64,000 bases of DNA from Alkalihalobacillus sp. CinArs1 (GTDB lineage: Bacteria > Bacillota > Bacilli > Bacillales > Guptibacillaceae). The number at the start of each line of letters is the position of its first letter. Position 1 is the first letter of the stretch. Below, piece after piece: positions 1 through 64,000 of this stretch. Both the position numbers and the translations under genes were made by a program. The notes beneath the pieces are model-generated. The model did not search any database. It was given only the letters and a program-made list of their open reading frames with translations, and was not told where the DNA came from. The stretch spans positions 1,240,001-1,304,000 of the forward strand of contig NZ_CANDOB010000002.1 of the NCBI RefSeq assembly GCF_947387515.1. Direction: 5' to 3'.

Positions 1-1
1 A

Positions 2-184
2 CCTCATGTGATTACACAGAGAGTTCTTCAAAAGGTTCATGCAGGTGCTTTAGTTCTAATGCACCCTACAGAGCCAACAGAAAAAAGCTTGGAAGCAATG
101 GTTAGGGGAATTAAAGATCGAGGCTATCACTTAGGTACGGTATCTCAAGTTTTGGATTCAAAACGAGTTTCGAAGATTCCATAA
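2..184 (+). CDS. ylxY: Polysaccharide deacetylase, C-terminal end (partial, YlxY-like)
   Basis: The window opens inside this gene; about 60 codons remain and the stop is TAA at 182-184. The visible residues include the ALVLMHPT stretch, the catalytic-His strand near the C-terminus of NodB-type polysaccharide deacetylases, followed by a K/RGIKDRGYHLGTVSQ segment typical of family ends. In B. subtilis the deacetylase-like gene ylxY lies directly upstream of the M16 peptidase mlpA, as here, so the name rests on both the short match and synteny. Function is not well established for the family member; many such proteins act on peptidoglycan or are inactive homologues. Confidence 0.72.
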   Translation, partial: PHVITQRVLQKVHAGALVLMHPTEPTEKSLEAMVRGIKDRGYHLGTVSQVLDSKRVSKIP

Positions 185-260
185 AATTGTTTCCAATCTG
201 TTTTAATGATATAGTGTTTTTGGAACAGAATGACTAGGTTACATTACAGGAGGAACAAGC

Positions 261-1502
261 TTGATTAACAAAGTAACTTGTAAAAATGGAGTAAGAGTAG
301 TATTAGAAAATATTCCGACCGTTCGATCAGTAGCTATAGGAATCTGGATCGGTACTGGATCTCGTTTTGAACCTAAAGAACTTAATGGAGTTTCTCACTT
401 TCTTGAGCATATGTTTTTTAAAGGCACTGACAAGCGAAACGCAAAGGAAATTGCTGAATCATTCGATAGCATCGGTGGACAGGTGAATGCGTTCACTTCA
501 AAAGAATACACGTGCTATTATGCGAAGGTTCTCGATGATCATTCTGAATATGCGTTAGATGTGCTAAGCGATATGTTTTTCAATTCACAGTTTGAAGCAT
601 CTGAGCTCGCGAAAGAGAAAAACGTTGTTTATGAGGAAATTAAGATGTATGAAGACACTCCTGATGACATCGTACACGATATTCTTAGTCAGGCGAGTTA
701 TGGGGACCACGAACTTGCGATGCCTATTCTAGGAACAGAAGAAACGTTAAAAGGATTCTCAGGCGACACGCTTCGAGAGTATATGCAAACTCATTACACA
801 CCTGACAACATCGTGATCTCGATCGCTGGTAATGTGGACAAATCGTTCATGGAAAAAGTGGAGAGAGCGTTTGAGAACTGGGAGACACCTGCAGGAAAAC
901 CAGAAGTTCAAGCACCGACGTTTGAACCTGGTCATATCGCTAGAAAGAAAGAAACAGAGCAGGCTCATCTTTGTCTAGGGTATAAAGGGCTTCCGTTCGG
1001 AACAGACGACATCTATAGCTTAATCGTCATGAACAATGTGTTAGGCGGTAGCATGAGTAGTCGACTTTTCCAAGAAGTACGTGAAGAACAGGGTCTAGCT
1101 TACTCTGTGTTCTCCTATCACTCTGCATACCAAGATAGTGGATTGCTAACGATTTATGCAGGTACAGCTCAAAATCAGCTAGATCGTCTTTACGAAACGA
1201 TTCAGAACACGCTTTCTCAGTTCAAACAAGAAGGCATCACGACGAAAGAGCTTCAAAACTGTAAAGAACAGTTAAAAGGTAACTTGATGCTCAGTTTAGA
1301 AAGTACAAATAGTAGAATGAGCCGTAACGGTAAGAATGAACTTCTGCTAAATCAACATCGCACGCTTGATGATATCATTAAAAACATTGAAAACGTTGAC
1401 CATGAAAAAGTGAACAACATGGTTCAGGCAACGTTTACAGACGATTTCTCTTCTTCTTTAATCAGTCCGAACGGATTGTTTCCAAAAGGCATGGAGAAGT
1501 GA
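261..1502 (+). CDS. mlpA: M16 family zinc metalloprotease MlpA (YmxG)
   Basis: Processing-peptidase-type protein of 413 aa (B. subtilis MlpA is about 409 aa). The inverted zinc motif HFLEH is at residues 46-50, with a downstream glutamate-rich helix (KNVVYEEIKMYED) that supplies the third ligand. The second M16 domain carries the VREEQGLAYSVFSY segment with the R/Y substrate-binding pair. The start is TTG at 261 behind an AGGAGG-like site at 248-254. No signal peptide is seen, so it is probably cytoplasmic. A terminator follows directly, so it ends a transcription unit. The family is implicated in control of extracellular protease production in Bacillus. It is one of three M16 genes in the window. 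Confidence 0.92.
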   Translation: MINKVTCKNGVRVVLENIPTVRSVAIGIWIGTGSRFEPKELNGVSHFLEHMFFKGTDKRNAKEIAESFDSIGGQVNAFTSKEYTCYYAKVLDDHSEYALDVLSDMFFNSQFEASELAKEKNVVYEEIKMYEDTPDDIVHDILSQASYGDHELAMPILGTEETLKGFSGDTLREYMQTHYTPDNIVISIAGNVDKSFMEKVERAFENWETPAGKPEVQAPTFEPGHIARKKETEQAHLCLGYKGLPFGTDDIYSLIVMNNVLGGSMSSRLFQEVREEQGLAYSVFSYHSAYQDSGLLTIYAGTAQNQLDRLYETIQNTLSQFKQEGITTKELQNCKEQLKGNLMLSLESTNSRMSRNGKNELLLNQHRTLDDIIKNIENVDHEKVNNMVQATFTDDFSSSLISPNGLFPKGMEK

Positions 1503-1506
1503 TTAG

Positions 1507-1539
1507 AAGCTGTCGAGTTTAACTCGGCAGCTTTTTTTC
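1507..1539 (+). terminator. Rho-independent terminator after mlpA
   Basis: Stem AGCTGTCGAGTT pairs with AACTCGGCAGCT (one G-U pair) and is followed by seven T residues. Confidence 0.9.
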
Positions 1540-1628
1540 TGTCATCTGAAATCGACTCGTTTATCACGTCTTCTACATTCGCCTCAAACATAGACTATGG
1601 TAAGGATATTGCTCAGGGAGGGCTTCGA

Positions 1629-1889
1629 ATGAGACTTAGTCAGTTGAGTGGAAAAGAGCTTGTGGACGTTGAAAAGGGGAAAAGGCTCGGCGTACTCGGG
1701 CAAACAGATTTACTATTCGATGAAACAAACGGATCTTTGAAGGCGCTGATCATCCCAAAAACATCATGGGGAGGACTAAAACGGACGGAAAACGCGATAT
1801 CGATACCTTGGGAAAATATTCAAACGATCGGTCGAGATATGATCATTGTTCAAAATAAAAATGAAGGTAAAATTGAGCAAGATCGATAA
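1629..1889 (+). CDS. ymxH: YlmC/YmxH family PRC-barrel sporulation protein
   Basis: Small 86 aa protein with the PRC-barrel-like pattern of the YlmC/YmxH family (MRLSQLSGKELVDVEKGKR at the N-terminus, then a GxxxxLLFDE turn and a WGGLK..ENAISIPWENI strand). Members are associated with sporulation but have no defined biochemical role. The start ATG at 1629 follows GGGAGGG. The order mlpA-ymxH-dpaA matches B. subtilis. It lies downstream of the mlpA terminator and so is probably transcribed separately. Confidence 0.85.
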   Translation: MRLSQLSGKELVDVEKGKRLGVLGQTDLLFDETNGSLKALIIPKTSWGGLKRTENAISIPWENIQTIGRDMIIVQNKNEGKIEQDR

Positions 1890-1891
1890 TT

Positions 1892-1921
1892 CACCAAGCG
1901 GGCATCAACCACATAGAATGT
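1892..1921 (+). promoter_or_regulatory. Candidate sigma-K promoter for dpaAB
   Basis: A -35-like CACC (1892-1895) and a -10-like CATAGAATG (1912-1920) are spaced 16 nt apart, close to the sigma-K pattern mACm / gCATAnnnTA with the last position off. In B. subtilis dpaAB (spoVF) is sigma-K dependent in the mother cell. This is a short, degenerate match supported mainly by that expectation. Confidence 0.4.
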
Positions 1922-1977
1922 TGAGAAATTACAATAAATCCCCGTAGGTAGACGTGGAAAAAGAAAGGGGAGGAACG

Positions 1978-2880
1978 ATGCTAACGAATCAACATATCGC
2001 AGTAATCGGCGGTGATGCCCGCCAGCTTGAAATCATTCGAAAGTTAACAGAGATGAACGCTGATTTATTTTTGATCGGCTTTGATCAGTTAGATCATGGA
2101 TTCACAGGAGCAACAAAGTGCTCGGTCGATGAAGTAGACCTTACGAAGCTCGATGCCATTGTCCTTCCAGTTGCCGGAACCAATATGGAAGGTGAAGTCG
2201 ATAGTATTTTTTCTAATGAAAAAGTCGTATTGACTGCAGAGCACTTCAGTAAAACTCCTTCACACTGCGTTGTTTATAGTGGTATTAGTAATAGCCACCT
2301 CGAGGGGATGGCTATGAAAGCGTCAAGAAAACTCGTAAAATTATTCGAACGAGATGATATTGCAATATACAATTCGATTCCTACTGTAGAAGGAACGATC
2401 ATGATGGTCATTCAGCATACTGATATTACGATCCACCAATCGAACATCGCTGTACTTGGACTTGGAAGGGTCGGGATGTCAGTAGCGCGATCATTCGATG
2501 CTCTCGGTGCAAACGTAAGCGTTGGAGCAAGAAAACCCGAACACCTTGCGAGAATAACGGAAATGGGGTTAAAACCGTTTCATTTATCATCGCTCGCTAC
2601 TGAAGTTGCGAACATCGATGTGTGCATCAATACCGTTCCAGCTCAAATCGTTACGTCAGAGGTCATTTCCAAAATGCCTTCTCATACTCTGATTATCGAT
2701 TTAGCATCCAAACCAGGTGGAACAGACTTTCGATTCGCAGAAAAGCGGGGGATCAAAGCGCTATTAGCTCCAGGACTACCGGGAATTGTCGCTCCAAAAA
2801 CAGCTGGGAAAATCATAGCCGGAGTTTTGACGCAGCTGCTAATTGAACAGCTTAAAGAAGGGGAGGAGAAGAATCCATGA
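1978..2880 (+). CDS. dpaA: Dipicolinate synthase subunit A
   Basis: SpoVFA/DpaA makes dipicolinic acid from the lysine-pathway intermediate dihydrodipicolinate, together with DpaB, in the mother cell of sporulating bacilli. The 300 aa product opens with IAVIGGDARQLEIIRKL, nearly identical to the family N-terminus, and has a second Rossmann motif (VAVLGLGRVGMSVAR) for nicotinamide cofactor near residue 157. The start is ATG 1978 behind GGGGAGG; an in-frame GTG at 1954 would add eight residues that family members lack. The stop overlaps the dpaB start by four bases (ATGA), so the two are translationally coupled. asd, dapG and dapA, which make its substrate, lie just downstream. Confidence 0.95.
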   Translation: MLTNQHIAVIGGDARQLEIIRKLTEMNADLFLIGFDQLDHGFTGATKCSVDEVDLTKLDAIVLPVAGTNMEGEVDSIFSNEKVVLTAEHFSKTPSHCVVYSGISNSHLEGMAMKASRKLVKLFERDDIAIYNSIPTVEGTIMMVIQHTDITIHQSNIAVLGLGRVGMSVARSFDALGANVSVGARKPEHLARITEMGLKPFHLSSLATEVANIDVCINTVPAQIVTSEVISKMPSHTLIIDLASKPGGTDFRFAEKRGIKALLAPGLPGIVAPKTAGKIIAGVLTQLLIEQLKEGEEKNP

Positions 2881-3470
2881 GTTTGAAAGGAAAACACATT
2901 GGATTTGGTTTGACAGGATCTCATTGTACGTACGACGCTGTTGTTCCACAGATAGAAGAACTCGTGCAGTTAGGGGCGAAGGTAACGCCCTTTGTTTCTC
3001 ATACCGTCACATCGACAAATACACGTTTTGGAGATGGAGAAGACTGGGTTTCTAAAATTGTAGAAATTACCGGTAATGAAGCGGTGGATTCGATTGTGAA
3101 AGCTGAGCCATTCGGTCCTAGAACTCCGTTAGATTGTATGGTAATTGCTCCGATTACGGGCAATTCCATCAGTAAATTTGCGAATGCTATGACAGACTCT
3201 CCTGTATTGATGGGAGCAAAAGCAACGTTAAGGAATGAGAAGCCAGTTGTTCTTGGAATTTCAACCAATGATGGACTCGGCTTGAATGGAACAAACATCC
3301 TTAGATTGATGTCGACTAAAAATATTTATTTCATTCCTTTTGGTCAAGATGATCCTGTTAAGAAACCAAATTCCCTCGTCGCAAGAATGACCTCACTGAC
3401 TGAGACAATTGAGAATGCCATGAATGGAAAACAGTATCAGCCTGTCTTAGTCGAACGTTATTTAGATTAA
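2877..3470 (+). CDS. dpaB: Dipicolinate synthase subunit B (flavoprotein-like)
   Basis: SpoVFB/DpaB, 197 aa (about 200 in B. subtilis), belongs to the flavoprotein/PPC-decarboxylase-like fold. It shows KHIGFGLTGSHCTYD at the N-terminus, VAPITGNSISKFANAM in the middle and a PFGQDDPVKKPNSLVA C-terminal segment, all family hallmarks. It starts inside the dpaA stop (ATGA overlap). It partners DpaA in dipicolinate synthesis. No clear terminator separates it from asd, so some readthrough into the lysine operon is possible. Confidence 0.95.
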   Translation: MSLKGKHIGFGLTGSHCTYDAVVPQIEELVQLGAKVTPFVSHTVTSTNTRFGDGEDWVSKIVEITGNEAVDSIVKAEPFGPRTPLDCMVIAPITGNSISKFANAMTDSPVLMGAKATLRNEKPVVLGISTNDGLGLNGTNILRLMSTKNIYFIPFGQDDPVKKPNSLVARMTSLTETIENAMNGKQYQPVLVERYLD

Positions 3471-3534
3471 AGAACAGTTTTTCTTTCTTTAAAACAGGTT
3501 TATGATAGAATAGAGAATAAAATCACCAGATCTT

Positions 3535-3558
3535 GAGGAGAAACGTAGGTTTCTCCTT
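3535..3558 (+). promoter_or_regulatory. Perfect leader hairpin upstream of asd
   Basis: GGAGAAAC (3537-3544) pairs perfectly with GTTTCTCC (3549-3556) around a four-base GTAG loop, and one A-T and one G-U pair extend it outwards. It lies about 50 nt before the asd start in a 138-nt gap. There is no T-run after it, so it does not look like a terminator. It resembles no lysine riboswitch core. Regulatory role is inferred only. Confidence 0.5.
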
Positions 3559-3608
3559 CTGTTGTGCTGGGTATTGAATGATTGGAATATGGAAGGAGAA
3601 TTATTAAC

Positions 3609-4655
3609 ATGAGCGTTAAACAATTTCACGTAGCAGTAGTTGGAGCAACAGGTGCAGTCGGACAACAAATGATCAAAACACTAGAAGAACGAGATTTTCC
3701 GATCTCGACCTTAACGCTCCTTTCATCATCACGTTCAGCTGGAACGAAAGTGTCCTTTAAGGGCCAAGAAGTGACAGTTCAAGAAGCAAAACCTGAATCA
3801 TTCATTGGCGTCGATCTGGCTTTATTTAGTGCAGGAGGCGGAATTTCAAAACAATTAGCACCTGCTGCAGTGAGGCATGGTGCGATTGTTGTTGATAACA
3901 CGAGTGCATTCAGAATGAACGAAGATGTACCTCTCGTCGTACCAGAAGTGAATGAAAGAGATTTAAACGATCATAAAGGAATCATTGCCAATCCTAATTG
4001 CTCGACGATCCAGATGGTCGCTGCACTCGAGCCCTTGAAGCAAGCATACGGCCTAAACAAGATTATCGTATCCACGTACCAAGCTGTAAGCGGTGCAGGA
4101 GCGAATGCGGTTACGGAAATGAAAGAACAGTCGAAAGCCGTATTAGAAGGTCAGGATCATACTCCTGAGTACCTACCAGTAAAAGGTGATAAGAAACATT
4201 ATCCAATTGCGTTTAACGCAATTCCTCAAATAGATATGTTTGAAGAAAATGGATTTACTTTCGAAGAAATGAAAATGATAAACGAGACGAAGAAGATTAT
4301 GCATGATGCTGAGCTTGAAGTAGCAGCGACATGTGTACGCCTACCGATTGAAACAGGTCACGCTGAATCCGTATACGTCGAGATTGAGAGCGATGATGTT
4401 TCAGTAGAGCAGATCAGAGAGCTATTGAGCAATGCGCCTGGTGTTACGCTTCAAGATGATCCAACGAATCAAGTATATCCGATGCCTGTTGATGCGGTTG
4501 GTAAACCAGATGTGTTCGTTGGACGCATAAGACAAGATCTTGACCGAAAAAATGGCTTTCATATGTGGATTGTCTCTGATAATCTACTGAAGGGGGCAGC
4601 GTGGAACTCGGTGCAAATCGCTGAAAGTCTTGCAGCCCTAAATATATTGAAATAG
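3609..4655 (+). CDS. asd: Aspartate-semialdehyde dehydrogenase
   Basis: Reduces aspartyl phosphate to aspartate semialdehyde with NADPH, the branch point to lysine/DAP, threonine and methionine. The 348 aa product has the GATGAVGQQM nucleotide-binding loop at residues 12-21, the catalytic cysteine C131 in NPNCST, and the conserved STYQAVSGAG segment. ATG 3609 with GGAAGGAG just upstream is chosen over an in-frame TTG at 3582 because family proteins begin close to the Rossmann strand. It is followed by dapG and dapA at short spacing, giving the asd-dapG-dapA operon known in B. subtilis. Confidence 0.96.
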   Translation: MSVKQFHVAVVGATGAVGQQMIKTLEERDFPISTLTLLSSSRSAGTKVSFKGQEVTVQEAKPESFIGVDLALFSAGGGISKQLAPAAVRHGAIVVDNTSAFRMNEDVPLVVPEVNERDLNDHKGIIANPNCSTIQMVAALEPLKQAYGLNKIIVSTYQAVSGAGANAVTEMKEQSKAVLEGQDHTPEYLPVKGDKKHYPIAFNAIPQIDMFEENGFTFEEMKMINETKKIMHDAELEVAATCVRLPIETGHAESVYVEIESDDVSVEQIRELLSNAPGVTLQDDPTNQVYPMPVDAVGKPDVFVGRIRQDLDRKNGFHMWIVSDNLLKGAAWNSVQIAESLAALNILK

Positions 4656-4674
4656 ACTGAAGAAGGTGTGCGAA

Positions 4675-5931
4675 ATGAAAGTCATCGTCCAGAAGTTTGG
4701 TGGCACTTCATTAAAAAGTGAAGACGGAAGAAATCGAGCAGTAAATCATATAAAAGATGCAGTTAAGGATGGATACAAAGTCGTCGTCGTTGTATCCGCT
4801 ATGGGCCGATTCGGCGACCCGTATGCGACGGACACGCTGCTTGGACTGATAGGTGATCGTAATCGAAAAGTAACGTCAAGAGAATATGATCTACTCGTAT
4901 CGTGCGGTGAAAGTATTTCATCTGTCGTGTTCTCTAACATGCTTCTTGAAGAAGGACTGAAAGCTACTGCTTATACAGGAGGGCAGGCTGGATTCATCAC
5001 GACGGGTGAACATAGTAAAGCGCGGATTCTTGAGATGAGAACAGAGCGTTTATCTGAAGAGTTAAATACGATGGACGTTGTTGTCGTGACAGGCTTCCAA
5101 GGAATAACAGAAAAAGGAGATGTGACGACCCTCGGTAGAGGAGGAAGCGATACGTCAGCTGCAGCTTTAGGAGCGGCTCTTTCAGCTGAATGGGTAGATA
5201 TCTTTACAGACGTAGAAGGAATTATGACAGCTGACCCTCGCCTAGTAGAGAAGGCACGTCCTCTTTCGATCGTCACATACAACGAAGTGTGCAACATGGC
5301 ATATCAAGGGGCCAAGGTCATCCATCCTCGAGCAGTTGAAATTGCGATGCAATCCAAGGTTCCGATGAGGATCCGTTCAACTTACTCGTCTTCCACAGGA
5401 ACGCTTGTAACTTCTATGAAGGGTAATCCTGCAGGAGAACAAGTTGTTGATCGGCTCATTACAGGAATCGCCCATGTGAATGGAGTTTCACAAATAAAAG
5501 TATTTGCCAAAGAAGGGCAATACGATTTACAGTCAAAAGTGTTTAAAGCAATGGCGATCGAAGGGATCAGTGTTGATTTCATCAACATAAGTCCAACTGG
5601 CGTCGTCTACACTGTCATGGAAGAAATGACGGAAAAAGCAGTGAAAACGTTAAACGATATGGGTTACGATCCTGTCGTCATCGAAAACTGTGCTAAAGTA
5701 TCTGCAGTAGGAGCAGGAATGAGCGGAGTCCCAGGGGTTACCTCAAAAATCGTCGAGGCGTTAGCGGGGCAGAATATCGACATTCTACAATCTGCAGATT
5801 CACATACCACCATATGGGTTCTAGTAAAACAAAACGACCTCTCTGCAGCTGTGAACGCACTGCATGAAACGTTTTATCTACACTTAGAGCCAGGTACAGA
5901 AGAAGTAGAACAGATGATGGATCAGCGGTAA
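4675..5931 (+). CDS. dapG: Aspartokinase I (DAP-sensitive type)
   Basis: Phosphorylates aspartate as the first step to DAP and lysine. The 418 aa protein carries the KFGGTS motif at the N-terminus, the GRGGSDTSAAALGAA active-site loop and tandem ACT domains in the C-terminal third (including SADSHTTIWVLV near the end), which bind the feedback effector. The start is ATG 4675 behind AGAAGGTG; an in-frame GTG at 4666 is less likely. The sequence is closest to B. subtilis DapG, the diaminopimelate-inhibited isozyme; that inhibitor assignment comes from homology and operon position. Confidence 0.93.
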   Translation: MKVIVQKFGGTSLKSEDGRNRAVNHIKDAVKDGYKVVVVVSAMGRFGDPYATDTLLGLIGDRNRKVTSREYDLLVSCGESISSVVFSNMLLEEGLKATAYTGGQAGFITTGEHSKARILEMRTERLSEELNTMDVVVVTGFQGITEKGDVTTLGRGGSDTSAAALGAALSAEWVDIFTDVEGIMTADPRLVEKARPLSIVTYNEVCNMAYQGAKVIHPRAVEIAMQSKVPMRIRSTYSSSTGTLVTSMKGNPAGEQVVDRLITGIAHVNGVSQIKVFAKEGQYDLQSKVFKAMAIEGISVDFINISPTGVVYTVMEEMTEKAVKTLNDMGYDPVVIENCAKVSAVGAGMSGVPGVTSKIVEALAGQNIDILQSADSHTTIWVLVKQNDLSAAVNALHETFYLHLEPGTEEVEQMMDQR

Positions 5932-5956
5932 CCCAGAAGCAAGGAGTGGGTAGAAA

Positions 5957-6823
5957 ATGAATTTTGGAAAAGTACTTACAGCAATGGTGACGCCATTCGA
6001 TCGTAAAGGATACGTGGATTTCACCAAAACAGAGCAGTTGATCAATTACCTGATTAAGAACGGCTCAGACGGTCTTGTGATAGCAGGTACTACTGGAGAA
6101 TCACCAACGCTTTCTTCAGAAGAAAAGGTCGCGTTGTTCAAGCATTCAGTGAAAGCTTCTAACGGAAGAATTCCAATTATCGCAGGAACAGGAAGCAACA
6201 ATACACATGCCACCATCGAACTTACGAAAAAGGCTGAAGATACGGGTGTCGATGCTGTTATGATCGTTTCTCCTTACTACAGCAAACCAGGTCAAAGAGG
6301 CCTATATGAGCATTTTAAAGCTGTAGCAGAGTCAACGAAGCTTCCAGTTATGATCTACAATATCCCAGGAAGATCAGTGGTCAACATGACGGCTGATACG
6401 ATTGTAGAGCTATCAAAAATTGAGAACATCGTTTCAGTGAAAGAGGCTAGCGGTGATCTCGACCAAATCACAGATATCATTAGCCGTACAGATGATTCAT
6501 TTTCTGTATATAGTGGTGACGACGGTCTTACACTTCCGATCGTATCAGTAGGCGGTGATGGTGTTGTTTCTGTCGCATCCCACATATTAGGTAATGAGAT
6601 GCAAGAAATGATTAAAGCGTACCATGCAGGAGAAGTAAAGGAAGCAGCCGCAATTCATAGAAAGATCCTTCCAACTATGAATGAACTGTTCAAAGCTCCA
6701 AGCCCTTCTCCAGTTAAAACTGCACTACAGCTAAAAGGTTTAGATGTAGGAAGCGTTCGTCTACCGATGCTGCCTCTAACAGCTGAAGAACGTTCTTCAC
6801 TAGCAGCAGTATTAAACAAATAA
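5957..6823 (+). CDS. dapA: 4-hydroxy-tetrahydrodipicolinate synthase
   Basis: Condenses pyruvate with aspartate semialdehyde. The 288 aa product shows GTTGESPTLS (substrate-binding threonines), Y134 in IYNIPGRS and the Schiff-base lysine K162 in SVKEASG. It is the last gene of asd-dapG-dapA and is followed by a strong terminator. Its product feeds both cell-wall DAP/lysine and the dipicolinate synthase encoded upstream. Confidence 0.96.
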   Translation: MNFGKVLTAMVTPFDRKGYVDFTKTEQLINYLIKNGSDGLVIAGTTGESPTLSSEEKVALFKHSVKASNGRIPIIAGTGSNNTHATIELTKKAEDTGVDAVMIVSPYYSKPGQRGLYEHFKAVAESTKLPVMIYNIPGRSVVNMTADTIVELSKIENIVSVKEASGDLDQITDIISRTDDSFSVYSGDDGLTLPIVSVGGDGVVSVASHILGNEMQEMIKAYHAGEVKEAAAIHRKILPTMNELFKAPSPSPVKTALQLKGLDVGSVRLPMLPLTAEERSSLAAVLNK

Positions 6824-6830
6824 AGTTTGA

Positions 6831-6862
6831 AAGCAGACGCCCACGCGTCTGCTTTTCTTTTT
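6831..6862 (+). terminator. Rho-independent terminator after dapA
   Basis: AAGCAGACGC / GCGTCTGCTT stem with a CCAC loop, followed by a T-rich tract. Confidence 0.93.
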
Positions 6863-6923
6863 GAATTGAAAAACAAGTCGACGTTCATACTACTAATACC
6901 AGAGTGAGGAAGGAGAACCCAGT

Positions 6924-7676
6924 ATGAACTTCGAACAGAATGAAACACCGAATCCATCAACTCAGCCTGATCCGAAGAAAGATGATCAGTCGAAATCTAC
7001 GCTTGTCGATAAAATCCAGCAGTTAGGACAAACGAATGTCCCAAGCATGGAACATTCAAACATCCATTGTTTAACGATCGTGGGTCAGATTGAGGGACAT
7101 GTTCAGCTCCCACCCCAAAACAAAACAACGAAATACGAACACCTTATTCCACAAATCGTAGCGATTGAGCAAAATCCTAAAATTGAAGGTGTCTTAATCT
7201 TATTGAATACGGTAGGTGGAGATGTAGAAGCAGGTCTTGCAATATCAGAAATGATCGCTTCTTTATCTAAACCATGTGTATCGATCGTTTTAGGAGGAGG
7301 GCATTCGATCGGCGTTCCAATTGCAGTCGCTGCAAACTATTCGTTTATTGCTGAAACGGCAACGATGACCATTCACCCAGTCCGTTTAACAGGTCTCGTG
7401 ATCGGTGTACCTCAAACATTTGAATACTTAGATAAAATGCAAGAGCGTGTCGTGAGTTTCGTCACAAGACACTCCAACATTTCAGAAGATAAATTCAAAG
7501 AGCTTATGTTTTCTAGGGGTAATCTGACGAGGGATATTGGGACAAATGTAGTCGGTCAGGATGCGGTGAATTATGGATTGATCGATGAAGTTGGAGCAGT
7601 AGGACAGGCGATGAAAAAGCTGAACGGATTGATTGAGGATTATAAAGGAACACAGGAAGGAGAAGTTGTACAGTGA
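6924..7676 (+). CDS. tepA: ClpP-like translocation-enhancing protein TepA
   Basis: ClpP/crotonase-fold protein of 250 aa. After a polar N-terminal tail of about 45 residues come [18 protein letters not shown] (the oxyanion-hole region), [14 protein letters not shown] with the likely nucleophilic serine, and MTIHPVR with the candidate catalytic histidine. B. subtilis TepA (about 245 aa) is reported to promote preprotein translocation or degrade signal peptides. The ATG at 6924 follows AGGAAGGAGA. The four-base GTGA overlap with the next gene suggests co-translation. It sits between dapA and spoIIIE as in B. subtilis. Confidence 0.9.
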
Positions 7677-7897
7677 TCCTTTATACGATTTTACCGAATG
7701 AAGCCGTATTTCCAACTGAACAAAGTGCTTATGAGCAGCAACAGGTGATCGACTGGAACGGCGTACAGCTCGTTGTTGAACGTACTTCACACAGTGAATG
7801 TCGAGTCGTTCAAGTACTGAGTACAGATCCTCAAGATTTTTTAAATGAATCGACACAGCCTGGGCAGATGTTGACGTTAACGCCGCCTCAAAAATAG
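7673..7897 (+). CDS. ylzJ: YlzJ-like small protein
   Basis: 74 aa protein starting with GTG that overlaps the tepA stop. The [14 protein letters not shown] opening and the [18 protein letters not shown] pattern match the YlzJ family, which is confined to Bacillales and always sits after tepA. Function is unknown. The overlap implies the same message as tepA. Confidence 0.82.
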
Positions 7898-7947
7898 AGC
7901 CTATAGCACCACGGTAACATGTGGTATACTAGGAATAGATTGGTGAG

Positions 7948-7977
7948 AAAAAAAGCAGCCGGAAACGGCTGCTTTTT
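7948..7977 (+). terminator. Rho-independent terminator between ylzJ and spoIIIE
   Basis: AAAAAGCAGCCG / CGGCTGCTTTTT with a GAAA tetraloop. It is symmetric enough to act on both strands. It ends the tepA-ylzJ message 33 nt before spoIIIE. Confidence 0.9.
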
Positions 7978-8010
7978 CGCACCAGCTACGGCTTGTAATG
8001 AGGTGAGAAT

Positions 8011-10353
8011 ATGGCAAAAAGACGAAAAAGAAAAAAGACGACAACAAAGAAAAAACAGGCCTGGCAATCACAAGTAAAAATGGAATTTATCGGTCTGACT
8101 ATTCTTGCATTCACGATTCTAGGTGTATTGAAGATGGGGATCGTTGGTCGAGCGTTCTATCATATGTTCCGATTTTTCGCAGGGGAATGGTACGGCTTAA
8201 TCGTAGCTGGATTAGTTCTATTCGCTTGTTACTTAATCGTTAAGAGAAAAATGCCGAGCTTTTGGACAAGAAGACTCTCGGGATTTTATTTATTGAGCGT
8301 ATCATTATTATTGTTAAGCCATGTGGGTCTATTTGAAACATTGTCCCGAAATGGAGAGTGGGAAAATGCATCTGTGATTCTCAATACATACGAACTCTTC
8401 CAAATGGGCGTAACAGACCCAGCTAACCCAGGTCCACTTGGTGGAGGCATGATCGGTGCTCTGCTATTCGCATTCTGTTATAGGCTTTTCGATGCTGCAG
8501 GTACACAAGTGATCGCATTTCTGCTCATCCTACTTTCTTTCGTTCTAATTACAGGAAAGTCTTTCAGCGACGTATTTGGAAAAGCGATCGAATGGGTGAA
8601 AGCCTTTGTCCTTAATACGTATGATGAAGCAAAAACACTGATGGCAGATAGTAAAAAGTCTCGAAAAGATAAGAAAGAACGTCAGCAAGCACTTAAGAAA
8701 GAAGAAGAAGCAATACCTGAAGAACAAAAAACGTACGATCTCTCATCTGATGAAGAAGGGGATTTTGAGCCTGAGATACGTACATTTACTGAAAGTGCAT
8801 ATGCAAATCAAGAGCCACAACAAGAGGCTACCGAATCAAAGCCTGAACAAGTAAAAACAGAACCGAAAGAACCTCAAGAGGATAAGCCTCTTCAAACACT
8901 CACAGTTGGAGAACTTGAGAACAAAGATTATAAATTACCATCCCTTTCACTACTTCAACCGCCGAAGAAAATCACGCAAGAGAATGAGCGTCAACAAATC
9001 TCAGCAAACGCTAGAAAACTAGAGAAGACGTTTGAAAGCTTCGGTGTAAAAGCGAAGGTAATGAAAGTACACCTTGGACCAGCTGTTACGAAGTATGAAG
9101 TGTACCCAGACACTGGTGTAAAGGTTAGTAAAATTGTAAACCTTACTGACGATCTTGCATTAGCTTTAGCTGCAAGAGATCTACGTATAGAGGCTCCTAT
9201 TCCAGGGAAGTCTGCAATTGGAATCGAAGTACCAAACTCAGAAGTGGCGATGGTGACGCTCCGTGAAGTGTTAGAGTCAAAAGAGTATCAGTCTCACGAT
9301 TCCAAAGTTGCGATTGGGTTTGGAAGAGATATTTCTGGCGAAGCGGTCATCTCAGACCTTTCCCGTATGCCGCACCTTCTCGTCGCAGGTGCGACAGGAA
9401 GTGGAAAAAGTGTTTGTATTAACGGAATCATTGCAAGCATCATGCTAAAGGCGAAACCTCATGAAGTGAAGATGATGATGATCGACCCAAAAATGGTCGA
9501 ACTAAATGTTTACAATGGGATTCCACACTTGCTCGCTCCTGTTGTTACTGATCCTAAGAAAGCTTCACAAGCGTTGAAAAAAGTAGTGAGTGAAATGGAG
9601 CGGCGCTATGAGCTCTTTTCACATAGTGGAACGAGAAACATCGAAGGGTACAACAATTACATCAAGCGCCATAACGAAACGGCTGAATCAAAGCAACCAA
9701 CGTTGCCTTATATCGTCGTTATCGTGGATGAGTTAGCTGATTTGATGATGGTTGCTTCGAGTGATGTGGAAGATGCGATTACAAGGCTCGCACAAATGGC
9801 CCGTGCTGCTGGTATCCACTTGATCATCGCTACACAACGACCATCTGTTGATGTGATCACTGGCGTAATCAAAGCAAACATCCCATCTCGTATTGCGTTT
9901 AGCGTGTCATCCCAAACAGATTCTAGAACGATCCTAGATATGGGTGGCGCCGAAAAGCTACTCGGAAAAGGGGATATGCTTTTCCTACCAGTAGGCGCCA
10001 ACAAACCTAAACGAGTTCAAGGTGCATTCTTATCAGATGAAGAAGTTGAGGAGCTTGTCGATTTTGTCATTGCGCAGCAAAAAGCTCAGTATCAAGAAGA
10101 AATGATTCCAACTGATAAGCCTGAACAAGACCAACCTGAAGTGGAAGATGACTTGTACGATGATGCCGTTCAGCTCATCACAGAGATGCAAACAGCATCT
10201 GTATCAATGCTGCAACGTCGATTTAGAATCGGATATACAAGAGCAGCGAGGTTGATCGATGCGATGGAAGCAAGAGGAGTCGTTGGACCTTATGAAGGCA
10301 GTAAACCAAGAGAAGTTCTTGTAAGTAAAGAAGAAGAAGCACAGTCAAGTTAA
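8011..10353 (+). CDS. spoIIIE: DNA translocase SpoIIIE (FtsK family)
   Basis: ATP-driven DNA pump that moves the chromosome into the forespore through the division septum. The 780 aa protein (787 in B. subtilis) has a basic N-terminus ([14 protein letters not shown]), four membrane segments in the first 190 residues, an acidic/Gln-rich linker (about 215-310), the motor with Walker A GATGSGKS (about 459-466) and Walker [13 protein letters not shown] (about 570-580), and a C-terminal winged-helix gamma domain ([21 protein letters not shown]) that reads orienting sequences. Start ATG 8011 follows GAGGTGAG. The stop codon lies inside a hairpin that is repeated about 340 bp downstream. Confidence 0.97.
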
Positions 10354-10365
10354 GGACTATACTTC
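10336..10365 (+). other. Hairpin over the spoIIIE stop codon, first copy of a duplicated terminator stem
   Basis: GAAGCACAGTC pairs with GACTATACTTC around the spoIIIE TAA. Nearly the same sequence recurs at 10678-10705, where it is followed by a T-run. Here the T-run is short (TTCTTAC), so termination is probably weak. Confidence 0.6.
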
Positions 10366-10525
10366 TTACAGGGTGAGAAATTCGCGGTGTTGAAATGATA
10401 GTAGTCGATCATTTCTTTCCCAAATTAAAATTGATGGATAAATGGAAGGTCAGAATCGCAATATCCTTCTCCCAAACCATTGGGACGGAATGTTCGTTTT
10501 GGATTAATTCTTATCAAGTAGGAGA
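10366..10525. other. Non-coding spacer between the spoIIIE end and the GC-rich element
   Basis: No gene is supported here. Open frames run through it on both strands, but they continue into the GC-rich inverted-repeat element and have no recognisable protein pattern. Confidence 0.55.
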
Positions 10526-10623
10526 GACGATCGCGGACTCCTGCGGTCGTACGGGCGGCCGAGACCGGGGTGTGGGTTTCACCTCGGGCTTGGACGTTCG
10601 TCCGCGGAAAGCATGCGATCGTC
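10526..10623. repeat. GC-rich structured repeat element (imperfect palindrome)
   Basis: A 98-bp block much richer in G+C than its surroundings. The ends form a perfect 9-bp inverted repeat, GACGATCGC (10526-10534) and GCGATCGTC (10615-10623). Inside is a second hairpin, CCGGGGTG (10565-10572) with CACCTCGG (10580-10587), one G-U pair. CTCCTGCGG and CCGCGGAAAGC near the two ends resemble, from memory, a dispersed intergenic repeat common in Bacillaceae genomes. No coding capacity is credible. It could be a MITE-like or REP-like element or a structured RNA. Confidence 0.7.
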
Positions 10624-10677
10624 ATCGACTACGGCATAGGGAGCTCGAATAATAACTTAGGTTTATTGACAAGCTGA

Positions 10678-10712
10678 GAAGCACAGTCCATAAGGACTAT
10701 GCTTCTTTTTTT
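10678..10712 (+). terminator. Rho-independent terminator, second copy of the spoIIIE hairpin
   Basis: GAAGCACAGTCC / GGACTATGCTTC with one internal mismatch and an ATAA loop, followed by seven T residues. It is probably the functional terminator of spoIIIE. Confidence 0.85.
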
Positions 10713-10840
10713 GTGAAATAGTCGGCGAAGAAAGAGAATTTACCTCCGATTTTAAATATTAGTAATCGAGCTTTTTTTCAAAAAACTATTTATTTATCTT
10801 ATTAATAATGGTATAGTTATGTCGAAAAATGACTTATTTT

Positions 10841-10905
10841 TCAAATCGTTTTCATAGAAGGATATTTTATCCAAAAATATTTTGATCACTATGAAAACGG
10901 ATACA
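10841..10905 (+). promoter_or_regulatory. Inverted repeat with two cre-like boxes upstream of nupN
   Basis: CGTTTTCATAG (10847-10857) and CTATGAAAACG (10889-10899) form a perfect 11-bp inverted repeat, with a nested GGATA/TATCC hairpin between them. Each arm sits in a sequence one mismatch from the CcpA cre consensus TGWAANCGNTNWCA: 10892-10905 on the plus strand and 10841-10854 on the minus strand. I could not assign a convincing promoter. It has none of the conserved core of a purine riboswitch. Confidence 0.5.
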
Positions 10906-10961
10906 AACTTGTTCCTAGATTGCTAGGCTTAAGTTTAATTATTATTGGGGGGATTAGGAAG

Positions 10962-12059
10962 ATGAGAAAGAAGTATGGTTTTATGATGTCAGCTGTTTTA
11001 GCTGCAGGTACGCTGTTATCAGCGTGTGGTTCGAACGACACGAGTGGTGAGAACGCTGGCGGCGGTAGCGGAGAAGGAGACAAAAATAACTTCAAAGTTG
11101 CTATGGTTACAGATACTGGCGGTGTAGATGATAAGTCCTTTAACCAATCAGCTTGGGAAGGACTACAAGAGTTTGGTGGAGAGAATGGACTAGAAGAAGA
11201 TAAAGGGTACAAGTACGTACAATCCACTGCAGCAAGTGATTATCAACCAAACCTATCAGGTCTTGTGCGTGATAACTATGACTTGATCTTCGGAATTGGA
11301 TTTTTAATGCAGCAAGATATTCAAGCGATTGCTCAGCAAAAGCCTGAAGCTCAGCTTGCTTTAGTAGATAGTGTAGCAGTTAACGAGAGTGGCGAGCCTC
11401 TAGAGAACGTAGCAAGTATTACATTTAAAGAACATCAAGGTTCATTCCTAGTTGGAGTTATCGCTGGAATGCAAACAAAAACAAATAAAGTAGGCTTTAT
11501 CGGTGGAGTAGATTCCGAGCTTATCAAGAAATTTGAGAGCGGATTTAAAGCAGGTGTTAAATCTGTAAATCCTGACGCTGAGATCTTCGAACAGTATGCT
11601 GGTGACTTTAACGCAGCTGAGAAGGGACAAGCAATTGCTGGAACACTTTACGATAAAGGTGCAGATATCATTTACCATGCTGCAGGTGGAACAGGAAACG
11701 GCGTGTTCACTGAAGCGAAGAACCGTGCGAAAAACGGAGAAGAAGTTTGGGTTATCGGTGTAGACCGTGACCAGCATGAAGAAGGTATGCCTGAGAACGT
11801 AACGCTTACTTCTATGGTTAAACGTGTTGATACTGCAGTTATGGAAGTGTCAAAACAAACGATGGAAGATAACTTCCCAGGTGGAAAAGTAACAGAGTTT
11901 GGTCTTGAAGAAGACGGAGTGGGTATCGCTGAAACACAAGAAAACGTTTCTGAAGAAGCACTGAAAAAAGTAGAAGAGTATAAAGAGAAAATCCAGAATG
12001 GCGAATTAGAAGTTCCTAAAACTGACGAAGAATACGAAGCGTTCGAAAGCTCTCTATAA
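10962..12059 (+). CDS. nupN: BMP-family nucleoside ABC transporter substrate-binding lipoprotein
   Basis: Extracellular substrate-binding component of a nucleoside importer (BMP/PnrA/TmpC family). The 365 aa protein has a lipoprotein signal peptide ending at LLSACGSN (lipidated C22) and a Gly/Ser/Asn linker, then VAMVTDTGGVDDKSFNQSAWEGL, the signature of the family's purine-nucleoside pocket. Start ATG 10962 is preceded by GGGGGGATTAGGAAG; upstream in-frame starts would bury the signal peptide. It is followed by an ATPase and two permeases like B. subtilis nupNOPQ, a guanosine importer; the exact substrate here is inferred. Confidence 0.88.
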   Translation: MRKKYGFMMSAVLAAGTLLSACGSNDTSGENAGGGSGEGDKNNFKVAMVTDTGGVDDKSFNQSAWEGLQEFGGENGLEEDKGYKYVQSTAASDYQPNLSGLVRDNYDLIFGIGFLMQQDIQAIAQQKPEAQLALVDSVAVNESGEPLENVASITFKEHQGSFLVGVIAGMQTKTNKVGFIGGVDSELIKKFESGFKAGVKSVNPDAEIFEQYAGDFNAAEKGQAIAGTLYDKGADIIYHAAGGTGNGVFTEAKNRAKNGEEVWVIGVDRDQHEEGMPENVTLTSMVKRVDTAVMEVSKQTMEDNFPGGKVTEFGLEEDGVGIAETQENVSEEALKKVEEYKEKIQNGELEVPKTDEEYEAFESSL

Positions 12060-12122
12060 GGAGTATCGAAGCAGGGGCTTCGTCGGTCCTGGAGAAAGTC
12101 TCATCTTGAAAATAGCATGTCG

Positions 12123-12157
12123 AAGGCTAGTACTTTCATAGGCTAGCCTTTGTTTTA
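12123..12157 (+). terminator. Partial terminator between nupN and nupO
   Basis: AAGGCTAG pairs with CTAGCCTT across a 12-nt loop, then TGTTTTATG. The imperfect T-tract and the operon context suggest a leaky terminator that would keep the binding protein more abundant than the membrane parts. Confidence 0.6.
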
Positions 12158-12185
12158 TGTTAGCGCATAAGGGAGTGAAATCTGT

Positions 12186-13715
12186 ATGGAGTATGTTATT
12201 GAAATGAGAAACATTCGTAAGGAGTTCCCTGGAATTGTTGCGAATGATAATATCACCCTTCAGCTACAAAAAGGCGAAATACACGCTCTTCTTGGTGAAA
12301 ACGGTGCTGGAAAATCAACTTTGATGAACGTTTTATTTGGACTTTATCAGCCCGAAAAAGGTGATATCTATGTTCGGGGAAATAAAGTTCAGATCACAGA
12401 TCCGAACATTGCAAATGAGCTTGGGATCGGAATGGTACACCAACACTTTATGCTTGTAGAAAAGTTTACGGTTACTGAAAATATTATTCTAGGAAACGAA
12501 CCAACAAAGCAAGGGCAGGTTAACTTGAAAGAAGCTGAAAAAGAAGTTGAAGCTATTTCAAAACAATATGGTCTTGCAGTCGATCCTACAGCAAAAATAG
12601 AAGACATATCAGTTGGTATGCAGCAGCGAGTTGAAATCCTCAAAACACTTTATCGAGGTGCGGATATCCTGATTTTTGATGAGCCCACTGCAGTTCTAAC
12701 ACCACAGGAAATCAAAGAATTGATCGAGATCATGAAGAAATTGATTTCAGAAGGAAAATCGATCATCTTGATTACTCATAAGTTAAAAGAAATTATGGAA
12801 GTATGCGATCGGTGTACTGTAATAAGACGTGGTGTAGGAATTGGAACGGTCGACGTTTCTGAAACGAATCCGGACGATTTAGCTTCGATGATGGTAGGTA
12901 GAGAAGTAAATTTCTCAGTTGAAAAACAACCTTCACAACCAAAAGAAAGCGTTTTAGAAGTACAAAACCTCGTCGTAGAAGATGCCAGGAACGTGCCAGC
13001 TGTGAACGGACTAAACATTTCGATTAAAGCTGGAGAAATCGTCGGTATCGCTGGGGTAGATGGAAATGGACAATCAGAACTGATCGAGGCGATCACAGGC
13101 CTCAGAAAAACAAAATCCGGCAACGTTATGCTAAAGGGAAAAGACATCACGAACTGGAAACCACGTCGTGTAACTGAAAGTGGTCTTGGTCATATCCCTC
13201 AAGATAGACATAAGCATGGCCTTGTATTGGATTTTTCAATTGGCGAAAACATGGTCCTTCAGACCTACTATAAAAGACCTTTTTCGAAAAATGGAATCCT
13301 TAACTTTTCTACGATCGTAAATAAAGCGAAGTCGTTGATCAGTGAGTTTGATGTTCGTACTCCTAGTGAATCAACACCAGCGAGAGCGTTGTCAGGGGGT
13401 AATCAACAAAAAGCGATTATCGCAAGGGAGATCGATCGTAGTCCAAATCTCCTAATTGCAGCACAGCCGACTCGTGGACTAGACGTGGGCGCGATCGAAT
13501 TTATTCACTCTAAGTTAATAGAGGAACGAGACAAAGGAAAAGCAGTACTACTCATCTCATTCGAACTTGATGAAATCATGAACGTAAGTGACCGTATCGC
13601 CGTCATCTACGAAGGAAAAATCGTTGCGATTGTAAAGCCGGAAGAAACGACCGAACAAGAACTTGGGTTACTTATGGCCGGTGGAAAGCGGAAAAAGGCT
13701 GGTGAGACATCTTGA
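12186..13715 (+). CDS. nupO: Nucleoside ABC transporter ATP-binding protein (double NBD)
   Basis: Energises nucleoside import. The 509 aa protein fuses two ATPase domains. The N-terminal half has Walker A GENGAGKST, signature ISVGMQQRVEIL and Walker B LIFDEPTAVL. The C-terminal half has a divergent P-loop (GVDGNGQSE), signature LSGGNQQKAIIARE and a degenerate Walker B (LIAAQPTRGLDVG, no catalytic Glu), the usual asymmetry of this sugar/nucleoside class. The start ATG follows GGGAGTG. The stop overlaps the next start (TTGA). Confidence 0.9.
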   Translation: MEYVIEMRNIRKEFPGIVANDNITLQLQKGEIHALLGENGAGKSTLMNVLFGLYQPEKGDIYVRGNKVQITDPNIANELGIGMVHQHFMLVEKFTVTENIILGNEPTKQGQVNLKEAEKEVEAISKQYGLAVDPTAKIEDISVGMQQRVEILKTLYRGADILIFDEPTAVLTPQEIKELIEIMKKLISEGKSIILITHKLKEIMEVCDRCTVIRRGVGIGTVDVSETNPDDLASMMVGREVNFSVEKQPSQPKESVLEVQNLVVEDARNVPAVNGLNISIKAGEIVGIAGVDGNGQSELIEAITGLRKTKSGNVMLKGKDITNWKPRRVTESGLGHIPQDRHKHGLVLDFSIGENMVLQTYYKRPFSKNGILNFSTIVNKAKSLISEFDVRTPSESTPARALSGGNQQKAIIAREIDRSPNLLIAAQPTRGLDVGAIEFIHSKLIEERDKGKAVLLISFELDEIMNVSDRIAVIYEGKIVAIVKPEETTEQELGLLMAGGKRKKAGETS

Positions 13716-14770
13716 AAATACTAAATGGGAAATGGTCAGCAATAACAGTCCCGCTTCTATCGGTAATGCTCGGTTTATTCGTCGGCGGAATCATTATGCT
13801 AGTGAGCGGTTACAACCCGTTCGTAGCATATGCTGCCCTTTTTAACGGAATCTTTTCAAATACGTATGTTCTTGGGGAAACGATTCGTCAAATGACGCCC
13901 CTTATCCTCTCAGGTATCGCAGTTGCGTTTGCTTTTCGTACCGGACTTTTCAACATCGGTGTTGAAGGGCAGCTTTTAGTAGGATGGTTAGCATCTGTGT
14001 ACGTTGGCCTTCAATTTGAAGGGTTAAGTCCATTCGTTCACATTCCGCTAGCGATTTTGGCAGCTGGAGTGGCTGGTGCAATCTGGGCATTTGTGCCTGG
14101 TTTATTAAAAGCAAAATATCACGTTCATGAAGTAATCACAACGATTATGATGAACTATGTTGCGCTTCACGTAGTCAATGCCATCATTCGTACTTATCTT
14201 CTAGCACCTGGCGAAAGAACAGAAGAAATTCATCAATCTGCGTCACTTCAATCAGCATTTCTTGAAAGTGTCACGGACTTCTCACGACTACATTATGGCA
14301 TTATCGTCGCGATTATTGGTGCGATCATCATGTGGTTCTTACTATGGAAAACCTCTACAGGCTACGAGCTTAGAGCTGTAGGATTCAATAAGTATGCATC
14401 AGAATATGCCGGCATTAACGTGCGTCGTAACATCATCCTTTCCATGGTCGTTTCAGGTGCATTTGCAGGAGCTGCAGGTGCGATGGAGGGACTTGGAACA
14501 TATGGTTATATGACGATCATGCCAGCCTTTACTGGAGTAGGTTTCGATGGGATCGCAGTTTCATTGCTCGGTGCCAATAGTGCACTAGGTGTAGTGTTAG
14601 CTGCTGCTTTGTTCGGAGGTTTGAAAATCGGTGCTTTGAACATGCAGTCTGTGGCACAAGTACCAACTCAGCTCGTTGAAATTGTTATAGCCATGATTAT
14701 TTTCTTTGTTGCATCAAGCTATCTCATTCACTGGATCAGCAATAGGGTGAACAAAAGGGGGAAAATTTAA
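13712..14770 (+). CDS. nupP: Nucleoside ABC transporter permease
   Basis: Integral membrane protein of 352 aa in the BPD_transp_2 family, with about nine or ten hydrophobic segments and the conserved RTGLFNIGVEGQLLVGW and EVITTIMMNYVALH motifs of nucleoside permeases. The start is TTG inside the nupO stop. The N-terminal segment (SAITVPLLSVMLGLFVGGIIML) is the first membrane span. It pairs with the next gene to form the channel of the importer. Confidence 0.9.
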   Translation: MKILNGKWSAITVPLLSVMLGLFVGGIIMLVSGYNPFVAYAALFNGIFSNTYVLGETIRQMTPLILSGIAVAFAFRTGLFNIGVEGQLLVGWLASVYVGLQFEGLSPFVHIPLAILAAGVAGAIWAFVPGLLKAKYHVHEVITTIMMNYVALHVVNAIIRTYLLAPGERTEEIHQSASLQSAFLESVTDFSRLHYGIIVAIIGAIIMWFLLWKTSTGYELRAVGFNKYASEYAGINVRRNIILSMVVSGAFAGAAGAMEGLGTYGYMTIMPAFTGVGFDGIAVSLLGANSALGVVLAAALFGGLKIGALNMQSVAQVPTQLVEIVIAMIIFFVASSYLIHWISNRVNKRGKI

Positions 14771-15733
14771 ATGGATATGATGCAGATTCTACAAATCGTC
14801 ATCCCTGCAGCTATCTTTTCAGCCGCTCCCCTGATCTTCACCGCATTAGGTGGTGTATTCAGTGAACGGTCAGGTGTTGTTAACATCGGTTTGGAAGGCT
14901 TAATGCTAATGGGGGCATTTACAGGAGCATTATTCACATACTTAGGGGAACAGTGGGGAATGGGTGCAGCTTCACCTTGGTTCTCACTAATCGTCGCAAT
15001 CATTATCGGAGCGCTGTTCTCACTAATCCATGCGGTTGCAAGTATTTCGTTACGAGCGGACCAAGTCGTAAGTGGTGTAGCACTAAACTTTCTAGCAGCA
15101 GGACTTGCGATCTTTTTAGTGAAGAAGATCTTTGATGCAGGTCAGACGCCAATTATTCAAGAACGTATCTATAAAACGAATGTACCATTCTTAAGTGACA
15201 TTCCTTTTATCGGACCACTATTTTTCTCAAATGCTTACTATACTTCTTACATCGCGATTGCTCTTGCAGTTCTCGTTTGGTGGGTGATCTATAAGACGCC
15301 GTTCGGTTTGCGCTTGCGTTCGGTTGGGGAACATCCGATGGCTGCAGACACGATGGGAATCAACGTAACAAAAATGCGCTATGTTGCCGTAATGCTAAGT
15401 GGTGGGTTTGCGGGGCTAGGTGGAGCTGTTTATGCAACATCCATCGCAGGTAATTTCAGTCACGCAACGATTTCTGGCCAAGGATTCATGGCACTTGCAG
15501 CGATGATATTCGGTAAGTGGCATCCCCTTGGTGCAATGGGAGCAGCTTTATTCTTCGGACTAGCTCAGTCACTGAGTATTACAGGACAACAAATTCCTGG
15601 GCTAAAAGAAATTCCTGAAGTTTACCTCCTCATTTCACCGTATGTCTTAACAATCCTCGCACTAGCAGGGCTCGTTGGACGAGCAGATGCACCAAAAGCA
15701 ATCGGTCAACCTTATGAAAAAGGAAAACGTTAG
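14771..15733 (+). CDS. nupQ: Nucleoside ABC transporter permease, second subunit
   Basis: 320 aa BPD_transp_2 permease with FSERSGVVNIGLEGLMLMGAF, the motif parallel to that in nupP, and VVSGVALNFLAAGL. The ATG abuts the nupP stop with no gap. It is the last gene of the operon and is followed by a strong terminator. It completes the binding protein / ATPase / two-permease set of a BMP-type nucleoside importer. Confidence 0.9.
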   Translation: MDMMQILQIVIPAAIFSAAPLIFTALGGVFSERSGVVNIGLEGLMLMGAFTGALFTYLGEQWGMGAASPWFSLIVAIIIGALFSLIHAVASISLRADQVVSGVALNFLAAGLAIFLVKKIFDAGQTPIIQERIYKTNVPFLSDIPFIGPLFFSNAYYTSYIAIALAVLVWWVIYKTPFGLRLRSVGEHPMAADTMGINVTKMRYVAVMLSGGFAGLGGAVYATSIAGNFSHATISGQGFMALAAMIFGKWHPLGAMGAALFFGLAQSLSITGQQIPGLKEIPEVYLLISPYVLTILALAGLVGRADAPKAIGQPYEKGKR

Positions 15734-15742
15734 GTGAAAGTA

Positions 15743-15776
15743 AGAACCCTCTACATTTGAAGAGGGTTCTTTTTGT
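15743..15776 (+). terminator. Rho-independent terminator after nupQ
   Basis: AGAACCCTCT / AGAGGGTTCT with an eight-base loop and a T-run. Confidence 0.93.
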
Positions 15777-15800
15777 TTGGCAGCTAGTAAACTGATTAGA

Positions 15801-15904
15801 AATATTAGTTTAGACAATAAAAAATGATTTTGGCTAATAAAACGCGATTTTGGACAATAAAAATAGATTTTAGATAATAAAAGAAGAATTTGGACAATAA
15901 CGTG
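15801..15904. repeat. Tandem repeat with 20-bp period (five copies)
   Basis: The core T(A/G)G(A/C)(C/T)AATAA recurs at 15811, 15831, 15851, 15871 and 15891, exactly 20 bp apart, with an ATTTT lead-in and a more variable 5-bp segment. Two of the five cores are TGGACAATAA. The spacing is close to two helical turns. It lies between the nupQ terminator and the larger repeat array and encodes no protein I would support. Confidence 0.8.
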
Positions 15905-15978
15905 TTGAGTAGGAGTGGATTTGAGCATCTTGAGTAGTAAAATGTGCTCTTTTTAAAGGTTAACAGAGGTTTTCTAAT

Positions 15979-16482
15979 CTAAACGGTCACTTCCGCTTTT
16001 AATGTCTAGCTGCGGTGGCAGAAACTGCGATATTTCGCTCTTTCACTTGAACACAAAAAGCGTGTTCCAGTTCAAGAGCTCCAATATCTCCGTTTCTAAA
16101 CGGTCACTTCCGCTTTTAATGTCCAGCTGCGACTCGCAGAAACTACGATATTTCACTCTTTCAACAGAACACAAAAGGCGTGTTCTATTTCAAGAGTTCC
16201 AATATCTCCGTTTCTAAACGCTCGTCTTCGCTTTTCGTGTGTCCAGCTGCAGTGACCAGGTCCTCGATCGCTTCACATTTCAATCCGAACACAAAAACCG
16301 TGTTCATATTGAAATGCTCCAGCGCTTGTCGGACCTAAACGGTCACTTCCGCTTTTAATGTCCAGCTGCGGTGGGCAGAAACTGCGATATTTCGCTCTTT
16401 CACTTGAACACAAAAAGCGTGTTCCAGTTCAAGAGCTCCAATATCTCCGTTTCTAAACACCCACCTTCGCTTTTCAAGTGTT
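15979..16482. repeat. Four tandem copies of a ~118-bp hairpin-forming repeat
   Basis: Units start at CTAAACGGTCACTTCCGC-like sequence at 15979, 16096, 16214 and 16335, with a partial fifth start at 16453. Each unit has a conserved linker (CCGCTTTT..TCCAGCTGC) and a 77-79 bp imperfect hairpin: 16020-16097, 16138-16215, 16258-16336 and 16377-16454. A GAACAC..GTGTTC stem tip is present in all four. Copies 1 and 4 are almost identical. Copy 3 differs through most of the stem yet both arms still pair. Similar linkers are, from memory, frequent in Bacillaceae intergenic regions. Confidence 0.88.
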
Positions 16483-16578
16483 AATTACTTACACATTGAC
16501 ACATACTATGGTATAAAGGGAATAAGAATTGGTTTCCTGTGTTGGAAAACGATGGAGAGATGAAAAGGAGTGAGTTGT

Positions 16579-17856
16579 ATGGCAATTATCCCTCATGAGA
16601 AGAGCTCATGCGGCGGTTTAACGCTACATAAGATTCAGACTGAGAAGTATAAGACGACCACTGTGGTCATGCAGTTTAAGTCTCGGTTAACCGAAGATAC
16701 TGTGACGAAGCGTGCGCTTCTGCCATATGTGCTTCAAAGTGGAACAGAAAATTATCCATCATCGAAGGCTCTTCGTACGGAGCTTGAAAAGCTTTATGGT
16801 GCGACGTTAGGTGTGGATTTAGCGAAGAAAGGCGACTTTCATATCATGACGTTTAGAATGGATTTTGCCAATGAGAAGTTCCTATCAGAGGATAAACCAC
16901 TTCTAGAGAAAGCGCTTGGTTTGTTTGCAGAAGTGGTGATGAACCCTAAGAAAGTCGATGGGGCTTTTGATTCTTCAATCGTTGATAAAGAAAAACGCAC
17001 ACTTAAGCAGCGTATTCAATCGATTTACGATGATAAGATGAGATATTCCAATATGAGACTAACGGAGGAAATGTTCCCGAATGAGGCTTTTGGCCTGCAT
17101 GTGTATGGAGTAAAAGACCAAATCGATGGCATCGATGCGAACAACTTATTCGAGTATTACGAAAAAGTTTGTAACGAAGACGAAGTCGACCTCTATATCG
17201 TAGGAGATTTAGACGAAATTTCGATCAAGGATTTAGTAACGGATCTATTTCCTTTTAAAGAAAGAACGCAAGCTTCAACGGACATTACTGAAAAAGCGTC
17301 GTTAGAAGTGGAAGAAAAAGAAGTGAAAGAAGAGCAGGAGATTAAACAAGGTAAGCTTCATATGGGCTTTCGTTCTGGAATTAGCTACGCGGATGATGCT
17401 TATTATGCGCTTCAGGTGTTTAACGGAATGTTCGGAGGCTTTTCACATTCAAAACTCTTTAGAAACGTTCGGGAAAAAGAGAGTCTTGCTTACTATGCGG
17501 CATCAAGATATGAAAGTCATAAAGGTTTGATCATCGTCATGTCTGGTATCGAGTTTAAGAACTATAATAAAACAGTCGACATCATCAAAGAACAGTTAAC
17601 TGCGATGCAGAATGGCGATTTTAACGATGGTGAGATGAAGCAAACGAAAACAATGATTCGAAATCAGCTCCTTGAAACGGTAGACGACGCAAAAGGAATG
17701 GTAGAACTCCTTTATCATGGTGTGGTTTCTCAGAAGCTTCGATCGCTAGAAGATTGGCTGGACGGAATCGATGCGGTCACTGAAGAAGATATTAAAAAGG
17801 TAGCAGCTCAAGTGAAGCTCGACACCGTTTATTTCTTAAAAGGGGAGGAGGCATAA
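16579..17856 (+). CDS. ymfF: Non-catalytic M16 family protein YmfF (EF-P modification-associated)
   Basis: M16-fold protein of 425 aa whose N-terminal domain lacks the HxxEH zinc motif: the equivalent helix reads KRALLPYVLQSGTENYP. The C-terminal domain keeps the R..Y pair in NVREKESLAYYAASRYES. This pattern fits the non-catalytic partner of a two-subunit M16 peptidase; ymfH next door has the zinc site. Both genes are linked in B. subtilis to 5-aminopentanol modification of elongation factor P. ATG 16579 after AAAAGGAG is preferred over an in-frame GTG nine bases upstream, which overlaps the SD. Confidence 0.88.
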   Translation: MAIIPHEKSSCGGLTLHKIQTEKYKTTTVVMQFKSRLTEDTVTKRALLPYVLQSGTENYPSSKALRTELEKLYGATLGVDLAKKGDFHIMTFRMDFANEKFLSEDKPLLEKALGLFAEVVMNPKKVDGAFDSSIVDKEKRTLKQRIQSIYDDKMRYSNMRLTEEMFPNEAFGLHVYGVKDQIDGIDANNLFEYYEKVCNEDEVDLYIVGDLDEISIKDLVTDLFPFKERTQASTDITEKASLEVEEKEVKEEQEIKQGKLHMGFRSGISYADDAYYALQVFNGMFGGFSHSKLFRNVREKESLAYYAASRYESHKGLIIVMSGIEFKNYNKTVDIIKEQLTAMQNGDFNDGEMKQTKTMIRNQLLETVDDAKGMVELLYHGVVSQKLRSLEDWLDGIDAVTEEDIKKVAAQVKLDTVYFLKGEEA

Positions 17857-17858
17857 GG

Positions 17859-19142
17859 ATGAGAACTATTCCATTTAATCAGCTTCAGGAAACGCTTTAC
17901 CATCAAACGATGGATAACGGCCTGGATGTGTATGTACTCCCGAAGAAAGGGTTTAACAAAACATATGCCACATTTACGACGAAATACGGTTCCGTCGATA
18001 ACCATTTCGTTCCATTAAATGGTTCTGAAGATGTAAAAGTTCCAGATGGGATCGCTCATTTTCTTGAGCATAAACTATTTGAAAAAGAAGATCGTGATGT
18101 TTTTCAAGATTTCAGTAAACAAGGTGCATCCTCAAATGCGTTTACGTCGTTTACGAGAACAGCTTACCTTTTCTCAACAACACAAAATGTTATGCAAAAT
18201 CTTGAAACGCTTGTCGATTTCGTTCAGGCTCCTTATTTCAGCGACAAAAGTGTAGAGAAGGAAAAAGGCATCATCGGGCAAGAGATCGAAATGTACAACG
18301 ATAACTCCGATTGGCGTGCGTACTTTGGTGTGATCGAAAACATGTTCCATAAGCATCCTGTAAAAATCGATATTGCAGGTACGATTGACTCGATCGCTAA
18401 GATTACAAAAGAGTCCCTTTACACGTGTTACGAGACGTTCTACCATCCTTCCAACATGCTGCTCTTTGTCGTTGGAAACGTTGATCCTGAAGAGATCATG
18501 ACGTTTGTGGAAAGCAATCAAGCTTCAAAATCATACAAAGATCAACCACCAATCGAGCGTTTCTTTGATAATGAGCCAGAGAGCGTGGCAGAGAAGAAGA
18601 AGGTACTGCCGATGTCCGTTCAAGTGGCGAAGTGCCTCGTAGGATTTAAGGAACCTAATCCTGGTCGTCAAGGGAGAGAACTTCTAAAGCATGAGCTTTC
18701 GATCAATCTCGCCCTCGATTTGATGTTTGGTCAAAGCTCTGAGAATTATGAAGCATTGTATAATGAAGGACTGATCGACCAAAGCTTTTCTTATGATTTT
18801 ACAGAAGAAGAAAAGTTTGGTTTCTCAGTGATGGGAAGCAACACAAGTTCTCCAGATGAACTTGCGGATCGATTGTATAAGATGGTTCAAGACTTTTCCA
18901 AAAATCCAATCGATGAGAGCCAGCTTGAGCGTATACGAAAGAAAAAGATCGGAAGCTTTTTAAGAGCTCTGAACTCACCAGAATTTATCGCAAATCAGTT
19001 CACACGTTACCGCTTCAACGACATGGATCTTTTTGAAGTTGTTCCGGTACTTGAAGAATTGACTGCAAAAGATGTAGAAGCTGCCGTTAAAAATCATTTC
19101 AGAGAAGATTCATTTACGGTATGTCAAGTAGTTCCAAAGTAA
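17859..19142 (+). CDS. ymfH: M16 family zinc metalloprotease YmfH (EF-P modification-associated)
   Basis: 427 aa M16 peptidase with HFLEH at residues 67-71 and the downstream EKEKGIIGQEIEMYNDN helix for the third zinc ligand. Its start lies two bases after the ymfF stop, with GGGGAGGAGG as ribosome binding site inside the ymfF end. It probably forms a heterodimer with YmfF. The family is annotated as required for EF-P 5-aminopentanol modification in B. subtilis; substrate and mechanism are not known to me. Confidence 0.9.
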   Translation: MRTIPFNQLQETLYHQTMDNGLDVYVLPKKGFNKTYATFTTKYGSVDNHFVPLNGSEDVKVPDGIAHFLEHKLFEKEDRDVFQDFSKQGASSNAFTSFTRTAYLFSTTQNVMQNLETLVDFVQAPYFSDKSVEKEKGIIGQEIEMYNDNSDWRAYFGVIENMFHKHPVKIDIAGTIDSIAKITKESLYTCYETFYHPSNMLLFVVGNVDPEEIMTFVESNQASKSYKDQPPIERFFDNEPESVAEKKKVLPMSVQVAKCLVGFKEPNPGRQGRELLKHELSINLALDLMFGQSSENYEALYNEGLIDQSFSYDFTEEEKFGFSVMGSNTSSPDELADRLYKMVQDFSKNPIDESQLERIRKKKIGSFLRALNSPEFIANQFTRYRFNDMDLFEVVPVLEELTAKDVEAAVKNHFREDSFTVCQVVPK

Positions 19143-19169
19143 AAAAAGCACCCGCGCGGTGCTTTTTTT
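19141..19169 (+). terminator. Rho-independent terminator after ymfH
   Basis: AAAAAAAGCACC / GGTGCTTTTTTT around a CGCGC loop. It overlaps the ymfH stop codon and could work on both strands. Confidence 0.9.
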
Positions 19170-19191
19170 AGCGTAGAAAGGGAGAGTAGTG

Positions 19192-19902
19192 ATGAAGAAC
19201 GTTTTGATTACTGGAGCAAGCGGGGGGATCGGGCGAGCGACGATGAAGGAGTATATACAGAGGGGCTACCGTGTTTATGCTCATTATCATTCGAACGAAA
19301 GAAGGATTAAGGAGATGATAGCTGAATATCCGAATGCAGATATCATTCCTGTGCGTGCAGATTTATCTAACAATGCTGAACTAGATCACGTCTATCGAAT
19401 TGCTGAGAAAGTCGATACGCTGATCTTAAATGCCGGATCAAGCTTTATTGGACTCTTAACAGATATGAATGATAAAGACATCGATCACATGATCACGCTG
19501 CAGTTAACGTCTTCTGTCAAGCTTGCGAAACATTACTCATCGTCGATGGTACAACAAAAAAGTGGAAGTATCATCGTTGTATCATCTGTATGGGGGGCAA
19601 CAGGTGCATCTTGTGAAGTGGTCTATTCCACTGTAAAAGGTGGATTGAATGCCTTTGTGAAAAGTTTTGCGAAAGAGCTTGGACCAAGCGGAATTCGTGT
19701 GAATGCAGTCGCTCCCGGGTACATTTCTACAAATATGAACGATTCCTTATCGAGTGAGGATGAACAGAATTTGATCGATGAGATTCCTTTAGGTCGAGCG
19801 GGTACACCTGAAGAAGTCGCAGGCGTTATAACGTTTCTAGATTCCACGAACTCTTCATATATAAGTGGACAAATTATTTCTGTTGATGGAGCTTGGATTT
19901 AA
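19192..19902 (+). CDS. ymfI: EF-P 5-aminopentanone reductase YmfI (SDR family)
   Basis: Short-chain dehydrogenase of 236 aa. It shows the cofactor loop TGASGGIGRA at the N-terminus, LNAGSS, the catalytic serine in VVSSVWG and the YxxxK motif in YSTVKGG. The SSVWGATGASCEVVYSTVKGG block closely resembles B. subtilis YmfI, which reduces the 5-aminopentanone on EF-P to 5-aminopentanol. ATG 19192 with AAAGGGAG seven bases upstream is chosen over the adjacent GTG. It follows ymfFH, in line with a shared EF-P modification role. Confidence 0.88.
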   Translation: MKNVLITGASGGIGRATMKEYIQRGYRVYAHYHSNERRIKEMIAEYPNADIIPVRADLSNNAELDHVYRIAEKVDTLILNAGSSFIGLLTDMNDKDIDHMITLQLTSSVKLAKHYSSSMVQQKSGSIIVVSSVWGATGASCEVVYSTVKGGLNAFVKSFAKELGPSGIRVNAVAPGYISTNMNDSLSSEDEQNLIDEIPLGRAGTPEEVAGVITFLDSTNSSYISGQIISVDGAWI

Positions 19903-19973
19903 AAAGATCTGTGCATAATTGGAATCTCTTCTAGACAACATATAGGTGATGACCTAATAAAGGAGGGACAAAG

Positions 19974-20228
19974 ATGTCTGTACTCGATAACTTTGATAGC
20001 TGGAAGGGCTTTCTGCATGACCGCCTATCTCAAGGGGAGCAGCAGGGACTTTCTCAAGAAGTAATCTCTGATGTTGCATATCAAATCGGCGGTTATTTAG
20101 CTGATGGCGTTAAAGCGAAGAATGAAGAAGAACAGTTACTAGCTGATCTATGGCATGTTGCTGATGAAGAAGAACAGCATGCGATTGCCAACATGATGGT
20201 GAAACTTGTTCAAGGTCAAAATAAATAA
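19974..20228 (+). CDS. ymfJ: DUF3243 family protein YmfJ
   Basis: 84 aa acidic protein starting MSVLDNFDSWKGFLHDRL, with a helical GLSQEVISDVAYQIGGYLADGVKAKNEEEQLLADLWHVADEEEQHAIANMM-like body characteristic of DUF3243. Function unknown; always near ymfI and ymfK in Bacillus. The start follows AAAGGAGGGA. A terminator follows, so it ends a short unit. Confidence 0.88.
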   Translation: MSVLDNFDSWKGFLHDRLSQGEQQGLSQEVISDVAYQIGGYLADGVKAKNEEEQLLADLWHVADEEEQHAIANMMVKLVQGQNK

Positions 20229-20237
20229 CAAGTGCGA

Positions 20238-20268
20238 GAGGGGTGCTATCACCCTTCTTTTTTTATTT
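20238..20268 (+). terminator. Rho-independent terminator after ymfJ
   Basis: GAGGGGTG / CACCCTTC stem (one G-U pair) with a four-base loop and a seven-T run. Confidence 0.88.
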
Positions 20269-20386
20269 ATTTACCAATGCAGACAAGAAAAGTAAACAAA
20301 ATACTGAATCATCTCTTTTAACCTTACCTAAAATCATTTATGATTAAATAAACATGGGAAAATGTGTAGGTGTAAGGAGTTGCTAT

Positions 20387-21172
20387 ATGGAGAAGAAGGA
20401 ATGGTACTTGGAATACGAAATACACAAAAATAGACCGGGTCTTCTCGGTGACATCGCATCATTATTAGGTATGCTTGGGATTAATATCATCACGATCAAT
20501 GGTGTTGATAATCAGCGAAGAGGGATGCTATTACTCGTTGAACAAATTGAACAGATCGAGCGTTTAGAATCGATTTTGAACACGATGGACAACATTACAG
20601 TAACCAAGCTAAGGGAGCCAAAGCTTCGTGATCGACTCGCTGTCCGTCATGGCCGATACATACAGCGTGATGCAGATGATAAAAAGACGTTTCGATTTAT
20701 TCGAGATGAGTTAGGATTACTCGTTGATTTTCTTGCGGAAATCTTTAAGCAGGATGGCCATAAGCTCGTTGGAATCAGAGGTATGCCGCGAGTTGGAAAA
20801 ACAGAATCGATCGTAGCATCAAGCGTTTGTGCGAATAGAAGATGGGTTTTCCTTTCGTCTACGATGTTAAAGCAAACGGTTCGCCAGCAAATCGCTGATG
20901 ATGAGATGAATAGCGACCATATTTTTATCATCGATGGAATCGTATCTGCTAAAAGGTCTTCTGAGAAGCATTGGCAATTGCTACGTGATATGATGAGATT
21001 ACCTGCAACGAAGGTTGTAGAACATCCAGATATTTTTGTGAGAGAAACAGAGTATACGATGAATGATTTTGATTATATAATTGAATTGCGTGACGATCCA
21101 GAGCAAGAGATTACATATCAAGTTATCGACAATCAAGCTTCTGGGTTTTCGGGTGGTTTTGACTTTAACTAA
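20387..21172 (+). CDS. ymfK: DUF3388 protein with N-terminal ACT domain (YmfK)
   Basis: 261 aa. Residues 1-75 look like an ACT ligand-binding fold (EWYLEYEIHKNRPGLLGDIASLLGMLGINI). The rest contains GIRGMPRVGKTESIVASS, a P-loop-like G..RVGKTES, typical of DUF3388. No function is established. Start ATG 20387 after TAAGGAG is preferred over a TTG-type extension at 20354. It precedes rodZ and may be co-transcribed with it. Confidence 0.85.
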   Translation: MEKKEWYLEYEIHKNRPGLLGDIASLLGMLGINIITINGVDNQRRGMLLLVEQIEQIERLESILNTMDNITVTKLREPKLRDRLAVRHGRYIQRDADDKKTFRFIRDELGLLVDFLAEIFKQDGHKLVGIRGMPRVGKTESIVASSVCANRRWVFLSSTMLKQTVRQQIADDEMNSDHIFIIDGIVSAKRSSEKHWQLLRDMMRLPATKVVEHPDIFVRETEYTMNDFDYIIELRDDPEQEITYQVIDNQASGFSGGFDFN

Positions 21173-21189
21173 TTGGTAGGTGTTTTCCA

Positions 21190-22107
21190 TTGACAGAGCT
21201 AGGTCAACGATTGAAGAGTGCTCGAAACGATAAAGATTTATCGCTCGATGAAATTCAATCCATTACAAAAATTCAAAAACGTTATCTTCTTGCAATAGAA
21301 GAAGGGAACTACGAACTGCTTCCAGGTAATTTTTATACGCGTGCTTTTATTAAAAACTATGCGGAAGCAGTTGGCCTTCACGGTGAAGAACTGCTGGAGG
21401 AGTATGCCTCAGAAATACCAAAATCAAACTCAGATGTACCAGAAAATCTTCCCCCTAGGCGTACGAGACCGACCGTTCCAAGTAAGCCAAACAGGTGGTC
21501 ATCCGTATTTCCTTCCGTTCTAGTTATCTTATTGATCATTGGGGTAGCCTGTATCATATGGTTTGTTGTACAAGGAAACGATGCGACAACAAGTCAAAAC
21601 GGTGCGTCGAACAAAACAGAAGAACAGGTGTCGAGCGACGAAAATAGTGGAAATGCTCCTGCATCTGATGAAGTGAAAGACGAGCCAAAGGATGACTCGA
21701 AAGAAGAGCCAGCAGCTGACGAAGAGCCTTCAGCCGAAGATGAAAAAGATTCTGAAGTAAATGAAGAGCCAGAAGAGGAGCCAGCTCCTGCAATGGAAAT
21801 CAATAAAACAGAAGGCAATGCATCTAGTTCAACATATGAAATTACAAATGCCGAAAAGTTTGAGATTACCGTTGAAGCAAAAGGAAGTAGCTGGGTTGCC
21901 TTAATCGGTGGAGATAATAAGAAATATATCTACGAAAGCCTCAAGAAGGATAAAAAGGTCACTCATGATTTAACGAATGTAGCTTCTGCTTCCTTACGAA
22001 TCGGCAGTTCGCCAAACATTACCGTTCTTGTAAACGGTGAGAAGATCGATATCCCTAACGAACCAGTAGTCCAGAATGTTACCTTTAATTACAAAAAAGC
22101 AGAGTAG
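21190..22107 (+). CDS. ymfM: RodZ-like cell-shape protein (YmfM)
   Basis: 305 aa. An N-terminal helix-turn-helix (residues 3-70, LGQRLKSARNDKDLSLDEIQ, then GNYELLPGNFYTRAFIKNYA) is followed by a proline-rich stretch, one membrane span (about 104-127), a very acidic Glu/Asp/Ser linker (about 130-200) and a C-terminal DUF4115 domain. That is the RodZ layout, which links the MreB cytoskeleton to the wall machinery. The start is TTG 21190 with TAGGTG upstream. It sits just before pgsA as in B. subtilis. Confidence 0.88.
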   Translation: MTELGQRLKSARNDKDLSLDEIQSITKIQKRYLLAIEEGNYELLPGNFYTRAFIKNYAEAVGLHGEELLEEYASEIPKSNSDVPENLPPRRTRPTVPSKPNRWSSVFPSVLVILLIIGVACIIWFVVQGNDATTSQNGASNKTEEQVSSDENSGNAPASDEVKDEPKDDSKEEPAADEEPSAEDEKDSEVNEEPEEEPAPAMEINKTEGNASSSTYEITNAEKFEITVEAKGSSWVALIGGDNKKYIYESLKKDKKVTHDLTNVASASLRIGSSPNITVLVNGEKIDIPNEPVVQNVTFNYKKAE

Positions 22108-22114
22108 CAGCTTG

Positions 22115-22150
22115 GGGGTCATCTTATTTGAGATGGCCCCTGCTTCTTTT
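22115..22150 (+). terminator. Rho-independent terminator after rodZ-like gene
   Basis: GGGGTCATCT / AGATGGCCCC with one G-U pair, then TGCTTCTTTT. Confidence 0.8.
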
Positions 22151-22243
22151 AAAACCGATCTGGATATGTTTTCCTTTCTGGTCTGAGGGAACAATGATAA
22201 AATAGAAAACGATTTTGCTAAATGATCTCTAGGAGGAACACAC

Positions 22244-22822
22244 GTGAACTTGCCTAACAAAATTACAGTATCTCGAATATTTCTAATCCCTGTTTTTCTT
22301 TTATTTTTATTAGCGCCACTTCCATTAGGGGAAACTGAAATTGCAGGTACACTTATTTCAAATTCTCAGCTTATTGCTGCCATTATTTTTATTGTGGCTT
22401 CTGTAACGGACTGGGTGGATGGTTACATTGCGAGGAAGCATAATCTCGTGACGAATCTTGGGAAGTTTCTTGACCCGCTAGCTGACAAGTTACTTGTTAC
22501 ATCTGCTTTCGTTTCATTAGTAGAGCTCGGATCAGCTCCTGCTTGGATCGTAGTATTCATCTTGAGCCGTGAATTTGCAGTAACAGGACTTCGACTCGTT
22601 GCGGCATCTGAAGGTGAGGTTCTGGCTGCGAGTAATCTCGGTAAGCTCAAAACCTGGATTCAAATCGTAGCGATCTCAGCCCTACTTATCAATAACATCC
22701 CTTTTGAAGCGATAGGATTTCCTTTTGCAACAATATCCTTATGGGCTGCGTTAATCATCACAGTTTATTCAGGATGGGATTATTTTAATAAGAACAAAGA
22801 GATTCTACTAAAGTCTCGTTGA
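22244..22822 (+). CDS. pgsA: CDP-diacylglycerol-glycerol-3-phosphate 3-phosphatidyltransferase
   Basis: Membrane enzyme making phosphatidylglycerol phosphate, the first step to phosphatidylglycerol. The 192 aa protein has the CDP-alcohol phosphotransferase motif (DWVDGYIARKHN, then GKFLDPLADK) between the first two hydrophobic segments, and several further spans. GTG start at 22244 follows AGGAGGAA. It is bounded by terminators, so it is probably monocistronic. Confidence 0.95.
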   Translation: MNLPNKITVSRIFLIPVFLLFLLAPLPLGETEIAGTLISNSQLIAAIIFIVASVTDWVDGYIARKHNLVTNLGKFLDPLADKLLVTSAFVSLVELGSAPAWIVVFILSREFAVTGLRLVAASEGEVLAASNLGKLKTWIQIVAISALLINNIPFEAIGFPFATISLWAALIITVYSGWDYFNKNKEILLKSR

Positions 22823-22826
22823 TGTC

Positions 22827-22858
22827 AAAAAAGGAACAGACTCTTCTGTTCCTTTTTG
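22827..22858 (+). terminator. Rho-independent terminator after pgsA
   Basis: AAAAAAGGAACAGA / TCTGTTCCTTTTT with CTCT loop. Confidence 0.93.
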
Positions 22859-22913
22859 TCTCCCGCAACATATAAAGGAACTATGCTTAAGTTTTGAGGA
22901 GGAGCGTTAGCTT

Positions 22914-24143
22914 ATGAATGCAGAGATTATTGGAATTGGCTCAGAATTATTATTAGGACAAATCGCTAACACGAATGCTCAGTTTATTTCGAGGCGTCTT
23001 GCGGACCTTGGGATAAATGTGTTTTACCACACTGCTGTCGGCGATAACAGCACTCGTCTCAAACAGGCGATCGAAGTTGCTGAGGGCCGCTCAGATTTAT
23101 TGATATTCACTGGAGGGCTAGGTCCTACGAAAGACGACCTCACGAAAGAAACCATCGCGAAAGCTCTTTCAAAACAGCTCGTTTACAACCAGGAAGCAAT
23201 GGATAACATCGAAGCATACTATAAGAAGACTGGTCTCACCATGTCAGAGAATAACCGTAAGCAGGCTCTAGTCATCGAAGGGTCTACTGTTCTTCCAAAT
23301 GATAATGGGATGGCACCTGGAATGGCATTCTCGAATAATGAGTGTACATATATGCTGTTCCCAGGACCGCCAAAAGAACTTTATCCGATGTTTACAAGTT
23401 ACGCTGAACCATTTTTGTTGAAGGAAATGAAGCAGGAGGAGAGAATTATTTCTCGCGTCCTACGTTTCTTTGGTATCGGCGAATCCAGCCTAGAGACTGA
23501 GCTCGAAGATTTAATCGATCAACAGACGAATCCGACGATCGCCCCGTTAGCTGGTGATTGGGAAGTAACGTTAAGACTTACTGCAAGAGCTGCCTCTGAA
23601 GAAGAAGCGAGTAAGCTGATCGAAAAGACAGAGAAAGAAATCCAAAAGAGAGTTGGCAAGTATTTTTATGGGTACGACCAAACCTCTCTTTCGTTGGAAG
23701 CATTCTCTCTATTACAAAAGCAAAACTGGACGATCGCTGTTGCAGAAAGCCTCACTGGAGGTATGTTCAGTCAGGAGCTTACGAGTATTTCCGGAGCTTC
23801 ATCGCTTTTTTATGGGGGAATTGTGTGTTACTCTAACGAAGTAAAACAGAAGGTGGGCGTCTCAGCTGAAACGCTTTCTTCTCAAGGCGCTGTAAGTGAA
23901 GAATGTGCGATCGAACTTGCGAGAAGTATCAAGAATACGTATAACACAGACATCGGCATTAGTTTCACCGGCGTGGCCGGACCTGACTCAATTGAAGGAA
24001 AGGAAGCCGGCACTGTTTTTATTGGAATGGCATCTCCTCGAGGTGAGGAAGTCATTTGCTTAAAGCTTGCTGGTAATCGAGATGCTATCCGAAAACGAAC
24101 AGTAAAATATGGATTTAATACATTATTGAAGCTAGAAAGGTGA
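22914..24143 (+). CDS. cinA: CinA family competence/damage-inducible protein
   Basis: 409 aa two-domain protein. The N-terminal MoaB/Mog-like domain ([20 protein letters not shown], then [15 protein letters not shown]) is followed by the C-terminal nicotinamide-nucleotide amidase domain ([41 protein letters not shown]). Family enzymes recycle NMN or ADP-ribose. In B. subtilis cinA is co-transcribed with recA; here a helicase gene lies between them. The next gene starts at or just after its stop. Confidence 0.94.
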
Positions 24144-24154
24144 ATTACGGACGT

Positions 24155-25723
24155 ATGAAGAATTTTGAAGACTTTGATTTATCACCAGAAGTAAGAAAAG
24201 CGGTTCTAGAAATGGGATTCAAGGAGGCTACTCCTATACAGGAAAAGGCTCTTGAACCTATTTTAGAAGGTAGAGACATGATTGGCCAGGCTCAAACAGG
24301 AACTGGTAAGACCGCTGCGTTCGGTATCCCTCTCGTTGAGAAAGTATCGAAGCGAGGCGGACCGGAAGCGATCATTTTAACTCCAACAAGAGAGCTCGCA
24401 ATTCAAGTTGCGCTTGAACTTCAGAAGATTTCTCGCTACAAAGGGTTAAATGTTCTGGCTGTATACGGTGGAGAACCGATCTACCATCAAATCCGAGCTC
24501 TAAAAAAAGGTGTCAATATCGTTGTAGGTACACCGGGGCGTATGCTTGACCACTTGAAACGAAAGACGCTACGAACGGACCACGTTCACACAGCAATCCT
24601 CGATGAAGCCGATGAAATGTTGGATATGGGCTTTATCGACGACATCGAATTGATTCTTAAGCAGCTACCAGACAAACGTCAGTCTTTACTGTTTTCAGCT
24701 ACGATCCCAGCACCAATCCGTAAGCTTTCAGGAAAGTACTTGAAGGATCCGCTTACGATTTCCGTTTCAAAAGGTGATGTGACTGCAGATACGGTTGAGC
24801 AAGTCTATTATCGAACGTTCGATAGTGAGAAATTTGATACGCTCTGTCGTGTTATTGAAAATGAACAGGTTCGTCTCGGTATCATTTTCACAAAAACAAA
24901 AAAGGGCGCTTCTCAGCTGACGGAGTCTCTTAAAAAACGCGGTTATCGTGCAGAGGAGCTGCACGGAGACCTAACACAGCAACAGCGTACACGTGTTATG
25001 AAGCAGTTTAGACGTTCGCAGCTTAACTTTTTAGTTGCGACAGATATCGCAGCTCGTGGTATCGACGTAGCGCACGTTAGCCACGTGATCAACTACGATA
25101 TTCCAGAAGATCCTGAGCGCTATGTTCACAGAATAGGGCGTACGGGTCGAGCTGGAAACAAAGGTGTTGCATTAACGTTAGTCACACCTAAAGATATGCG
25201 TTTTCTACAGTCGATCGAATCAAAGATCAAGTTGAACCTATCAGCAGAACCACTCCAAGATGAAACGGTCGACCTTGAGAATATCGTTAAATCTGTTGAA
25301 AAGCAGATGAAGTCACTCAAACAAGATTCGACTGCAAGTGAGATTGCAGATCTGCTTCTTTCTAAATACGATGCACATAGCGTCGTTCAGTCACTTCTTG
25401 AGAATGCCATCGAAGAGAAACAAAACACGACGCCTTCTGAGTACAACTTCGGTGAAACAGGCGGACAAAACGGCATGGTTCGTTTCTTCTTAAACGTCGG
25501 AAGAAATATTGACCTGCATCCGAAAAAGCTTCTTGAAGAGCTTTCAACACTTGCTGGCGTAAACACCTCAACTGTTGGGAGAATCGATATCTTTGAGAAA
25601 TTCTCCTTCTTTGAAGTACCTGAAGACGTAGCACCGTTCGTATATGAAGCACTTCGCGCAGGCGGAGTAAGTGGTAAATCAATCCACCTTGAACCTGCAA
25701 AACCTCAAAAAAGCAGAGTATAA
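24155..25723 (+). CDS. DEAD-box ATP-dependent RNA helicase (CshA/DbpA-like)
   Basis: 522 aa from ATG 24155; a GTG at 24140 overlapping the cinA stop would give 527 aa and cannot be excluded. Motifs in order: Q motif FEDFDLSPEVRKAV, AQTGTGKTAAFG (I), PTRELA (Ia), TPGR, DEAD (II), SAT (III), RGID (V), HRIGRTGR (VI). The C-terminal 75 residues (MVRFFLNVGRNIDLHPKKLL...) form a DbpA-type RNA-binding fold, as in helicases acting on rRNA or cold-stress RNAs. It lies between cinA and recA, tightly linked to cinA and ending in a terminator. I do not assign a B. subtilis orthologue. Confidence 0.9.
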   Translation: MKNFEDFDLSPEVRKAVLEMGFKEATPIQEKALEPILEGRDMIGQAQTGTGKTAAFGIPLVEKVSKRGGPEAIILTPTRELAIQVALELQKISRYKGLNVLAVYGGEPIYHQIRALKKGVNIVVGTPGRMLDHLKRKTLRTDHVHTAILDEADEMLDMGFIDDIELILKQLPDKRQSLLFSATIPAPIRKLSGKYLKDPLTISVSKGDVTADTVEQVYYRTFDSEKFDTLCRVIENEQVRLGIIFTKTKKGASQLTESLKKRGYRAEELHGDLTQQQRTRVMKQFRRSQLNFLVATDIAARGIDVAHVSHVINYDIPEDPERYVHRIGRTGRAGNKGVALTLVTPKDMRFLQSIESKIKLNLSAEPLQDETVDLENIVKSVEKQMKSLKQDSTASEIADLLLSKYDAHSVVQSLLENAIEEKQNTTPSEYNFGETGGQNGMVRFFLNVGRNIDLHPKKLLEELSTLAGVNTSTVGRIDIFEKFSFFEVPEDVAPFVYEALRAGGVSGKSIHLEPAKPQKSRV

Positions 25724-25730
25724 TACCAGG

Positions 25731-25763
25731 CGATCAGCTCAAGAGCTGATCGTTCTTCTTTTT
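25731..25763 (+). terminator. Rho-independent terminator before recA
   Basis: Perfect CGATCAGCTC / GAGCTGATCG stem with a two-base AA spacer, then TTCTTCTTTTT. Confidence 0.85.
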
Positions 25764-25819
25764 AAAGTACCTATGGTAAGCTAGGATGGCGAAGTAGAAG
25801 AAGTCGATATAAAAAAAGA

Positions 25820-25833
25820 CGAATAAATGTTCG
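25820..25833. promoter_or_regulatory. LexA (SOS) box upstream of recA
   Basis: CGAATAAATGTTCG, one mismatch from the Bacillus consensus CGAACRNRYGTTCG, ends eight bases before the recA -35. Indicates LexA repression of recA. Confidence 0.78.
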
Positions 25834-25841
25834 GTTTTCTA

Positions 25842-25870
25842 TTGGCAAATCGTCCAAAAAGAGATATGAT
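25842..25870 (+). promoter_or_regulatory. Sigma-A promoter of recA
   Basis: TTGGCA (25842-25847), 17-bp spacer, TATGAT (25865-25870). Transcription should start near 25877, about 26 nt before the recA start codon. Confidence 0.85.
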
Positions 25871-25902
25871 AGTGATAGTTTAATAACGAGGAGGAATTTT
25901 TC

Positions 25903-26946
25903 GTGAGTGATCGCAAAGCTGCCTTAGATATGGCATTGAGACAAATAGAAAAACAATTCGGTAAAGGATCGATCATGAAGCTTGGCGAACAGGCTGAGCA
26001 GCGTGTTTCTACAGTATCCAGTGGTTCACTTGCTCTAGATATTGCTCTTGGTGTAGGTGGATATCCAAGGGGCCGTATTATCGAAGTTTACGGACCTGAA
26101 TCTTCAGGTAAAACGACTGTTGCACTTCATGCGATCGCAGAAGTTCAGCGCGGTGGCGGTCAGGCTGCTTTCATTGATGCAGAGCACGCTCTAGACCCTG
26201 TATATGCAGAAAAGTTAGGTGTTAATATAGATGAGCTATTGCTTTCACAGCCGGATACTGGTGAGCAGGCGCTTGAAATCGCTGAAGCCCTAGTACGTAG
26301 TGGAGCAGTAGATATGGTTGTTGTTGACTCAGTAGCAGCATTAGTTCCTAAAGCTGAAATCGAAGGGGAAATGGGAGATGCACACGTTGGTCTTCAAGCA
26401 CGTTTGATGTCTCAAGCGCTTCGTAAGCTGTCTGGAGCAATCAGCAAGTCGAAAACAACCGCTATCTTTATCAACCAGATCCGTGAAAAAGTAGGCGTTA
26501 TGTTCGGTAATCCTGAAACAACACCAGGTGGAAGAGCACTTAAATTCTACTCTTCTGTACGTCTTGAAGTTCGTCGTGCAGAAACGCTCAAGCAAGGAAA
26601 TGATATGGTCGGAAACAAAACCCGTATCAAAGTTGTAAAGAACAAAGTAGCACCTCCATTTAAGCAAGCTGAAGTGGACATCATGTATGGTGAAGGAATC
26701 TCTATGCAAGGTGAAATCCTTGATATTGGTTCTAACCTTGAGATCGTTCAGAAGAGCGGTGCATGGTTCTCGTTCGAAGGCGAACGTCTAGGACAGGGTC
26801 GTGAGAATGCGAAGCAATTCTTGAAGGAAAACCCTGCAATTCAAGACGAAATCAATGCACGCGTACGCGCGCATCATAACTTAGATGCTGATAAGCAGGT
26901 GGACGAAACAGCTGCTGGACAAGATTCACTTCTTGAAGATGAGTAA
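25903..26946 (+). CDS. recA: Recombinase RecA
   Basis: DNA strand-exchange protein and co-protease for LexA self-cleavage. 347 aa, the usual Bacillus length. Walker A GPESSGKT at 64-71, Walker [16 protein letters not shown]2-region [26 protein letters not shown], and an acidic C-terminus. GTG start behind GAGGAGGAA. Its own sigma-A promoter and LexA box lie upstream and a terminator follows, so it is expressed independently of the helicase gene. Confidence 0.98.
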
Positions 26947-26954
26947 AATAAACT

Positions 26955-26983
26955 GAGCCGATCGAATTCGATCGGCTCTTTCT
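26955..26983 (+). terminator. Rho-independent terminator after recA
   Basis: GAGCCGATCG / CGATCGGCTC with AATT loop and TTTCTT tail. Confidence 0.9.
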
Positions 26984-27150
26984 TATTAGATAAAGGTGCA
27001 TATCATAGATGATGTTTCTATGAAAACTAGTAAAAATCGTCTAGCATAAGGAAATGTTGGCAATACTAGGAATCACCTTATCTTGTTAAATGGCAAGAAA
27101 AAATGAGTAACAAAGAGGGATTTAAAGCAATTTCGCCTTCTGACACTCTC
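26984..27150. other. Non-coding stretch between recA and the rny promoter
   Basis: No gene, RNA or repeat was recognised in this 167-bp part of the gap. In B. subtilis pbpX occupies the recA-rny interval; no trace of it is visible. Confidence 0.6.
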
Positions 27151-27179
27151 TTGACAACCTGAATGGTGAAAGCTACAAT
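27151..27179 (+). promoter_or_regulatory. Sigma-A promoter of rny
   Basis: Perfect TTGACA (27151-27156), 17-bp spacer, TACAAT (27174-27179). It predicts a leader of about 137 nt before the rny start. Confidence 0.87.
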
Positions 27180-27192
27180 ATTAAGTGTATAA

Positions 27193-27217
27193 TTATAATT
27201 TTCTAGCAAAATTATAA
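27193..27217 (+). promoter_or_regulatory. 5'-end hairpin in the rny leader
   Basis: TTATAATTTT pairs perfectly with AAAATTATAA around CTAGC, starting within about seven bases of the predicted transcript 5' end. A second small hairpin, CACAT/ATGTG, follows at 27230-27242. It may stabilise the rny message or take part in autoregulation; that is inference. Confidence 0.6.
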
Positions 27218-27322
27218 CTTTACTTTAACACATGAAATGTGCTGGATTGAAATCTTGCAAGTGGTACAAAGAACTAACATGACAGCAAACCAACAAGTTA
27301 ATAGCAGGAGGAGGTGAGTTCG

Positions 27323-28885
27323 ATGGATATATTTATCATCATCTCCACTGTGCTTGTCTCTGTAATCGTCGGAGCAGTTGTTGGATTTCTTGTTCGCAAA
27401 ACGATTGCTGAAGCGAAGATCTCCAGTGCAGAATTAGAAGCGCAACGGATTATCAGAGAAGGTAAAAACGATGCGGAAGCTATGAAGAAGGAAGCTTTGC
27501 TCGAAGCGAAGGATGAGAATCATAATCTTCGTGTTGAAGCAGAGCGTGAAATTCGTGAACGCAGAAATGAGTTACAAAAACAAGAGAATCGTTTGGTTCA
27601 AAAAGAAGAGGTCCTTGATCGAAAAAGTGAGACTCTAGACAAAAAAGAGGATTCCCTGGAAAGAAGAGAGGACGCTCTCGCCAAAAAACAACGACATATT
27701 GAAGAGATGGAAAGCAAAGTGGAGGAGATGCTTCAAGAGCAACAGCGTGAACTGCAGCGGATTTCCGGTTTAACTAGGGAAGAAGCGAAGCAGATCATCA
27801 TGCGTGAAAGTGAGCAGGAACTCGAACATGAACTTGCGCAAATGGTAAAAGAGCGTGAGTACAATGCGAAAGAAGAAGCTGATAAGAAAGCAAGAGAGGT
27901 CCTTTCCCTTGCAATTCAGCGCTGTGCAGCAGATCACGTAGCAGAAACAACGGTATCCGTTGTTAACCTGCCAAATGATGAGATGAAAGGTCGAATCATT
28001 GGTCGTGAAGGCCGAAACATTCGAACTCTTGAGACGCTGACTGGGATCGATCTTATCATCGATGACACGCCGGAAGCAGTTATTCTTTCCGGTTTTGATC
28101 CGATTCGAAGAGAGATCGCACGAAATGCTCTGGACAAACTCGTACAGGATGGTAGAATTCACCCAGCGAGAATTGAAGAAATGGTCGAGAAATCTCGCAG
28201 GGAAGTGGATGAATACATTCGAGAAGTAGGAGAGCAGTCCACGTTCGAAATTGGGGTACATGGGCTACATCCAGATCTGATCAAAATTCTTGGTCGTTTG
28301 AAATTCCGTACAAGTTACGGACAGAACGTATTGAAGCATTCTATGGAAGTTGCGTATTTAACTGGACTGATGGCAGCTGAACTTGGAGAAGATGTACAGT
28401 TAGCTAGACGTGCAGGTCTCTTACATGATTTAGGTAAAGCGATCGATCATGAAGTTGAAGGAAGTCACGTTGAGATTGGCGTTGAGCTTGCAACGAAGTA
28501 TAAAGAGCATCCGGTCGTCATCAATGCGATTGCATCACACCACGGTGATACGGAAGCTACTTCGGTTATCGCGACACTTGTTGCAGCAGCGGATGCACTT
28601 TCCGCAGCTCGTCCAGGTGCACGTCGAGAGACACTCGAAACGTATATCCGACGCCTTGAAAAACTCGAAGAAATCTCTGAGTCGTTCGACGGTGTTGAAA
28701 AGTCATTTGCGATTCAGGCTGGTCGTGAGATTCGAATTATGGTTAAGCCAGATATCGTAGACGATGTAACATCCTACAGACTCGCAAGAGAAATCACCAA
28801 AAAAATCGAAAATGAACTCGACTACCCAGGACACATTAAAGTCACGGTCATTCGTGAAACTAGGGCAGTAGAGTATGCGAAATAA
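27323..28885 (+). CDS. rny: Ribonuclease Y
   Basis: Membrane-anchored endoribonuclease that starts bulk mRNA decay in Firmicutes. 520 aa, the same length as in B. subtilis. Layout: N-terminal membrane span (2-24), long charged coiled coil (about 30-200), KH domain with [17 protein letters not shown] (about 225-245), and HD domain with [13 protein letters not shown] 27323, eight bases after AGGAGG, is preferred to the GTG inside that SD. It has its own promoter and a structured leader, and a terminator separates it from ymdB. Confidence 0.97.
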
Positions 28886-28886
28886 T

Positions 28887-28918
28887 AAAGCGATGCCTCG
28901 TGCATCGCTTTATTTATT
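28887..28918 (+). terminator. Rho-independent terminator after rny
   Basis: AAAGCGATGC / GCATCGCTTT with five-base loop and TATTTATTT tail. Confidence 0.85.
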
Positions 28919-28987
28919 TCTATAATGCTTAAAAAGCGGCGAAGCATTTGATAAACTAAGTAAGACTAGACAGATTGGAGTTGTATT

Positions 28988-29782
28988 ATGAAGATATTAT
29001 TTATTGGAGATGTTGTTGGATCGCCGGGGCGAGATATGGTATCTCACTATTTACCTCGTTTAAAACGAAAGTACAAGCCGACTTTTACGATTGTAAACGG
29101 TGAGAACGCTGCAGGAGGAAGAGGAATTACAGAGAAGATTTACCGTAATTTCTTAGAGTCAGGAGCTCAAGTGATCACGATGGGAAACCATACGTGGGAT
29201 AATCGAGAAATCTTCGAGTTCATCGACCGTGCGCCAAAGCTCGTGCGTCCAGCGAACTTTCCTGAAGGTACACCAGGAAATGGATCTACGATCGTTAATA
29301 TAAATGGAACGGAAGTTGGTGTCATCAACCTACAGGGGAGAACGTTTCTTCCTGCAATCGATGATCCATTTACTAAAGCGGATGAACTTGTAGAGGAAAT
29401 GAGAAAGCGTACGTCCGTTATCTTTGTGGATTTCCACGCTGAAACAACAAGCGAGAAGCTAGCGATGGGCTGGTATTTAGATGGAAGAGTTTCTGCGGTT
29501 ATCGGTACGCACACTCACGTTCAAACTGCAGACGAACGGATCTTGCCACAAGGGACAGCTTATTTGACTGACGCGGGGATGACGGGACCATATGATGGTA
29601 TCCTTGGAATGGAGCGAGAAGCGGTTATTAAAAAATTCCTAACAACGATGCCCGTAAGGTTTGAAGTAACCAAAGGTCGGGAACAACTTAGTGGGGTCTT
29701 TTTAACAGTTGACCCAAAAACTGGTACAGCTAAAGCTATCGAACGAATCGCAATCAATGAGGATCATCCATTCTACGAATAG
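28988..29782 (+). CDS. ymdB: Metallophosphodiesterase YmdB
   Basis: 2',3'-cyclic nucleotide phosphodiesterase affecting biofilm/motility choice and late adaptive responses in B. subtilis. 264 aa. Di-metal site residues visible: D8 in IGDVVG, E/N in NGENAAGG, N/H in MGNHTWDN, H in FHAETTSEK and the two His of GTHTHVQT. The start follows TTGGAG. It comes just after rny, as in B. subtilis. Confidence 0.95.
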   Translation: MKILFIGDVVGSPGRDMVSHYLPRLKRKYKPTFTIVNGENAAGGRGITEKIYRNFLESGAQVITMGNHTWDNREIFEFIDRAPKLVRPANFPEGTPGNGSTIVNINGTEVGVINLQGRTFLPAIDDPFTKADELVEEMRKRTSVIFVDFHAETTSEKLAMGWYLDGRVSAVIGTHTHVQTADERILPQGTAYLTDAGMTGPYDGILGMEREAVIKKFLTTMPVRFEVTKGREQLSGVFLTVDPKTGTAKAIERIAINEDHPFYE

Positions 29783-29812
29783 GTTTGAAAGCTTGAAAAA
29801 TTAACGGAATCA

Positions 29813-29842
29813 GCAGGAATACAAGCTTATGGCAAGGAATAT
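29813..29842 (+). promoter_or_regulatory. Sigma-H promoter of spoVS
   Basis: GCAGGAATA (29813-29821) matches the -35 RNAGGAWWW and AAGGAATAT (29834-29842) the -10 RNNGAATWW, with a 12-nt spacer. Both match at every constrained position. spoVS is sigma-H dependent in B. subtilis. Confidence 0.82.
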
Positions 29843-29888
29843 AGTCTAGAGTGGTAATGGATGCTCAAATTAAGGAGGGGCTTTCAAA

Positions 29889-30149
29889 ATGGAAATCTTA
29901 AAAGTTTCAGCAAAATCCAATCCAAATTCTGTAGCTGGTGCACTTGCTGGCGTCCTGCGAGAGAGAGGTAATGCTGAGATTCAAGCAATTGGAGCAGGAG
30001 CGCTTAACCAAGCTGTCAAAGCTGTAGCAATTGCAAGAGGATTCGTAGCACCGAGCGGAGTTGATCTCATTTGTATCCCTGCTTTTACCGACATTCAAAT
30101 TGATGGTGAGGAACGAACCGCTATCAAGTTAATTGTTGAACCGCGATAA
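29889..30149 (+). CDS. spoVS: Stage V sporulation protein SpoVS
   Basis: 86 aa Alba-like protein, almost invariant among spore formers: MEILKVSAKSNPNSVAGALA, then GAGALNQAVKAVAIARGFVAPSG. It is needed for progression past septation and for coat assembly in B. subtilis. Start after AAGGAGGGG. A sigma-H promoter precedes it and a terminator follows, so it is monocistronic. Confidence 0.97.
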   Translation: MEILKVSAKSNPNSVAGALAGVLRERGNAEIQAIGAGALNQAVKAVAIARGFVAPSGVDLICIPAFTDIQIDGEERTAIKLIVEPR

Positions 30150-30165
30150 GTGATTCCGTTAAGAT

Positions 30166-30197
30166 AACCTGTTTGTTTTTACAAACAGGTTTTTTTA
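30166..30197 (+). terminator. Rho-independent terminator after spoVS
   Basis: AACCTGTTTGT / ACAAACAGGTT with a TTTT loop and seven T residues. Confidence 0.93.
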
Positions 30198-30235
30198 TAC
30201 GGATTAGAGAAATACATAGGCATTGGAGGATATCT

Positions 30236-31159
30236 ATGAAAATATACGATGCACATTGTGACGTACTAAGTAAGATGTGGAATGATCCTTCACTCTCATT
30301 TCTCGATGGAGCAGACCTTCATACGAACTTACAGCAAATGAGAAGTGCGGGAGCCGGTTTGCAGCTGTTTGCGATTTATATACCAGAAAGCGTACCAGAT
30401 GCTGCAAAGTTTGATTGTGCGCTCGAGATGGTCGATATTTTTTATGATCGTATCATAAGACCATACGATGACGTTGTAGCTGTTTATTCGAGGGAAGAAG
30501 CGAGACGACTACCTCCTGGTAAGATTGGCGCGATGCTTACTTTAGAAGGCTGTGACGCAATTGGTAGAGAGATTACGAGGTTAAAGACACTCATTAGACT
30601 TGGCGTACGTTCAGTTGGACTGACATGGAATTATGGAAACGCCGCTTGTGATGGGATTCTTGAAACACGGGGTGGAGGGCTTACTGATTTTGGTAAGCGT
30701 ATCGTACGATTACATAATGAAAATGGTATTTGGACAGATGTGTCCCATTTATCGATACAGGCATTTTGGGATGTGTTAGAGGAAACAGATCTTATTATCG
30801 CTTCTCATTCAAACGTAAAGAAAATATGTACGCATCCGAGAAACCTTGATGATCAGCAGCTGAAGGCTCTCATTAAGAAAGATGCAGTTATAGGCGTAAC
30901 GTTTGTACCGAAGTTCCTTCGAAACGATCGGAATGCGAGCATCGCAGATATTTTAGATCATATCGACTATATTGTTTCACTCGGTGGAATCGCTAATATT
31001 GCGCTTGGTTCAGATTTTGATGGCATCGACCAAGTACCTAGAGACTTAAGAAGTTATGGAGATTACCCAAAGTTGATAGAGGAATTACGCATGCGCTATT
31101 CGAATAAGGAAGTGGAAGGCTTTTTATGGAGGAACTTGCAAGAACGAATCCCTTCTTAA
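30236..31159 (+). CDS. Membrane dipeptidase family (M19) zinc peptidase
   Basis: 307 aa renal-dipeptidase-type enzyme. Metal ligands expected for the family are visible: H and D in DAHCDVLSK near the N-terminus, E in TLEGCDAIG, H in DVSHLS and H in IASHSNVK. The GSDFDGID motif near the C-terminus is also typical. Start ATG 30236 after GGAGG; a longer reading from 30173 would run through the upstream terminator. No signal peptide, so it is probably cytoplasmic. It likely cleaves dipeptides, possibly cell-wall D-amino-acid dipeptides, but substrate cannot be told. Confidence 0.88.
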   Translation: MKIYDAHCDVLSKMWNDPSLSFLDGADLHTNLQQMRSAGAGLQLFAIYIPESVPDAAKFDCALEMVDIFYDRIIRPYDDVVAVYSREEARRLPPGKIGAMLTLEGCDAIGREITRLKTLIRLGVRSVGLTWNYGNAACDGILETRGGGLTDFGKRIVRLHNENGIWTDVSHLSIQAFWDVLEETDLIIASHSNVKKICTHPRNLDDQQLKALIKKDAVIGVTFVPKFLRNDRNASIADILDHIDYIVSLGGIANIALGSDFDGIDQVPRDLRSYGDYPKLIEELRMRYSNKEVEGFLWRNLQERIPS

Positions 31160-31267
31160 GGTAGAAATTAACAATATAAATATGATAGAGCAGGGAAAAC
31201 CGTTCCTATTTCGAACTAGTACTATATGCAAGTGATTCTCTCACTAGACTAGAAAGGGTGGGGCAAT

Positions 31268-33019
31268 ATGATCGAACAACTTTCATGGAAAGTTGGCGGA
31301 CAGCAGGGGGAAGGTATCGACAGCACAGGTGAAATTTTTGCGATAGCACTTAATCGTATGGGTTATTACTTGTACGGGTATAGGCATTTTTCTTCCCGTA
31401 TTAAAGGTGGACATACGAATAATAAGATACGGGTAAGCACGAAGGAAGTTCGCGCTGTTTCAGATGACTTGGACATGCTCATCGCATTTGATCAGGAAAC
31501 GATCGATGTTAACGGCCACGAATTACATGGGGATGGAATCATCATCGCAGATGCAAAATTCAAGCCTGTTAAACCAGATGATTGCAAAGCAACGCTCGTG
31601 ATTGTTCCGTTTACGGAAATTGCAACAGAGCTCGGTACCTCACTCATGAAGAATATGGTAGCGATCGGTGCAACTAGCGCAGCTCTTGGGATCGATACGG
31701 AGACATATAAGGCAGTTGTCGATGAAATCTTTGGAAGAAAAGGGGAAAAAGTCGTCAATAGTAATATGGAAGCGATTCAGCGCGGGGCTGAAGCATTTAA
31801 ACAGACAGCTGACTCAAATCTTAAGACGCTTTCTCTTAAGAAAGCTGATGGGAAGAATCGCATGTTCATGATTGGGAACGATGCGATCGCCCTCGGTGCG
31901 ATTGCTGGTGGCGCAAGGCTTATGGCTGCTTATCCGATCACTCCAGCATCTGAGATCATGGAATACTTAATCAAGAAGCTTCCTGAATTCGGCGGAACGG
32001 TTATTCAGACAGAAGATGAGATCGCAGCCGCTACGATGGCGATCGGTTCAAACTATGCAGGGGTAAGGACACTAACTGCTTCAGCTGGACCTGGACTATC
32101 GCTCATGATGGAGTCGATCGGACTGTCTGGTATCACAGAAACACCTCTCGTCATCGTCGATACACAGCGTGGCGGTCCTAGTACCGGTCTTCCTACAAAG
32201 CAGGAACAGTCAGATCTCCTTGCGATGATCTATGGTACGCATGGGGAAATCCCTAAGATTGTAATCGCACCAAGTACTGTAGAGGAAGCTTTCTATGATT
32301 CAATAGAAGCGTTCAATCTCGCTGAAGAGTACCAGTGCCCTGTGATATTACTTTCTGACCTTCAACTATCTCTAGGAAAACAAACGGTGGAACCTTTAGA
32401 TTATCATAGAATTCAAATCCGAAGAGGGAAACTGGCGGACTATGATTTACCTGAGAGAGAGGATAAGTCCTATTTCAAGCGATTTGAAGTGACGGAAGAC
32501 GGTGTGTCACCCCGCGTTATCCCAGGTACAAAGAACGGAATCTTTCATGTGACAGGTGTTGAGCATGACGAGACAGGAAAACCTTCTGAAGTGCCTCAGA
32601 ACAGGAAAGATCAGATGGAAAAACGTCTTCGTAAGGTCAGAGGACTAACGTTCGACACCCCTGTCTATAAAGATGAGAAGCATAAAGAACCTGATGTGCT
32701 ATTGGTAGGCTTTAACTCCACGAGAGGGTCGATCGAAGAGGTGATCCCTCGACTAGAAGAAGATGGGTACAAAGTAAATCATGCACACATTCGACTCGTA
32801 CATCCATTTCCAGCGGATGAGCTGAGACCGATGCTTGAAGCTGCTAAGAAGGTTGTGATCATCGAGCATAACGCAACGGGTCAGCTGGCGAGCTTGGTGA
32901 AGATGAACGTAGGTTATGCTGATAAGATTGAAAGTCTCCTAAAATATGATGGCAATCCATTCTTACCAGGTGATATTCATCAACAATGCAAGGAGCTGTT
33001 AACTGATGGCAACATTTAA
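31268..33019 (+). CDS. korA: 2-oxoacid:acceptor oxidoreductase subunit alpha (KorA-like, gamma-alpha fusion)
   Basis: 583 aa. Residues 1-185 form the gamma domain (WKVGGQQGEGIDSTGEIFAIAL, then RHFSSRIKGGHTNNKIRVS). The alpha domain follows (AYPITPASEIMEYL, QTEDEIAAATMAIGSNYAG, TQRGGPSTGLPTKQEQSDL) and then a transketolase-C-like domain. Together with KorB it oxidises a 2-oxoacid, by homology 2-oxoglutarate, to the acyl-CoA with ferredoxin. Start follows AAAGGGTGGG. It overlaps the beta gene by 14 nt. No oxygen-linked regulatory site was seen. Confidence 0.9.
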   Translation: MIEQLSWKVGGQQGEGIDSTGEIFAIALNRMGYYLYGYRHFSSRIKGGHTNNKIRVSTKEVRAVSDDLDMLIAFDQETIDVNGHELHGDGIIIADAKFKPVKPDDCKATLVIVPFTEIATELGTSLMKNMVAIGATSAALGIDTETYKAVVDEIFGRKGEKVVNSNMEAIQRGAEAFKQTADSNLKTLSLKKADGKNRMFMIGNDAIALGAIAGGARLMAAYPITPASEIMEYLIKKLPEFGGTVIQTEDEIAAATMAIGSNYAGVRTLTASAGPGLSLMMESIGLSGITETPLVIVDTQRGGPSTGLPTKQEQSDLLAMIYGTHGEIPKIVIAPSTVEEAFYDSIEAFNLAEEYQCPVILLSDLQLSLGKQTVEPLDYHRIQIRRGKLADYDLPEREDKSYFKRFEVTEDGVSPRVIPGTKNGIFHVTGVEHDETGKPSEVPQNRKDQMEKRLRKVRGLTFDTPVYKDEKHKEPDVLLVGFNSTRGSIEEVIPRLEEDGYKVNHAHIRLVHPFPADELRPMLEAAKKVVIIEHNATGQLASLVKMNVGYADKIESLLKYDGNPFLPGDIHQQCKELLTDGNI

Positions 33020-33872
33020 AGACTTTCGAAATCAGGTGAAACCAAACTGGTGTCCTGGCTGTGGAGACTTTTCTGTTCAAGCGGCTATACAGCGTGCGTC
33101 TGCGAACGTCGGACTTGAACCAGATGATTTAGCAGTTGTGTCAGGAATTGGATGTTCAGGTAGAATCAGTGGATACATCAACGCTTACGGATTTCACGGA
33201 ATTCACGGTCGCTCCCTTCCTATTGCGCAAGGTGTTAAGATGGCAAACAGAGACCTTACCGTTATTGCTTCCGGTGGGGACGGTGATGGGTTTGCGATCG
33301 GAATGGGGCACACGATCCATGCGATGCGACGCAATATTGACATCACCTACATTGTCATGGATAACCAGATCTATGGTCTGACAAAAGGTCAGACGTCTCC
33401 TACGAGTGCTGAAGGATTTAAAACCAAGAGTACACCGTCAGGTTCGATCGAATCCTCACTCTCCATCATGGAATTAGCTCTATCGAGCGGTTGTGGCTTC
33501 GTAGCACAGAGCTTTTCAACCGATCTAAAAGATTTAGTTGCCCTTATCGAACAAGGTATACAGCATAAGGGATTCTCATTGATCAACGTGTTCAGCCCTT
33601 GTGTAACATTCAATAAGATCAACACGTATGATTGGTTCAAAGAAAACTTGATCAGTTTAAAAGATATTGAAGGCTACGATCCGACGAATCGGATGTTGGC
33701 GATGCAAACTCTCATGGAGCATGATGGTCTTGTAAAAGGGTTGATCTATCATAACCCAACGAAACCATCCTATCAGGAATCAGTGACAGGTTATAGTGAA
33801 TCACCTCTGTCCAAACAAAACCTGACGTTATCTGAAGACAAGTTTACTGAATTGATGGCAGAATTTATGTAA
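33006..33872 (+). CDS. korB: 2-oxoacid:ferredoxin oxidoreductase subunit beta (KorB-like)
   Basis: 288 aa TPP-binding subunit. Cysteines in WCPGCGDFS, GIGCSGR and FSPCVTF fit the four ligands of the single 4Fe-4S cluster of this class. The TPP motif GGDGDGFAIG is followed by NQIYGLTKGQ. Its ATG lies inside the end of korA, so translation is coupled. KorAB pairs near rny/ymdB and miaB also occur in other Firmicutes. The natural electron acceptor is not identifiable here. Confidence 0.92.
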   Translation: MATFKDFRNQVKPNWCPGCGDFSVQAAIQRASANVGLEPDDLAVVSGIGCSGRISGYINAYGFHGIHGRSLPIAQGVKMANRDLTVIASGGDGDGFAIGMGHTIHAMRRNIDITYIVMDNQIYGLTKGQTSPTSAEGFKTKSTPSGSIESSLSIMELALSSGCGFVAQSFSTDLKDLVALIEQGIQHKGFSLINVFSPCVTFNKINTYDWFKENLISLKDIEGYDPTNRMLAMQTLMEHDGLVKGLIYHNPTKPSYQESVTGYSESPLSKQNLTLSEDKFTELMAEFM

Positions 33873-33882
33873 TGATAAGTCG

Positions 33883-33909
33883 TCCCTCGTTGAAAAACGA
33901 GGGATTTTA
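33883..33909 (+). terminator. Rho-independent terminator after korB
   Basis: TCCCTCGTT / AACGAGGGA stem, GAAA loop, TTTTATT tail. Confidence 0.9.
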
Positions 33910-34060
33910 TTGGTTTATAAAAGAGATAATAAAGTCCAGAAATAAAACTATAGGTGTCCGCGCAGAGTGGACATTTTTCCTTTACGATAAATAGGAAAAG
34001 TGGTACTATGATTGTGGTAACAGTATTGTGAGAAGGTTGGAAAAAAGAGAGGTGTTTGTC

Positions 34061-35101
34061 GTGGAAGGAAAGATGAAAGCGATTGTAAAGCACGAGCGAG
34101 CTAAAGGAGCGCAGTTGCAAACAGTCGATATTCCACAAATAGATGAAAATGAAGTTCTTATACAGGTGAAAGCGACGTCCATTTGTGGAACTGACGTACA
34201 TATTTATGCTTGGGACGAGTGGTCTCAAAGTCGCGTGAATCCTCCGTATGTATTCGGTCATGAATTTGCAGGGGTAGTCGTTGAAAAGGGAGAGCGAGTA
34301 ACAAATGTAGAGGTTGGCGATCACGTATCTGCTGAAACGCACATCGTATGTAACCAGTGTCCGCAATGCTTAACTGGCAAGTTTCATATTTGTGAGAATA
34401 CGAAGATCATCGGTGTAGATACAAATGGTTGCTTTGCAGAATATGTGGCGCTACCGTCTCAAAATATTTGGAAGAACCCTAAGTCTCTTTCATTTGATGT
34501 TGCTTCTGTGCAGGAGCCGATGGGAAATGCGGTACACACTGTTCTTGCAGGTGATGTTGCTGGTAAAACAGTTGCGATCATCGGCTGTGGTCCGATCGGT
34601 ATTATGGCAGTTGGCGTAGCGAAGGCTGCCGGTGCTTCAGAGGTTATTGCCTTCGACCTTAATAACTACAGACTAGATCTTGCGGCGAAGATGGGCGCAA
34701 CGACTGTTGTGAACTCTCGTCATGAAGATCCTCTTGAAAAAGTAAAAGAGCTGACTGACGGTCATGGAGTCGACGTAGTATGTGAAATGTCAGGACACCC
34801 GATCGCGATGAACCAGGGCTTTAAGATGGTTACGAACGGCGGGCGTGTTTCCATATTGAGTTTACCTGTACGCCCTGTTGAAATCGACGTGACAAACGAT
34901 ATCGTATTTAAAGGAATCACCGTTCAAGGGATTACAGGGAGAAAGATGTTTGAAACATGGCGTCAGGTGTCAGGTTTGTTACAATCTGAACAAGTAGATG
35001 TCGAACCGATGATCACTCATCACTTTCCATTAGAAGAGTTCGAGAAAGGCTTTGAATTAATGCTCGAAGGGAAATGTGGTAAGGTAGTATTACATCCATA
35101 A
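34061..35101 (+). CDS. tdh: L-threonine 3-dehydrogenase
   Basis: Oxidises L-threonine to 2-amino-3-oxobutyrate with NAD; kbl then cleaves that product to glycine and acetyl-CoA. 346 aa (347 in B. subtilis). Zinc alcohol dehydrogenase fold: catalytic-zinc CGTDVH and GHEF, structural-zinc cysteines in CNQCPQCLTGKFHIC, Rossmann GCGPIG, and SGHP / GITGRKMFETW substrate regions. GTG 34061, preceded by AGAGAGGTG, gives MEGKMKAIVK, in line with homologues; longer readings are unlikely. It is paired with kbl downstream. Confidence 0.94.
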   Translation: MEGKMKAIVKHERAKGAQLQTVDIPQIDENEVLIQVKATSICGTDVHIYAWDEWSQSRVNPPYVFGHEFAGVVVEKGERVTNVEVGDHVSAETHIVCNQCPQCLTGKFHICENTKIIGVDTNGCFAEYVALPSQNIWKNPKSLSFDVASVQEPMGNAVHTVLAGDVAGKTVAIIGCGPIGIMAVGVAKAAGASEVIAFDLNNYRLDLAAKMGATTVVNSRHEDPLEKVKELTDGHGVDVVCEMSGHPIAMNQGFKMVTNGGRVSILSLPVRPVEIDVTNDIVFKGITVQGITGRKMFETWRQVSGLLQSEQVDVEPMITHHFPLEEFEKGFELMLEGKCGKVVLHP

Positions 35102-35120
35102 AGCTCATGTTGAGCTTTTA
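35100..35120 (+). other. Small hairpin between tdh and kbl
   Basis: AAAGCTCA / TGAGCTTTT with TGT loop overlaps the tdh stop. The T-run is short, so it is more likely a leaky terminator or mRNA-end stabiliser than a full stop. Confidence 0.55.
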
Positions 35121-35144
35121 CATAATTAGAAGGAGGCAGGTCAT

Positions 35145-36323
35145 ATGAAAGGTTTTGAATATCTCCAAGAAGAGCTTGACCAAATGCAAGATGAGGGAGT
35201 TTTCCGTAATCTGATCCCTCTAGAATCAGCACAAGGATCTCGTGTTGCGATCAAAGGGAAAGAAGTTATTCAGCTTTCCTCTAATAACTATCTTGGATTA
35301 ACAAATCATCCTAAAATGAAGCAAGCTGCAATCGAAGCTGTCGAAAAATACGGAGCGGGAACAGGTTCTGTTCGTACCATCGCAGGAACACTATCGATGC
35401 ATGAAGAATTTGAACAAAAGCTTGCTGAATTCAAACACACTGAGGCAGCTCTCGTGCTACAATCTGGGTTCGCAACAAACCAGGCTGTGCTATCTGCAAT
35501 TTTGACGAAAGAAGATGTGGTTATTTCTGATGAGCTTAATCACGCTTCGATCATCGATGGTATCCGTTTAACGAAAGCTGGTCGTCGTATTTACAAGCAT
35601 ACGGATATGGAGGATTTAGAGAATGCTCTTAAAGAAACGCAAGAGTACCGCACTCGTCTCGTTGTAACAGACGGTGTATTCTCAATGGATGGTAACATTG
35701 CGCCTCTTCCTGAAATCGTAGCGCTTTGTGAAAAATACGATGCGCTCGTAATGGTTGATGACGCTCACGCAAGCGGCGTACTTGGTCGTAATGGCCGTGG
35801 AACGGTCGATCATTTTGATCTTAACGGTCGCGTTCATATTCAAGTAGGAACATTAAGTAAGGCGATCGGGGTGTTAGGCGGCTATATCGCTAGTTCAAAG
35901 ACCCTTCGTGACTACTTGATCCATAAAGGCCGTCCATTCTTATTCAGCACATCCCATCCACCTGCTGTAACCGCAGCATGCTCTGCAGCGATCGATGTTC
36001 TCGTAGAAGAGCCTGAGCTGATCGAAAAGCTCTGGGACAATACGAAATTCTTCAAAGACGGTCTAGAGAAGTTAGGCTTTGATACGGGGATCAGTGAAAC
36101 GCCGGTCACTCCTGTTATCATTGGGGACGAAGCCCTGACACATAAGTTTTCAGACAAGCTGTTTGAGAATGGAGTATTTGCACAAGGCATCGCATTCCCA
36201 ACAGTGCAGAAAGGGAAAGCGCGTGTAAGAACGATCGTAACAGCGCAGCATTCGAAAGAAGAGCTACAAGAAGCGTTAGACGCTTTCGAAAAATCAGCAA
36301 AAGAATTAGGCATTTTAAAATAA
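35145..36323 (+). CDS. kbl: Glycine C-acetyltransferase (2-amino-3-ketobutyrate CoA ligase)
   Basis: PLP-dependent alpha-oxoamine synthase, 392 aa, second step of threonine breakdown to glycine plus acetyl-CoA. Conserved blocks: [45 protein letters not shown], and the PLP lysine in [14 protein letters not shown]. Start after AGAAGGAGG. Forms the tdh-kbl catabolic pair and ends at a terminator. Confidence 0.95.
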
Positions 36324-36332
36324 GCAGCATAC

Positions 36333-36365
36333 TCAGACTGTCGAGCTCGGCAGTCTGATTTTTTA
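36333..36365 (+). terminator. Rho-independent terminator after kbl
   Basis: TCAGACTG / CAGTCTGA with a self-complementary GAGCTC in the loop and a six-T run. Confidence 0.88.
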
Positions 36366-36455
36366 TCCGTTAAGCGTTTACGATGTAAAGAATGGTACTC
36401 GTTCGACAATTTAGTAGATTCTAAAGCGATACTGCCTTTTCATCATCCGGTCTTA

Positions 36456-36484
36456 TTGCTTAAATACGTACAACCCCTTATAAT
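36456..36484 (+). promoter_or_regulatory. Sigma-A promoter of the miaB leader
   Basis: TTGCTT (36456-36461), 17-bp spacer, perfect TATAAT (36479-36484). Transcription would start near 36491, giving a leader of about 140 nt before miaB. Confidence 0.8.
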
Positions 36485-36532
36485 AAGGTAATGTCCACCG
36501 TTAAACATTAAAGGATCAAACATAAAGAACAT

Positions 36533-36591
36533 AGGCTTGCACGATGTGCACTGCCTGTTTTTTCTAAGTTTAGGAGCAACATGCTCCTTTT
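36533..36591 (+). promoter_or_regulatory. Two terminator-like hairpins in the miaB leader
   Basis: Hairpin 1 (36533-36563): AGGC..TGCAC / GTGCA..GCCT, followed by six T residues. Hairpin 2 (36572-36591): GGAGCA / TGCTCC with ACA loop and TTTT. Both lie between a good promoter and the miaB start, so they look like attenuators. An AAAGGAT at 36510-36516 can also pair with ATCCTTT at 36604-36610. No known riboswitch or T-box pattern was recognised. Confidence 0.55.
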
Positions 36592-36632
36592 CATAGCAGA
36601 GTTATCCTTTGACTGGAAAGGAGACGTAACAT

Positions 36633-38171
36633 ATGAACGAACAACAGCGGCTTGCGTCGTCGCACATTCAGACACCAAAGAAAACGGAGAAAACGACTGA
36701 GGACTTTGCGAAGTATTTTCAGACTACCTATCAGCCACCTTCGTTAAAAGATGCGAAAAAGCGCGGAAAAGAAAACGTTAACGTACATTATGACTTCGAG
36801 ATTCCTGAGAATATACGAAACCTAGGTCAAGATAAGAAGTACTTGATCCGTACGTATGGTTGTCAGATGAACGAACATGATACTGAGATCATGGCTGGAA
36901 TTTATGAGGGCATGGGCTTTGAAGCAACGACCGTTGTGGAAGAAGCTGATGTTATCTTGCTGAACACATGCGCGATACGAGAGAACGCGGAAAACAAAGT
37001 GTTTGGAGAGCTCGGTCACTTAAAACCTCTTAAGATGGAGAATCCGAATTTGATCATCGGGGTATGTGGCTGTATGTCTCAAGAAGAGTCGGTCGTCAAT
37101 CGAATCATGCAAAAGCATCAGTTCGTAGATTTGATCTTCGGAACGCACAATATTCATAGACTGCCTCAATTGATGGAGCAAGCCGTCTTCGGTAAAGAAA
37201 TGGTTATGGAAGTGTGGTCCAAAGAAGGCGATATCATTGAGAATCTTCCAAGAACCCGTAAAGGTGAGATCAAAGCGTGGGTTAACATCATGTATGGCTG
37301 CGATAAATTCTGTACATATTGCATCGTGCCTTATACCCGAGGCAAGGAGCGAAGCCGCCGACCTGAAGATATCATTCAGGAAGTAAGGCACCTCGCAGCA
37401 AAAGGGTATAAAGAAGTGACGCTTTTAGGACAGAATGTGAATGCGTACGGAAAAGACCTTGAGGATATGGAATACGGCCTAGGTGATCTAATGAATGAAA
37501 TTCATAAGATCGACATCCCAAGAGTGCGTTTTACTACAAGTCACCCACGAGATTTTGATGATCGTCTTGTAGAAGTTCTTGGACAAGGTGGCAACCTGCT
37601 CGATCACATTCATCTTCCGGTTCAGAGCGGAAGCAATGATGTTCTTAAGCTCATGAACCGTCGATATACGAGAGAAACGTATTTAGAACTTGTTGGGAAA
37701 ATTAAAGCAGTTATGCCTAATGCAACGTTCACGACGGATATTATCGTCGGCTTTCCAAACGAAACAGATGAACAGTTTGAAGAGACGATGTCACTCGTAA
37801 GAGAAGTAGAGTTTGATAGCGCTTATACATTCATCTATTCACAGCGAGATGGTACGCCAGCAGCAAAAATGAAGGATAACGTGCCGATGGAAGTGAAGAA
37901 AGAGCGTTTACAGCGTTTGAATGCCCTTGTAAATGATATGGCGGCGAAGAAAAATGCAGCATACGAAGGGGAAATCGTTGAAGTGCTCGTCGAGGGTGAA
38001 AGTAAAAAGAATCCTGACGTCCTATCGGGCTATACGAGCAGAAACAAAGTAGTTAACTTCAGAGCACCGAAGTCTCTTATCGGTGAGCTCGTTCAAGTGA
38101 AGATTACGAAAGCAAAAACCTGGTCGTTAGACGGAGAATATATAGAAAATACTGCAGAGGTGAAAGCATAA
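36633..38171 (+). CDS. miaB: tRNA-2-methylthio-N6-dimethylallyladenosine synthase MiaB
   Basis: Radical SAM methylthiotransferase adding the 2-methylthio group to i6A37 in tRNAs; it acts after MiaA, encoded at 44.0 kb. 512 aa (509 in B. subtilis). An N-terminal extension of about 65 residues is followed by the UPF0004 cluster cysteines ([26 protein letters not shown]), the radical SAM motif CDKFCTYC and a C-terminal TRAM domain. ATG after AAAGGAG. The last base of its stop is the first base of the ricA ATG. Confidence 0.96.
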
Positions 38172-38587
38172 TGATTTCAAGACAAGAAGTGATCGTAAAA
38201 GCAAAAGAGCTAGCTAAGCTCGTATCTGAGACGGAAGAAGTTGATTTCTTCAAGCGTGCAGAAGAAAAGATAAATGAAAACAAGAAAGTGCAAAGTTTAA
38301 TCGCTCGCATTAAGCTTGAACAAAAAGAAGCGGTTAACCTTCAGCATTATGGTAAGCATGAGGCGTTGAAAGAAAAAGACGAGCGTATCGACAAACTGAT
38401 GGAGCAGCTTGATGAAATTCCTGTTGTTCAGGAATTCAAACGTTCTCAGTCAGATGTGAATGATCTTCTTCAGCTTATTGCGAATACAATCTCAAACACC
38501 GTCACAGATGAGATCATCGAAGCGACTGGTGGTAACGTACTAGAAGGTACGACTGGCTCTGCACAAGGATCTGGTTGTAGTAAGTAA
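38171..38587 (+). CDS. ricA: RicA (YmcA), YlbF/YmcA family regulator
   Basis: 138 aa helical protein of the RicA-RicF-RicT complex, which affects Spo0A phosphorelay output, competence, biofilm and RNase Y-dependent mRNA processing. The SRQEVIVKAKELAKLVSETEEVDFFKRAEE start and the CSK tail (GSGCSK) fit the family; cysteines of this family bind Fe-S clusters. It overlaps the miaB stop by one base, so is co-translated. rny, its functional partner, is in the same window. Confidence 0.93.
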   Translation: MISRQEVIVKAKELAKLVSETEEVDFFKRAEEKINENKKVQSLIARIKLEQKEAVNLQHYGKHEALKEKDERIDKLMEQLDEIPVVQEFKRSQSDVNDLLQLIANTISNTVTDEIIEATGGNVLEGTTGSAQGSGCSK

Positions 38588-38616
38588 AAGTCGGGAGTTT
38601 TCCCGGCTTTTTTTTA
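38587..38616 (+). terminator. Rho-independent terminator after ricA
   Basis: AAAGTCGGGA / TCCCGGCTTT (one G-U) and a long T-run. Confidence 0.92.
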
Positions 38617-38761
38617 TGCTTTGTTATGCTGATATTCGTGCTCCTATTCCGTTTTTAATTTCATTCACCGTATTTTTTTTAGAAATTTTACAAAAGGTTG
38701 TAAAGCATTGTACATAAGGGTCATAGACTGATAGTGGAACAGCCTTAATAAAAAAAAGGCA

Positions 38762-38788
38762 CACTAGTCATTTGTCATGCATAGGATG
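38762..38788 (+). promoter_or_regulatory. Candidate sigma-K promoter of cotE
   Basis: CACT (38762-38765) and GCATAGGATG (38779-38788) approximate the sigma-K pattern mACm / gCATAnnnTA at about the right spacing. B. subtilis cotE has a sigma-K promoter besides a sigma-E one. I did not find a clear sigma-E promoter. Confidence 0.35.
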
Positions 38789-38819
38789 AGAATGAAGATT
38801 GGAAGAGGAGGTATGATCG

Positions 38820-39371
38820 ATGTCAGAGGATTATAATTACAGAGAGATATTCGCCAAAGCTGTTTGCGGAAAAGGGCGTAAATTTACTCAGGATACAAAC
38901 ACAGTTACTCCAGAGCACAAACCTTCAAGTATTCTTGGTTGCTGGATCATCAACAACAAATTCAAGGCGAAAAAGCACCATGATTGCGTCATTGTTGAAG
39001 GCTCTTATGACATTAATATCTGGTACTCATACAGTCATAACACAAAAACAGAAGTCGTAACGGAAAACGTTAAATATCGTGAAGAAATCCCTCTTCGCTA
39101 CAAGGATAAAGATTGCAAAACGGACGAAGTGGTTGCAAAAGCGATTCAAGAGCCGAACTGTCTTGAAGCTACCATTGCACCGAACGGAAATAAAATTATC
39201 GTTCAAGTCGAAAGGGAGTTTCTCGTAGAAGTGATTGGAGAAACAAAAATTTGCGTTTACGTGAATCCTGATGGCTGTGAAGATGATGATGACGATTGGG
39301 AATATGAAGTAGAAGATGAAGAGTTTGAAGATTTAGATCCGAACTTTTTAATTGGTGATCTTGAAGAATAG
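38820..39371 (+). CDS. cotE: Outer spore coat morphogenetic protein CotE
   Basis: Organises assembly of the outer coat. 183 aa (181 in B. subtilis). Recognised by [31 protein letters not shown] and a highly acidic C-terminal tail ([17 protein letters not shown]). Start ATG 38820 after AGAGGAGG. The order ricA-cotE-mutS is that of B. subtilis. A terminator follows. Confidence 0.96.
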
Positions 39372-39375
39372 TCGT

Positions 39376-39416
39376 ACCAGGGAGAAGGGGTTCTTCTTCC
39401 TGGTTTTATTTTTTTT
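39376..39416 (+). terminator. Rho-independent terminator after cotE
   Basis: ACCAGG..GAAG / CTTC..CCTGGT stem, then a long T-rich tract. Confidence 0.8.
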
Positions 39417-39508
39417 GCCGAGTCACGACCTTCTTTATCATAGAAGCGTTGAAGAATGATGTGATATACTGTTAGCTGAATAGAAATGTAGATTGGTGGA
39501 GAAGAAGT

Positions 39509-42112
39509 ATGGCTCGATATACCCCTATGATCGAACAATATTTACGGATTAAGGCAGAGTATCAAGATGCCTTTTTATTTTTTAGATTAGGTGACTTCTA
39601 TGAAATGTTCTTTGAAGATGCGACGCGTGCATCTAAAGAGCTTGAAATAACGTTAACGAGTAGAGATGGCGGGGGAGAAGACCGTATCCCGATGTGCGGT
39701 GTTCCTTATCATTCTGCAGAAAACTATATTTCTCAACTAGTAGAAAAAGGATTTAAAATTGCGATATGTGAACAGACTGAAAACCCGAAGCATGCAAAAG
39801 GCGTGGTGAAACGAGAAGTCGTTCAACTCATCACACCAGGAACAGTCATGTCAGATCGTTTGATAAAAGAAAAGGAAAACAACTACATAGTGGCGATATC
39901 TGAATTTGAAGATAGCACATATTCCCTAGCTGCGAACGATTTAACCACAGGTGAAACCATGGCCACGATCTTAACTGGCGATCATCATGAAGTACTTGGT
40001 GAGCTTTCGAATCTATCTCCAAAAGAAGTAATTCTTGGAACTGAAGATGGTCCGTTAGCGACTGCGATCCGTGAAAGAATGTCTCTTACCGTTTCGACCG
40101 AGGATAACGTTACGATTCCAGAGCAGTTTCAGGAACTTTCTGAGCACATCGATCAGAGCAAGCTACTGAGTGCATTTGGCCGGTTGTTGCATTACTTGAT
40201 TCGAACTCAAAAACGCTCGATGGATCATCTTCAGCCATTACGTCATTATCACGTTTCACAGTATATGAAGCTCGATGTGAATTCAAAACGAAACCTAGAG
40301 CTCGTTGAAACGATCAGAGACAAGAATCGGACAGGCTCTCTTGTATGGTTTTTAGATAGTACTGTCACGGCTATGGGAGGGCGTCTCCTCAAACAATGGG
40401 TAGAACGACCGCTATTGCAGCATCGTGAAATCGTGAAGCGACAGGAGCTTGTTGAAACGATGATGAAGCAGTTTTTCGAACGTGAAACGATTCGTGAACA
40501 GCTGCAGGGGGTTTATGACCTCGAGCGATTAGCTGGTAAAGTTGCATTTGGAAACCTGAATGCGAGAGACCTCGTCCAGCTTCGTAAATCATTAGAGAAA
40601 ATCCCTGGGATCAAACAAGCCGTAACAGAACTCGATAATACGTATGCTAGTGAGCTTGGAGATGAGATCTTAACATGCGATGAGCTGACTGAGCTTTTGA
40701 GTGAAGCGATCGAAGACAACCCACCTCTCTCAGTAAAAGAAGGGCAGATGATTCGAGACGGTTATAATAGCGATCTCGATCGCTATCGTGATGCGAGCAG
40801 AAATGGGAAGGATTGGATCGCTTCCTTGCAGATGCAAGAAAGAGAACGAACGGGCATTCGTTCGCTTAAGATAGGTTACAATAAAGTCTTTGGATATTAT
40901 ATCGAAGTGACGAGATCTAACCTTCAGAATCTTCCTGAAGGAAGGTATGAAAGGAAACAGACGCTTTCTAACGCAGAGCGTTTTATTACTCCTGAACTGA
41001 AAGAAAAAGAATCTCTTATACTTGAAGCTGAAGAAAAAATTGTTGACTTGGAGTATGACTTATTCACGAATCTAAGAGAGCAAGTGAAACAGTATATTCC
41101 AGAACTGCAAAAACTAGCAAAGAAGATTAGTGAACTCGATGTATTGCAAGCATTCGCAGTTGTTAGTGAAGAAAATCGTTTTACAAAACCGTCCTTTTCT
41201 AAAGATCGACAAGTAGCGATCGAAGCGGGGCGCCATCCGGTTGTAGAAAAGATGCTAAAAGGGCGAGAGTATGTTGCTAACGATGTAATGATGAATGAAG
41301 ATCGCGAAATCCTATTGATTACAGGACCAAACATGAGCGGTAAGAGTACGTATATGAGGCAGTTAGCGCTCATCTCCCTACTTGGTCAAATCGGCTGTTT
41401 TGTCCCAGCGGAATCTGCAGTACTTCCAATCTTTGATCAAATCTTCACTAGAATTGGAGCAGCAGACGACCTTGCTGCAGGTCAAAGTACATTTATGGTG
41501 GAAATGCTTGAGGCGAACTATGCGATCACGAAAGCGACAGAAAATAGCTTGATTCTACTAGATGAAATTGGTCGTGGAACTTCTACGTATGATGGAATGG
41601 CCCTCGCGCAGTCCATCATCGAGTACATTCATGATCATGTTCGAGCTAAAACATTGTTTTCAACACATTATCATGAATTAACATCGCTTGAAGAGGAGCT
41701 ACAGCGCGTGAAGAACGTGCATGTTAAGGCTGTTGAAGAACAAGGCCGAGTTGTATTCCTTCACCGTGTACACGATGGTTCAGCTGATAAGAGTTATGGA
41801 ATTCACGTAGCTCAACTTGCGAATCTACCAGACCAACTCATTAAACGGGCTCAAACGATCTTGTCTGAGTTCGAGTCGAGTACAGAAACGACTGAAACAA
41901 CTGAAACGAGTGCGAGTCCAAAACAAGAGTACGTGAAAGCGAACGAAGACGCACAGCTAGCTTTCTTTGATGAATCAAATGTAAAGAAGGGGCGTTCAAA
42001 GTCATCTGGTGAGGAAGCGATTCTAAAGAAGCTCAAATCCGTCGATATTATGGAAATGACCCCGATGGATGCGATCAATACACTCTATGAATTAAAGAAA
42101 CAGCTAAAGTAG
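39509..42112 (+). CDS. mutS: DNA mismatch repair protein MutS
   Basis: Mismatch sensor, 867 aa. The mismatch-contacting F-x-E is in [11 protein letters not shown] near residue 30; connector, lever and clamp domains follow; the ATPase has Walker [15 protein letters not shown], the [14 protein letters not shown] Walker B/D-loop and FSTHYHEL. A Thr/Glu-rich stretch ([13 protein letters not shown]) precedes the C-terminal dimerisation tail. Start after GGTGGAG. mutL follows with a 22-nt gap, so the two are probably an operon. Confidence 0.97.
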
Positions 42113-42134
42113 GAATGAAAGAAAGGTGAGGAAA

Positions 42135-43997
42135 ATGGGGAAGATCGTTCAACTTGATGATCAGCTTTCAAATAAAATAGCAGCAGGTGAGGTTGTCGAA
42201 AGACCAGCCTCAGTTGTGAAAGAGCTTGTAGAGAACGCGATCGATGCGGAAAGCAGTGAAATCAGGATCGAAATCGAAGAAGGCGGTCTCTCCAAGATCC
42301 GAATCGTGGATAACGGAACGGGCATGGACGAAGAGGATTGTAAACTTGCATTTTTTAGACATGCTACGAGCAAGATTCGAAATGAGCGAGATTTGTTTCA
42401 GATTGAAACGTTAGGGTTTCGAGGAGAAGCACTTCCAAGTATCGCGGCAGTTTCTCATCTCGAGTTAAAGACCTCTACAGGTGAGCGTGCTGGCACATAT
42501 GTGAAGATCGAAGCAGGAGAAGTAACCGAATTTAAGGCGACAGATAGTCGGAAAGGGACTGAACTGACGATTTCAGGTCTTTTTTACAATACACCCGCTC
42601 GATTGAAGCATATGAAGACTGTGCACACAGAGCTTGCGAACGTTGCAGATGTTGTAAACAGACAGGCCATGGCTCATCCAGAGATCGCCTTCAGGTTCTT
42701 TCATAATGGTAAAAAACTGTTGTCTACAAATGGCAGTGGAGAGTTGTTACAAGTCATCGCAGCGATCTACGGCTACAATACTGCTAGAAAAATGCTTCCG
42801 TTACAAACAGAAACGATTGATTTCAACGTGACGGGGTATGTTGCAAAGCCAGAACTAACGCGCGCTTCACGGCAGTACATCTCTCTCGTCATCAACGGCC
42901 GTTATATTAAGAACTATCCGATTACGAAAGGTATTCAGCAGGGCTACCATACGCTGCTTCCAATCGGGAGGTATCCGATCGTCGTGCTTCATATCAAGAT
43001 GAATCCAACGTTGATCGATGTGAACGTGCACCCATCGAAATTAGAAGCGCGTATTAGTAAAGAACAAGAGCTCGCGAAAGCGATTGAAGACGCAATCACT
43101 GCAATATTCAAGAAAACGGAGCTTATACCAGAACAAAAACCATTGAAGCAGAAAGAAAAGGAGAGCGAGCAGCCGGCTTTTCACTTTCAGCATGAAAAAC
43201 AGGACGTTCCTGAAAAGCGTCTGATTGAAGAAGCGACTCCTTCACCTCAAAAAGTTACGACTGAAGAGGCTAACGATTCGTTTGTAGAACCTTTTAGTGT
43301 AAAAGAAGAGCTGTCACTATCAAACTATGAGTCGCCCGTAAAGACTATGGAAACAAGCAAAGTCGATGAGTTAGAACGTGCAATCGACTACGTTAAGGAG
43401 AAGAGTGAGGAAACACGTATTCCTCCGCTTTATCCAATCGGACAAATGCATGGGACATACATTCTCGCTCAAAATGAGAACGGCCTCTACATCATCGACC
43501 AGCACGCTGCTCAAGAGAGAATCAAATATGAGTTTTACCGTGAGAAGGTCGGCGAGATCGATCCGGAAGTACAAGAACTCCTCGTACCGATCACGCTTGA
43601 ATATACGACTTCAGAATGTGTGATCATCGATAGCCGAATTGAAGATCTTCAGAGTGTTGGGGTGTTTTTAGAATCATTTGGTCGCAACAGCTATCTCGTC
43701 AGCTCTCATCCTGTATGGTTTCCAAGCGGAGCAGAGCAGGAGACGATCGAAGAACTCGTTCAAGAAGTGATCGACAATCGCGCGATCGATGTGAAAAAGC
43801 TAAGAGAAGAAGCAGCGATCATGATGTCTTGTAAGAAGTCGATCAAAGCGAATCGTCACTTACGAGATGATGAAGTGTTCACACTTCTTGAGACGCTTCG
43901 AAAGGCGATCGATCCGTATACGTGTCCTCACGGAAGACCGATCATCATTCATTACTCCACATATGAGATGGAAAAAATGTTTAAGCGAGTGATGTAA
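42135..43997 (+). CDS. mutL: DNA mismatch repair protein MutL
   Basis: GHKL ATPase linking MutS to strand nicking, 620 aa. N-terminal motifs: [26 protein letters not shown] variable, charged linker (about 325-430) precedes the C-terminal endonuclease domain with [12 protein letters not shown] and the late CPHGRP. The presence of these marks it as a nicking-type MutL, as in bacteria without MutH. ATG 42135 is preferred over an in-frame GTG at 42126, which overlaps the SD. Confidence 0.97.
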
Positions 43998-44042
43998 CGT
44001 CGAAAATGAGAACAAACTCAGTGGAAAGAACGTGAATAGGTT

Positions 44043-44981
44043 ATGACTAACGATCAAAAATTAGTAACGGTTTTAGGTCCTACTGCTGTAGGTAAAACGA
44101 AAACAAGCATCGAGTTAGCAAAAGCCTTGAACGGAGAAGTGATCAGCGGTGACTCGATGCAAATATACAGAGGGATGGATATAGGGACGGCCAAAGTAAC
44201 GGAGTCAGAAATGGAAGGCATCCCTCATCATCTGATTGATATAAAAGAGCCAACAGAAAACTTCTCAGTGGCAGAATTTCAAGAACTCGCGACAAATCTT
44301 GTTCGTGAAATTAATGAAAGAGGGAAAGTTCCGATCATCGCTGGCGGAACGGGTCTCTATGTGAAAGCTGTTACGCATCAATATTCGTTTTCTGAAGTGA
44401 AAGAAGATGAAGCGTATAGGAGAAAGCTAGAGCGGATTGCAAACGAGGAAGGTCCAGTTGCATTCCACTCGAGGTTGAAAGATATCGATCCGAAGAGTTA
44501 TGATTCGATTCATCCGAACAACATTCGGCGAGTAATTCGGGCGCTAGAAGTCCATCATGTGACGGGAAAGCCAGTTTCCGCCTCGAAAGATTCTCAACCT
44601 GAGCACTCGCCTTATCATCTTGTTAATGTTGGGTTGACGATGGATAGAGACACACTTTATCACAGAATCAACAAGAGGGTAGATCTAATGATGGAAGAGG
44701 GGCTATTGGAAGAAGCACGCACCCTTTACGATCAAGGCGTGAGGAACTGTCAATCGATCCAAGCGATCGGTTATAAGGAAATCTATCGATACATTGAAGG
44801 AAAGGTATCCTACGAGGATGCGGTCGATGAACTAAAGCAAAACTCAAGAAGGTACGCGAAGCGTCAGCTAACATGGTTTCGACATCAGATGGACATCGAC
44901 TGGTTTGATATGACGGAGAATAGAGAAGAAAAAATACGAAAAATATTACACTCTGTTGCAGGAAAGTTAGCAGATAACTAG
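44043..44981 (+). CDS. miaA: tRNA dimethylallyltransferase MiaA
   Basis: Transfers dimethylallyl to A37 of tRNAs reading UNN codons. 312 aa with P-loop GPTAVGKTK, SGDSMQIYRGMDIGTAK, AGGTGLYVKA and RRYAKRQLTWFR. Spacing to mutL is 45 nt and to hfq 46 nt. Its product is the substrate of MiaB, encoded 7 kb upstream. Confidence 0.96.
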   Translation: MTNDQKLVTVLGPTAVGKTKTSIELAKALNGEVISGDSMQIYRGMDIGTAKVTESEMEGIPHHLIDIKEPTENFSVAEFQELATNLVREINERGKVPIIAGGTGLYVKAVTHQYSFSEVKEDEAYRRKLERIANEEGPVAFHSRLKDIDPKSYDSIHPNNIRRVIRALEVHHVTGKPVSASKDSQPEHSPYHLVNVGLTMDRDTLYHRINKRVDLMMEEGLLEEARTLYDQGVRNCQSIQAIGYKEIYRYIEGKVSYEDAVDELKQNSRRYAKRQLTWFRHQMDIDWFDMTENREEKIRKILHSVAGKLADN

Positions 44982-45027
44982 AACTGTACATATTGAATGC
45001 CTTTAGAGAAAAAGAGGAGGACTGAAT

Positions 45028-45261
45028 ATGAAGCAACAGATTAACATCCAGGATCAATTTCTGAACCAGCTGCGCAAAGATAATGTTTTTGTAACAGTGT
45101 ACCTACTGAACGGATTCCAACTAAAGGGGACGATCAAAGGATTCGATAACTTTACGATCATTCTTGAGTCCGATGGGAAGCAGCAGCTGATTTATAAACA
45201 CGCGATTTCTACTTTCGCTCCTCAGCGTACAGTTGAAATAAATTTTGATTCTGAAAAGTAA
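45028..45261 (+). CDS. hfq: RNA chaperone Hfq
   Basis: 77 aa Sm-like hexameric RNA chaperone. Sm1 region ([26 protein letters not shown]) and Sm2 motif YKHAIST are intact. Start after AGAGGAGGA. miaA-hfq adjacency is widespread. A terminator follows. Confidence 0.96.
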
Positions 45262-45265
45262 TACC

Positions 45266-45301
45266 GGTCCCTCGTTCTAGGTAGGACGAGGGACTTCTTT
45301 A
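45266..45301 (+). terminator. Rho-independent terminator after hfq
   Basis: GTCCCTCGT / ACGAGGGAC stem and a TTCTTT tail. It separates hfq from the convergent recombinase gene. Confidence 0.9.
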
Positions 45302-45307
45302 TGAGAG

Positions 45308-46285
45308 CTAAGATGGTTGATGGGTTTCAAGATAATCGAAGTATCTCTTGAGAGTTAACTCTGATTTCAGTCCAAACTTACTCCGTAGATGTTCGATCGA
45401 AGCATCCTGTTCAATCGCTTTGATCACACACGTCCTTCGCATGTGCTGAGCCGAAACTCCTTTTCGAATACCTGCTCGCTGTACTTCTAAGCGGATCATC
45501 TTTTGTACGGCGATTTCTGTCAGTCGCTTCGGTCGATCCACTTCATAACTCCATCGGTACGTTTGACGTTGAAAATCAAATGCAACGAATAAAGGATCAT
45601 CACTTTTTAACCGAGGACGAACAGGGGCAGGTATCGTTTGGTAGTAACTGAATAAGATCTTCTTATGTTCTGGATCGAGCTTGATCGTCCTGTTACCTGA
45701 AGCTGAATTAACTTCTAATTCGTTCTGTTCAAAAGATACGTGCTTCATGGATAACTTGCAGAGCTCTTGTAAGCTTAGGCCGTAATTAAGAAACAAACGT
45801 GCGATGATAAGGTTTCGATCGATTAGGAACTCACGTGCTTTTAACTGGTTTTCAGTTAAGTCAGCAAGAGAAACGATTGTTTCTAACAACCGCTCGCTTT
45901 CGCTTTCTCCCACAAAATCTTCTTCCTTAAATCCACTTTCTTCATTCGTGGGGAGGACAACTTCTTTCATAGGATTGTTCTTTGTCCGATTTAATGACAT
46001 ATAATAACGGTATACTTGATTCAATACTGTCATGATTCGTTTGAGGGTTCGCTCAGAATAATGACGTTCTAAATGTAAGTAACGAATGTATGATTGTAGC
46101 TGTTCTGTCGATAGCTCACTAAAGTTTTGAAATTCAACTTTTCGATGAAATGTCTTGAGCCAGGTTGTAAAGTCGACAAGGTCATACCGATAACGCCGGA
46201 TGGTTGACGCCCGGCGTCCCTTTCTTTCAAGGGAGGTAAGGTACTCCTCTAGAAAATCAGGTAGCGGTTGCTCAAATAGTTCCAT
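45308..46285 (-). CDS. Tyrosine recombinase-like protein with degenerate active site
   Basis: 325 aa. Residues 8-100 look like a phage-integrase SAM-like DNA-binding domain and 130-320 like a catalytic domain. Aligned by eye to XerC/XerD, the first catalytic Arg (GLR-ELL motif) is S171 in YGLSLQELCKL. His281 and Arg284 of the HxxR box are present, the His/Trp of the LGH motif is L306, and the Tyr (Y315) is kept. Strand transfer activity is therefore doubtful. No att sites, excisionase or phage genes surround it, so it looks like a resident gene, not a mobile element. Start ATG follows AAGGGG on the minus strand. Confidence 0.8.
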   Translation of the reverse strand: MELFEQPLPDFLEEYLTSLERKGRRASTIRRYRYDLVDFTTWLKTFHRKVEFQNFSELSTEQLQSYIRYLHLERHYSERTLKRIMTVLNQVYRYYMSLNRTKNNPMKEVVLPTNEESGFKEEDFVGESESERLLETIVSLADLTENQLKAREFLIDRNLIIARLFLNYGLSLQELCKLSMKHVSFEQNELEVNSASGNRTIKLDPEHKKILFSYYQTIPAPVRPRLKSDDPLFVAFDFQRQTYRWSYEVDRPKRLTEIAVQKMIRLEVQRAGIRKGVSAQHMRRTCVIKAIEQDASIEHLRSKFGLKSELTLKRYFDYLETHQPS

Positions 46286-46394
46286 TGCGTTACCCCTTTC
46301 TTTTTTCCATTATAACAAACAACGTGAAATGAATTACATGATTTTGGTTTTTTTGGGAATGCTAACAATACTAAACAATAAAGGAGCGGTTGCA

Positions 46395-46580
46395 ATGGCC
46401 TTTTTTTCAAAACAGCAACAAGAACCAATTCCTGAAGTTGACACTGATGTGTGGTCATGTTCCAGTGGGGACTGTTCTGGTTGGATGAGAGCAGATTATT
46501 CCTTCTCAGACACACCTTCATGTCCGTTATGTGGCGGTGAGATGGCGAGTGAAGTACGTAACCTCCCTGAGATTAAGTAA
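46395..46580 (+). CDS. Small zinc-ribbon-like protein (YdjO/cold-inducible family)
   Basis: 61 aa protein from ATG 46395, nine bases after AAAGGAG. Four cysteines (22, 27, 43, 46; C-x4-C and C-x2-C) suggest a zinc ribbon. The VDTDVWSCSSGDCSGWMRADYSF pattern resembles the YdjO cold-inducible family of Bacillus. A longer open frame extends to 46200, but it would start within the opposite gene and adds no family-like sequence. Followed 14 nt later by the next gene, so probably co-transcribed. Confidence 0.78.
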   Translation: MAFFSKQQQEPIPEVDTDVWSCSSGDCSGWMRADYSFSDTPSCPLCGGEMASEVRNLPEIK

Positions 46581-46594
46581 ACGGAGGCTGTGAT

Positions 46595-46954
46595 ATGAAT
46601 AAACTGATCGAAAAATTAGTTGATAAAGCGCTCAGCATTACAAAAGCTGAAGGGAAGGGGAAACACGTCATCCCTCAGCAACGGTTCTCTACCGTCTTCA
46701 AAGACCTCTCTGGCGTAAAGTCTGAAGAATTTTCATACCTTGGAATAGGGTTCAAGAGGTATACGTATAAGGACGATGATGTTTTTGTGAGGCAGCTCGA
46801 ACATGCTGACGGAAATGTGCTCGAATTAGACATCACTGAAAACGATCGCTACCTCCATCATTACAGATCGTTCGAGAAGAACTCGGCTGACCAAAAAGTA
46901 ACCATACCAGAGAAGTTTGTGGATCGAATGATACAAGGGAAAACACTCGAATAG
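46595..46954 (+). CDS. Conserved-looking hypothetical protein, 119 aa
   Basis: I do not recognise this family. The 119 aa product is soluble, with a basic N-terminal helix (NKLIEKLVDKALSITKAEGKGK) and an alpha/beta body rich in charged residues (FSYLGIGFKRYTYKDDDVFVRQLEHADGNVLELDI). No signal peptide or membrane span. Start ATG after GGAGGCTG, with a plausible Bacillus codon pattern. It sits between the zinc-ribbon gene and spoVK with its own terminator overlapping the stop. Confidence 0.7.
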   Translation: MNKLIEKLVDKALSITKAEGKGKHVIPQQRFSTVFKDLSGVKSEEFSYLGIGFKRYTYKDDDVFVRQLEHADGNVLELDITENDRYLHHYRSFEKNSADQKVTIPEKFVDRMIQGKTLE

Positions 46955-46965
46955 GAGTGTTTTTC
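46942..46965 (+). terminator. Terminator overlapping the stop of the 119-aa gene
   Basis: AACACTC / GAGTGTT around the TAG stop, then TTTTC. Confidence 0.75.
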
Positions 46966-47036
46966 TTTTGGGCATTTGTCACGCTTTTTGGGCGGGTGCG
47001 TATACTATCGTGTCAGAATAAAACGAGGTGAGCATC

Positions 47037-47960
47037 TTGCAGCAATCTATCACTCAGCGAAAAAGTCAGATTAATATTGTTTTGCACCATGCTGAAGAGA
47101 AATTGGAAGCAGCTGACTCTGCGCTTGCTGAAGCAGCGAGAAAGCATATTCCTCTTGAACGGATTCAAAAAGAAATGGAACAGTTGATCGGGTTAAAAGA
47201 AGTGAAGCACCTGTTAAAAGAAGTATATGCATGGTTATTCGTTAACCAGTGCCGTCAAGAAAATGGTTTGAAACAAAATCCTCAGGCCCTTCACATGATG
47301 TTCAAAGGGAATCCAGGAACAGGAAAGACTACAGTCGCAAGGTTACTAGGTACCCTTTTCTTAGAAATGAACGTCCTATCGAAAGGTCATTTGATCGAAG
47401 TGGAAAGAGCGGATCTTGTTGGTGAATATATCGGACACACCGCGCAGAAAACAAGAGAGCTCGTTAAGAAGGCTAAGGGAGGCATTCTTTTTATAGATGA
47501 GGCGTATTCCCTTGCACGTGGTGGCGAGAAAGACTTTGGGAAAGAAGCGATCGATACATTGGTGAAAGCGATGGAAGATAACCATGAGGACTTTATTTTA
47601 ATTCTTGCCGGTTATTCTGAAGAAATGGATAACTTCCTATCTCTCAATCCGGGGCTGCCATCGCGTTTTCCACTTGTGATCGACTTTCCGGACTATTCGA
47701 ATGATGAATTGTTAGAAATCGCAAGAAAGATGGTAACGGAGCGTCAGTATCGTTTTTCTAAGGAAGCAGAATGGAAGTTGAAAAAGTCATTCATCATGAA
47801 GAGAATCGATGAGACAGGGGCTTTTAGTAACGGTAGATTCGTTCGTAATATTATCGAGAAAGCCATTCGAAAGCAGGCTGTTCGGCTCCTCGGAGCGGAA
47901 GTGATCGACCGGACGTCACTCGAGCTAATCCTGCCAGAAGACATCCCTATAGAAGATTAA
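47037..47960 (+). CDS. spoVK: Stage V sporulation protein K (AAA ATPase)
   Basis: CbxX/CfqX-type AAA+ ATPase active in the mother cell. 307 aa from TTG 47037, six bases after GAGGTG; a GTG at 47028 inside that SD would add three residues. Walker A GNPGTGKTTVARLLG, Walker B GGILFIDEAYSLARGGEKDFG, sensor GYSEEMDNF and the SRFP motif. An upstream GCGTATACTA (46998-47007) with AC at 46981 loosely fits a sigma-K promoter and contains a sigma-A-like TATACT; neither is firm. Confidence 0.94.
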   Translation: MQQSITQRKSQINIVLHHAEEKLEAADSALAEAARKHIPLERIQKEMEQLIGLKEVKHLLKEVYAWLFVNQCRQENGLKQNPQALHMMFKGNPGTGKTTVARLLGTLFLEMNVLSKGHLIEVERADLVGEYIGHTAQKTRELVKKAKGGILFIDEAYSLARGGEKDFGKEAIDTLVKAMEDNHEDFILILAGYSEEMDNFLSLNPGLPSRFPLVIDFPDYSNDELLEIARKMVTERQYRFSKEAEWKLKKSFIMKRIDETGAFSNGRFVRNIIEKAIRKQAVRLLGAEVIDRTSLELILPEDIPIED

Positions 47961-48015
47961 AGGGCCATCTGGTATGATGAGAGCAGACTGATAAGTAAAG
48001 GCAGGGAACGTACTG

Positions 48016-49278
48016 TTGAAAAAAGACCGAATTGAAGTAGCTGAACCAGCAATCTTGATCGGCTGTCAGCTTCCAGATCAAACAGATGAGCAGTTTGCCT
48101 ATTCGATGGATGAACTTGCTGCATTAACAGAAACGGCTGGCGGAGTAGTGTTAGAAACGCTTTCTCAGAAAAGAGAGCGCATCCATCCAGCAACCTATAT
48201 CGGGAAAGGAAAAGTAGAAGAATTGTCTCACCTGATCGATGAAAACGAAGCTGGCGTCATAATATTTAATAGTGAACTTTCACCAAGTCAGCTTCGTAAT
48301 CTTTCAGAACAGCTCGAAGCGAAAGTGATTGATCGAACGCAGCTTATTCTGGATATATTTGCTCAAAGAGCAAGGTCGAGAGAAGGGATGCTGCAAGTGG
48401 AGCTCGCACAGCTGCAATACATGCTGCCTCGACTTGCTGGTCAGGGATCTTCTTTATCTCGACTCGGTGGTGGAATTGGGACAAGAGGACCAGGTGAAAC
48501 GAAGTTAGAAACCGATCGCCGATACATTCGAAACCGGATCTCTGACCTTAAGAAGCAGCTAGACAATACTGTGAAGCATCGAGAGCAATACAGGCTTCGC
48601 AGAAAGCGTAATGAGACCCTTCAAGTTGCACTTGTCGGATACACGAACGCTGGAAAGTCAACGATCTTTAACGGACTGACCAAGGCTGACTCTTATGAAG
48701 AAGATAAGTTATTTGCTACTCTCGATCCTATGACAAGACAGCTAAAACTGCCGAATGGATACAACGTACTGCTTACAGACACGGTAGGATTTATTCAAGA
48801 CCTCCCTACGACGCTCGTTGCTTCCTTTAAATCGACGCTGGAAGAAGCAAAGGAAGCAGATTTGATCCTACATGTGATCGATGCATCTCATCCAGATCGG
48901 GAGCGTCATGAAGAAATCGTTCTGAATCTACTGAAGGAGCTCGACGCTTCTCATATCCCTGTTCTCACCGTGTTCAACAAGATCGATCGCGCAGAGCCTG
49001 GTGTAAGAAGCAGCATGAACGAGCAGATTCATATCTCAGCTAAGAAAAAAGAAGATCTAAGGAAACTGAACGAGACGCTTCAAAGTCAAGTGTTAAAGCA
49101 AATGGAGTACTATTCGATCTCACTAAAGGCAGATCAAGGAGATAAGCTCGCATTCCTTCAGAGAAATACGATTCTCATCGAGCGAAAGTGGGATGAAGAT
49201 CATAAGCATTACCGGTGCAAAGGCTACACCCCAGCGCACCTCTATCAACGTATCGCTACAGAATGGAACAACGATTAG
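48016..49278 (+). CDS. hflX: GTPase HflX
   Basis: Ribosome-associated GTPase that splits stalled 70S ribosomes. 420 aa (B. subtilis YnbA). N-terminal HflX domain with YIGKGKVEEL and the ARSREGMLQVELAQLQYMLPRL helix, then GGGIGTRGPGETKLETDRR, G-domain G1 GYTNAGKST, DTVGFI, NKID. TTG start at 48016. It precedes ynbB by 11 nt, as in B. subtilis. Confidence 0.93.
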   Translation: MKKDRIEVAEPAILIGCQLPDQTDEQFAYSMDELAALTETAGGVVLETLSQKRERIHPATYIGKGKVEELSHLIDENEAGVIIFNSELSPSQLRNLSEQLEAKVIDRTQLILDIFAQRARSREGMLQVELAQLQYMLPRLAGQGSSLSRLGGGIGTRGPGETKLETDRRYIRNRISDLKKQLDNTVKHREQYRLRRKRNETLQVALVGYTNAGKSTIFNGLTKADSYEEDKLFATLDPMTRQLKLPNGYNVLLTDTVGFIQDLPTTLVASFKSTLEEAKEADLILHVIDASHPDRERHEEIVLNLLKELDASHIPVLTVFNKIDRAEPGVRSSMNEQIHISAKKKEDLRKLNETLQSQVLKQMEYYSISLKADQGDKLAFLQRNTILIERKWDEDHKHYRCKGYTPAHLYQRIATEWNND

Positions 49279-49289
49279 GAGAAGAAACG

Positions 49290-50558
49290 ATGTTTAATCA
49301 CTTTACACACCAAGAGAAATTGAAACAGCTATCTACTGAAGCAGAAGAAAGAATTTACCCAATACTGAAAGAAATCGATCAACGGGTTGAAAGCAATCAA
49401 TACCGTGTACTTGAAGCCTTCCATAACAATAAGATCAGCGACTATCACTTCACTCCATCAACTGGCTATGGTTATGATGATGATGGGAGAGACACACTCG
49501 AGAAACTTTACGGTGATGTCTTTGGAGCAGAAGCAGGACTTGTTAGACCTCAGATCGTTTCTGGTACGCATGCAATATCGACAGCCTTGTTTGGAATATT
49601 ACGTCCTCAAGACGAGCTTCTTTATATTACAGGAGCACCTTATGACACGCTTGAAGAAATTGTCGGTACAAGAGGAGAAGGTCACGGATCTTTAAAAGAC
49701 TTCCATATCGGCTACCAAGCTATCCCATTAAAGAATGATGCGATCGACTACGAAGCTGTTAAAGCTGCGATTACAGAACAAACGAAAATGATCGGTATCC
49801 AACGTTCAAAAGGATATGCGAACCGCCCTTCATTCACGATCGATGAAATCAGTGAGATGATTTCATTTGTTAAATCGATTAAAGAAGATGTGATCGTATT
49901 TGTTGATAACTGCTACGGAGAATTCGTTGAAGAACGTGAACCTTGTCATGTCGGAGCAGATTTAATGGCGGGTTCATTGATTAAAAATCCAGGTGCAGGA
50001 ATCGTGAAAACCGGTGGATACATAGTCGGAAGGGAAGACCTAATCGAACTTTGTGGTTACCGATTAACTTCGCCTGGTATCGGTAGAGAGGTCGGAGCGT
50101 CGCTGTATTCGCTCCAAGAAATGTACCAGGGGCTATTCCTTGCTCCTCATACTGTAGGACAAGCAGTAAAAGGAGCCGTTTATAGCTCTGCGCTGCTAGA
50201 ATCCGCAGGCTTCAATACGAGCCCTTCTTGGGATAGTAAACGAACGGATCTGATTCAATCTGTTCAGTTTAACGACCGAGAGCGGATGGTGTCGTTCTGC
50301 CAGGCGATTCAAGCAGCATCACCAGTAAACGCGCACGTCCGTCCAGAGCCCGCTTATATGCCAGGATATGAAGATGACGTCATCATGGCTGCAGGAACAT
50401 TTATTCAAGGAGCTAGCCTCGAACTGTCTGCCGACGGACCACTAAGAGCACCTTATGTGGCGTATGTTCAAGGTGGATTAACATATGAACATGTGAAAAT
50501 TAGTGTATTGAGAGCAGTTGATGACCTTCTAACAAAAGGTCTCGTATCGATCAGCTAA
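49290..50558 (+). CDS. ynbB: YnbB, PLP-dependent (aluminium resistance-type) protein, EF-P modification-associated
   Basis: 422 aa PLP-fold enzyme of the methionine gamma-lyase-like/aluminium resistance family. Features: STGYGYDDDGRDTLEKLYGDVFGAE, VSGTHAISTALFG, VFVDNCYGEFVEE and the likely PLP lysine near SLIKNPGAGIVKTGGYIVG. ATG 49290 after TTAGGAG; longer readings overlap hflX. In B. subtilis ynbB is one of the genes required for 5-aminopentanol modification of EF-P, linking it to ymfF/ymfH/ymfI at 16.6-19.9 kb. Its exact reaction is not known to me. Confidence 0.9.
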   Translation: MFNHFTHQEKLKQLSTEAEERIYPILKEIDQRVESNQYRVLEAFHNNKISDYHFTPSTGYGYDDDGRDTLEKLYGDVFGAEAGLVRPQIVSGTHAISTALFGILRPQDELLYITGAPYDTLEEIVGTRGEGHGSLKDFHIGYQAIPLKNDAIDYEAVKAAITEQTKMIGIQRSKGYANRPSFTIDEISEMISFVKSIKEDVIVFVDNCYGEFVEEREPCHVGADLMAGSLIKNPGAGIVKTGGYIVGREDLIELCGYRLTSPGIGREVGASLYSLQEMYQGLFLAPHTVGQAVKGAVYSSALLESAGFNTSPSWDSKRTDLIQSVQFNDRERMVSFCQAIQAASPVNAHVRPEPAYMPGYEDDVIMAAGTFIQGASLELSADGPLRAPYVAYVQGGLTYEHVKISVLRAVDDLLTKGLVSIS

Positions 50559-50584
50559 AGCAGGGGGAATCCCCTGCTTTTTAT
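50557..50584 (+). terminator. Rho-independent terminator after ynbB
   Basis: AAAGCAGGGG / CCCCTGCTTT with a short GAAT loop and T-run. Confidence 0.93.
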
Positions 50585-50598
50585 TCGCCCTAAAAGTA

Positions 50599-50637
50599 TG
50601 TTAGATAATCTGACATACTCTGTCACGACGACAAACG
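50599..50637 (+). promoter_or_regulatory. GlnR/TnrA operators upstream of glnA
   Basis: TGTTAGATAATCTGACA (50599-50615) is a perfect TGTNAN7TNACA box. A second, half-conserved site (TGTCA, N7, AAACG) lies at 50621-50637, 22 bp away centre to centre and overlapping the likely -35. This matches the two-operator layout of B. subtilis glnRA. Confidence 0.82.
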
Positions 50638-50656
50638 GTCTAGTGTATAGTATAGT
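50628..50656 (+). promoter_or_regulatory. Sigma-A promoter of glnA
   Basis: ACGACA (50628-50633), 17-bp spacer, TATAGT (50651-50656). The -35 is weak and overlaps the second GlnR-like site. An alternative TATAGT lies at 50646. Confidence 0.6.
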
Positions 50657-50677
50657 ATAAGTGAGAAAGGGATCGGC

Positions 50678-50752
50678 AATTGGGAATGTTCTATGAATTC
50701 AGAAAAATTTTGTTTCCGTTGTCTGTAAAACACAGGTTTGGTTATCCCAATT
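50678..50752 (+). promoter_or_regulatory. Inverted repeat spanning the glnA leader
   Basis: AATTGGGA (50678-50685) and TCCCAATT (50745-50752) are perfectly complementary, enclosing a CTGT/ACAG mini-hairpin near 50722-50734. It would hold most of the roughly 125-nt leader in a stem ending 36 nt before glnA. No known motif recognised. Confidence 0.5.
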
Positions 50753-50788
50753 TCTAAACTTTTTATTTCTAAGGAGGATTTAATTTAC

Positions 50789-52126
50789 ATGGCTAGCAAA
50801 TACACAGCAGATGATATCAAGCGCCTCGCAAGTGAGGAAAATGTTAAATTTATTCGCTTACAATTTACAGATCTACTAGGAATTATCAAAAACGTTGAGA
50901 TCCCAGTCGATCAGCTTGAAAAAGCTCTTGATAATAAAATGATGTTCGATGGTTCTTCTATCGAAGGGTTCGTACGTATCGAGGAATCGGACATGTACCT
51001 TTATCCTGATCTAGATACTTGGGTCGTTTTCCCTTGGTCATCTGAAAAAGGTAGAGTTGCACGTTTGATCTGTGACATCTATAGCCCTGACGGCACTCCT
51101 TTCGATGGTGATCCACGTTCCGTTCTGAAACGTGTACTTAAAGAGATGGAAGAGCTTGGATTCTCTGACTTCAATATCGGACCTGAGCCAGAATTCTTCC
51201 TTTTCAAAATGGATGAAAACGGTGAGCCTACGCTCGAACTAAACGATAAAGGTGGCTATTTTGACCTTGCCCCTACAGACCTTGGTGAAAACTGCCGTCG
51301 TGATATCGTGCTTGAGCTTGAAGACATGGGCTTTGAGATCGAAGCGTCTCACCACGAAGTTGCACCTGGTCAGCACGAAATTGATTTCAAATACGCAGAT
51401 GCAATCACAACGTGTGACAACATTCAAACGTTTAAATTGGCTGTAAAGACGATCGCTCGTCAGCACGGACTACATGCAACGTTCATGCCTAAGCCACTAT
51501 TCGGCGTTAACGGTTCCGGAATGCATGCGAACATGTCATTATTCAAAGATGGAAAGAACGCATTCTACGATCCGAACGACGAAATTGGCCTAAGTGAAAC
51601 AGCGCGTCAATTCATCGCTGGTACGATGAAGCACGCAGAAGCATTCACAGCGATCACAAACCCAACGGTCAACTCTTACAAGCGTCTTGTTCCAGGATAC
51701 GAAGCACCTTGTTACGTTGCATGGTCTCTTCGTAACCGTAGCCCGCTTATCCGTGTTCCTGCATCTCGCGGAATCAGCACGCGTATCGAAGTTCGAAGCG
51801 TTGATCCATCAGCGAACCCGTACTTAGCGATGGCAGCACTACTTGCAGCTGGTCTTGACGGTATCAAGAACAACATGACGCCTCCAGCTCCAACAGAGCG
51901 TAACATCTACGTGATGGACAAAGATGAGCGTGTAGCAGAAGGCATTACTGATCTTCCTGCAACGCTACACGATGCACTTGAATTGCTTAAGAAGGATGAA
52001 GTCATGATGAACGCTCTTGGTGAGCACGCTTCTGAACACTTCATCGAAGCGAAAGAAATCGAGTGGGATATGTTCCGCACGCAAGTTCACCCTTGGGAAC
52101 GCGAACAGTATATGACGACTTATTAA
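50789..52126 (+). CDS. glnA: Glutamine synthetase, type I
   Basis: Makes glutamine from glutamate, ammonia and ATP; in Bacillus the feedback-inhibited enzyme also controls GlnR and TnrA. 445 aa, typical of the GSI-alpha class. Motifs: [18 protein letters not shown], the ATP-binding [43 protein letters not shown] 50789 after AAGGAGG. glnR, which normally separates ynbB from glnA, is absent. A strong terminator follows. Confidence 0.97.
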
Positions 52127-52136
52127 TAAATTTTTT

Positions 52137-52173
52137 AAGCTCCTAACCGCCACAGGTGGTTAGGAGCTTTTTC
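52137..52173 (+). terminator. Rho-independent terminator after glnA
   Basis: AAGCTCCTAACC / GGTTAGGAGCTT with a nine-base loop and T-run. Confidence 0.94.
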
Positions 52174-52252
52174 TATGGGGTGTTGATTAGCGTTCAATCA
52201 AAAGGTTAGGTAAACTAGTAAATGGACATTGAAATTAAAGGAGGGAAAGAGA

Positions 52253-52774
52253 GTGAGAAAAGTAGTCGTGTACATAGCAACGAGTCTAGATGGATATATT
52301 GCAACGAACGATGATTCGTTAGACTGGCTGTTTCGAGGCGAGATTGAAGGAGATGCTGGCTATTCTGAGTTCCTTGAGAGTGTGGATACCGTATTGATCG
52401 GTAGAAGAACGTATGACTGGGTGATGGATCAGGAAAAAGGGAACTATCCTTACAAGGGCATTGAAAGTTATGTATTTACAAAGAGAACGCAGGAAAATAC
52501 GGAGCATGTATCGTTTATTAACGAAGATATTTCAACATTCACACGTGAGCTGAAAAAACAAGAAGGCAAGACGATTTGGCTAGTCGGTGGTGGAGAGATT
52601 ATCCATACTTTGATGCGAGAAAAACTAGTGGATGGGTTTATTATTTCCATCGCTCCTTCTCTTATTGGAAAAGGGATACCACTGTTCAAGGAATCTGACA
52701 TCGAGCAAGATTTGTTATTAACATCCGTAAAGCAATATGGTCAGTTTGCACAGCTACATTATGAAGTGAAATAA
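52253..52774 (+). CDS. Dihydrofolate reductase/RibD C-terminal family protein
   Basis: 173 aa protein of the RibD-C/DHFR-like fold: VVVYIATSLDGYIATNDDSLDWL, VLIGRRTYDWV and KTIWLVGGGEIIHTLM for nucleotide binding. Such stand-alone proteins (YyaP/YwjB-like) are abundant in Bacillus; substrate unknown. GTG 52253 lies eight bases after AAAGGAGG. Flanked by terminators, so monocistronic. Confidence 0.87.
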   Translation: MRKVVVYIATSLDGYIATNDDSLDWLFRGEIEGDAGYSEFLESVDTVLIGRRTYDWVMDQEKGNYPYKGIESYVFTKRTQENTEHVSFINEDISTFTRELKKQEGKTIWLVGGGEIIHTLMREKLVDGFIISIAPSLIGKGIPLFKESDIEQDLLLTSVKQYGQFAQLHYEVK

Positions 52775-52806
52775 AAAGCTACAGGACCTCCTGTAGCTTT
52801 TTATTA
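52772..52806 (+). terminator. Rho-independent terminator after the DHFR-like gene
   Basis: AAAAAGCTACAGGA / TCCTGTAGCTTTTT overlapping the stop codon. Confidence 0.92.
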
Positions 52807-52889
52807 TACTTAACATTTTATGGAACTTAACTAGAGGTTAGTGTAGAATTAAACTATCTGAAAATTTAAAATTAAAAAGGGGGCTAGCT

Positions 52890-54557
52890 ATGAATTTTTA
52901 TCTAGAAGATCCAAACTTATCATCTGTATTGGAGCAGTACTTAGAACCCAACTTTTATAAATGGGCTGAGAAAGAGTTATACGAGTTTGGAGAACGTTGT
53001 GGGACAGAGATTGATGAACGTGCAGTACATACAGATCGAGAAGGCCAGCCAAGGCTCATTAAGTACGATAAGATGGGCAACGATATATCTGAAGTATGGG
53101 TGAACGAAGGGTACAAGAAAACGGTTAGTGAGACGTATAATCGTGGCATCGTAGCCTACGTACATAAAGAGATTCCAGACCTCGGTACGAAAGGGAACTA
53201 TCTTTATTCGTTCGCGCAAGGCTACCTTTTGTCACAGTCAGAACCAGGGTTTTATTGTCCGGTCACATTAACGATGGCGACTGCGTATCTTCTCGATCAC
53301 TACGGAGATGAAGCGCTCAAGAAGAAATACCTTCCACATGTCCTATCTACTGGCGAGGTCGAGCTTTATGAAGGAGCGACATTTTTAACTGAACGACAGG
53401 GAGGATCTGATGTAGGAGCGAACGAAACGAAAGCCATTAATGAAGGAGGTGATTATAGGCTCTACGGAGAAAAATACTTTGCTAGTAATGCAGGTACGTG
53501 TGGTGTAGCGATGGTACTTGCTAGACTCGAAGGTGCCCCAGAGGGAACGAAGGGATTAAGCCTCTTTCTTGTTCCGTGGAGAAAAGAAGATGGTAAAGTG
53601 AATGACTTATGTATAAGGCGGCTGAAAGATAAGCTAGGCGTGAGAGCAGTCCCTTCAGCTGAAGTAGTATTTGAAGGGTCGAAAGGCTTTCTAGTTGGAG
53701 ATGCGAGCAGGGGATTCTATTATATGATGGAAGCGTTGAACCTCTCAAGGCTTTGCAATGCGATCGCCTCAGTAGGAATCATGCAGCGGTCTTTTCTTGA
53801 AGCAAAGGAGTATTCGTACAGGCGTGAAGCGTTTAGAAAGCAGTTAAAAGATTTTCCGATGATAAAAGAAAGTTTAGTAAAGTTAAAGGTGAAACAAGAG
53901 GTTGAACTCAGCAGCGTTTTTTCTGCAATCTCGCTATTTGACGGTGTGATGGATAAACAATCACATGTGACGACAGAGGACGAAGCCTTAAATCGGTTGC
54001 TCATCGCTCTTGTGAAAAAAGAATCCGCAGAGCAAGCAGTTCGATTCGCGCATGAAGCGATTGAAATGCACGGTGGGAATGGGTACATAGAAGACTTCGT
54101 CACACCAAGACTATTACGAGACGCTCAAGTATTAACGGTTTGGGAAGGAACAGCGAATATTCTTGGTTTAGAGGTGCTTAGGCTGATCAAAAAGCACAAA
54201 GTCCATCTGATCTTTATTGATAAAATGAAGCATGAGTTAGAGAAAATTCCACAGGAAGCAGGTAGGAAAGAACTTGTTTACGGTGGTATTTCAGTACTAG
54301 AGAAGAAATTGGCGCAATTGGAGAAGATGGATGAAGCACGACAGACTCTCCACTGTAAACGGATTACTAACTTAATGACGTCTATCTATGAAAGTGTGAT
54401 TTCGTTAAGAGATGCCGCGGCAGGCGGGATGAGAAAGCGTGCGATAGCGGAACTTTTTTTACGAGACACGTGGGGTAAAGATGAGTTTGAGCTTAGTGAT
54501 CAAACCTTAACGTATTATGAGTTGATTATTGAACATAAAGAAAGCGTGAAGACTTAG
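52890..54557 (+). CDS. Acyl-CoA dehydrogenase family protein (AidB-like)
   Basis: 555 aa flavoprotein, longer than typical acyl-CoA dehydrogenases (about 380) and near the size of E. coli AidB. FAD/substrate motifs: GATFLTERQGGSDVGANETKA, KYFASNAGTCGVAMVLARL, and the VWEGTANI region holding the family's catalytic Glu. It has an N-terminal extension and a C-terminal helical extension, like the AidB subgroup. Substrate unknown; a role in alkylation defence or fatty-acid oxidation cannot be decided. Start after AAAGGGGG. Confidence 0.87.
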   Translation: MNFYLEDPNLSSVLEQYLEPNFYKWAEKELYEFGERCGTEIDERAVHTDREGQPRLIKYDKMGNDISEVWVNEGYKKTVSETYNRGIVAYVHKEIPDLGTKGNYLYSFAQGYLLSQSEPGFYCPVTLTMATAYLLDHYGDEALKKKYLPHVLSTGEVELYEGATFLTERQGGSDVGANETKAINEGGDYRLYGEKYFASNAGTCGVAMVLARLEGAPEGTKGLSLFLVPWRKEDGKVNDLCIRRLKDKLGVRAVPSAEVVFEGSKGFLVGDASRGFYYMMEALNLSRLCNAIASVGIMQRSFLEAKEYSYRREAFRKQLKDFPMIKESLVKLKVKQEVELSSVFSAISLFDGVMDKQSHVTTEDEALNRLLIALVKKESAEQAVRFAHEAIEMHGGNGYIEDFVTPRLLRDAQVLTVWEGTANILGLEVLRLIKKHKVHLIFIDKMKHELEKIPQEAGRKELVYGGISVLEKKLAQLEKMDEARQTLHCKRITNLMTSIYESVISLRDAAAGGMRKRAIAELFLRDTWGKDEFELSDQTLTYYELIIEHKESVKT

Positions 54558-54591
54558 TGAACGATAAACGTTGTTAAAGGTGGCTAATTTC

Positions 54592-55137
54592 ATGTTTTGG
54601 GTTGTAGCGTTATTTGATAAGAATACAGAACAAGAAATCAAAGCGATATGGGAAGAGCTAAAGCAAAACTCGATTTCTTTCTACTCAGAAGAAGTGAAAG
54701 ATGCGAGGCCTCATCTCACATTGGGACATTATTACGAGTTAGATAAAGAGGCATTCATTGAAGGTATGAAAACATTTTATGAAGCAAAAGGTTGCTTCGA
54801 AATTACATTTAATACGATTGGATCCTTTTTAAATTATCAAACCCTATTTCTATCACCTACACATACAAAAAAACTATTAGAGCTGCATTCAAATCACCAT
54901 GATTTTTTTAGTGAGTTAAGTACGAATGCCAATCCATACTATGAACCTGATCAATGGATACCGCATTGTACGTTGGCAAATAACTTATCATCCGATAAAC
55001 TCTCTGAAGCATTCAACTATTGTATGAAACGAATTCAAACGATTGAAGGAAGAGTTGAAGAAATTGCACTTATTGAATTGGTAGATGAAGAAGGCTTTGA
55101 TGCTCCTATAATCTATAAAAAGCCATTAAAAGAGTAG
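54592..55137 (+). CDS. 2H phosphoesterase (2'-5' RNA ligase family) protein
   Basis: 181 aa. Two H-x-T-x motifs, HLTL (41-44) and HCTL (about residue 126), mark the 2H phosphoesterase fold. ATG 54592, about nine bases after AAAGGTGG, is preferred over TTG 54571. It probably acts on 2'-5' or cyclic phosphodiester ends of RNA or nucleotides, but the substrate is unknown. The 13-nt gap after the preceding stop would fit co-transcription with the acyl-CoA dehydrogenase-like gene. Confidence 0.82.
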   Translation: MFWVVALFDKNTEQEIKAIWEELKQNSISFYSEEVKDARPHLTLGHYYELDKEAFIEGMKTFYEAKGCFEITFNTIGSFLNYQTLFLSPTHTKKLLELHSNHHDFFSELSTNANPYYEPDQWIPHCTLANNLSSDKLSEAFNYCMKRIQTIEGRVEEIALIELVDEEGFDAPIIYKKPLKE

Positions 55138-55169
55138 TGATTCTTGATAGAAAATGTTTATTTGGAAGG

Positions 55170-55196
55170 AAAACAGCTACAAGAAGCTGTTTTTCT
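55170..55196. terminator. Bidirectional terminator between the 2H gene and a minus-strand small ORF
   Basis: AAAACAGCT / AGCTGTTTT with a six-base loop, T-run on both strands. Confidence 0.85.
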
Positions 55197-55197
55197 G

Positions 55198-55287
55198 TTA
55201 AGTAAAAGATTTGAAGATGTACTTAATTCCATCCCATAAAGCTAAGCTCGCTATTACGACTAAAATCAGTTTAGCAGTATTTTTCAC
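55198..55287 (-). CDS. Small membrane peptide, 29 aa
   Basis: Opposite-strand ORF with GTG at 55287 and stop at 55198. An excellent SD, GGAGGTG, lies six bases before the GTG. The peptide has a charged start (KNTAK), a hydrophobic stretch LILVVIASLALW long enough to cross a membrane, then a basic tail (GIKYIFKSF). A convergent terminator lies immediately downstream. This is the layout of many real but unannotated single-span peptides; function unknown. Confidence 0.55.
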   Translation of the reverse strand: MKNTAKLILVVIASLALWDGIKYIFKSFT

Positions 55288-55313
55288 TAGGCACCTCCAA
55301 AGCTTTGTAACTG

Positions 55314-55325
55314 TAGTACGTACTA
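55314..55325. promoter_or_regulatory. 12-bp perfect palindrome between divergent small genes
   Basis: TAGTACGTACTA, between the 29-aa peptide gene and the plus-strand 76-aa gene. Candidate operator for a dimeric repressor; no family match. Confidence 0.35.
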
Positions 55326-55395
55326 AATATGAGAAAAGTTTCGGTTCTTTAAAAGGTGTAGTGTAAGCATCGAAATGTGAAGGCGGTAGAAGAGA

Positions 55396-55626
55396 ATGAT
55401 ATGGGTTATGACTCAAAATCTTGAAAGCTTCGTGAATGTGAAAGAAATAACTGTAAAAGATAACATGATCGAAGGGGTCATAGAGAGAAGATTCTTCATC
55501 GAATGGAAAAAGACGTTAGGAACGTTTGAATCGAACGAAAGAGCATTGGAAGTGCTTAAGGAATTGTATAATGGTATCGATGAAAGAGTCGGGAATATTA
55601 CAAAGGTAGTAATACCATTAAAATAA
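55396..55626 (+). CDS. Small hypothetical protein, up to 76 aa
   Basis: Unrecognised. The product is soluble with a short beta region (VKEITVKDNMIEGVIERRFFIEWKKTLGTF) and a helix (SNERALEVLKELYNGI). The start is uncertain: ATG 55396 or ATG 55408, with only a weak AAGGCGG site upstream. Codon use looks like its neighbours, and a good terminator follows, which together support a real gene. Confidence 0.6.
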   Translation: MIWVMTQNLESFVNVKEITVKDNMIEGVIERRFFIEWKKTLGTFESNERALEVLKELYNGIDERVGNITKVVIPLK

Positions 55627-55644
55627 CGTGAACTCTCCGTAATC

Positions 55645-55684
55645 AAAAAACTGTCTCGATAAACAATCGAGACAGTTTTTTGTG
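55645..55684. terminator. Bidirectional terminator between the 76-aa gene and spo0M
   Basis: AAAAAACTGTCTCGAT / ATCGAGACAGTTTTTT with a five-base loop; A- and T-runs on both sides serve both convergent genes. Confidence 0.93.
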
Positions 55685-55695
55685 AATCTATAAGA

Positions 55696-56454
55696 TTACT
55701 TTTTATATTGATCAATTTTTAGCTGTAATTTTCTTGCGATAACGTCAGATGAATCGTTCAGCTCTTGGTTTGTTAACGTCACTTTTGCAATGCTTTCGTC
55801 CATTTCCAAAGCTTCTGCAAACAATCCTCCGAGTCCGCGAGCGCGGCGATCGACTTCAAGCATGACATCTAAATGGTTATCGTGTAAAAAGAAGATCACT
55901 TCGAGTTCATCTAAGTAAGCGCGATATTTCCCGCTAGGCGTGAATTCGAACTCTTGAACATAGCCGTAGCGAGACTGCTCCATTTCCACCTTTTTCACAT
56001 GGAAGCCCAGGTAGCTTTCTAATGCTTCGATTACTTTTTTTACATGTGGATGTGGAGAAACTTGAATAAGGTCTCTATCTTTTGGATCAAGCGCCATCGG
56101 GATGTCTAGGCCTGTCTCAAACCATACTGGAAGCCTTCCGAGTGAAGCTGGCGTGTCGTATGGCAGTTGAATGGAAAACGGAATTTCTTTCGTTTCACCT
56201 TCTGAGATCTTCTCCTGATCAGCAACCTTATATTTCTTTAGCGCCACTTTTTCTCTTACTTTTTTATCATCTACTTCACGGATAGCTTCTGTCATAAGGA
56301 AGATATGAATCGCATCGATCGATTGCTCGATTTCACCACCCTTTATGACTACTTTACCATTAACGGTTTCCCCCGGAACGAAATAATCCTTCTCTAACTG
56401 CGTATCAACCTTTGCAGCACCTACTCCGACACTTGCTAGAAACTTCTTAAACAT
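55696..56454 (-). CDS. spo0M: Sporulation-control protein Spo0M
   Basis: 252 aa arrestin-like protein (258 in B. subtilis). Recognised by MFKKFLASVGVGAAKVDTQLEKD, PGETVNGKVVIKGGEIEQSIDAI and a C-terminal LEVDRRARGLGGLFAEALEMDES. It influences sporulation onset and cell-cycle proteins in B. subtilis. The start is ATG with AAAGGTGG upstream on the minus strand. Confidence 0.93.
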   Translation of the reverse strand: MFKKFLASVGVGAAKVDTQLEKDYFVPGETVNGKVVIKGGEIEQSIDAIHIFLMTEAIREVDDKKVREKVALKKYKVADQEKISEGETKEIPFSIQLPYDTPASLGRLPVWFETGLDIPMALDPKDRDLIQVSPHPHVKKVIEALESYLGFHVKKVEMEQSRYGYVQEFEFTPSGKYRAYLDELEVIFFLHDNHLDVMLEVDRRARGLGGLFAEALEMDESIAKVTLTNQELNDSSDVIARKLQLKIDQYKK

Positions 56455-56529
56455 GATTTTCCACCTTTCATAATTAGCTGTTTCCTGATTATACGATAAG
56501 AGATAAAGAAAGGATTCATGTTTTTAGAA

Positions 56530-56559
56530 TAAAAAATAAGAAGCGCAATTTGCGCTTCT
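56530..56559 (-). terminator. Rho-independent terminator of lexA
   Basis: On the minus strand AGAAGCGCA / TGCGCTTCT overlaps the lexA stop and is followed by TATTTTTTATT. Confidence 0.85.
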
Positions 56560-57178
56560 AGTGGATTGAACGAAATACACCGATGACTTTACCTAGAATG
56601 GAAACTGAATCAAGGATGATCGGCTCCATCGATGAATTCTCTGGTTGTAGGCGGAAGTAGTTGCTTTCTTTAAAGAATCGCTTAACCGTAGCTTCGCTAT
56701 CTTCCGTCATCGCAACAACAATATCTCCGTTGTTCGCAGTAGGCTGTTGTTTCACAATTACCATGTCACCGTTATAAATGCCAGCTTCGATCATACTGTC
56801 ACCTTCGATGATTAGCATGAACGTGTGCTCGTCATCTTGTACAAAGTGTTCTGGTAGAGGAAAATACTCTTCAACATTTTCGATCGCCGTTATCGGTTGG
56901 CCGGCAGTTACTTTACCAATGACCGGAATGTTCACCGTTTCTGGACGAGGAATATCGATCGTTTCATCTAGTCCGAGTACTTCGATTGCTCTTGGTTTCG
57001 TTGGGTCGCGTCGGATGTAACCTTTCTTCTCAAGTCTTGCAAGGTGTCCGTGGACAGTTGAGCTTGAAGCGAGTCCTACAGCTTCACCAATTTCTCTAAC
57101 GGAGGGTGGATAACCCTTTTGTTTCACTTCGACTTTAATAAAGTCCAGAATATCCTGCTGACGGTTTGATAGTTTCAT
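56558..57178 (-). CDS. lexA: SOS repressor LexA (DinR)
   Basis: 206 aa (205 in B. subtilis). Winged helix-turn-helix (about 28-60, [20 protein letters not shown]), cleavage site A92-G93 in VTAGQP, and the S128/K166 dyad in GDSMIEAG and EATVKRF. ATG at 57178, behind GAGGTG, is used; an upstream start at 57199 would add seven atypical residues. A LexA box at 57226-57237 lies within its likely promoter (minus-strand TATACT at 57217-57222), giving autorepression. Confidence 0.97.
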
Positions 57179-57225
57179 ATCTCTGGCACCTCGTTCCAAT
57201 CTATCTATTTGTTAGTAGTATACCA

Positions 57226-57313
57226 GAATTTTTGTTCGCATACAAACATAAGTTCGAAAATTCAGTTGACACGAACAGAGGTTCTGTTTATACTGAAACC
57301 AGAACAAATATTC
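57226..57313. promoter_or_regulatory. Cluster of LexA boxes in the lexA-yneA divergent region
   Basis: Sites with the GAAC-N4-GTTC core: CGAACAGAGGTTCT at 57272-57285 (perfect core), GAATTTTTGTTC at 57226-57237 (one mismatch), AAACATAAGTTC at 57244-57255 (one mismatch) and GAACAAATATTC at 57302-57313 (one mismatch). B. subtilis has three boxes in the same interval. Confidence 0.85.
57266..57294 (+). promoter_or_regulatory. yneA promoter with a LexA box filling the spacer
   Basis: Perfect TTGACA (57266-57271), 17-bp spacer, TATACT (57289-57294). The best LexA box (57272-57285) begins right after the -35, so repression by occlusion is expected. Confidence 0.88.
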
Positions 57314-57330
57314 GTATTCGGGGTGATTGG

Positions 57331-58305
<975 letters not shown>

Positions 58306-58372
58306 ACTTGCCTGTGGTAACGACTTACGTTAGGATAAAAGTAATTAGATGTTATAAAGGAGTTATTTCTGT

Positions 58373-58609
58373 ATGTTATCACAGGATAAAATAAAGCGAA
58401 TTAATGAGCTCTCAAGAAAATCAAAAGAGTCTCAACTAACAGATCAAGAGAAAAAAGAACAAAAAGATCTTCGTCAAGAATATCTTCAAAGTCTTCGTTC
58501 TTCCTTTGAAAACCAACTTCATTCCATTAAGGTAGTGGATGAGACGGGCGATGACGTTACACCTGACAAGCTAAAAGAGAGTAAAAAAAATAGAGGTCCG
58601 ATTCAGTAA
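58373..58609 (+). CDS. ynzC: DUF896 family protein YnzC
   Basis: 78 aa, helical hairpin family: LSQDKIKRINELSRKSKESQLTDQEKKEQKDLRQEYLQSLR at the N-terminus is diagnostic. Third gene of the SOS operon after yneA and yneB. Start follows AAAGGAG. Biochemical function unknown. Confidence 0.93.
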   Translation: MLSQDKIKRINELSRKSKESQLTDQEKKEQKDLRQEYLQSLRSSFENQLHSIKVVDETGDDVTPDKLKESKKNRGPIQ

Positions 58610-58653
58610 AAATAGCCTAATTTTGCATTTCGCAAAATTAGGCTATTTTTTTG
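58608..58653 (+). terminator. Rho-independent terminator after ynzC
   Basis: AAATAGCCTAATTTTGC / GCAAAATTAGGCTATTT with a short loop and long T-run. Confidence 0.93.
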
Positions 58654-58654
58654 G

Positions 58655-58682
58655 TTGCAATTTTTAGAAAATTCGTTATACT
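58655..58682 (+). promoter_or_regulatory. Sigma-A promoter of the HesB-like gene
   Basis: TTGCAA (58655-58660), 16-bp spacer, TATACT (58677-58682). A TATAACA-AGG-TGTTATA palindrome at 58687-58703 covers the predicted start point. Confidence 0.72.
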
Positions 58683-58686
58683 GTAC

Positions 58687-58703
58687 TATAACAAGGTGTT
58701 ATA
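58687..58703. promoter_or_regulatory. Operator-like palindrome TATAACA-N3-TGTTATA
   Basis: A perfect 7-bp inverted repeat separated by AGG, at the expected transcription start of the HesB-like gene. The same half-sites recur in the terminator downstream of that gene (59026-59043). Likely repressor site; regulator unknown. Confidence 0.5.
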
Positions 58704-58727
58704 TTACAAAGAGAGAGGATGGATAGG

Positions 58728-59012
58728 ATGTTTGTTGTAACGGATTCAGCGGCTGAGTTTTACAAGAATGAAATGGAGCTTAATAATGGGGATTGTTTAA
58801 GACTTTTTGTAAGGTACGCTGGGAGTGGAGATAGCGGTGGATTTTCACTAGGAGTAATGTCTGATAAGCCTGCTACAGACGATTTCAAAAAAGAAGTTGG
58901 GGGAATCACTTACTTCGTGAAGCCGGGAGATGAATGGTTCGTTGATCGAATGAAACTAGATTATGATGCGAAGTGCGGTGGCGTTCTTTGCGACCTACCG
59001 AGCATGGCATAA
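58728..59012 (+). CDS. HesB/YneR-like (IscA-fold) protein
   Basis: 94 aa from ATG 58728, about ten bases after AGAGAGG; an ATG at 58719 has no room for its SD. The FVVTDSAAEFYKNEM opening, FVRYAGSGDSGGFSLGV middle and DEWFVDRMKLDYD end resemble the HesB/YadR/YfhF family. It has two cysteines near the end (CGGVLC) but lacks the full three-cysteine IscA ligand set, so cluster carriage is uncertain. B. subtilis has the tkt gene at this place after ynzC; tkt is absent. Confidence 0.72.
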   Translation: MFVVTDSAAEFYKNEMELNNGDCLRLFVRYAGSGDSGGFSLGVMSDKPATDDFKKEVGGITYFVKPGDEWFVDRMKLDYDAKCGGVLCDLPSMA

Positions 59013-59015
59013 CAT

Positions 59016-59057
59016 AAACCTGTACTATAACATAGATGTTATAGTACAGGTTTTTTA
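59016..59057 (+). terminator. Long-stem terminator after the HesB-like gene
   Basis: AACCTGTACTATAACAT pairs perfectly with ATGTTATAGTACAGGTT, followed by a T-run. It contains the operator-like half-sites found at the gene's promoter. Confidence 0.88.
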
Positions 59058-59059
59058 GT

Positions 59060-59126
59060 TTCGACAAAACTAGTGGAAACTGAACTACAGGTATAGACAA
59101 TCATCTTAATGAATTTCCTTTATACT
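59060..59126 (+). promoter_or_regulatory. Spo0A box and candidate Spo0A-activated promoter of sirA
   Basis: TTCGACA (59060-59066; TGTCGAA on the minus strand, in a TTTTGTCGAAA context) is a perfect 0A box. TAGACA (59094-59099) and TATACT (59121-59126) are 21 bp apart, the long spacing of Spo0A-activated sigma-A promoters such as spoIIG and spoIIE. A degenerate second 0A box overlaps the -35. Confidence 0.68.
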
Positions 59127-59162
59127 TATGTTTATTATACAAGGTAGACAGGAGGAATCGTT

Positions 59163-59606
59163 ATGAGGCATTATGAGATGCACTTGATCAAGCAAGAAAT
59201 AGCCGTTCAATATGGTGGAAAAGAACTCCTGTTATATCAACTATTTAATGAAAGAAAACGTACGCTTCAGAAAGAAGCAAAAGAATTGCTAGATAAACAA
59301 ATTGAATTTATTTCAGAGTCTATCCCTGTAATAGATGTGAATCGATATCTTGTTTCAGAATTAGGTGGATTCCGGAATTATGAATATCGAAATGGAGGGC
59401 ATTGTTTAACGATTTTACAATCGAAAAGTGACGGCTCTCTGTTTGTAAACCAAAAGAAAATCAACGTATATTCGAACGGTACATATGAAGCAGAGACGAT
59501 CTTCTTTGAGGTGCTAAGAAAGCTCACTCCTACTTTATTTGCCATCGATCATCAATCGAATCGATATGGATGGCTCAACCCGCTCAAAAAACAAAAGCTA
59601 GTTTAA
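59163..59606 (+). CDS. sirA: Sporulation inhibitor of replication SirA
   Basis: 147 aa. SirA binds DnaA domain I to block replication initiation at the start of sporulation. Recognised by the HYEMHLIKQEIAVQYGGKELLLYQLF N-terminus and the C-terminal EAETIFFEVLRKLTPTLFAIDHQSNRYGWLNP, which matches B. subtilis SirA closely. Start after GGAGGAAT. The Spo0A-type promoter upstream fits its known control. Confidence 0.92.
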   Translation: MRHYEMHLIKQEIAVQYGGKELLLYQLFNERKRTLQKEAKELLDKQIEFISESIPVIDVNRYLVSELGGFRNYEYRNGGHCLTILQSKSDGSLFVNQKKINVYSNGTYEAETIFFEVLRKLTPTLFAIDHQSNRYGWLNPLKKQKLV

Positions 59607-59697
59607 ACAAACCCTACTATTTTAGTAGACGTTATTGTATAATCAGGAAGGGTTGTAGTACACTAATGGAAGAGAAAGAATAAGGAGGAAATACAGC

Positions 59698-59922
59698 ATG
59701 TGGTGGATGTATACGCTTGTGGGCGTTCTAGCATTAATTGCTGGGGCTGCGCTTGGCTTTTTTATTGCCCGCAAATATATGATGGATTATCTAAAGAAAA
59801 ATCCCCCTATCAATGAAAATATGCTTCGCGTAATGATGATGCAAATGGGGCAAAAACCTTCTCAGAAGAAGATTAATCAGATGATGAAGGCTATGAATAG
59901 TCAAATGGATAATAACAAATAA
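59698..59922 (+). CDS. yneF: UPF0154 membrane protein YneF
   Basis: 74 aa. One N-terminal membrane span ([24 protein letters not shown]), then a basic/Met-rich cytoplasmic part ([26 protein letters not shown]). The family signature [18 protein letters not shown] is present. Start after AAGGAGG. Follows sirA as in B. subtilis; function unknown. Confidence 0.94.
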
Positions 59923-59929
59923 TGTACTG

Positions 59930-59954
59930 GCACTCTGGGAACAGAGTGCTTTTT
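59930..59954 (+). terminator. Rho-independent terminator after yneF
   Basis: GCACTCTG / CAGAGTGC with GGAA tetraloop and T-run. Confidence 0.92.
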
Positions 59955-60035
59955 ATATGGAGGGGTTTTGGTTGACGGGCATATTCTAGATGATGATATG
60001 ATAAGATAGACTATATTTTATTAGGAAGTGTTGAG

Positions 60036-60902
60036 ATGACGGTAAGAAAGCTAGTATTCGTATCAGGGCTATCGCTCGCTCTTGTGGCAGGTTGTTCATC
60101 GAATGAGCAGAGTGATCAGACGATGAATGATGAAAAGTCGGAGCAGACTGAGCCTGATAAAGAAGAAAAAAACGAAGATAACAAGACCAATAGTGAAGCG
60201 AACGAAGAAAATAGCTCTTCAAATGAAGATACGAATCAAAATGGTGCGAATAACGAACCTGATGAGTCACAACAAAATGCTTATCCAGCTATGGGTGAAA
60301 CGGTGACGGAAGAAAACGGCAAAAAAATCGTAACAAATCCTGATAGTATCTATGTTGTGGCTAACAAAAACAGAAATTTGCCGGCTGATTTTGTTCCGAA
60401 AAACCTTGTAGAACCTAACGTCCCTTTTTATGCAAATGAAGGTGATCCGAAGAGACTGATGGTAGACGAAGCAGCAAAGGCGCTTGAAGAAATGTTTGCG
60501 GCTGCAGAAGAAGCTGATATGCAAATCAAAGCTGTCTCTGGTTACCGTTCTTATGAAAGGCAGGAAGCGATTTTTGCTTACAACGCAGAAAGATATGGTG
60601 CTGAAAAAGCAAATCAGGTGAGTGCACATGCAGGGCAGAGTGAACATCAGACTGGATTAACAATGGATATTAGTACACCTTCACTGAATGGTGCGTTAAC
60701 TGAAAAGTTCGGAAGTACCCCTGAAGGTGAATGGGTAGCTGAAAATGCATACAAATACGGGTTTGTTGTGAGGTACCTTAAAGGAAAAGAAGACATTACT
60801 GGCTATCAATATGAGCCTTGGCATGTTCGGTATGTAGGAAAAGAAGCTGCCAAAGAAATTCATGAAGCTGGAATAACTCTTGAAGAATTCTTTGCAAAGT
60901 AA
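60036..60902 (+). CDS. M15B D,D-carboxypeptidase lipoprotein (VanY/YodJ-like)
   Basis: 288 aa. Lipoprotein signal LALVAGC (C20), a low-complexity acidic Asn/Glu/Ser linker (about 23-85), then the peptidase domain: SGYRSYERQEAIF, zinc motif SEHQTGLTMD and the second zinc site EPWHVRY. It should trim D-Ala-D-Ala in peptidoglycan outside the membrane. Start ATG 60036 with GGAAGTG. Not at this site in B. subtilis as far as I recall. Confidence 0.9.
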   Translation: MTVRKLVFVSGLSLALVAGCSSNEQSDQTMNDEKSEQTEPDKEEKNEDNKTNSEANEENSSSNEDTNQNGANNEPDESQQNAYPAMGETVTEENGKKIVTNPDSIYVVANKNRNLPADFVPKNLVEPNVPFYANEGDPKRLMVDEAAKALEEMFAAAEEADMQIKAVSGYRSYERQEAIFAYNAERYGAEKANQVSAHAGQSEHQTGLTMDISTPSLNGALTEKFGSTPEGEWVAENAYKYGFVVRYLKGKEDITGYQYEPWHVRYVGKEAAKEIHEAGITLEEFFAK

Positions 60903-61008
60903 ATCGTTACGTAATGTTCACACAATTTAATGTGAAAACCGGTACAATGGGGTTGAAACGATTTCAGAATGCGCATGCTAAGTGCGTGCATAGAACGGGA
61001 GTTAGGTT

Positions 61009-61719
61009 ATGGCTGATTTAAATATTTTTTTAGCTTTTGGAGCGGGATTCCTGTCCTTTATCTCTCCTTGTGTATTGCCGCTTTATCCGGCGTTTATTTC
61101 ATACATTACAGGGGTATCAGTAAATGACTTAAAAGAAGAACGGGGAATGATGCAGCGAAGAGCAATTCTACATACAGTATTCTTCTTATTAGGCTTTTCG
61201 ATTATTTTTCTCGTTCTAGGAATGTCTGCTTCACTTATTGGAAACTTGTTTGTTCAATATAAAGACTTATTGAGACAAGTAGGGGCGATCTTAATTGTAG
61301 TTTTCGGACTCGTTGTCGTAGGGTTTTGGAAACCTTCTTTCCTTTTGAAAGATCGACGGTTAACGATTCGGAATCGTCCATCAGGCTTCATTGGATCTGT
61401 GTTGATCGGAATGGGCTTTGCTGCTGGTTGGACTCCATGTACTGGTCCGATTTTAGCAGCAGTTATCGCACTTGGTGTTTCAAACCCGGGAGCTGGTCTC
61501 TTCTATATGGTTGCATATACGCTAGGGTTTTCCATTCCGTTCTTCCTGTTATCATTCTTTATCGGAAAGTTACAGTGGATTAAGAAGAACAGCACAGTCA
61601 TTATGAAAGCAGGCGGATATTTAATGATCGTTATGGGAGTATTGCTATACTTTAATTTCATGACGATGTTCACTTCATTCCTTGTTAACAATCTCTTTAA
61701 CGGTTTTCAAGGATTCTAA
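61009..61719 (+). CDS. ccdA: Cytochrome c biogenesis protein CcdA
   Basis: 236 aa membrane thiol-disulphide transporter carrying reductant across the membrane for cytochrome c maturation and spore synthesis. Six spans; redox cysteines in [12 protein letters not shown] (TM1) and [10 protein letters not shown] (TM4). Start after GGGAGTTAGG. The next gene begins 20 nt on. Confidence 0.95.
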
Positions 61720-61738
61720 CTAGAAAGGATGCGACTCG

Positions 61739-62197
61739 ATGCAACGTAGCAACGATCTTATTTTAAAAACAACAACGACGATCATCGTCTTTATCATCAT
61801 GGGCTTCTCGATCTATCTCTTTTTCGCTGGTCATAATGCGCCAGGTGGCGGATTTATCGGTGGATTAATGACTTCGGGAGCGCTTGTGCTGCTTTATATC
61901 TCCTATGGATTTAAAACGATGGAACGGGTCATTCGGTTTGACTTCAAAAATTTTATTCCGATCGGATTGTTGATAGCGGTTTTAACTGGAATCGGCTCGT
62001 TTTTCTTCGGCCAGCCCTTTTTAAGCCATACGGATGCTTACTTTGAGCTTCCAATCCTAGGGCACACTCACTTGGCTACGGCGATTTTGTTTGATTTAGG
62101 GGTGTATTTTACAGTAGTTGGTGTTACGATGACGATTATTTTGAACATTGCTGCAGATGAAGGTGAAGAGGAGCTTTCCAAACAAAATACGCAATGA
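61739..62197 (+). CDS. MnhB/MrpB-type Na+/H+ antiporter subunit B-like protein, stand-alone
   Basis: 152 aa with four hydrophobic segments and the family motif GHNAPGGGFIGGLMTSGALVLL, as well as ATAILFDLGVYFTVVGVTMTI. These are hallmarks of MrpB/MnhB, normally one of seven subunits of the Mrp antiporter. Here there is no other mrp gene nearby; it follows ccdA after 20 nt (AAAGGATG SD) and precedes ccdC. In B. subtilis this slot holds yneI (ccdB), a CheY-like gene, which is absent here. Function alone is unclear. Confidence 0.88.
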   Translation: MQRSNDLILKTTTTIIVFIIMGFSIYLFFAGHNAPGGGFIGGLMTSGALVLLYISYGFKTMERVIRFDFKNFIPIGLLIAVLTGIGSFFFGQPFLSHTDAYFELPILGHTHLATAILFDLGVYFTVVGVTMTIILNIAADEGEEELSKQNTQ

Positions 62198-62198
62198 T

Positions 62199-62227
62199 AA
62201 GAACAGGACGCTTGTCCTGTTCTTTTA
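62199..62227 (+). terminator. Rho-independent terminator after the mrpB-like gene
   Basis: AAGAACAGGAC / GTCCTGTTCTT with GCTT loop and a TTT tail. Confidence 0.85.
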
Positions 62228-62304
62228 TGTGCGCTTGTTTTTTTCTGTTCTTACACATACAATGGAAATGATAAGCAGTAACCTGATAGGTGAGGGATGA
62301 AAAT

Positions 62305-62787
62305 ATGCTGATTTTCAGTACAGTAGTAGGAGCATTGATGGCTCTAGGTGTTATTATGATCAGGTTAAAGGCTTCGAAAAAACCTGCAACGATAAAGAAA
62401 ATTATCCTACCGCCTTTTTTTATGGCGACAGGCTTTTTTATGTTTGTATTACCAGAAGCTAGAGTACCATTATATGAAGCGATGGAGGCACTGCTTGTTG
62501 GTGCGGCATTTTCGTTACTACTGATTCGTACTTCTAAATTTGAAATTAAAAACAATAAGATTTATTTAACACGTTCGAAAGCGTTTGTATTTATCTTGCT
62601 CGGATTACTCGTTGTAAGGATCGCTTTTAAAACCATAATCGGTCAGTCGATACCTGTCCTCCAAACGAGCTCACTGTTTTTTATACTTGCTTTTGGAATG
62701 ATTGTGCCATGGCGCGTCGCTATGTATTATCAGTTTCGTAAAACAGAGAGAAGCCATAACCCTGAATTACATCAAAGTACTTTATAA
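62305..62787 (+). CDS. ccdC: CcdC family membrane protein (YneJ)
   Basis: 160 aa from ATG 62305, eight bases after AGGTGAGGG (an in-frame GTG at 62290 lies within that SD). DUF1453/CcdC family with four membrane spans; residues ILPPFFMATGFFMFVLP and FKTIIGQ are typical. Co-located with ccdA in Bacillus though dispensable for cytochrome c in B. subtilis. Here it follows a terminator, so it needs its own promoter; none is obvious. Confidence 0.88.
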   Translation: MLIFSTVVGALMALGVIMIRLKASKKPATIKKIILPPFFMATGFFMFVLPEARVPLYEAMEALLVGAAFSLLLIRTSKFEIKNNKIYLTRSKAFVFILLGLLVVRIAFKTIIGQSIPVLQTSSLFFILAFGMIVPWRVAMYYQFRKTERSHNPELHQSTL

Positions 62788-62822
62788 AAAACTCGTTTAG
62801 CATCATGCTAAACGAGTTTTTT
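62787..62822. terminator. Bidirectional terminator between ccdC and yneK
   Basis: AAAAACTCGTTTAGCA / TGCTAAACGAGTTTTT with TCA loop; overlaps the stops of both convergent genes. Confidence 0.93.
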
Positions 62823-63246
62823 AATGGAATAAATGCTGATAAGGTGTAACATCGATCCGTTTATCGTGTAATTTTTTGATAAGCCATTTATGATCTCTTT
62901 TTGGAGTTGCGATGATATATCCTCTAATAATGAGATCTTGCGTCATTTCCTTGCTGTTCTCTTTCAACGCAAGTTCACCGATCTTCCCAGCGATTTTATT
63001 TCTAGCAATATCACGGAATAGTTCTGGAACAGGAGATACCAATTCTTCTAAAAGCTTTTTTTGATCATTGTTCCACATGTGTTTCGTTTGTTGGATGTAA
63101 TAGTCTTCCCAATCCAGTATGGATTTTCCATCTTCTTTAGGGAGACGCTTTAAGAATTTTCGGAACATGAAGAAACCGCCGATCGCCATTAGCGAGATCA
63201 ACACGATTGTCCAACCGACGATAAAATACTGAAACCAACCTGCCAT
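62821..63246 (-). CDS. yneK: DUF2621 family membrane protein YneK
   Basis: 141 aa. One N-terminal span (YFIVGWTIVLISLMAIGGFFMF) then a basic, mostly helical cytoplasmic domain ending in TPYQHLFH. Matches DUF2621/YneK by position after ccdC and by the FRKFLKRLPKEDGKSILDWEDYY segment. ATG 63246 with AGAGGTG is used instead of the GTG at 63255, which lies inside the SD. Function unknown. Confidence 0.88.
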   Translation of the reverse strand: MAGWFQYFIVGWTIVLISLMAIGGFFMFRKFLKRLPKEDGKSILDWEDYYIQQTKHMWNNDQKKLLEELVSPVPELFRDIARNKIAGKIGELALKENSKEMTQDLIIRGYIIATPKRDHKWLIKKLHDKRIDVTPYQHLFH

Positions 63247-63403
63247 CGCATTCACCTCTCATGCTTTTGAACTCGGTCACATTATACGCTCAAAACACGC
63301 ATAAATCAAGTGGAGTAGGGGAGTGGGGGCTGCAATTTAGGACCTCTGAAAGGAATTGTCGGGAAACATTCTTACTTCTTTCATTTTCCTAGAGTAATAA
63401 AGC

Positions 63404-63988
63404 TTAATAGGTGATTCCTGTATCCTCTGACATGTTGTCACTTATTATTCCAACGCCTTTCACTTCATCGATTTCTACATCTTGTTGTATGGATGGATTT
63501 AGAGGGTACGTTCCTTCGGCAAAAGTTAGCTTCTTATAACTGGGCTCTATACCACCACCTGTTACATACATAATGAGATCCTTCCAGCCGTTAGTGGATG
63601 TTTCACTAATGATAATTGGAGTTCTAACTAGACTGAATCGCGAAAGCATTTTGTATTCTTCATTGATCTTTTGGAAGATGAGTGCGCTGCAGCCTCCAGT
63701 TCCACAAACTGAAGGTCCTGACAAATAGACGAACGTTTCAGGGGTGCCATCCTCATTTAAATCGATACGGTTGTAATAGTACTTAACATCACCGGGCTGT
63801 AATTGAAAGATTTTACTGAAAGCTTCTTCTAATTTCTCGTCTTTATTTGTTTCTGATTTCATAAAACTTAGTGTAGCTGAATGTGGCTGTTGGATGGCAT
63901 GAGTTTTATTGTAGGGTAGGCCTAGAAAACTAAATAGGACTACGAGGAAGAGTAGTGTATGAGAAGATTTCATAATAACTTTATTCAC
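63404..63988 (-). CDS. Secreted hypothetical protein with DxNxDG-like repeat
   Basis: 194 aa with a Sec signal peptide (about 1-31, cleavage probably near THAIQ). The mature part has NRIDLNEDGTPETFVYLSG, resembling a calcium-binding or FG-GAP-type strand, and a CGTGGCSALIF segment with two cysteines likely to form a disulphide. I do not recognise a named family. GTG 63988 or ATG 63973 is the start; GAGGTG overlaps the former. Cut off from the next gene by the window edge. Confidence 0.7.
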   Translation of the reverse strand: MNKVIMKSSHTLLFLVVLFSFLGLPYNKTHAIQQPHSATLSFMKSETNKDEKLEEAFSKIFQLQPGDVKYYYNRIDLNEDGTPETFVYLSGPSVCGTGGCSALIFQKINEEYKMLSRFSLVRTPIIISETSTNGWKDLIMYVTGGGIEPSYKKLTFAEGTYPLNPSIQQDVEIDEVKGVGIISDNMSEDTGITY

Positions 63989-64000
63989 CTCGTTGTTTAG

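Follow-up and report, generated by a model that had tools for sequence, protein, structure and literature searches.

The BOX and SPRITE elements of Streptococcus pneumoniae are described as small, non-coding and interspersed, with the potential to form stem-loops; BOX contains tandem boxB modules in variable number, and SPRITE is terminator-like (PMC3049150). For the Bacillus cereus group, two sources present bcr1-bcr18 as small, mostly chromosomal repeats with features of mobile elements, list Bcr1 as having a conserved structure, and give the first BCR as confined to this group and carrying a TTTAT motif (PMC6542083, PMC2267715). One of them also records Bhal-1, a stem-loop family of 74 bp and 36 copies in a Bacillus relative (PMC2267715). 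REPs measure 20-40 bp (PMC3733652).

The hairpin family analysed here shares with BOX and SPRITE the character of small interspersed stem-loop repeats. Compared by description, it differs from them in its host group and in being built of whole-hairpin modules, with arrays that are constant only at the 3' side. While BOX follows the order boxA-boxB(n)-boxC, the arrays considered here repeat whole modules of stem types A, B and C in an order that varies (the types by reading, BOX by its description only). With the bcr repeats it has in common that it is small, mostly chromosomal and of mobile-element character. In contrast to bcr1, which is described as confined to the B. cereus group and is likewise set apart by description, the present family occurs in 84 of the 116 genera sampled from the order. 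Bhal-1 could be related to part of the family. Like the REP/BIME sequences of the RAYT system, the modules are intergenic, high-copy palindromes of imperfect hairpin DNA, but they span 117 model positions as opposed to 20-40 bp, and none of 30 Y1 loci has a convincing module. REPs are further marked by a GTAG or CGTC tag at one end and by palindromes that flank a Y1 transposase gene. We found no description of the family in the open-access literature searched, although an earlier one in subscription papers is possible.

The array and its hairpin modules

The window is a stretch of 64,000 nucleotides from Alkalihalobacillus sp. CinArs1. A sequence-only reading of it had described a four-copy repeat of ~118 bp, and this is recovered by Tandem Repeats Finder at 15978-16458 (period 118, 4.1 copies, score 547). 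The array consists of four tandem modules of 115-117 nt each (16004-16475), all on the plus strand and each forming one long hairpin: M1 (16004-16118), M2 (16121-16236) and M4 (16360-16475) of type A, and M3 (16241-16357) of type B. The CGCTTTTC end of M4 is the 3' end of the array. Directly upstream of M1, the same strand carries TCTAAACGGTCACTTCCGCTTTTAA at 15978-16002, by reading the 3'-end remnant of a 5'-truncated module, a pattern that recurs at other arrays.

The array is bounded upstream by the terminator of a gene (ORF 14771-15733) and downstream by ORF 16570-17856. The terminator, an intrinsic one on the plus strand at 15742-15771, has an 11-pair stem followed by TTTGTTT. By its sequence, the upstream ORF looks like the permease of a nucleoside-type ABC transporter, and the downstream product resembles the M16-like peptidase YmfF. 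A scan of named genomes with the latter returned eight loci, which bear the labels Pseudalkalibacillus, Alkalihalobacillus or Bacillus sp. and reach up to 93% identity; on this basis, we assign the window to Pseudalkalibacillus. Immediately 5' of the array, an A/T-rich repeat with a 20-nt period occupies 15809-15908. In 16 of 70 arrays, the 350 nt on the upstream side contain similar units of short period, compared with none of 1000 random windows, the motifs having been picked post hoc.

The details of the stems are as first described. Closing stems AGAAAC/GTTTCT are present in M1, M2 and M4, whereas M3 carries AGGTCC/GGACCT together with a mid-stem exchanged for ATTTCAAT/ATTGAAAT and a retained tip GAACAC/GTGTTC. 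The outer stems pair as well (GTGACC/GGTCAC in M3), as does AGC/GCT at the base, and the hairpin is thereby longer than first described. M1 and M4 have an identical 83-nt core and differ at 8 of 117 aligned columns, all in the outer parts, and this core supports the proposed recent duplication or gene conversion. M1 also looks recombinant, since it shares its 3' outer arm with M3. Folded as plus-strand RNA, each module lies 3.9-5.6 standard deviations below its dinucleotide shuffles (0/200 as low), two minus-strand folds reach -4.3 and -3.7 relative to shuffles, and the whole array gives z = -11.2 (0/100 shuffles as low).

A common structure was drawn from an alignment of 52 modules, composed of 50 of 53 non-redundant modules out of 120 found by pattern, plus M1 and M3 of the window; L046:2787, L073:1646 and L081:1594 were omitted. 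From the base upward, it comprises AGC/GCT, a 7-pair outer stem, an AAAC bulge on the 3' side, a 6-pair stem, an asymmetric loop, a 4-pair stem and a conserved unpaired TTC opposite TCCA. Above these, a long variable stem leads up to GAACAC/GTGTTC and is capped by an A-rich loop (AAARRNC). The ends of the family are 5' GTCYAGC ... GCTTTTC 3', and the covariance model has 117 positions. The stretch earlier taken for a linker resembling a Bacillaceae repeat does belong to a widespread family, but it is the 3' end of one hairpin joined to the 5' start of the next. By reading, stem types A, B and C follow one another in varying order among arrays, and several copies hold a second module nested at one shared internal position.

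Standard pairs fill 92.3% of the paired cells in the alignment, and 27 of the 37 pairs have changed on both sides, in 375 cells. For covariation, the alignment scores 0.495, whereas shuffled alignments score 0.166 ± 0.008 (none of 500 as high; slid controls at most 0.127), where the shuffles ignore relatedness and the structure was drawn from the same sequences. Two pairs are doubtful: of 52 cells each, 24 are unpaired at columns 36-78 and 28 at columns 47-67. These values bear out the proposal of selection for the hairpin and not for its sequence, to which we would add templating as another way to the same pattern.

Range of the family and its occupied and empty sites

Further copies, anticipated by the sequence-only reading, are abundant in the organism's own genome and in its relatives. 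The genome itself yields 38 BLAST matches at E ≤ 1, and with the covariance model 46 matches at E ≤ 0.001 and at least 48 at E ≤ 0.1, the latter from 150 scored among 1748 candidates. With the same model, all 14 genomes of the genus carry the family with 46-101 matches each, as do 15 of 15 genomes of the bacterial family, whose one other genus has 3 matches. Across the order, 214 of 299 sampled genomes carry it, with 12 candidates scored per genome, so that per-genome match counts are lower bounds. In a sample of the class, the family is present in 24 of 200 genomes, 12 of them outside the order and 10 of these 12 in one family. One other, copy-rich genus has it in 13 of 13 genomes, with 3 to 141 matches.

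Carriage by plasmids or phages was considered and rejected: two queries gave no match in 72,556 plasmid records or 50,697 phage records (distant-mode BLAST, E ≤ 1e-3 and 1e-6), a search in which queries this short may miss weak relatives. At two loci, L098 (~103-217) and L131 (~1501-1617), modules lie by eye between the apparent 23S end and the 5S rRNA gene.

Orthologous sites differ in their content of modules. At the ymfF site, seven of nine loci (the window and eight relatives) are occupied, with differing module sets and, by reading, a reshuffled module order; two are empty, and both empty alleles may be deletions. At a second site, named mutS from reading of the gene's sequence, two of eight genomes are without modules, two hold only a 3'-end remnant, two hold one module (degenerate in one of them), one holds two and one holds three.

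In the other genus, a site adjacent to the trigger factor gene is empty in 6 of 18 loci examined (30 found). The empty sequence is nearly identical in these six loci, whose flanking gene is 83-93% identical to the query, and this fits an ancestral empty state. Another site of this genus is empty in 9 of 17 loci examined (19 found), and it includes hairpin-deleted copies in L218, L220 and L222, with a similar one in L219 that has extra sequence. In the three mini copies, the entire hairpin is removed at its base and the two ends remain. Occupied and empty sites have diverged from each other, and they resolve neither a clean target duplication nor an exact junction. At L132 (~1501-1615), a module appears inserted in another repeat (CCCGCGGAAAG...), with a possible clean junction. 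This host repeat is presumably of a widespread Bacillaceae type.

Terminators, array ends and the proposed spread of the modules

The position behind a terminator seen in the window is frequent in the family. Among Pseudalkalibacillus arrays, 46 of 70 have a same-strand terminator within 160 nt upstream, as have 42 of 75 elements in the other genus but only 19 of 300 random positions. A terminator that faces the array from downstream is found at 2/70 arrays, 4/75 elements and 17/300 random positions. Opposite-strand terminator-like sites occur upstream in 23/70 and 29/75, and same-strand ones downstream in 12/70 and 15/75. The simple terminator finder returned none upstream of 24/70 arrays and 33/75 elements. 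Since the random control positions are mostly coding, we give more weight to the difference between the upstream and downstream sides. Gene orientation was scored for 69 arrays, with the upstream gene co-oriented in 55 and the downstream gene in 39.

The two ends of the arrays behave differently. The 3' end falls at model position 115-117 in all 70 arrays (at 117 in 64), and a 5'-end remnant follows the last module in none of them. Of 194 internal modules, 192 begin at the first or second position. At the 5' side, 60 of 70 arrays start truncated, 36 with a long 5'-truncated module and 24 with a short 3'-end remnant, recognised by a loose pattern that allowed 2 mismatches; the remaining 10 start with neither and begin at position 2-13. 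The 70 arrays derive from strong matches, were deduplicated by their 3' junction and omit those near a locus end; orthologous sites are included, so that they are not independent. Simple symmetrical erosion is disfavoured by the truncation of 60/70 at the 5' side against 0/70 at the 3' side. The idea that protection of a downstream promoter keeps the 3' end constant was rejected as well, as the 3' ends are equally constant where the downstream gene is opposed.

In the other genus, three leader types, their patterns chosen after seeing them, precede 22, 6 and 13 of the 75 elements, and 34 have other leaders. MITEs are marked by terminal inverted repeats and a target duplication; with regard to the former, some leaders here (AGATAAGAAAG) are by eye complementary to CTTTTCTTATCT on the 3' side. 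The third type, of ~58 nt (L270, L279, L289, L298, L301, L303, L305, L308, L309, L310, L312, L314 and L329), contains TGTGGATAA in 8 of 13 copies and near-matches in others, and the palindrome ACTACATGTAGT in two. TGTGGATAA resembles a DnaA box.

With moderate confidence, we interpret the modules as small non-autonomous mobile DNA hairpin elements that settle behind terminators and build arrays by means of their own terminator-like end. An enzyme acting in trans would recognise the hairpin as single-stranded DNA and insert it next to a hairpin-plus-T-run target, that is, an intrinsic terminator. The element's own end, a hairpin plus CGCTTTTC, would recreate this target, leading to head-to-tail arrays that grow at their 3' side. 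Recombination at the conserved loops may then reshuffle the modules, while older modules on the 5' side would be lost. One-ended insertion by itself does not account for the full-length internal modules. A host function is not required by this interpretation, although insulation between terminator and promoter is possible.

Such a host function could instead be the primary one, if the hairpins were maintained as back-up terminators or insulators and spread only by recombination between resident arrays. The position between a terminator and the next gene would suit this explanation, as would the reshuffled modules at the ymfF site of relatives and the 83-nt core shared within the array. The only terminator-like site in window positions 15600-16650, however, is that of the upstream gene, and the gene downstream of the arrays is opposed nearly as often as it is co-oriented (30 vs 39 of 69). 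The empty sites and the more than 100 matches in some genomes also speak against it, and we consider it improbable that host maintenance explains the family.

A further alternative is movement of a REP-like palindrome by resident Y1 transposases of the RAYT type. Y1_Tnp (PF01797) is matched in 11 of 11 sampled Pseudalkalibacillus genomes, and over the order it shows a weak association with the family (170/214 vs 49/85, odds ratio 2.84, p 2.5e-4, uncorrected for phylogeny). Yet none of 30 Y1 loci, from 43 places in 15 genomes, has a convincing module within ~1.5 kb (one match reached E 0.5), and genome G098 combines 105 module matches with no Y1 match at E ≤ 1e-5. Two loci were checked for palindromes, and one of them (L334) is flanked by different ones, of GGGACAGGT type; the Y1 transposase gene there is RAYT-like by reading and these palindromes are its own. 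A resident Y1 enzyme thus seems an unlikely agent.

Pairing in DNA or in RNA

A structured RNA selected for its fold, either a cis-regulatory element or the precursor of a small RNA, might be expected from the strong covariation, the conserved loops and the highly stable folds. The sequence-only reading had left open whether the hairpin matters as RNA or as DNA, and the composition of the pairs narrows this in favour of DNA, as G-T pairs are rare and show no excess over A-C. Over the 31 pairs with at least 75% Watson-Crick cells, 141 distinct modules of Pseudalkalibacillus contain 4262 Watson-Crick, 17 G-T, 22 A-C and 64 other cells; over 35 pairs, 104 distinct modules of other families contain 3341, 21, 45 and 124, respectively. 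For comparison, 27 tRNAs from the same DNA contain 542 Watson-Crick and 50 G-T pairs (8.4%); their bracketed pairs held no A-C or other cells, and hence offer no comparison for those classes. The G-T share of the module stems, 0.4-0.6%, is about 14- to 22-fold below that of the tRNA stems.

Comparison of nearest-neighbour modules (at most 20 differences) gives a similar picture. Within the genus, one-sided changes lead to 13 G-T, 25 A-C and 50 other pairs, next to 79 two-sided Watson-Crick changes; elsewhere, the numbers are 10, 38 and 40, next to 34. The alignments were fitted to the model, and any bias from this would favour standard pairs, G-T among them. If a plus-strand RNA fold were being kept, G-T would be tolerated above A-C, which is not the case in the modules, and DNA is therefore favoured. 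It is likelier that the compensation reflects pairing of DNA, or a DNA process that changes both arms together.

A minus-strand RNA is ruled out less clearly. In the other families, A-C cells exceed G-T (45 vs 21, p 0.004), although one doubtful pair accounts for 14 of the 45; such an excess, if real, would represent G-U wobble on the minus strand. Rfam returned no match at gathering score in the window, and a permissive search of four arrays gave a best E of 0.32, with all hits below gathering. Together with the scarcity of G-T pairs, the placement behind terminators and the empty sites, these results leave an RNA origin of the conservation with little probability.

Group IIC introns prefer sites just after terminator hairpins, but in the window no Rfam family reaches its gathering score. 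Least probable is a retroelement copied by target-primed reverse transcription. It would explain the constant 3' end, the 5' truncation and the preference for terminators, the last being shared with group IIC introns. Against it, as against such introns, a search with PF00078 at E ≤ 1e-5 gave no reverse transcriptase match in 10 of the 11 Pseudalkalibacillus genomes sampled (G008 has a match). Across 299 genomes, the enzyme also shows no association with the family (odds ratio 0.79, p 0.37), and the internal modules are of full length.

We return to non-autonomous DNA hairpins that would target terminators, for which no mobilising enzyme was found among the reverse transcriptase and Y1_Tnp candidates tested. 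It is possible, although we would sooner expect otherwise, that they form a new class of mobile hairpin that uses the terminator both as target and as model to mimic, tiles head to tail, moves as folded single-stranded DNA with the help of either an enzyme or the replication machinery, and has spread between chromosomes across a large part of the Bacillales.

Hairpin repeats of this kind could be mistaken for regulatory RNA, and the pair statistics offer a simple test that tells DNA-level from RNA-level compensation. The family may be among the commonest non-coding repeats of Bacillus relatives. Terminator-directed, self-targeting insertion, if true, would tie the ends of transcription to genome change in these bacteria and would point to a new recombination activity.
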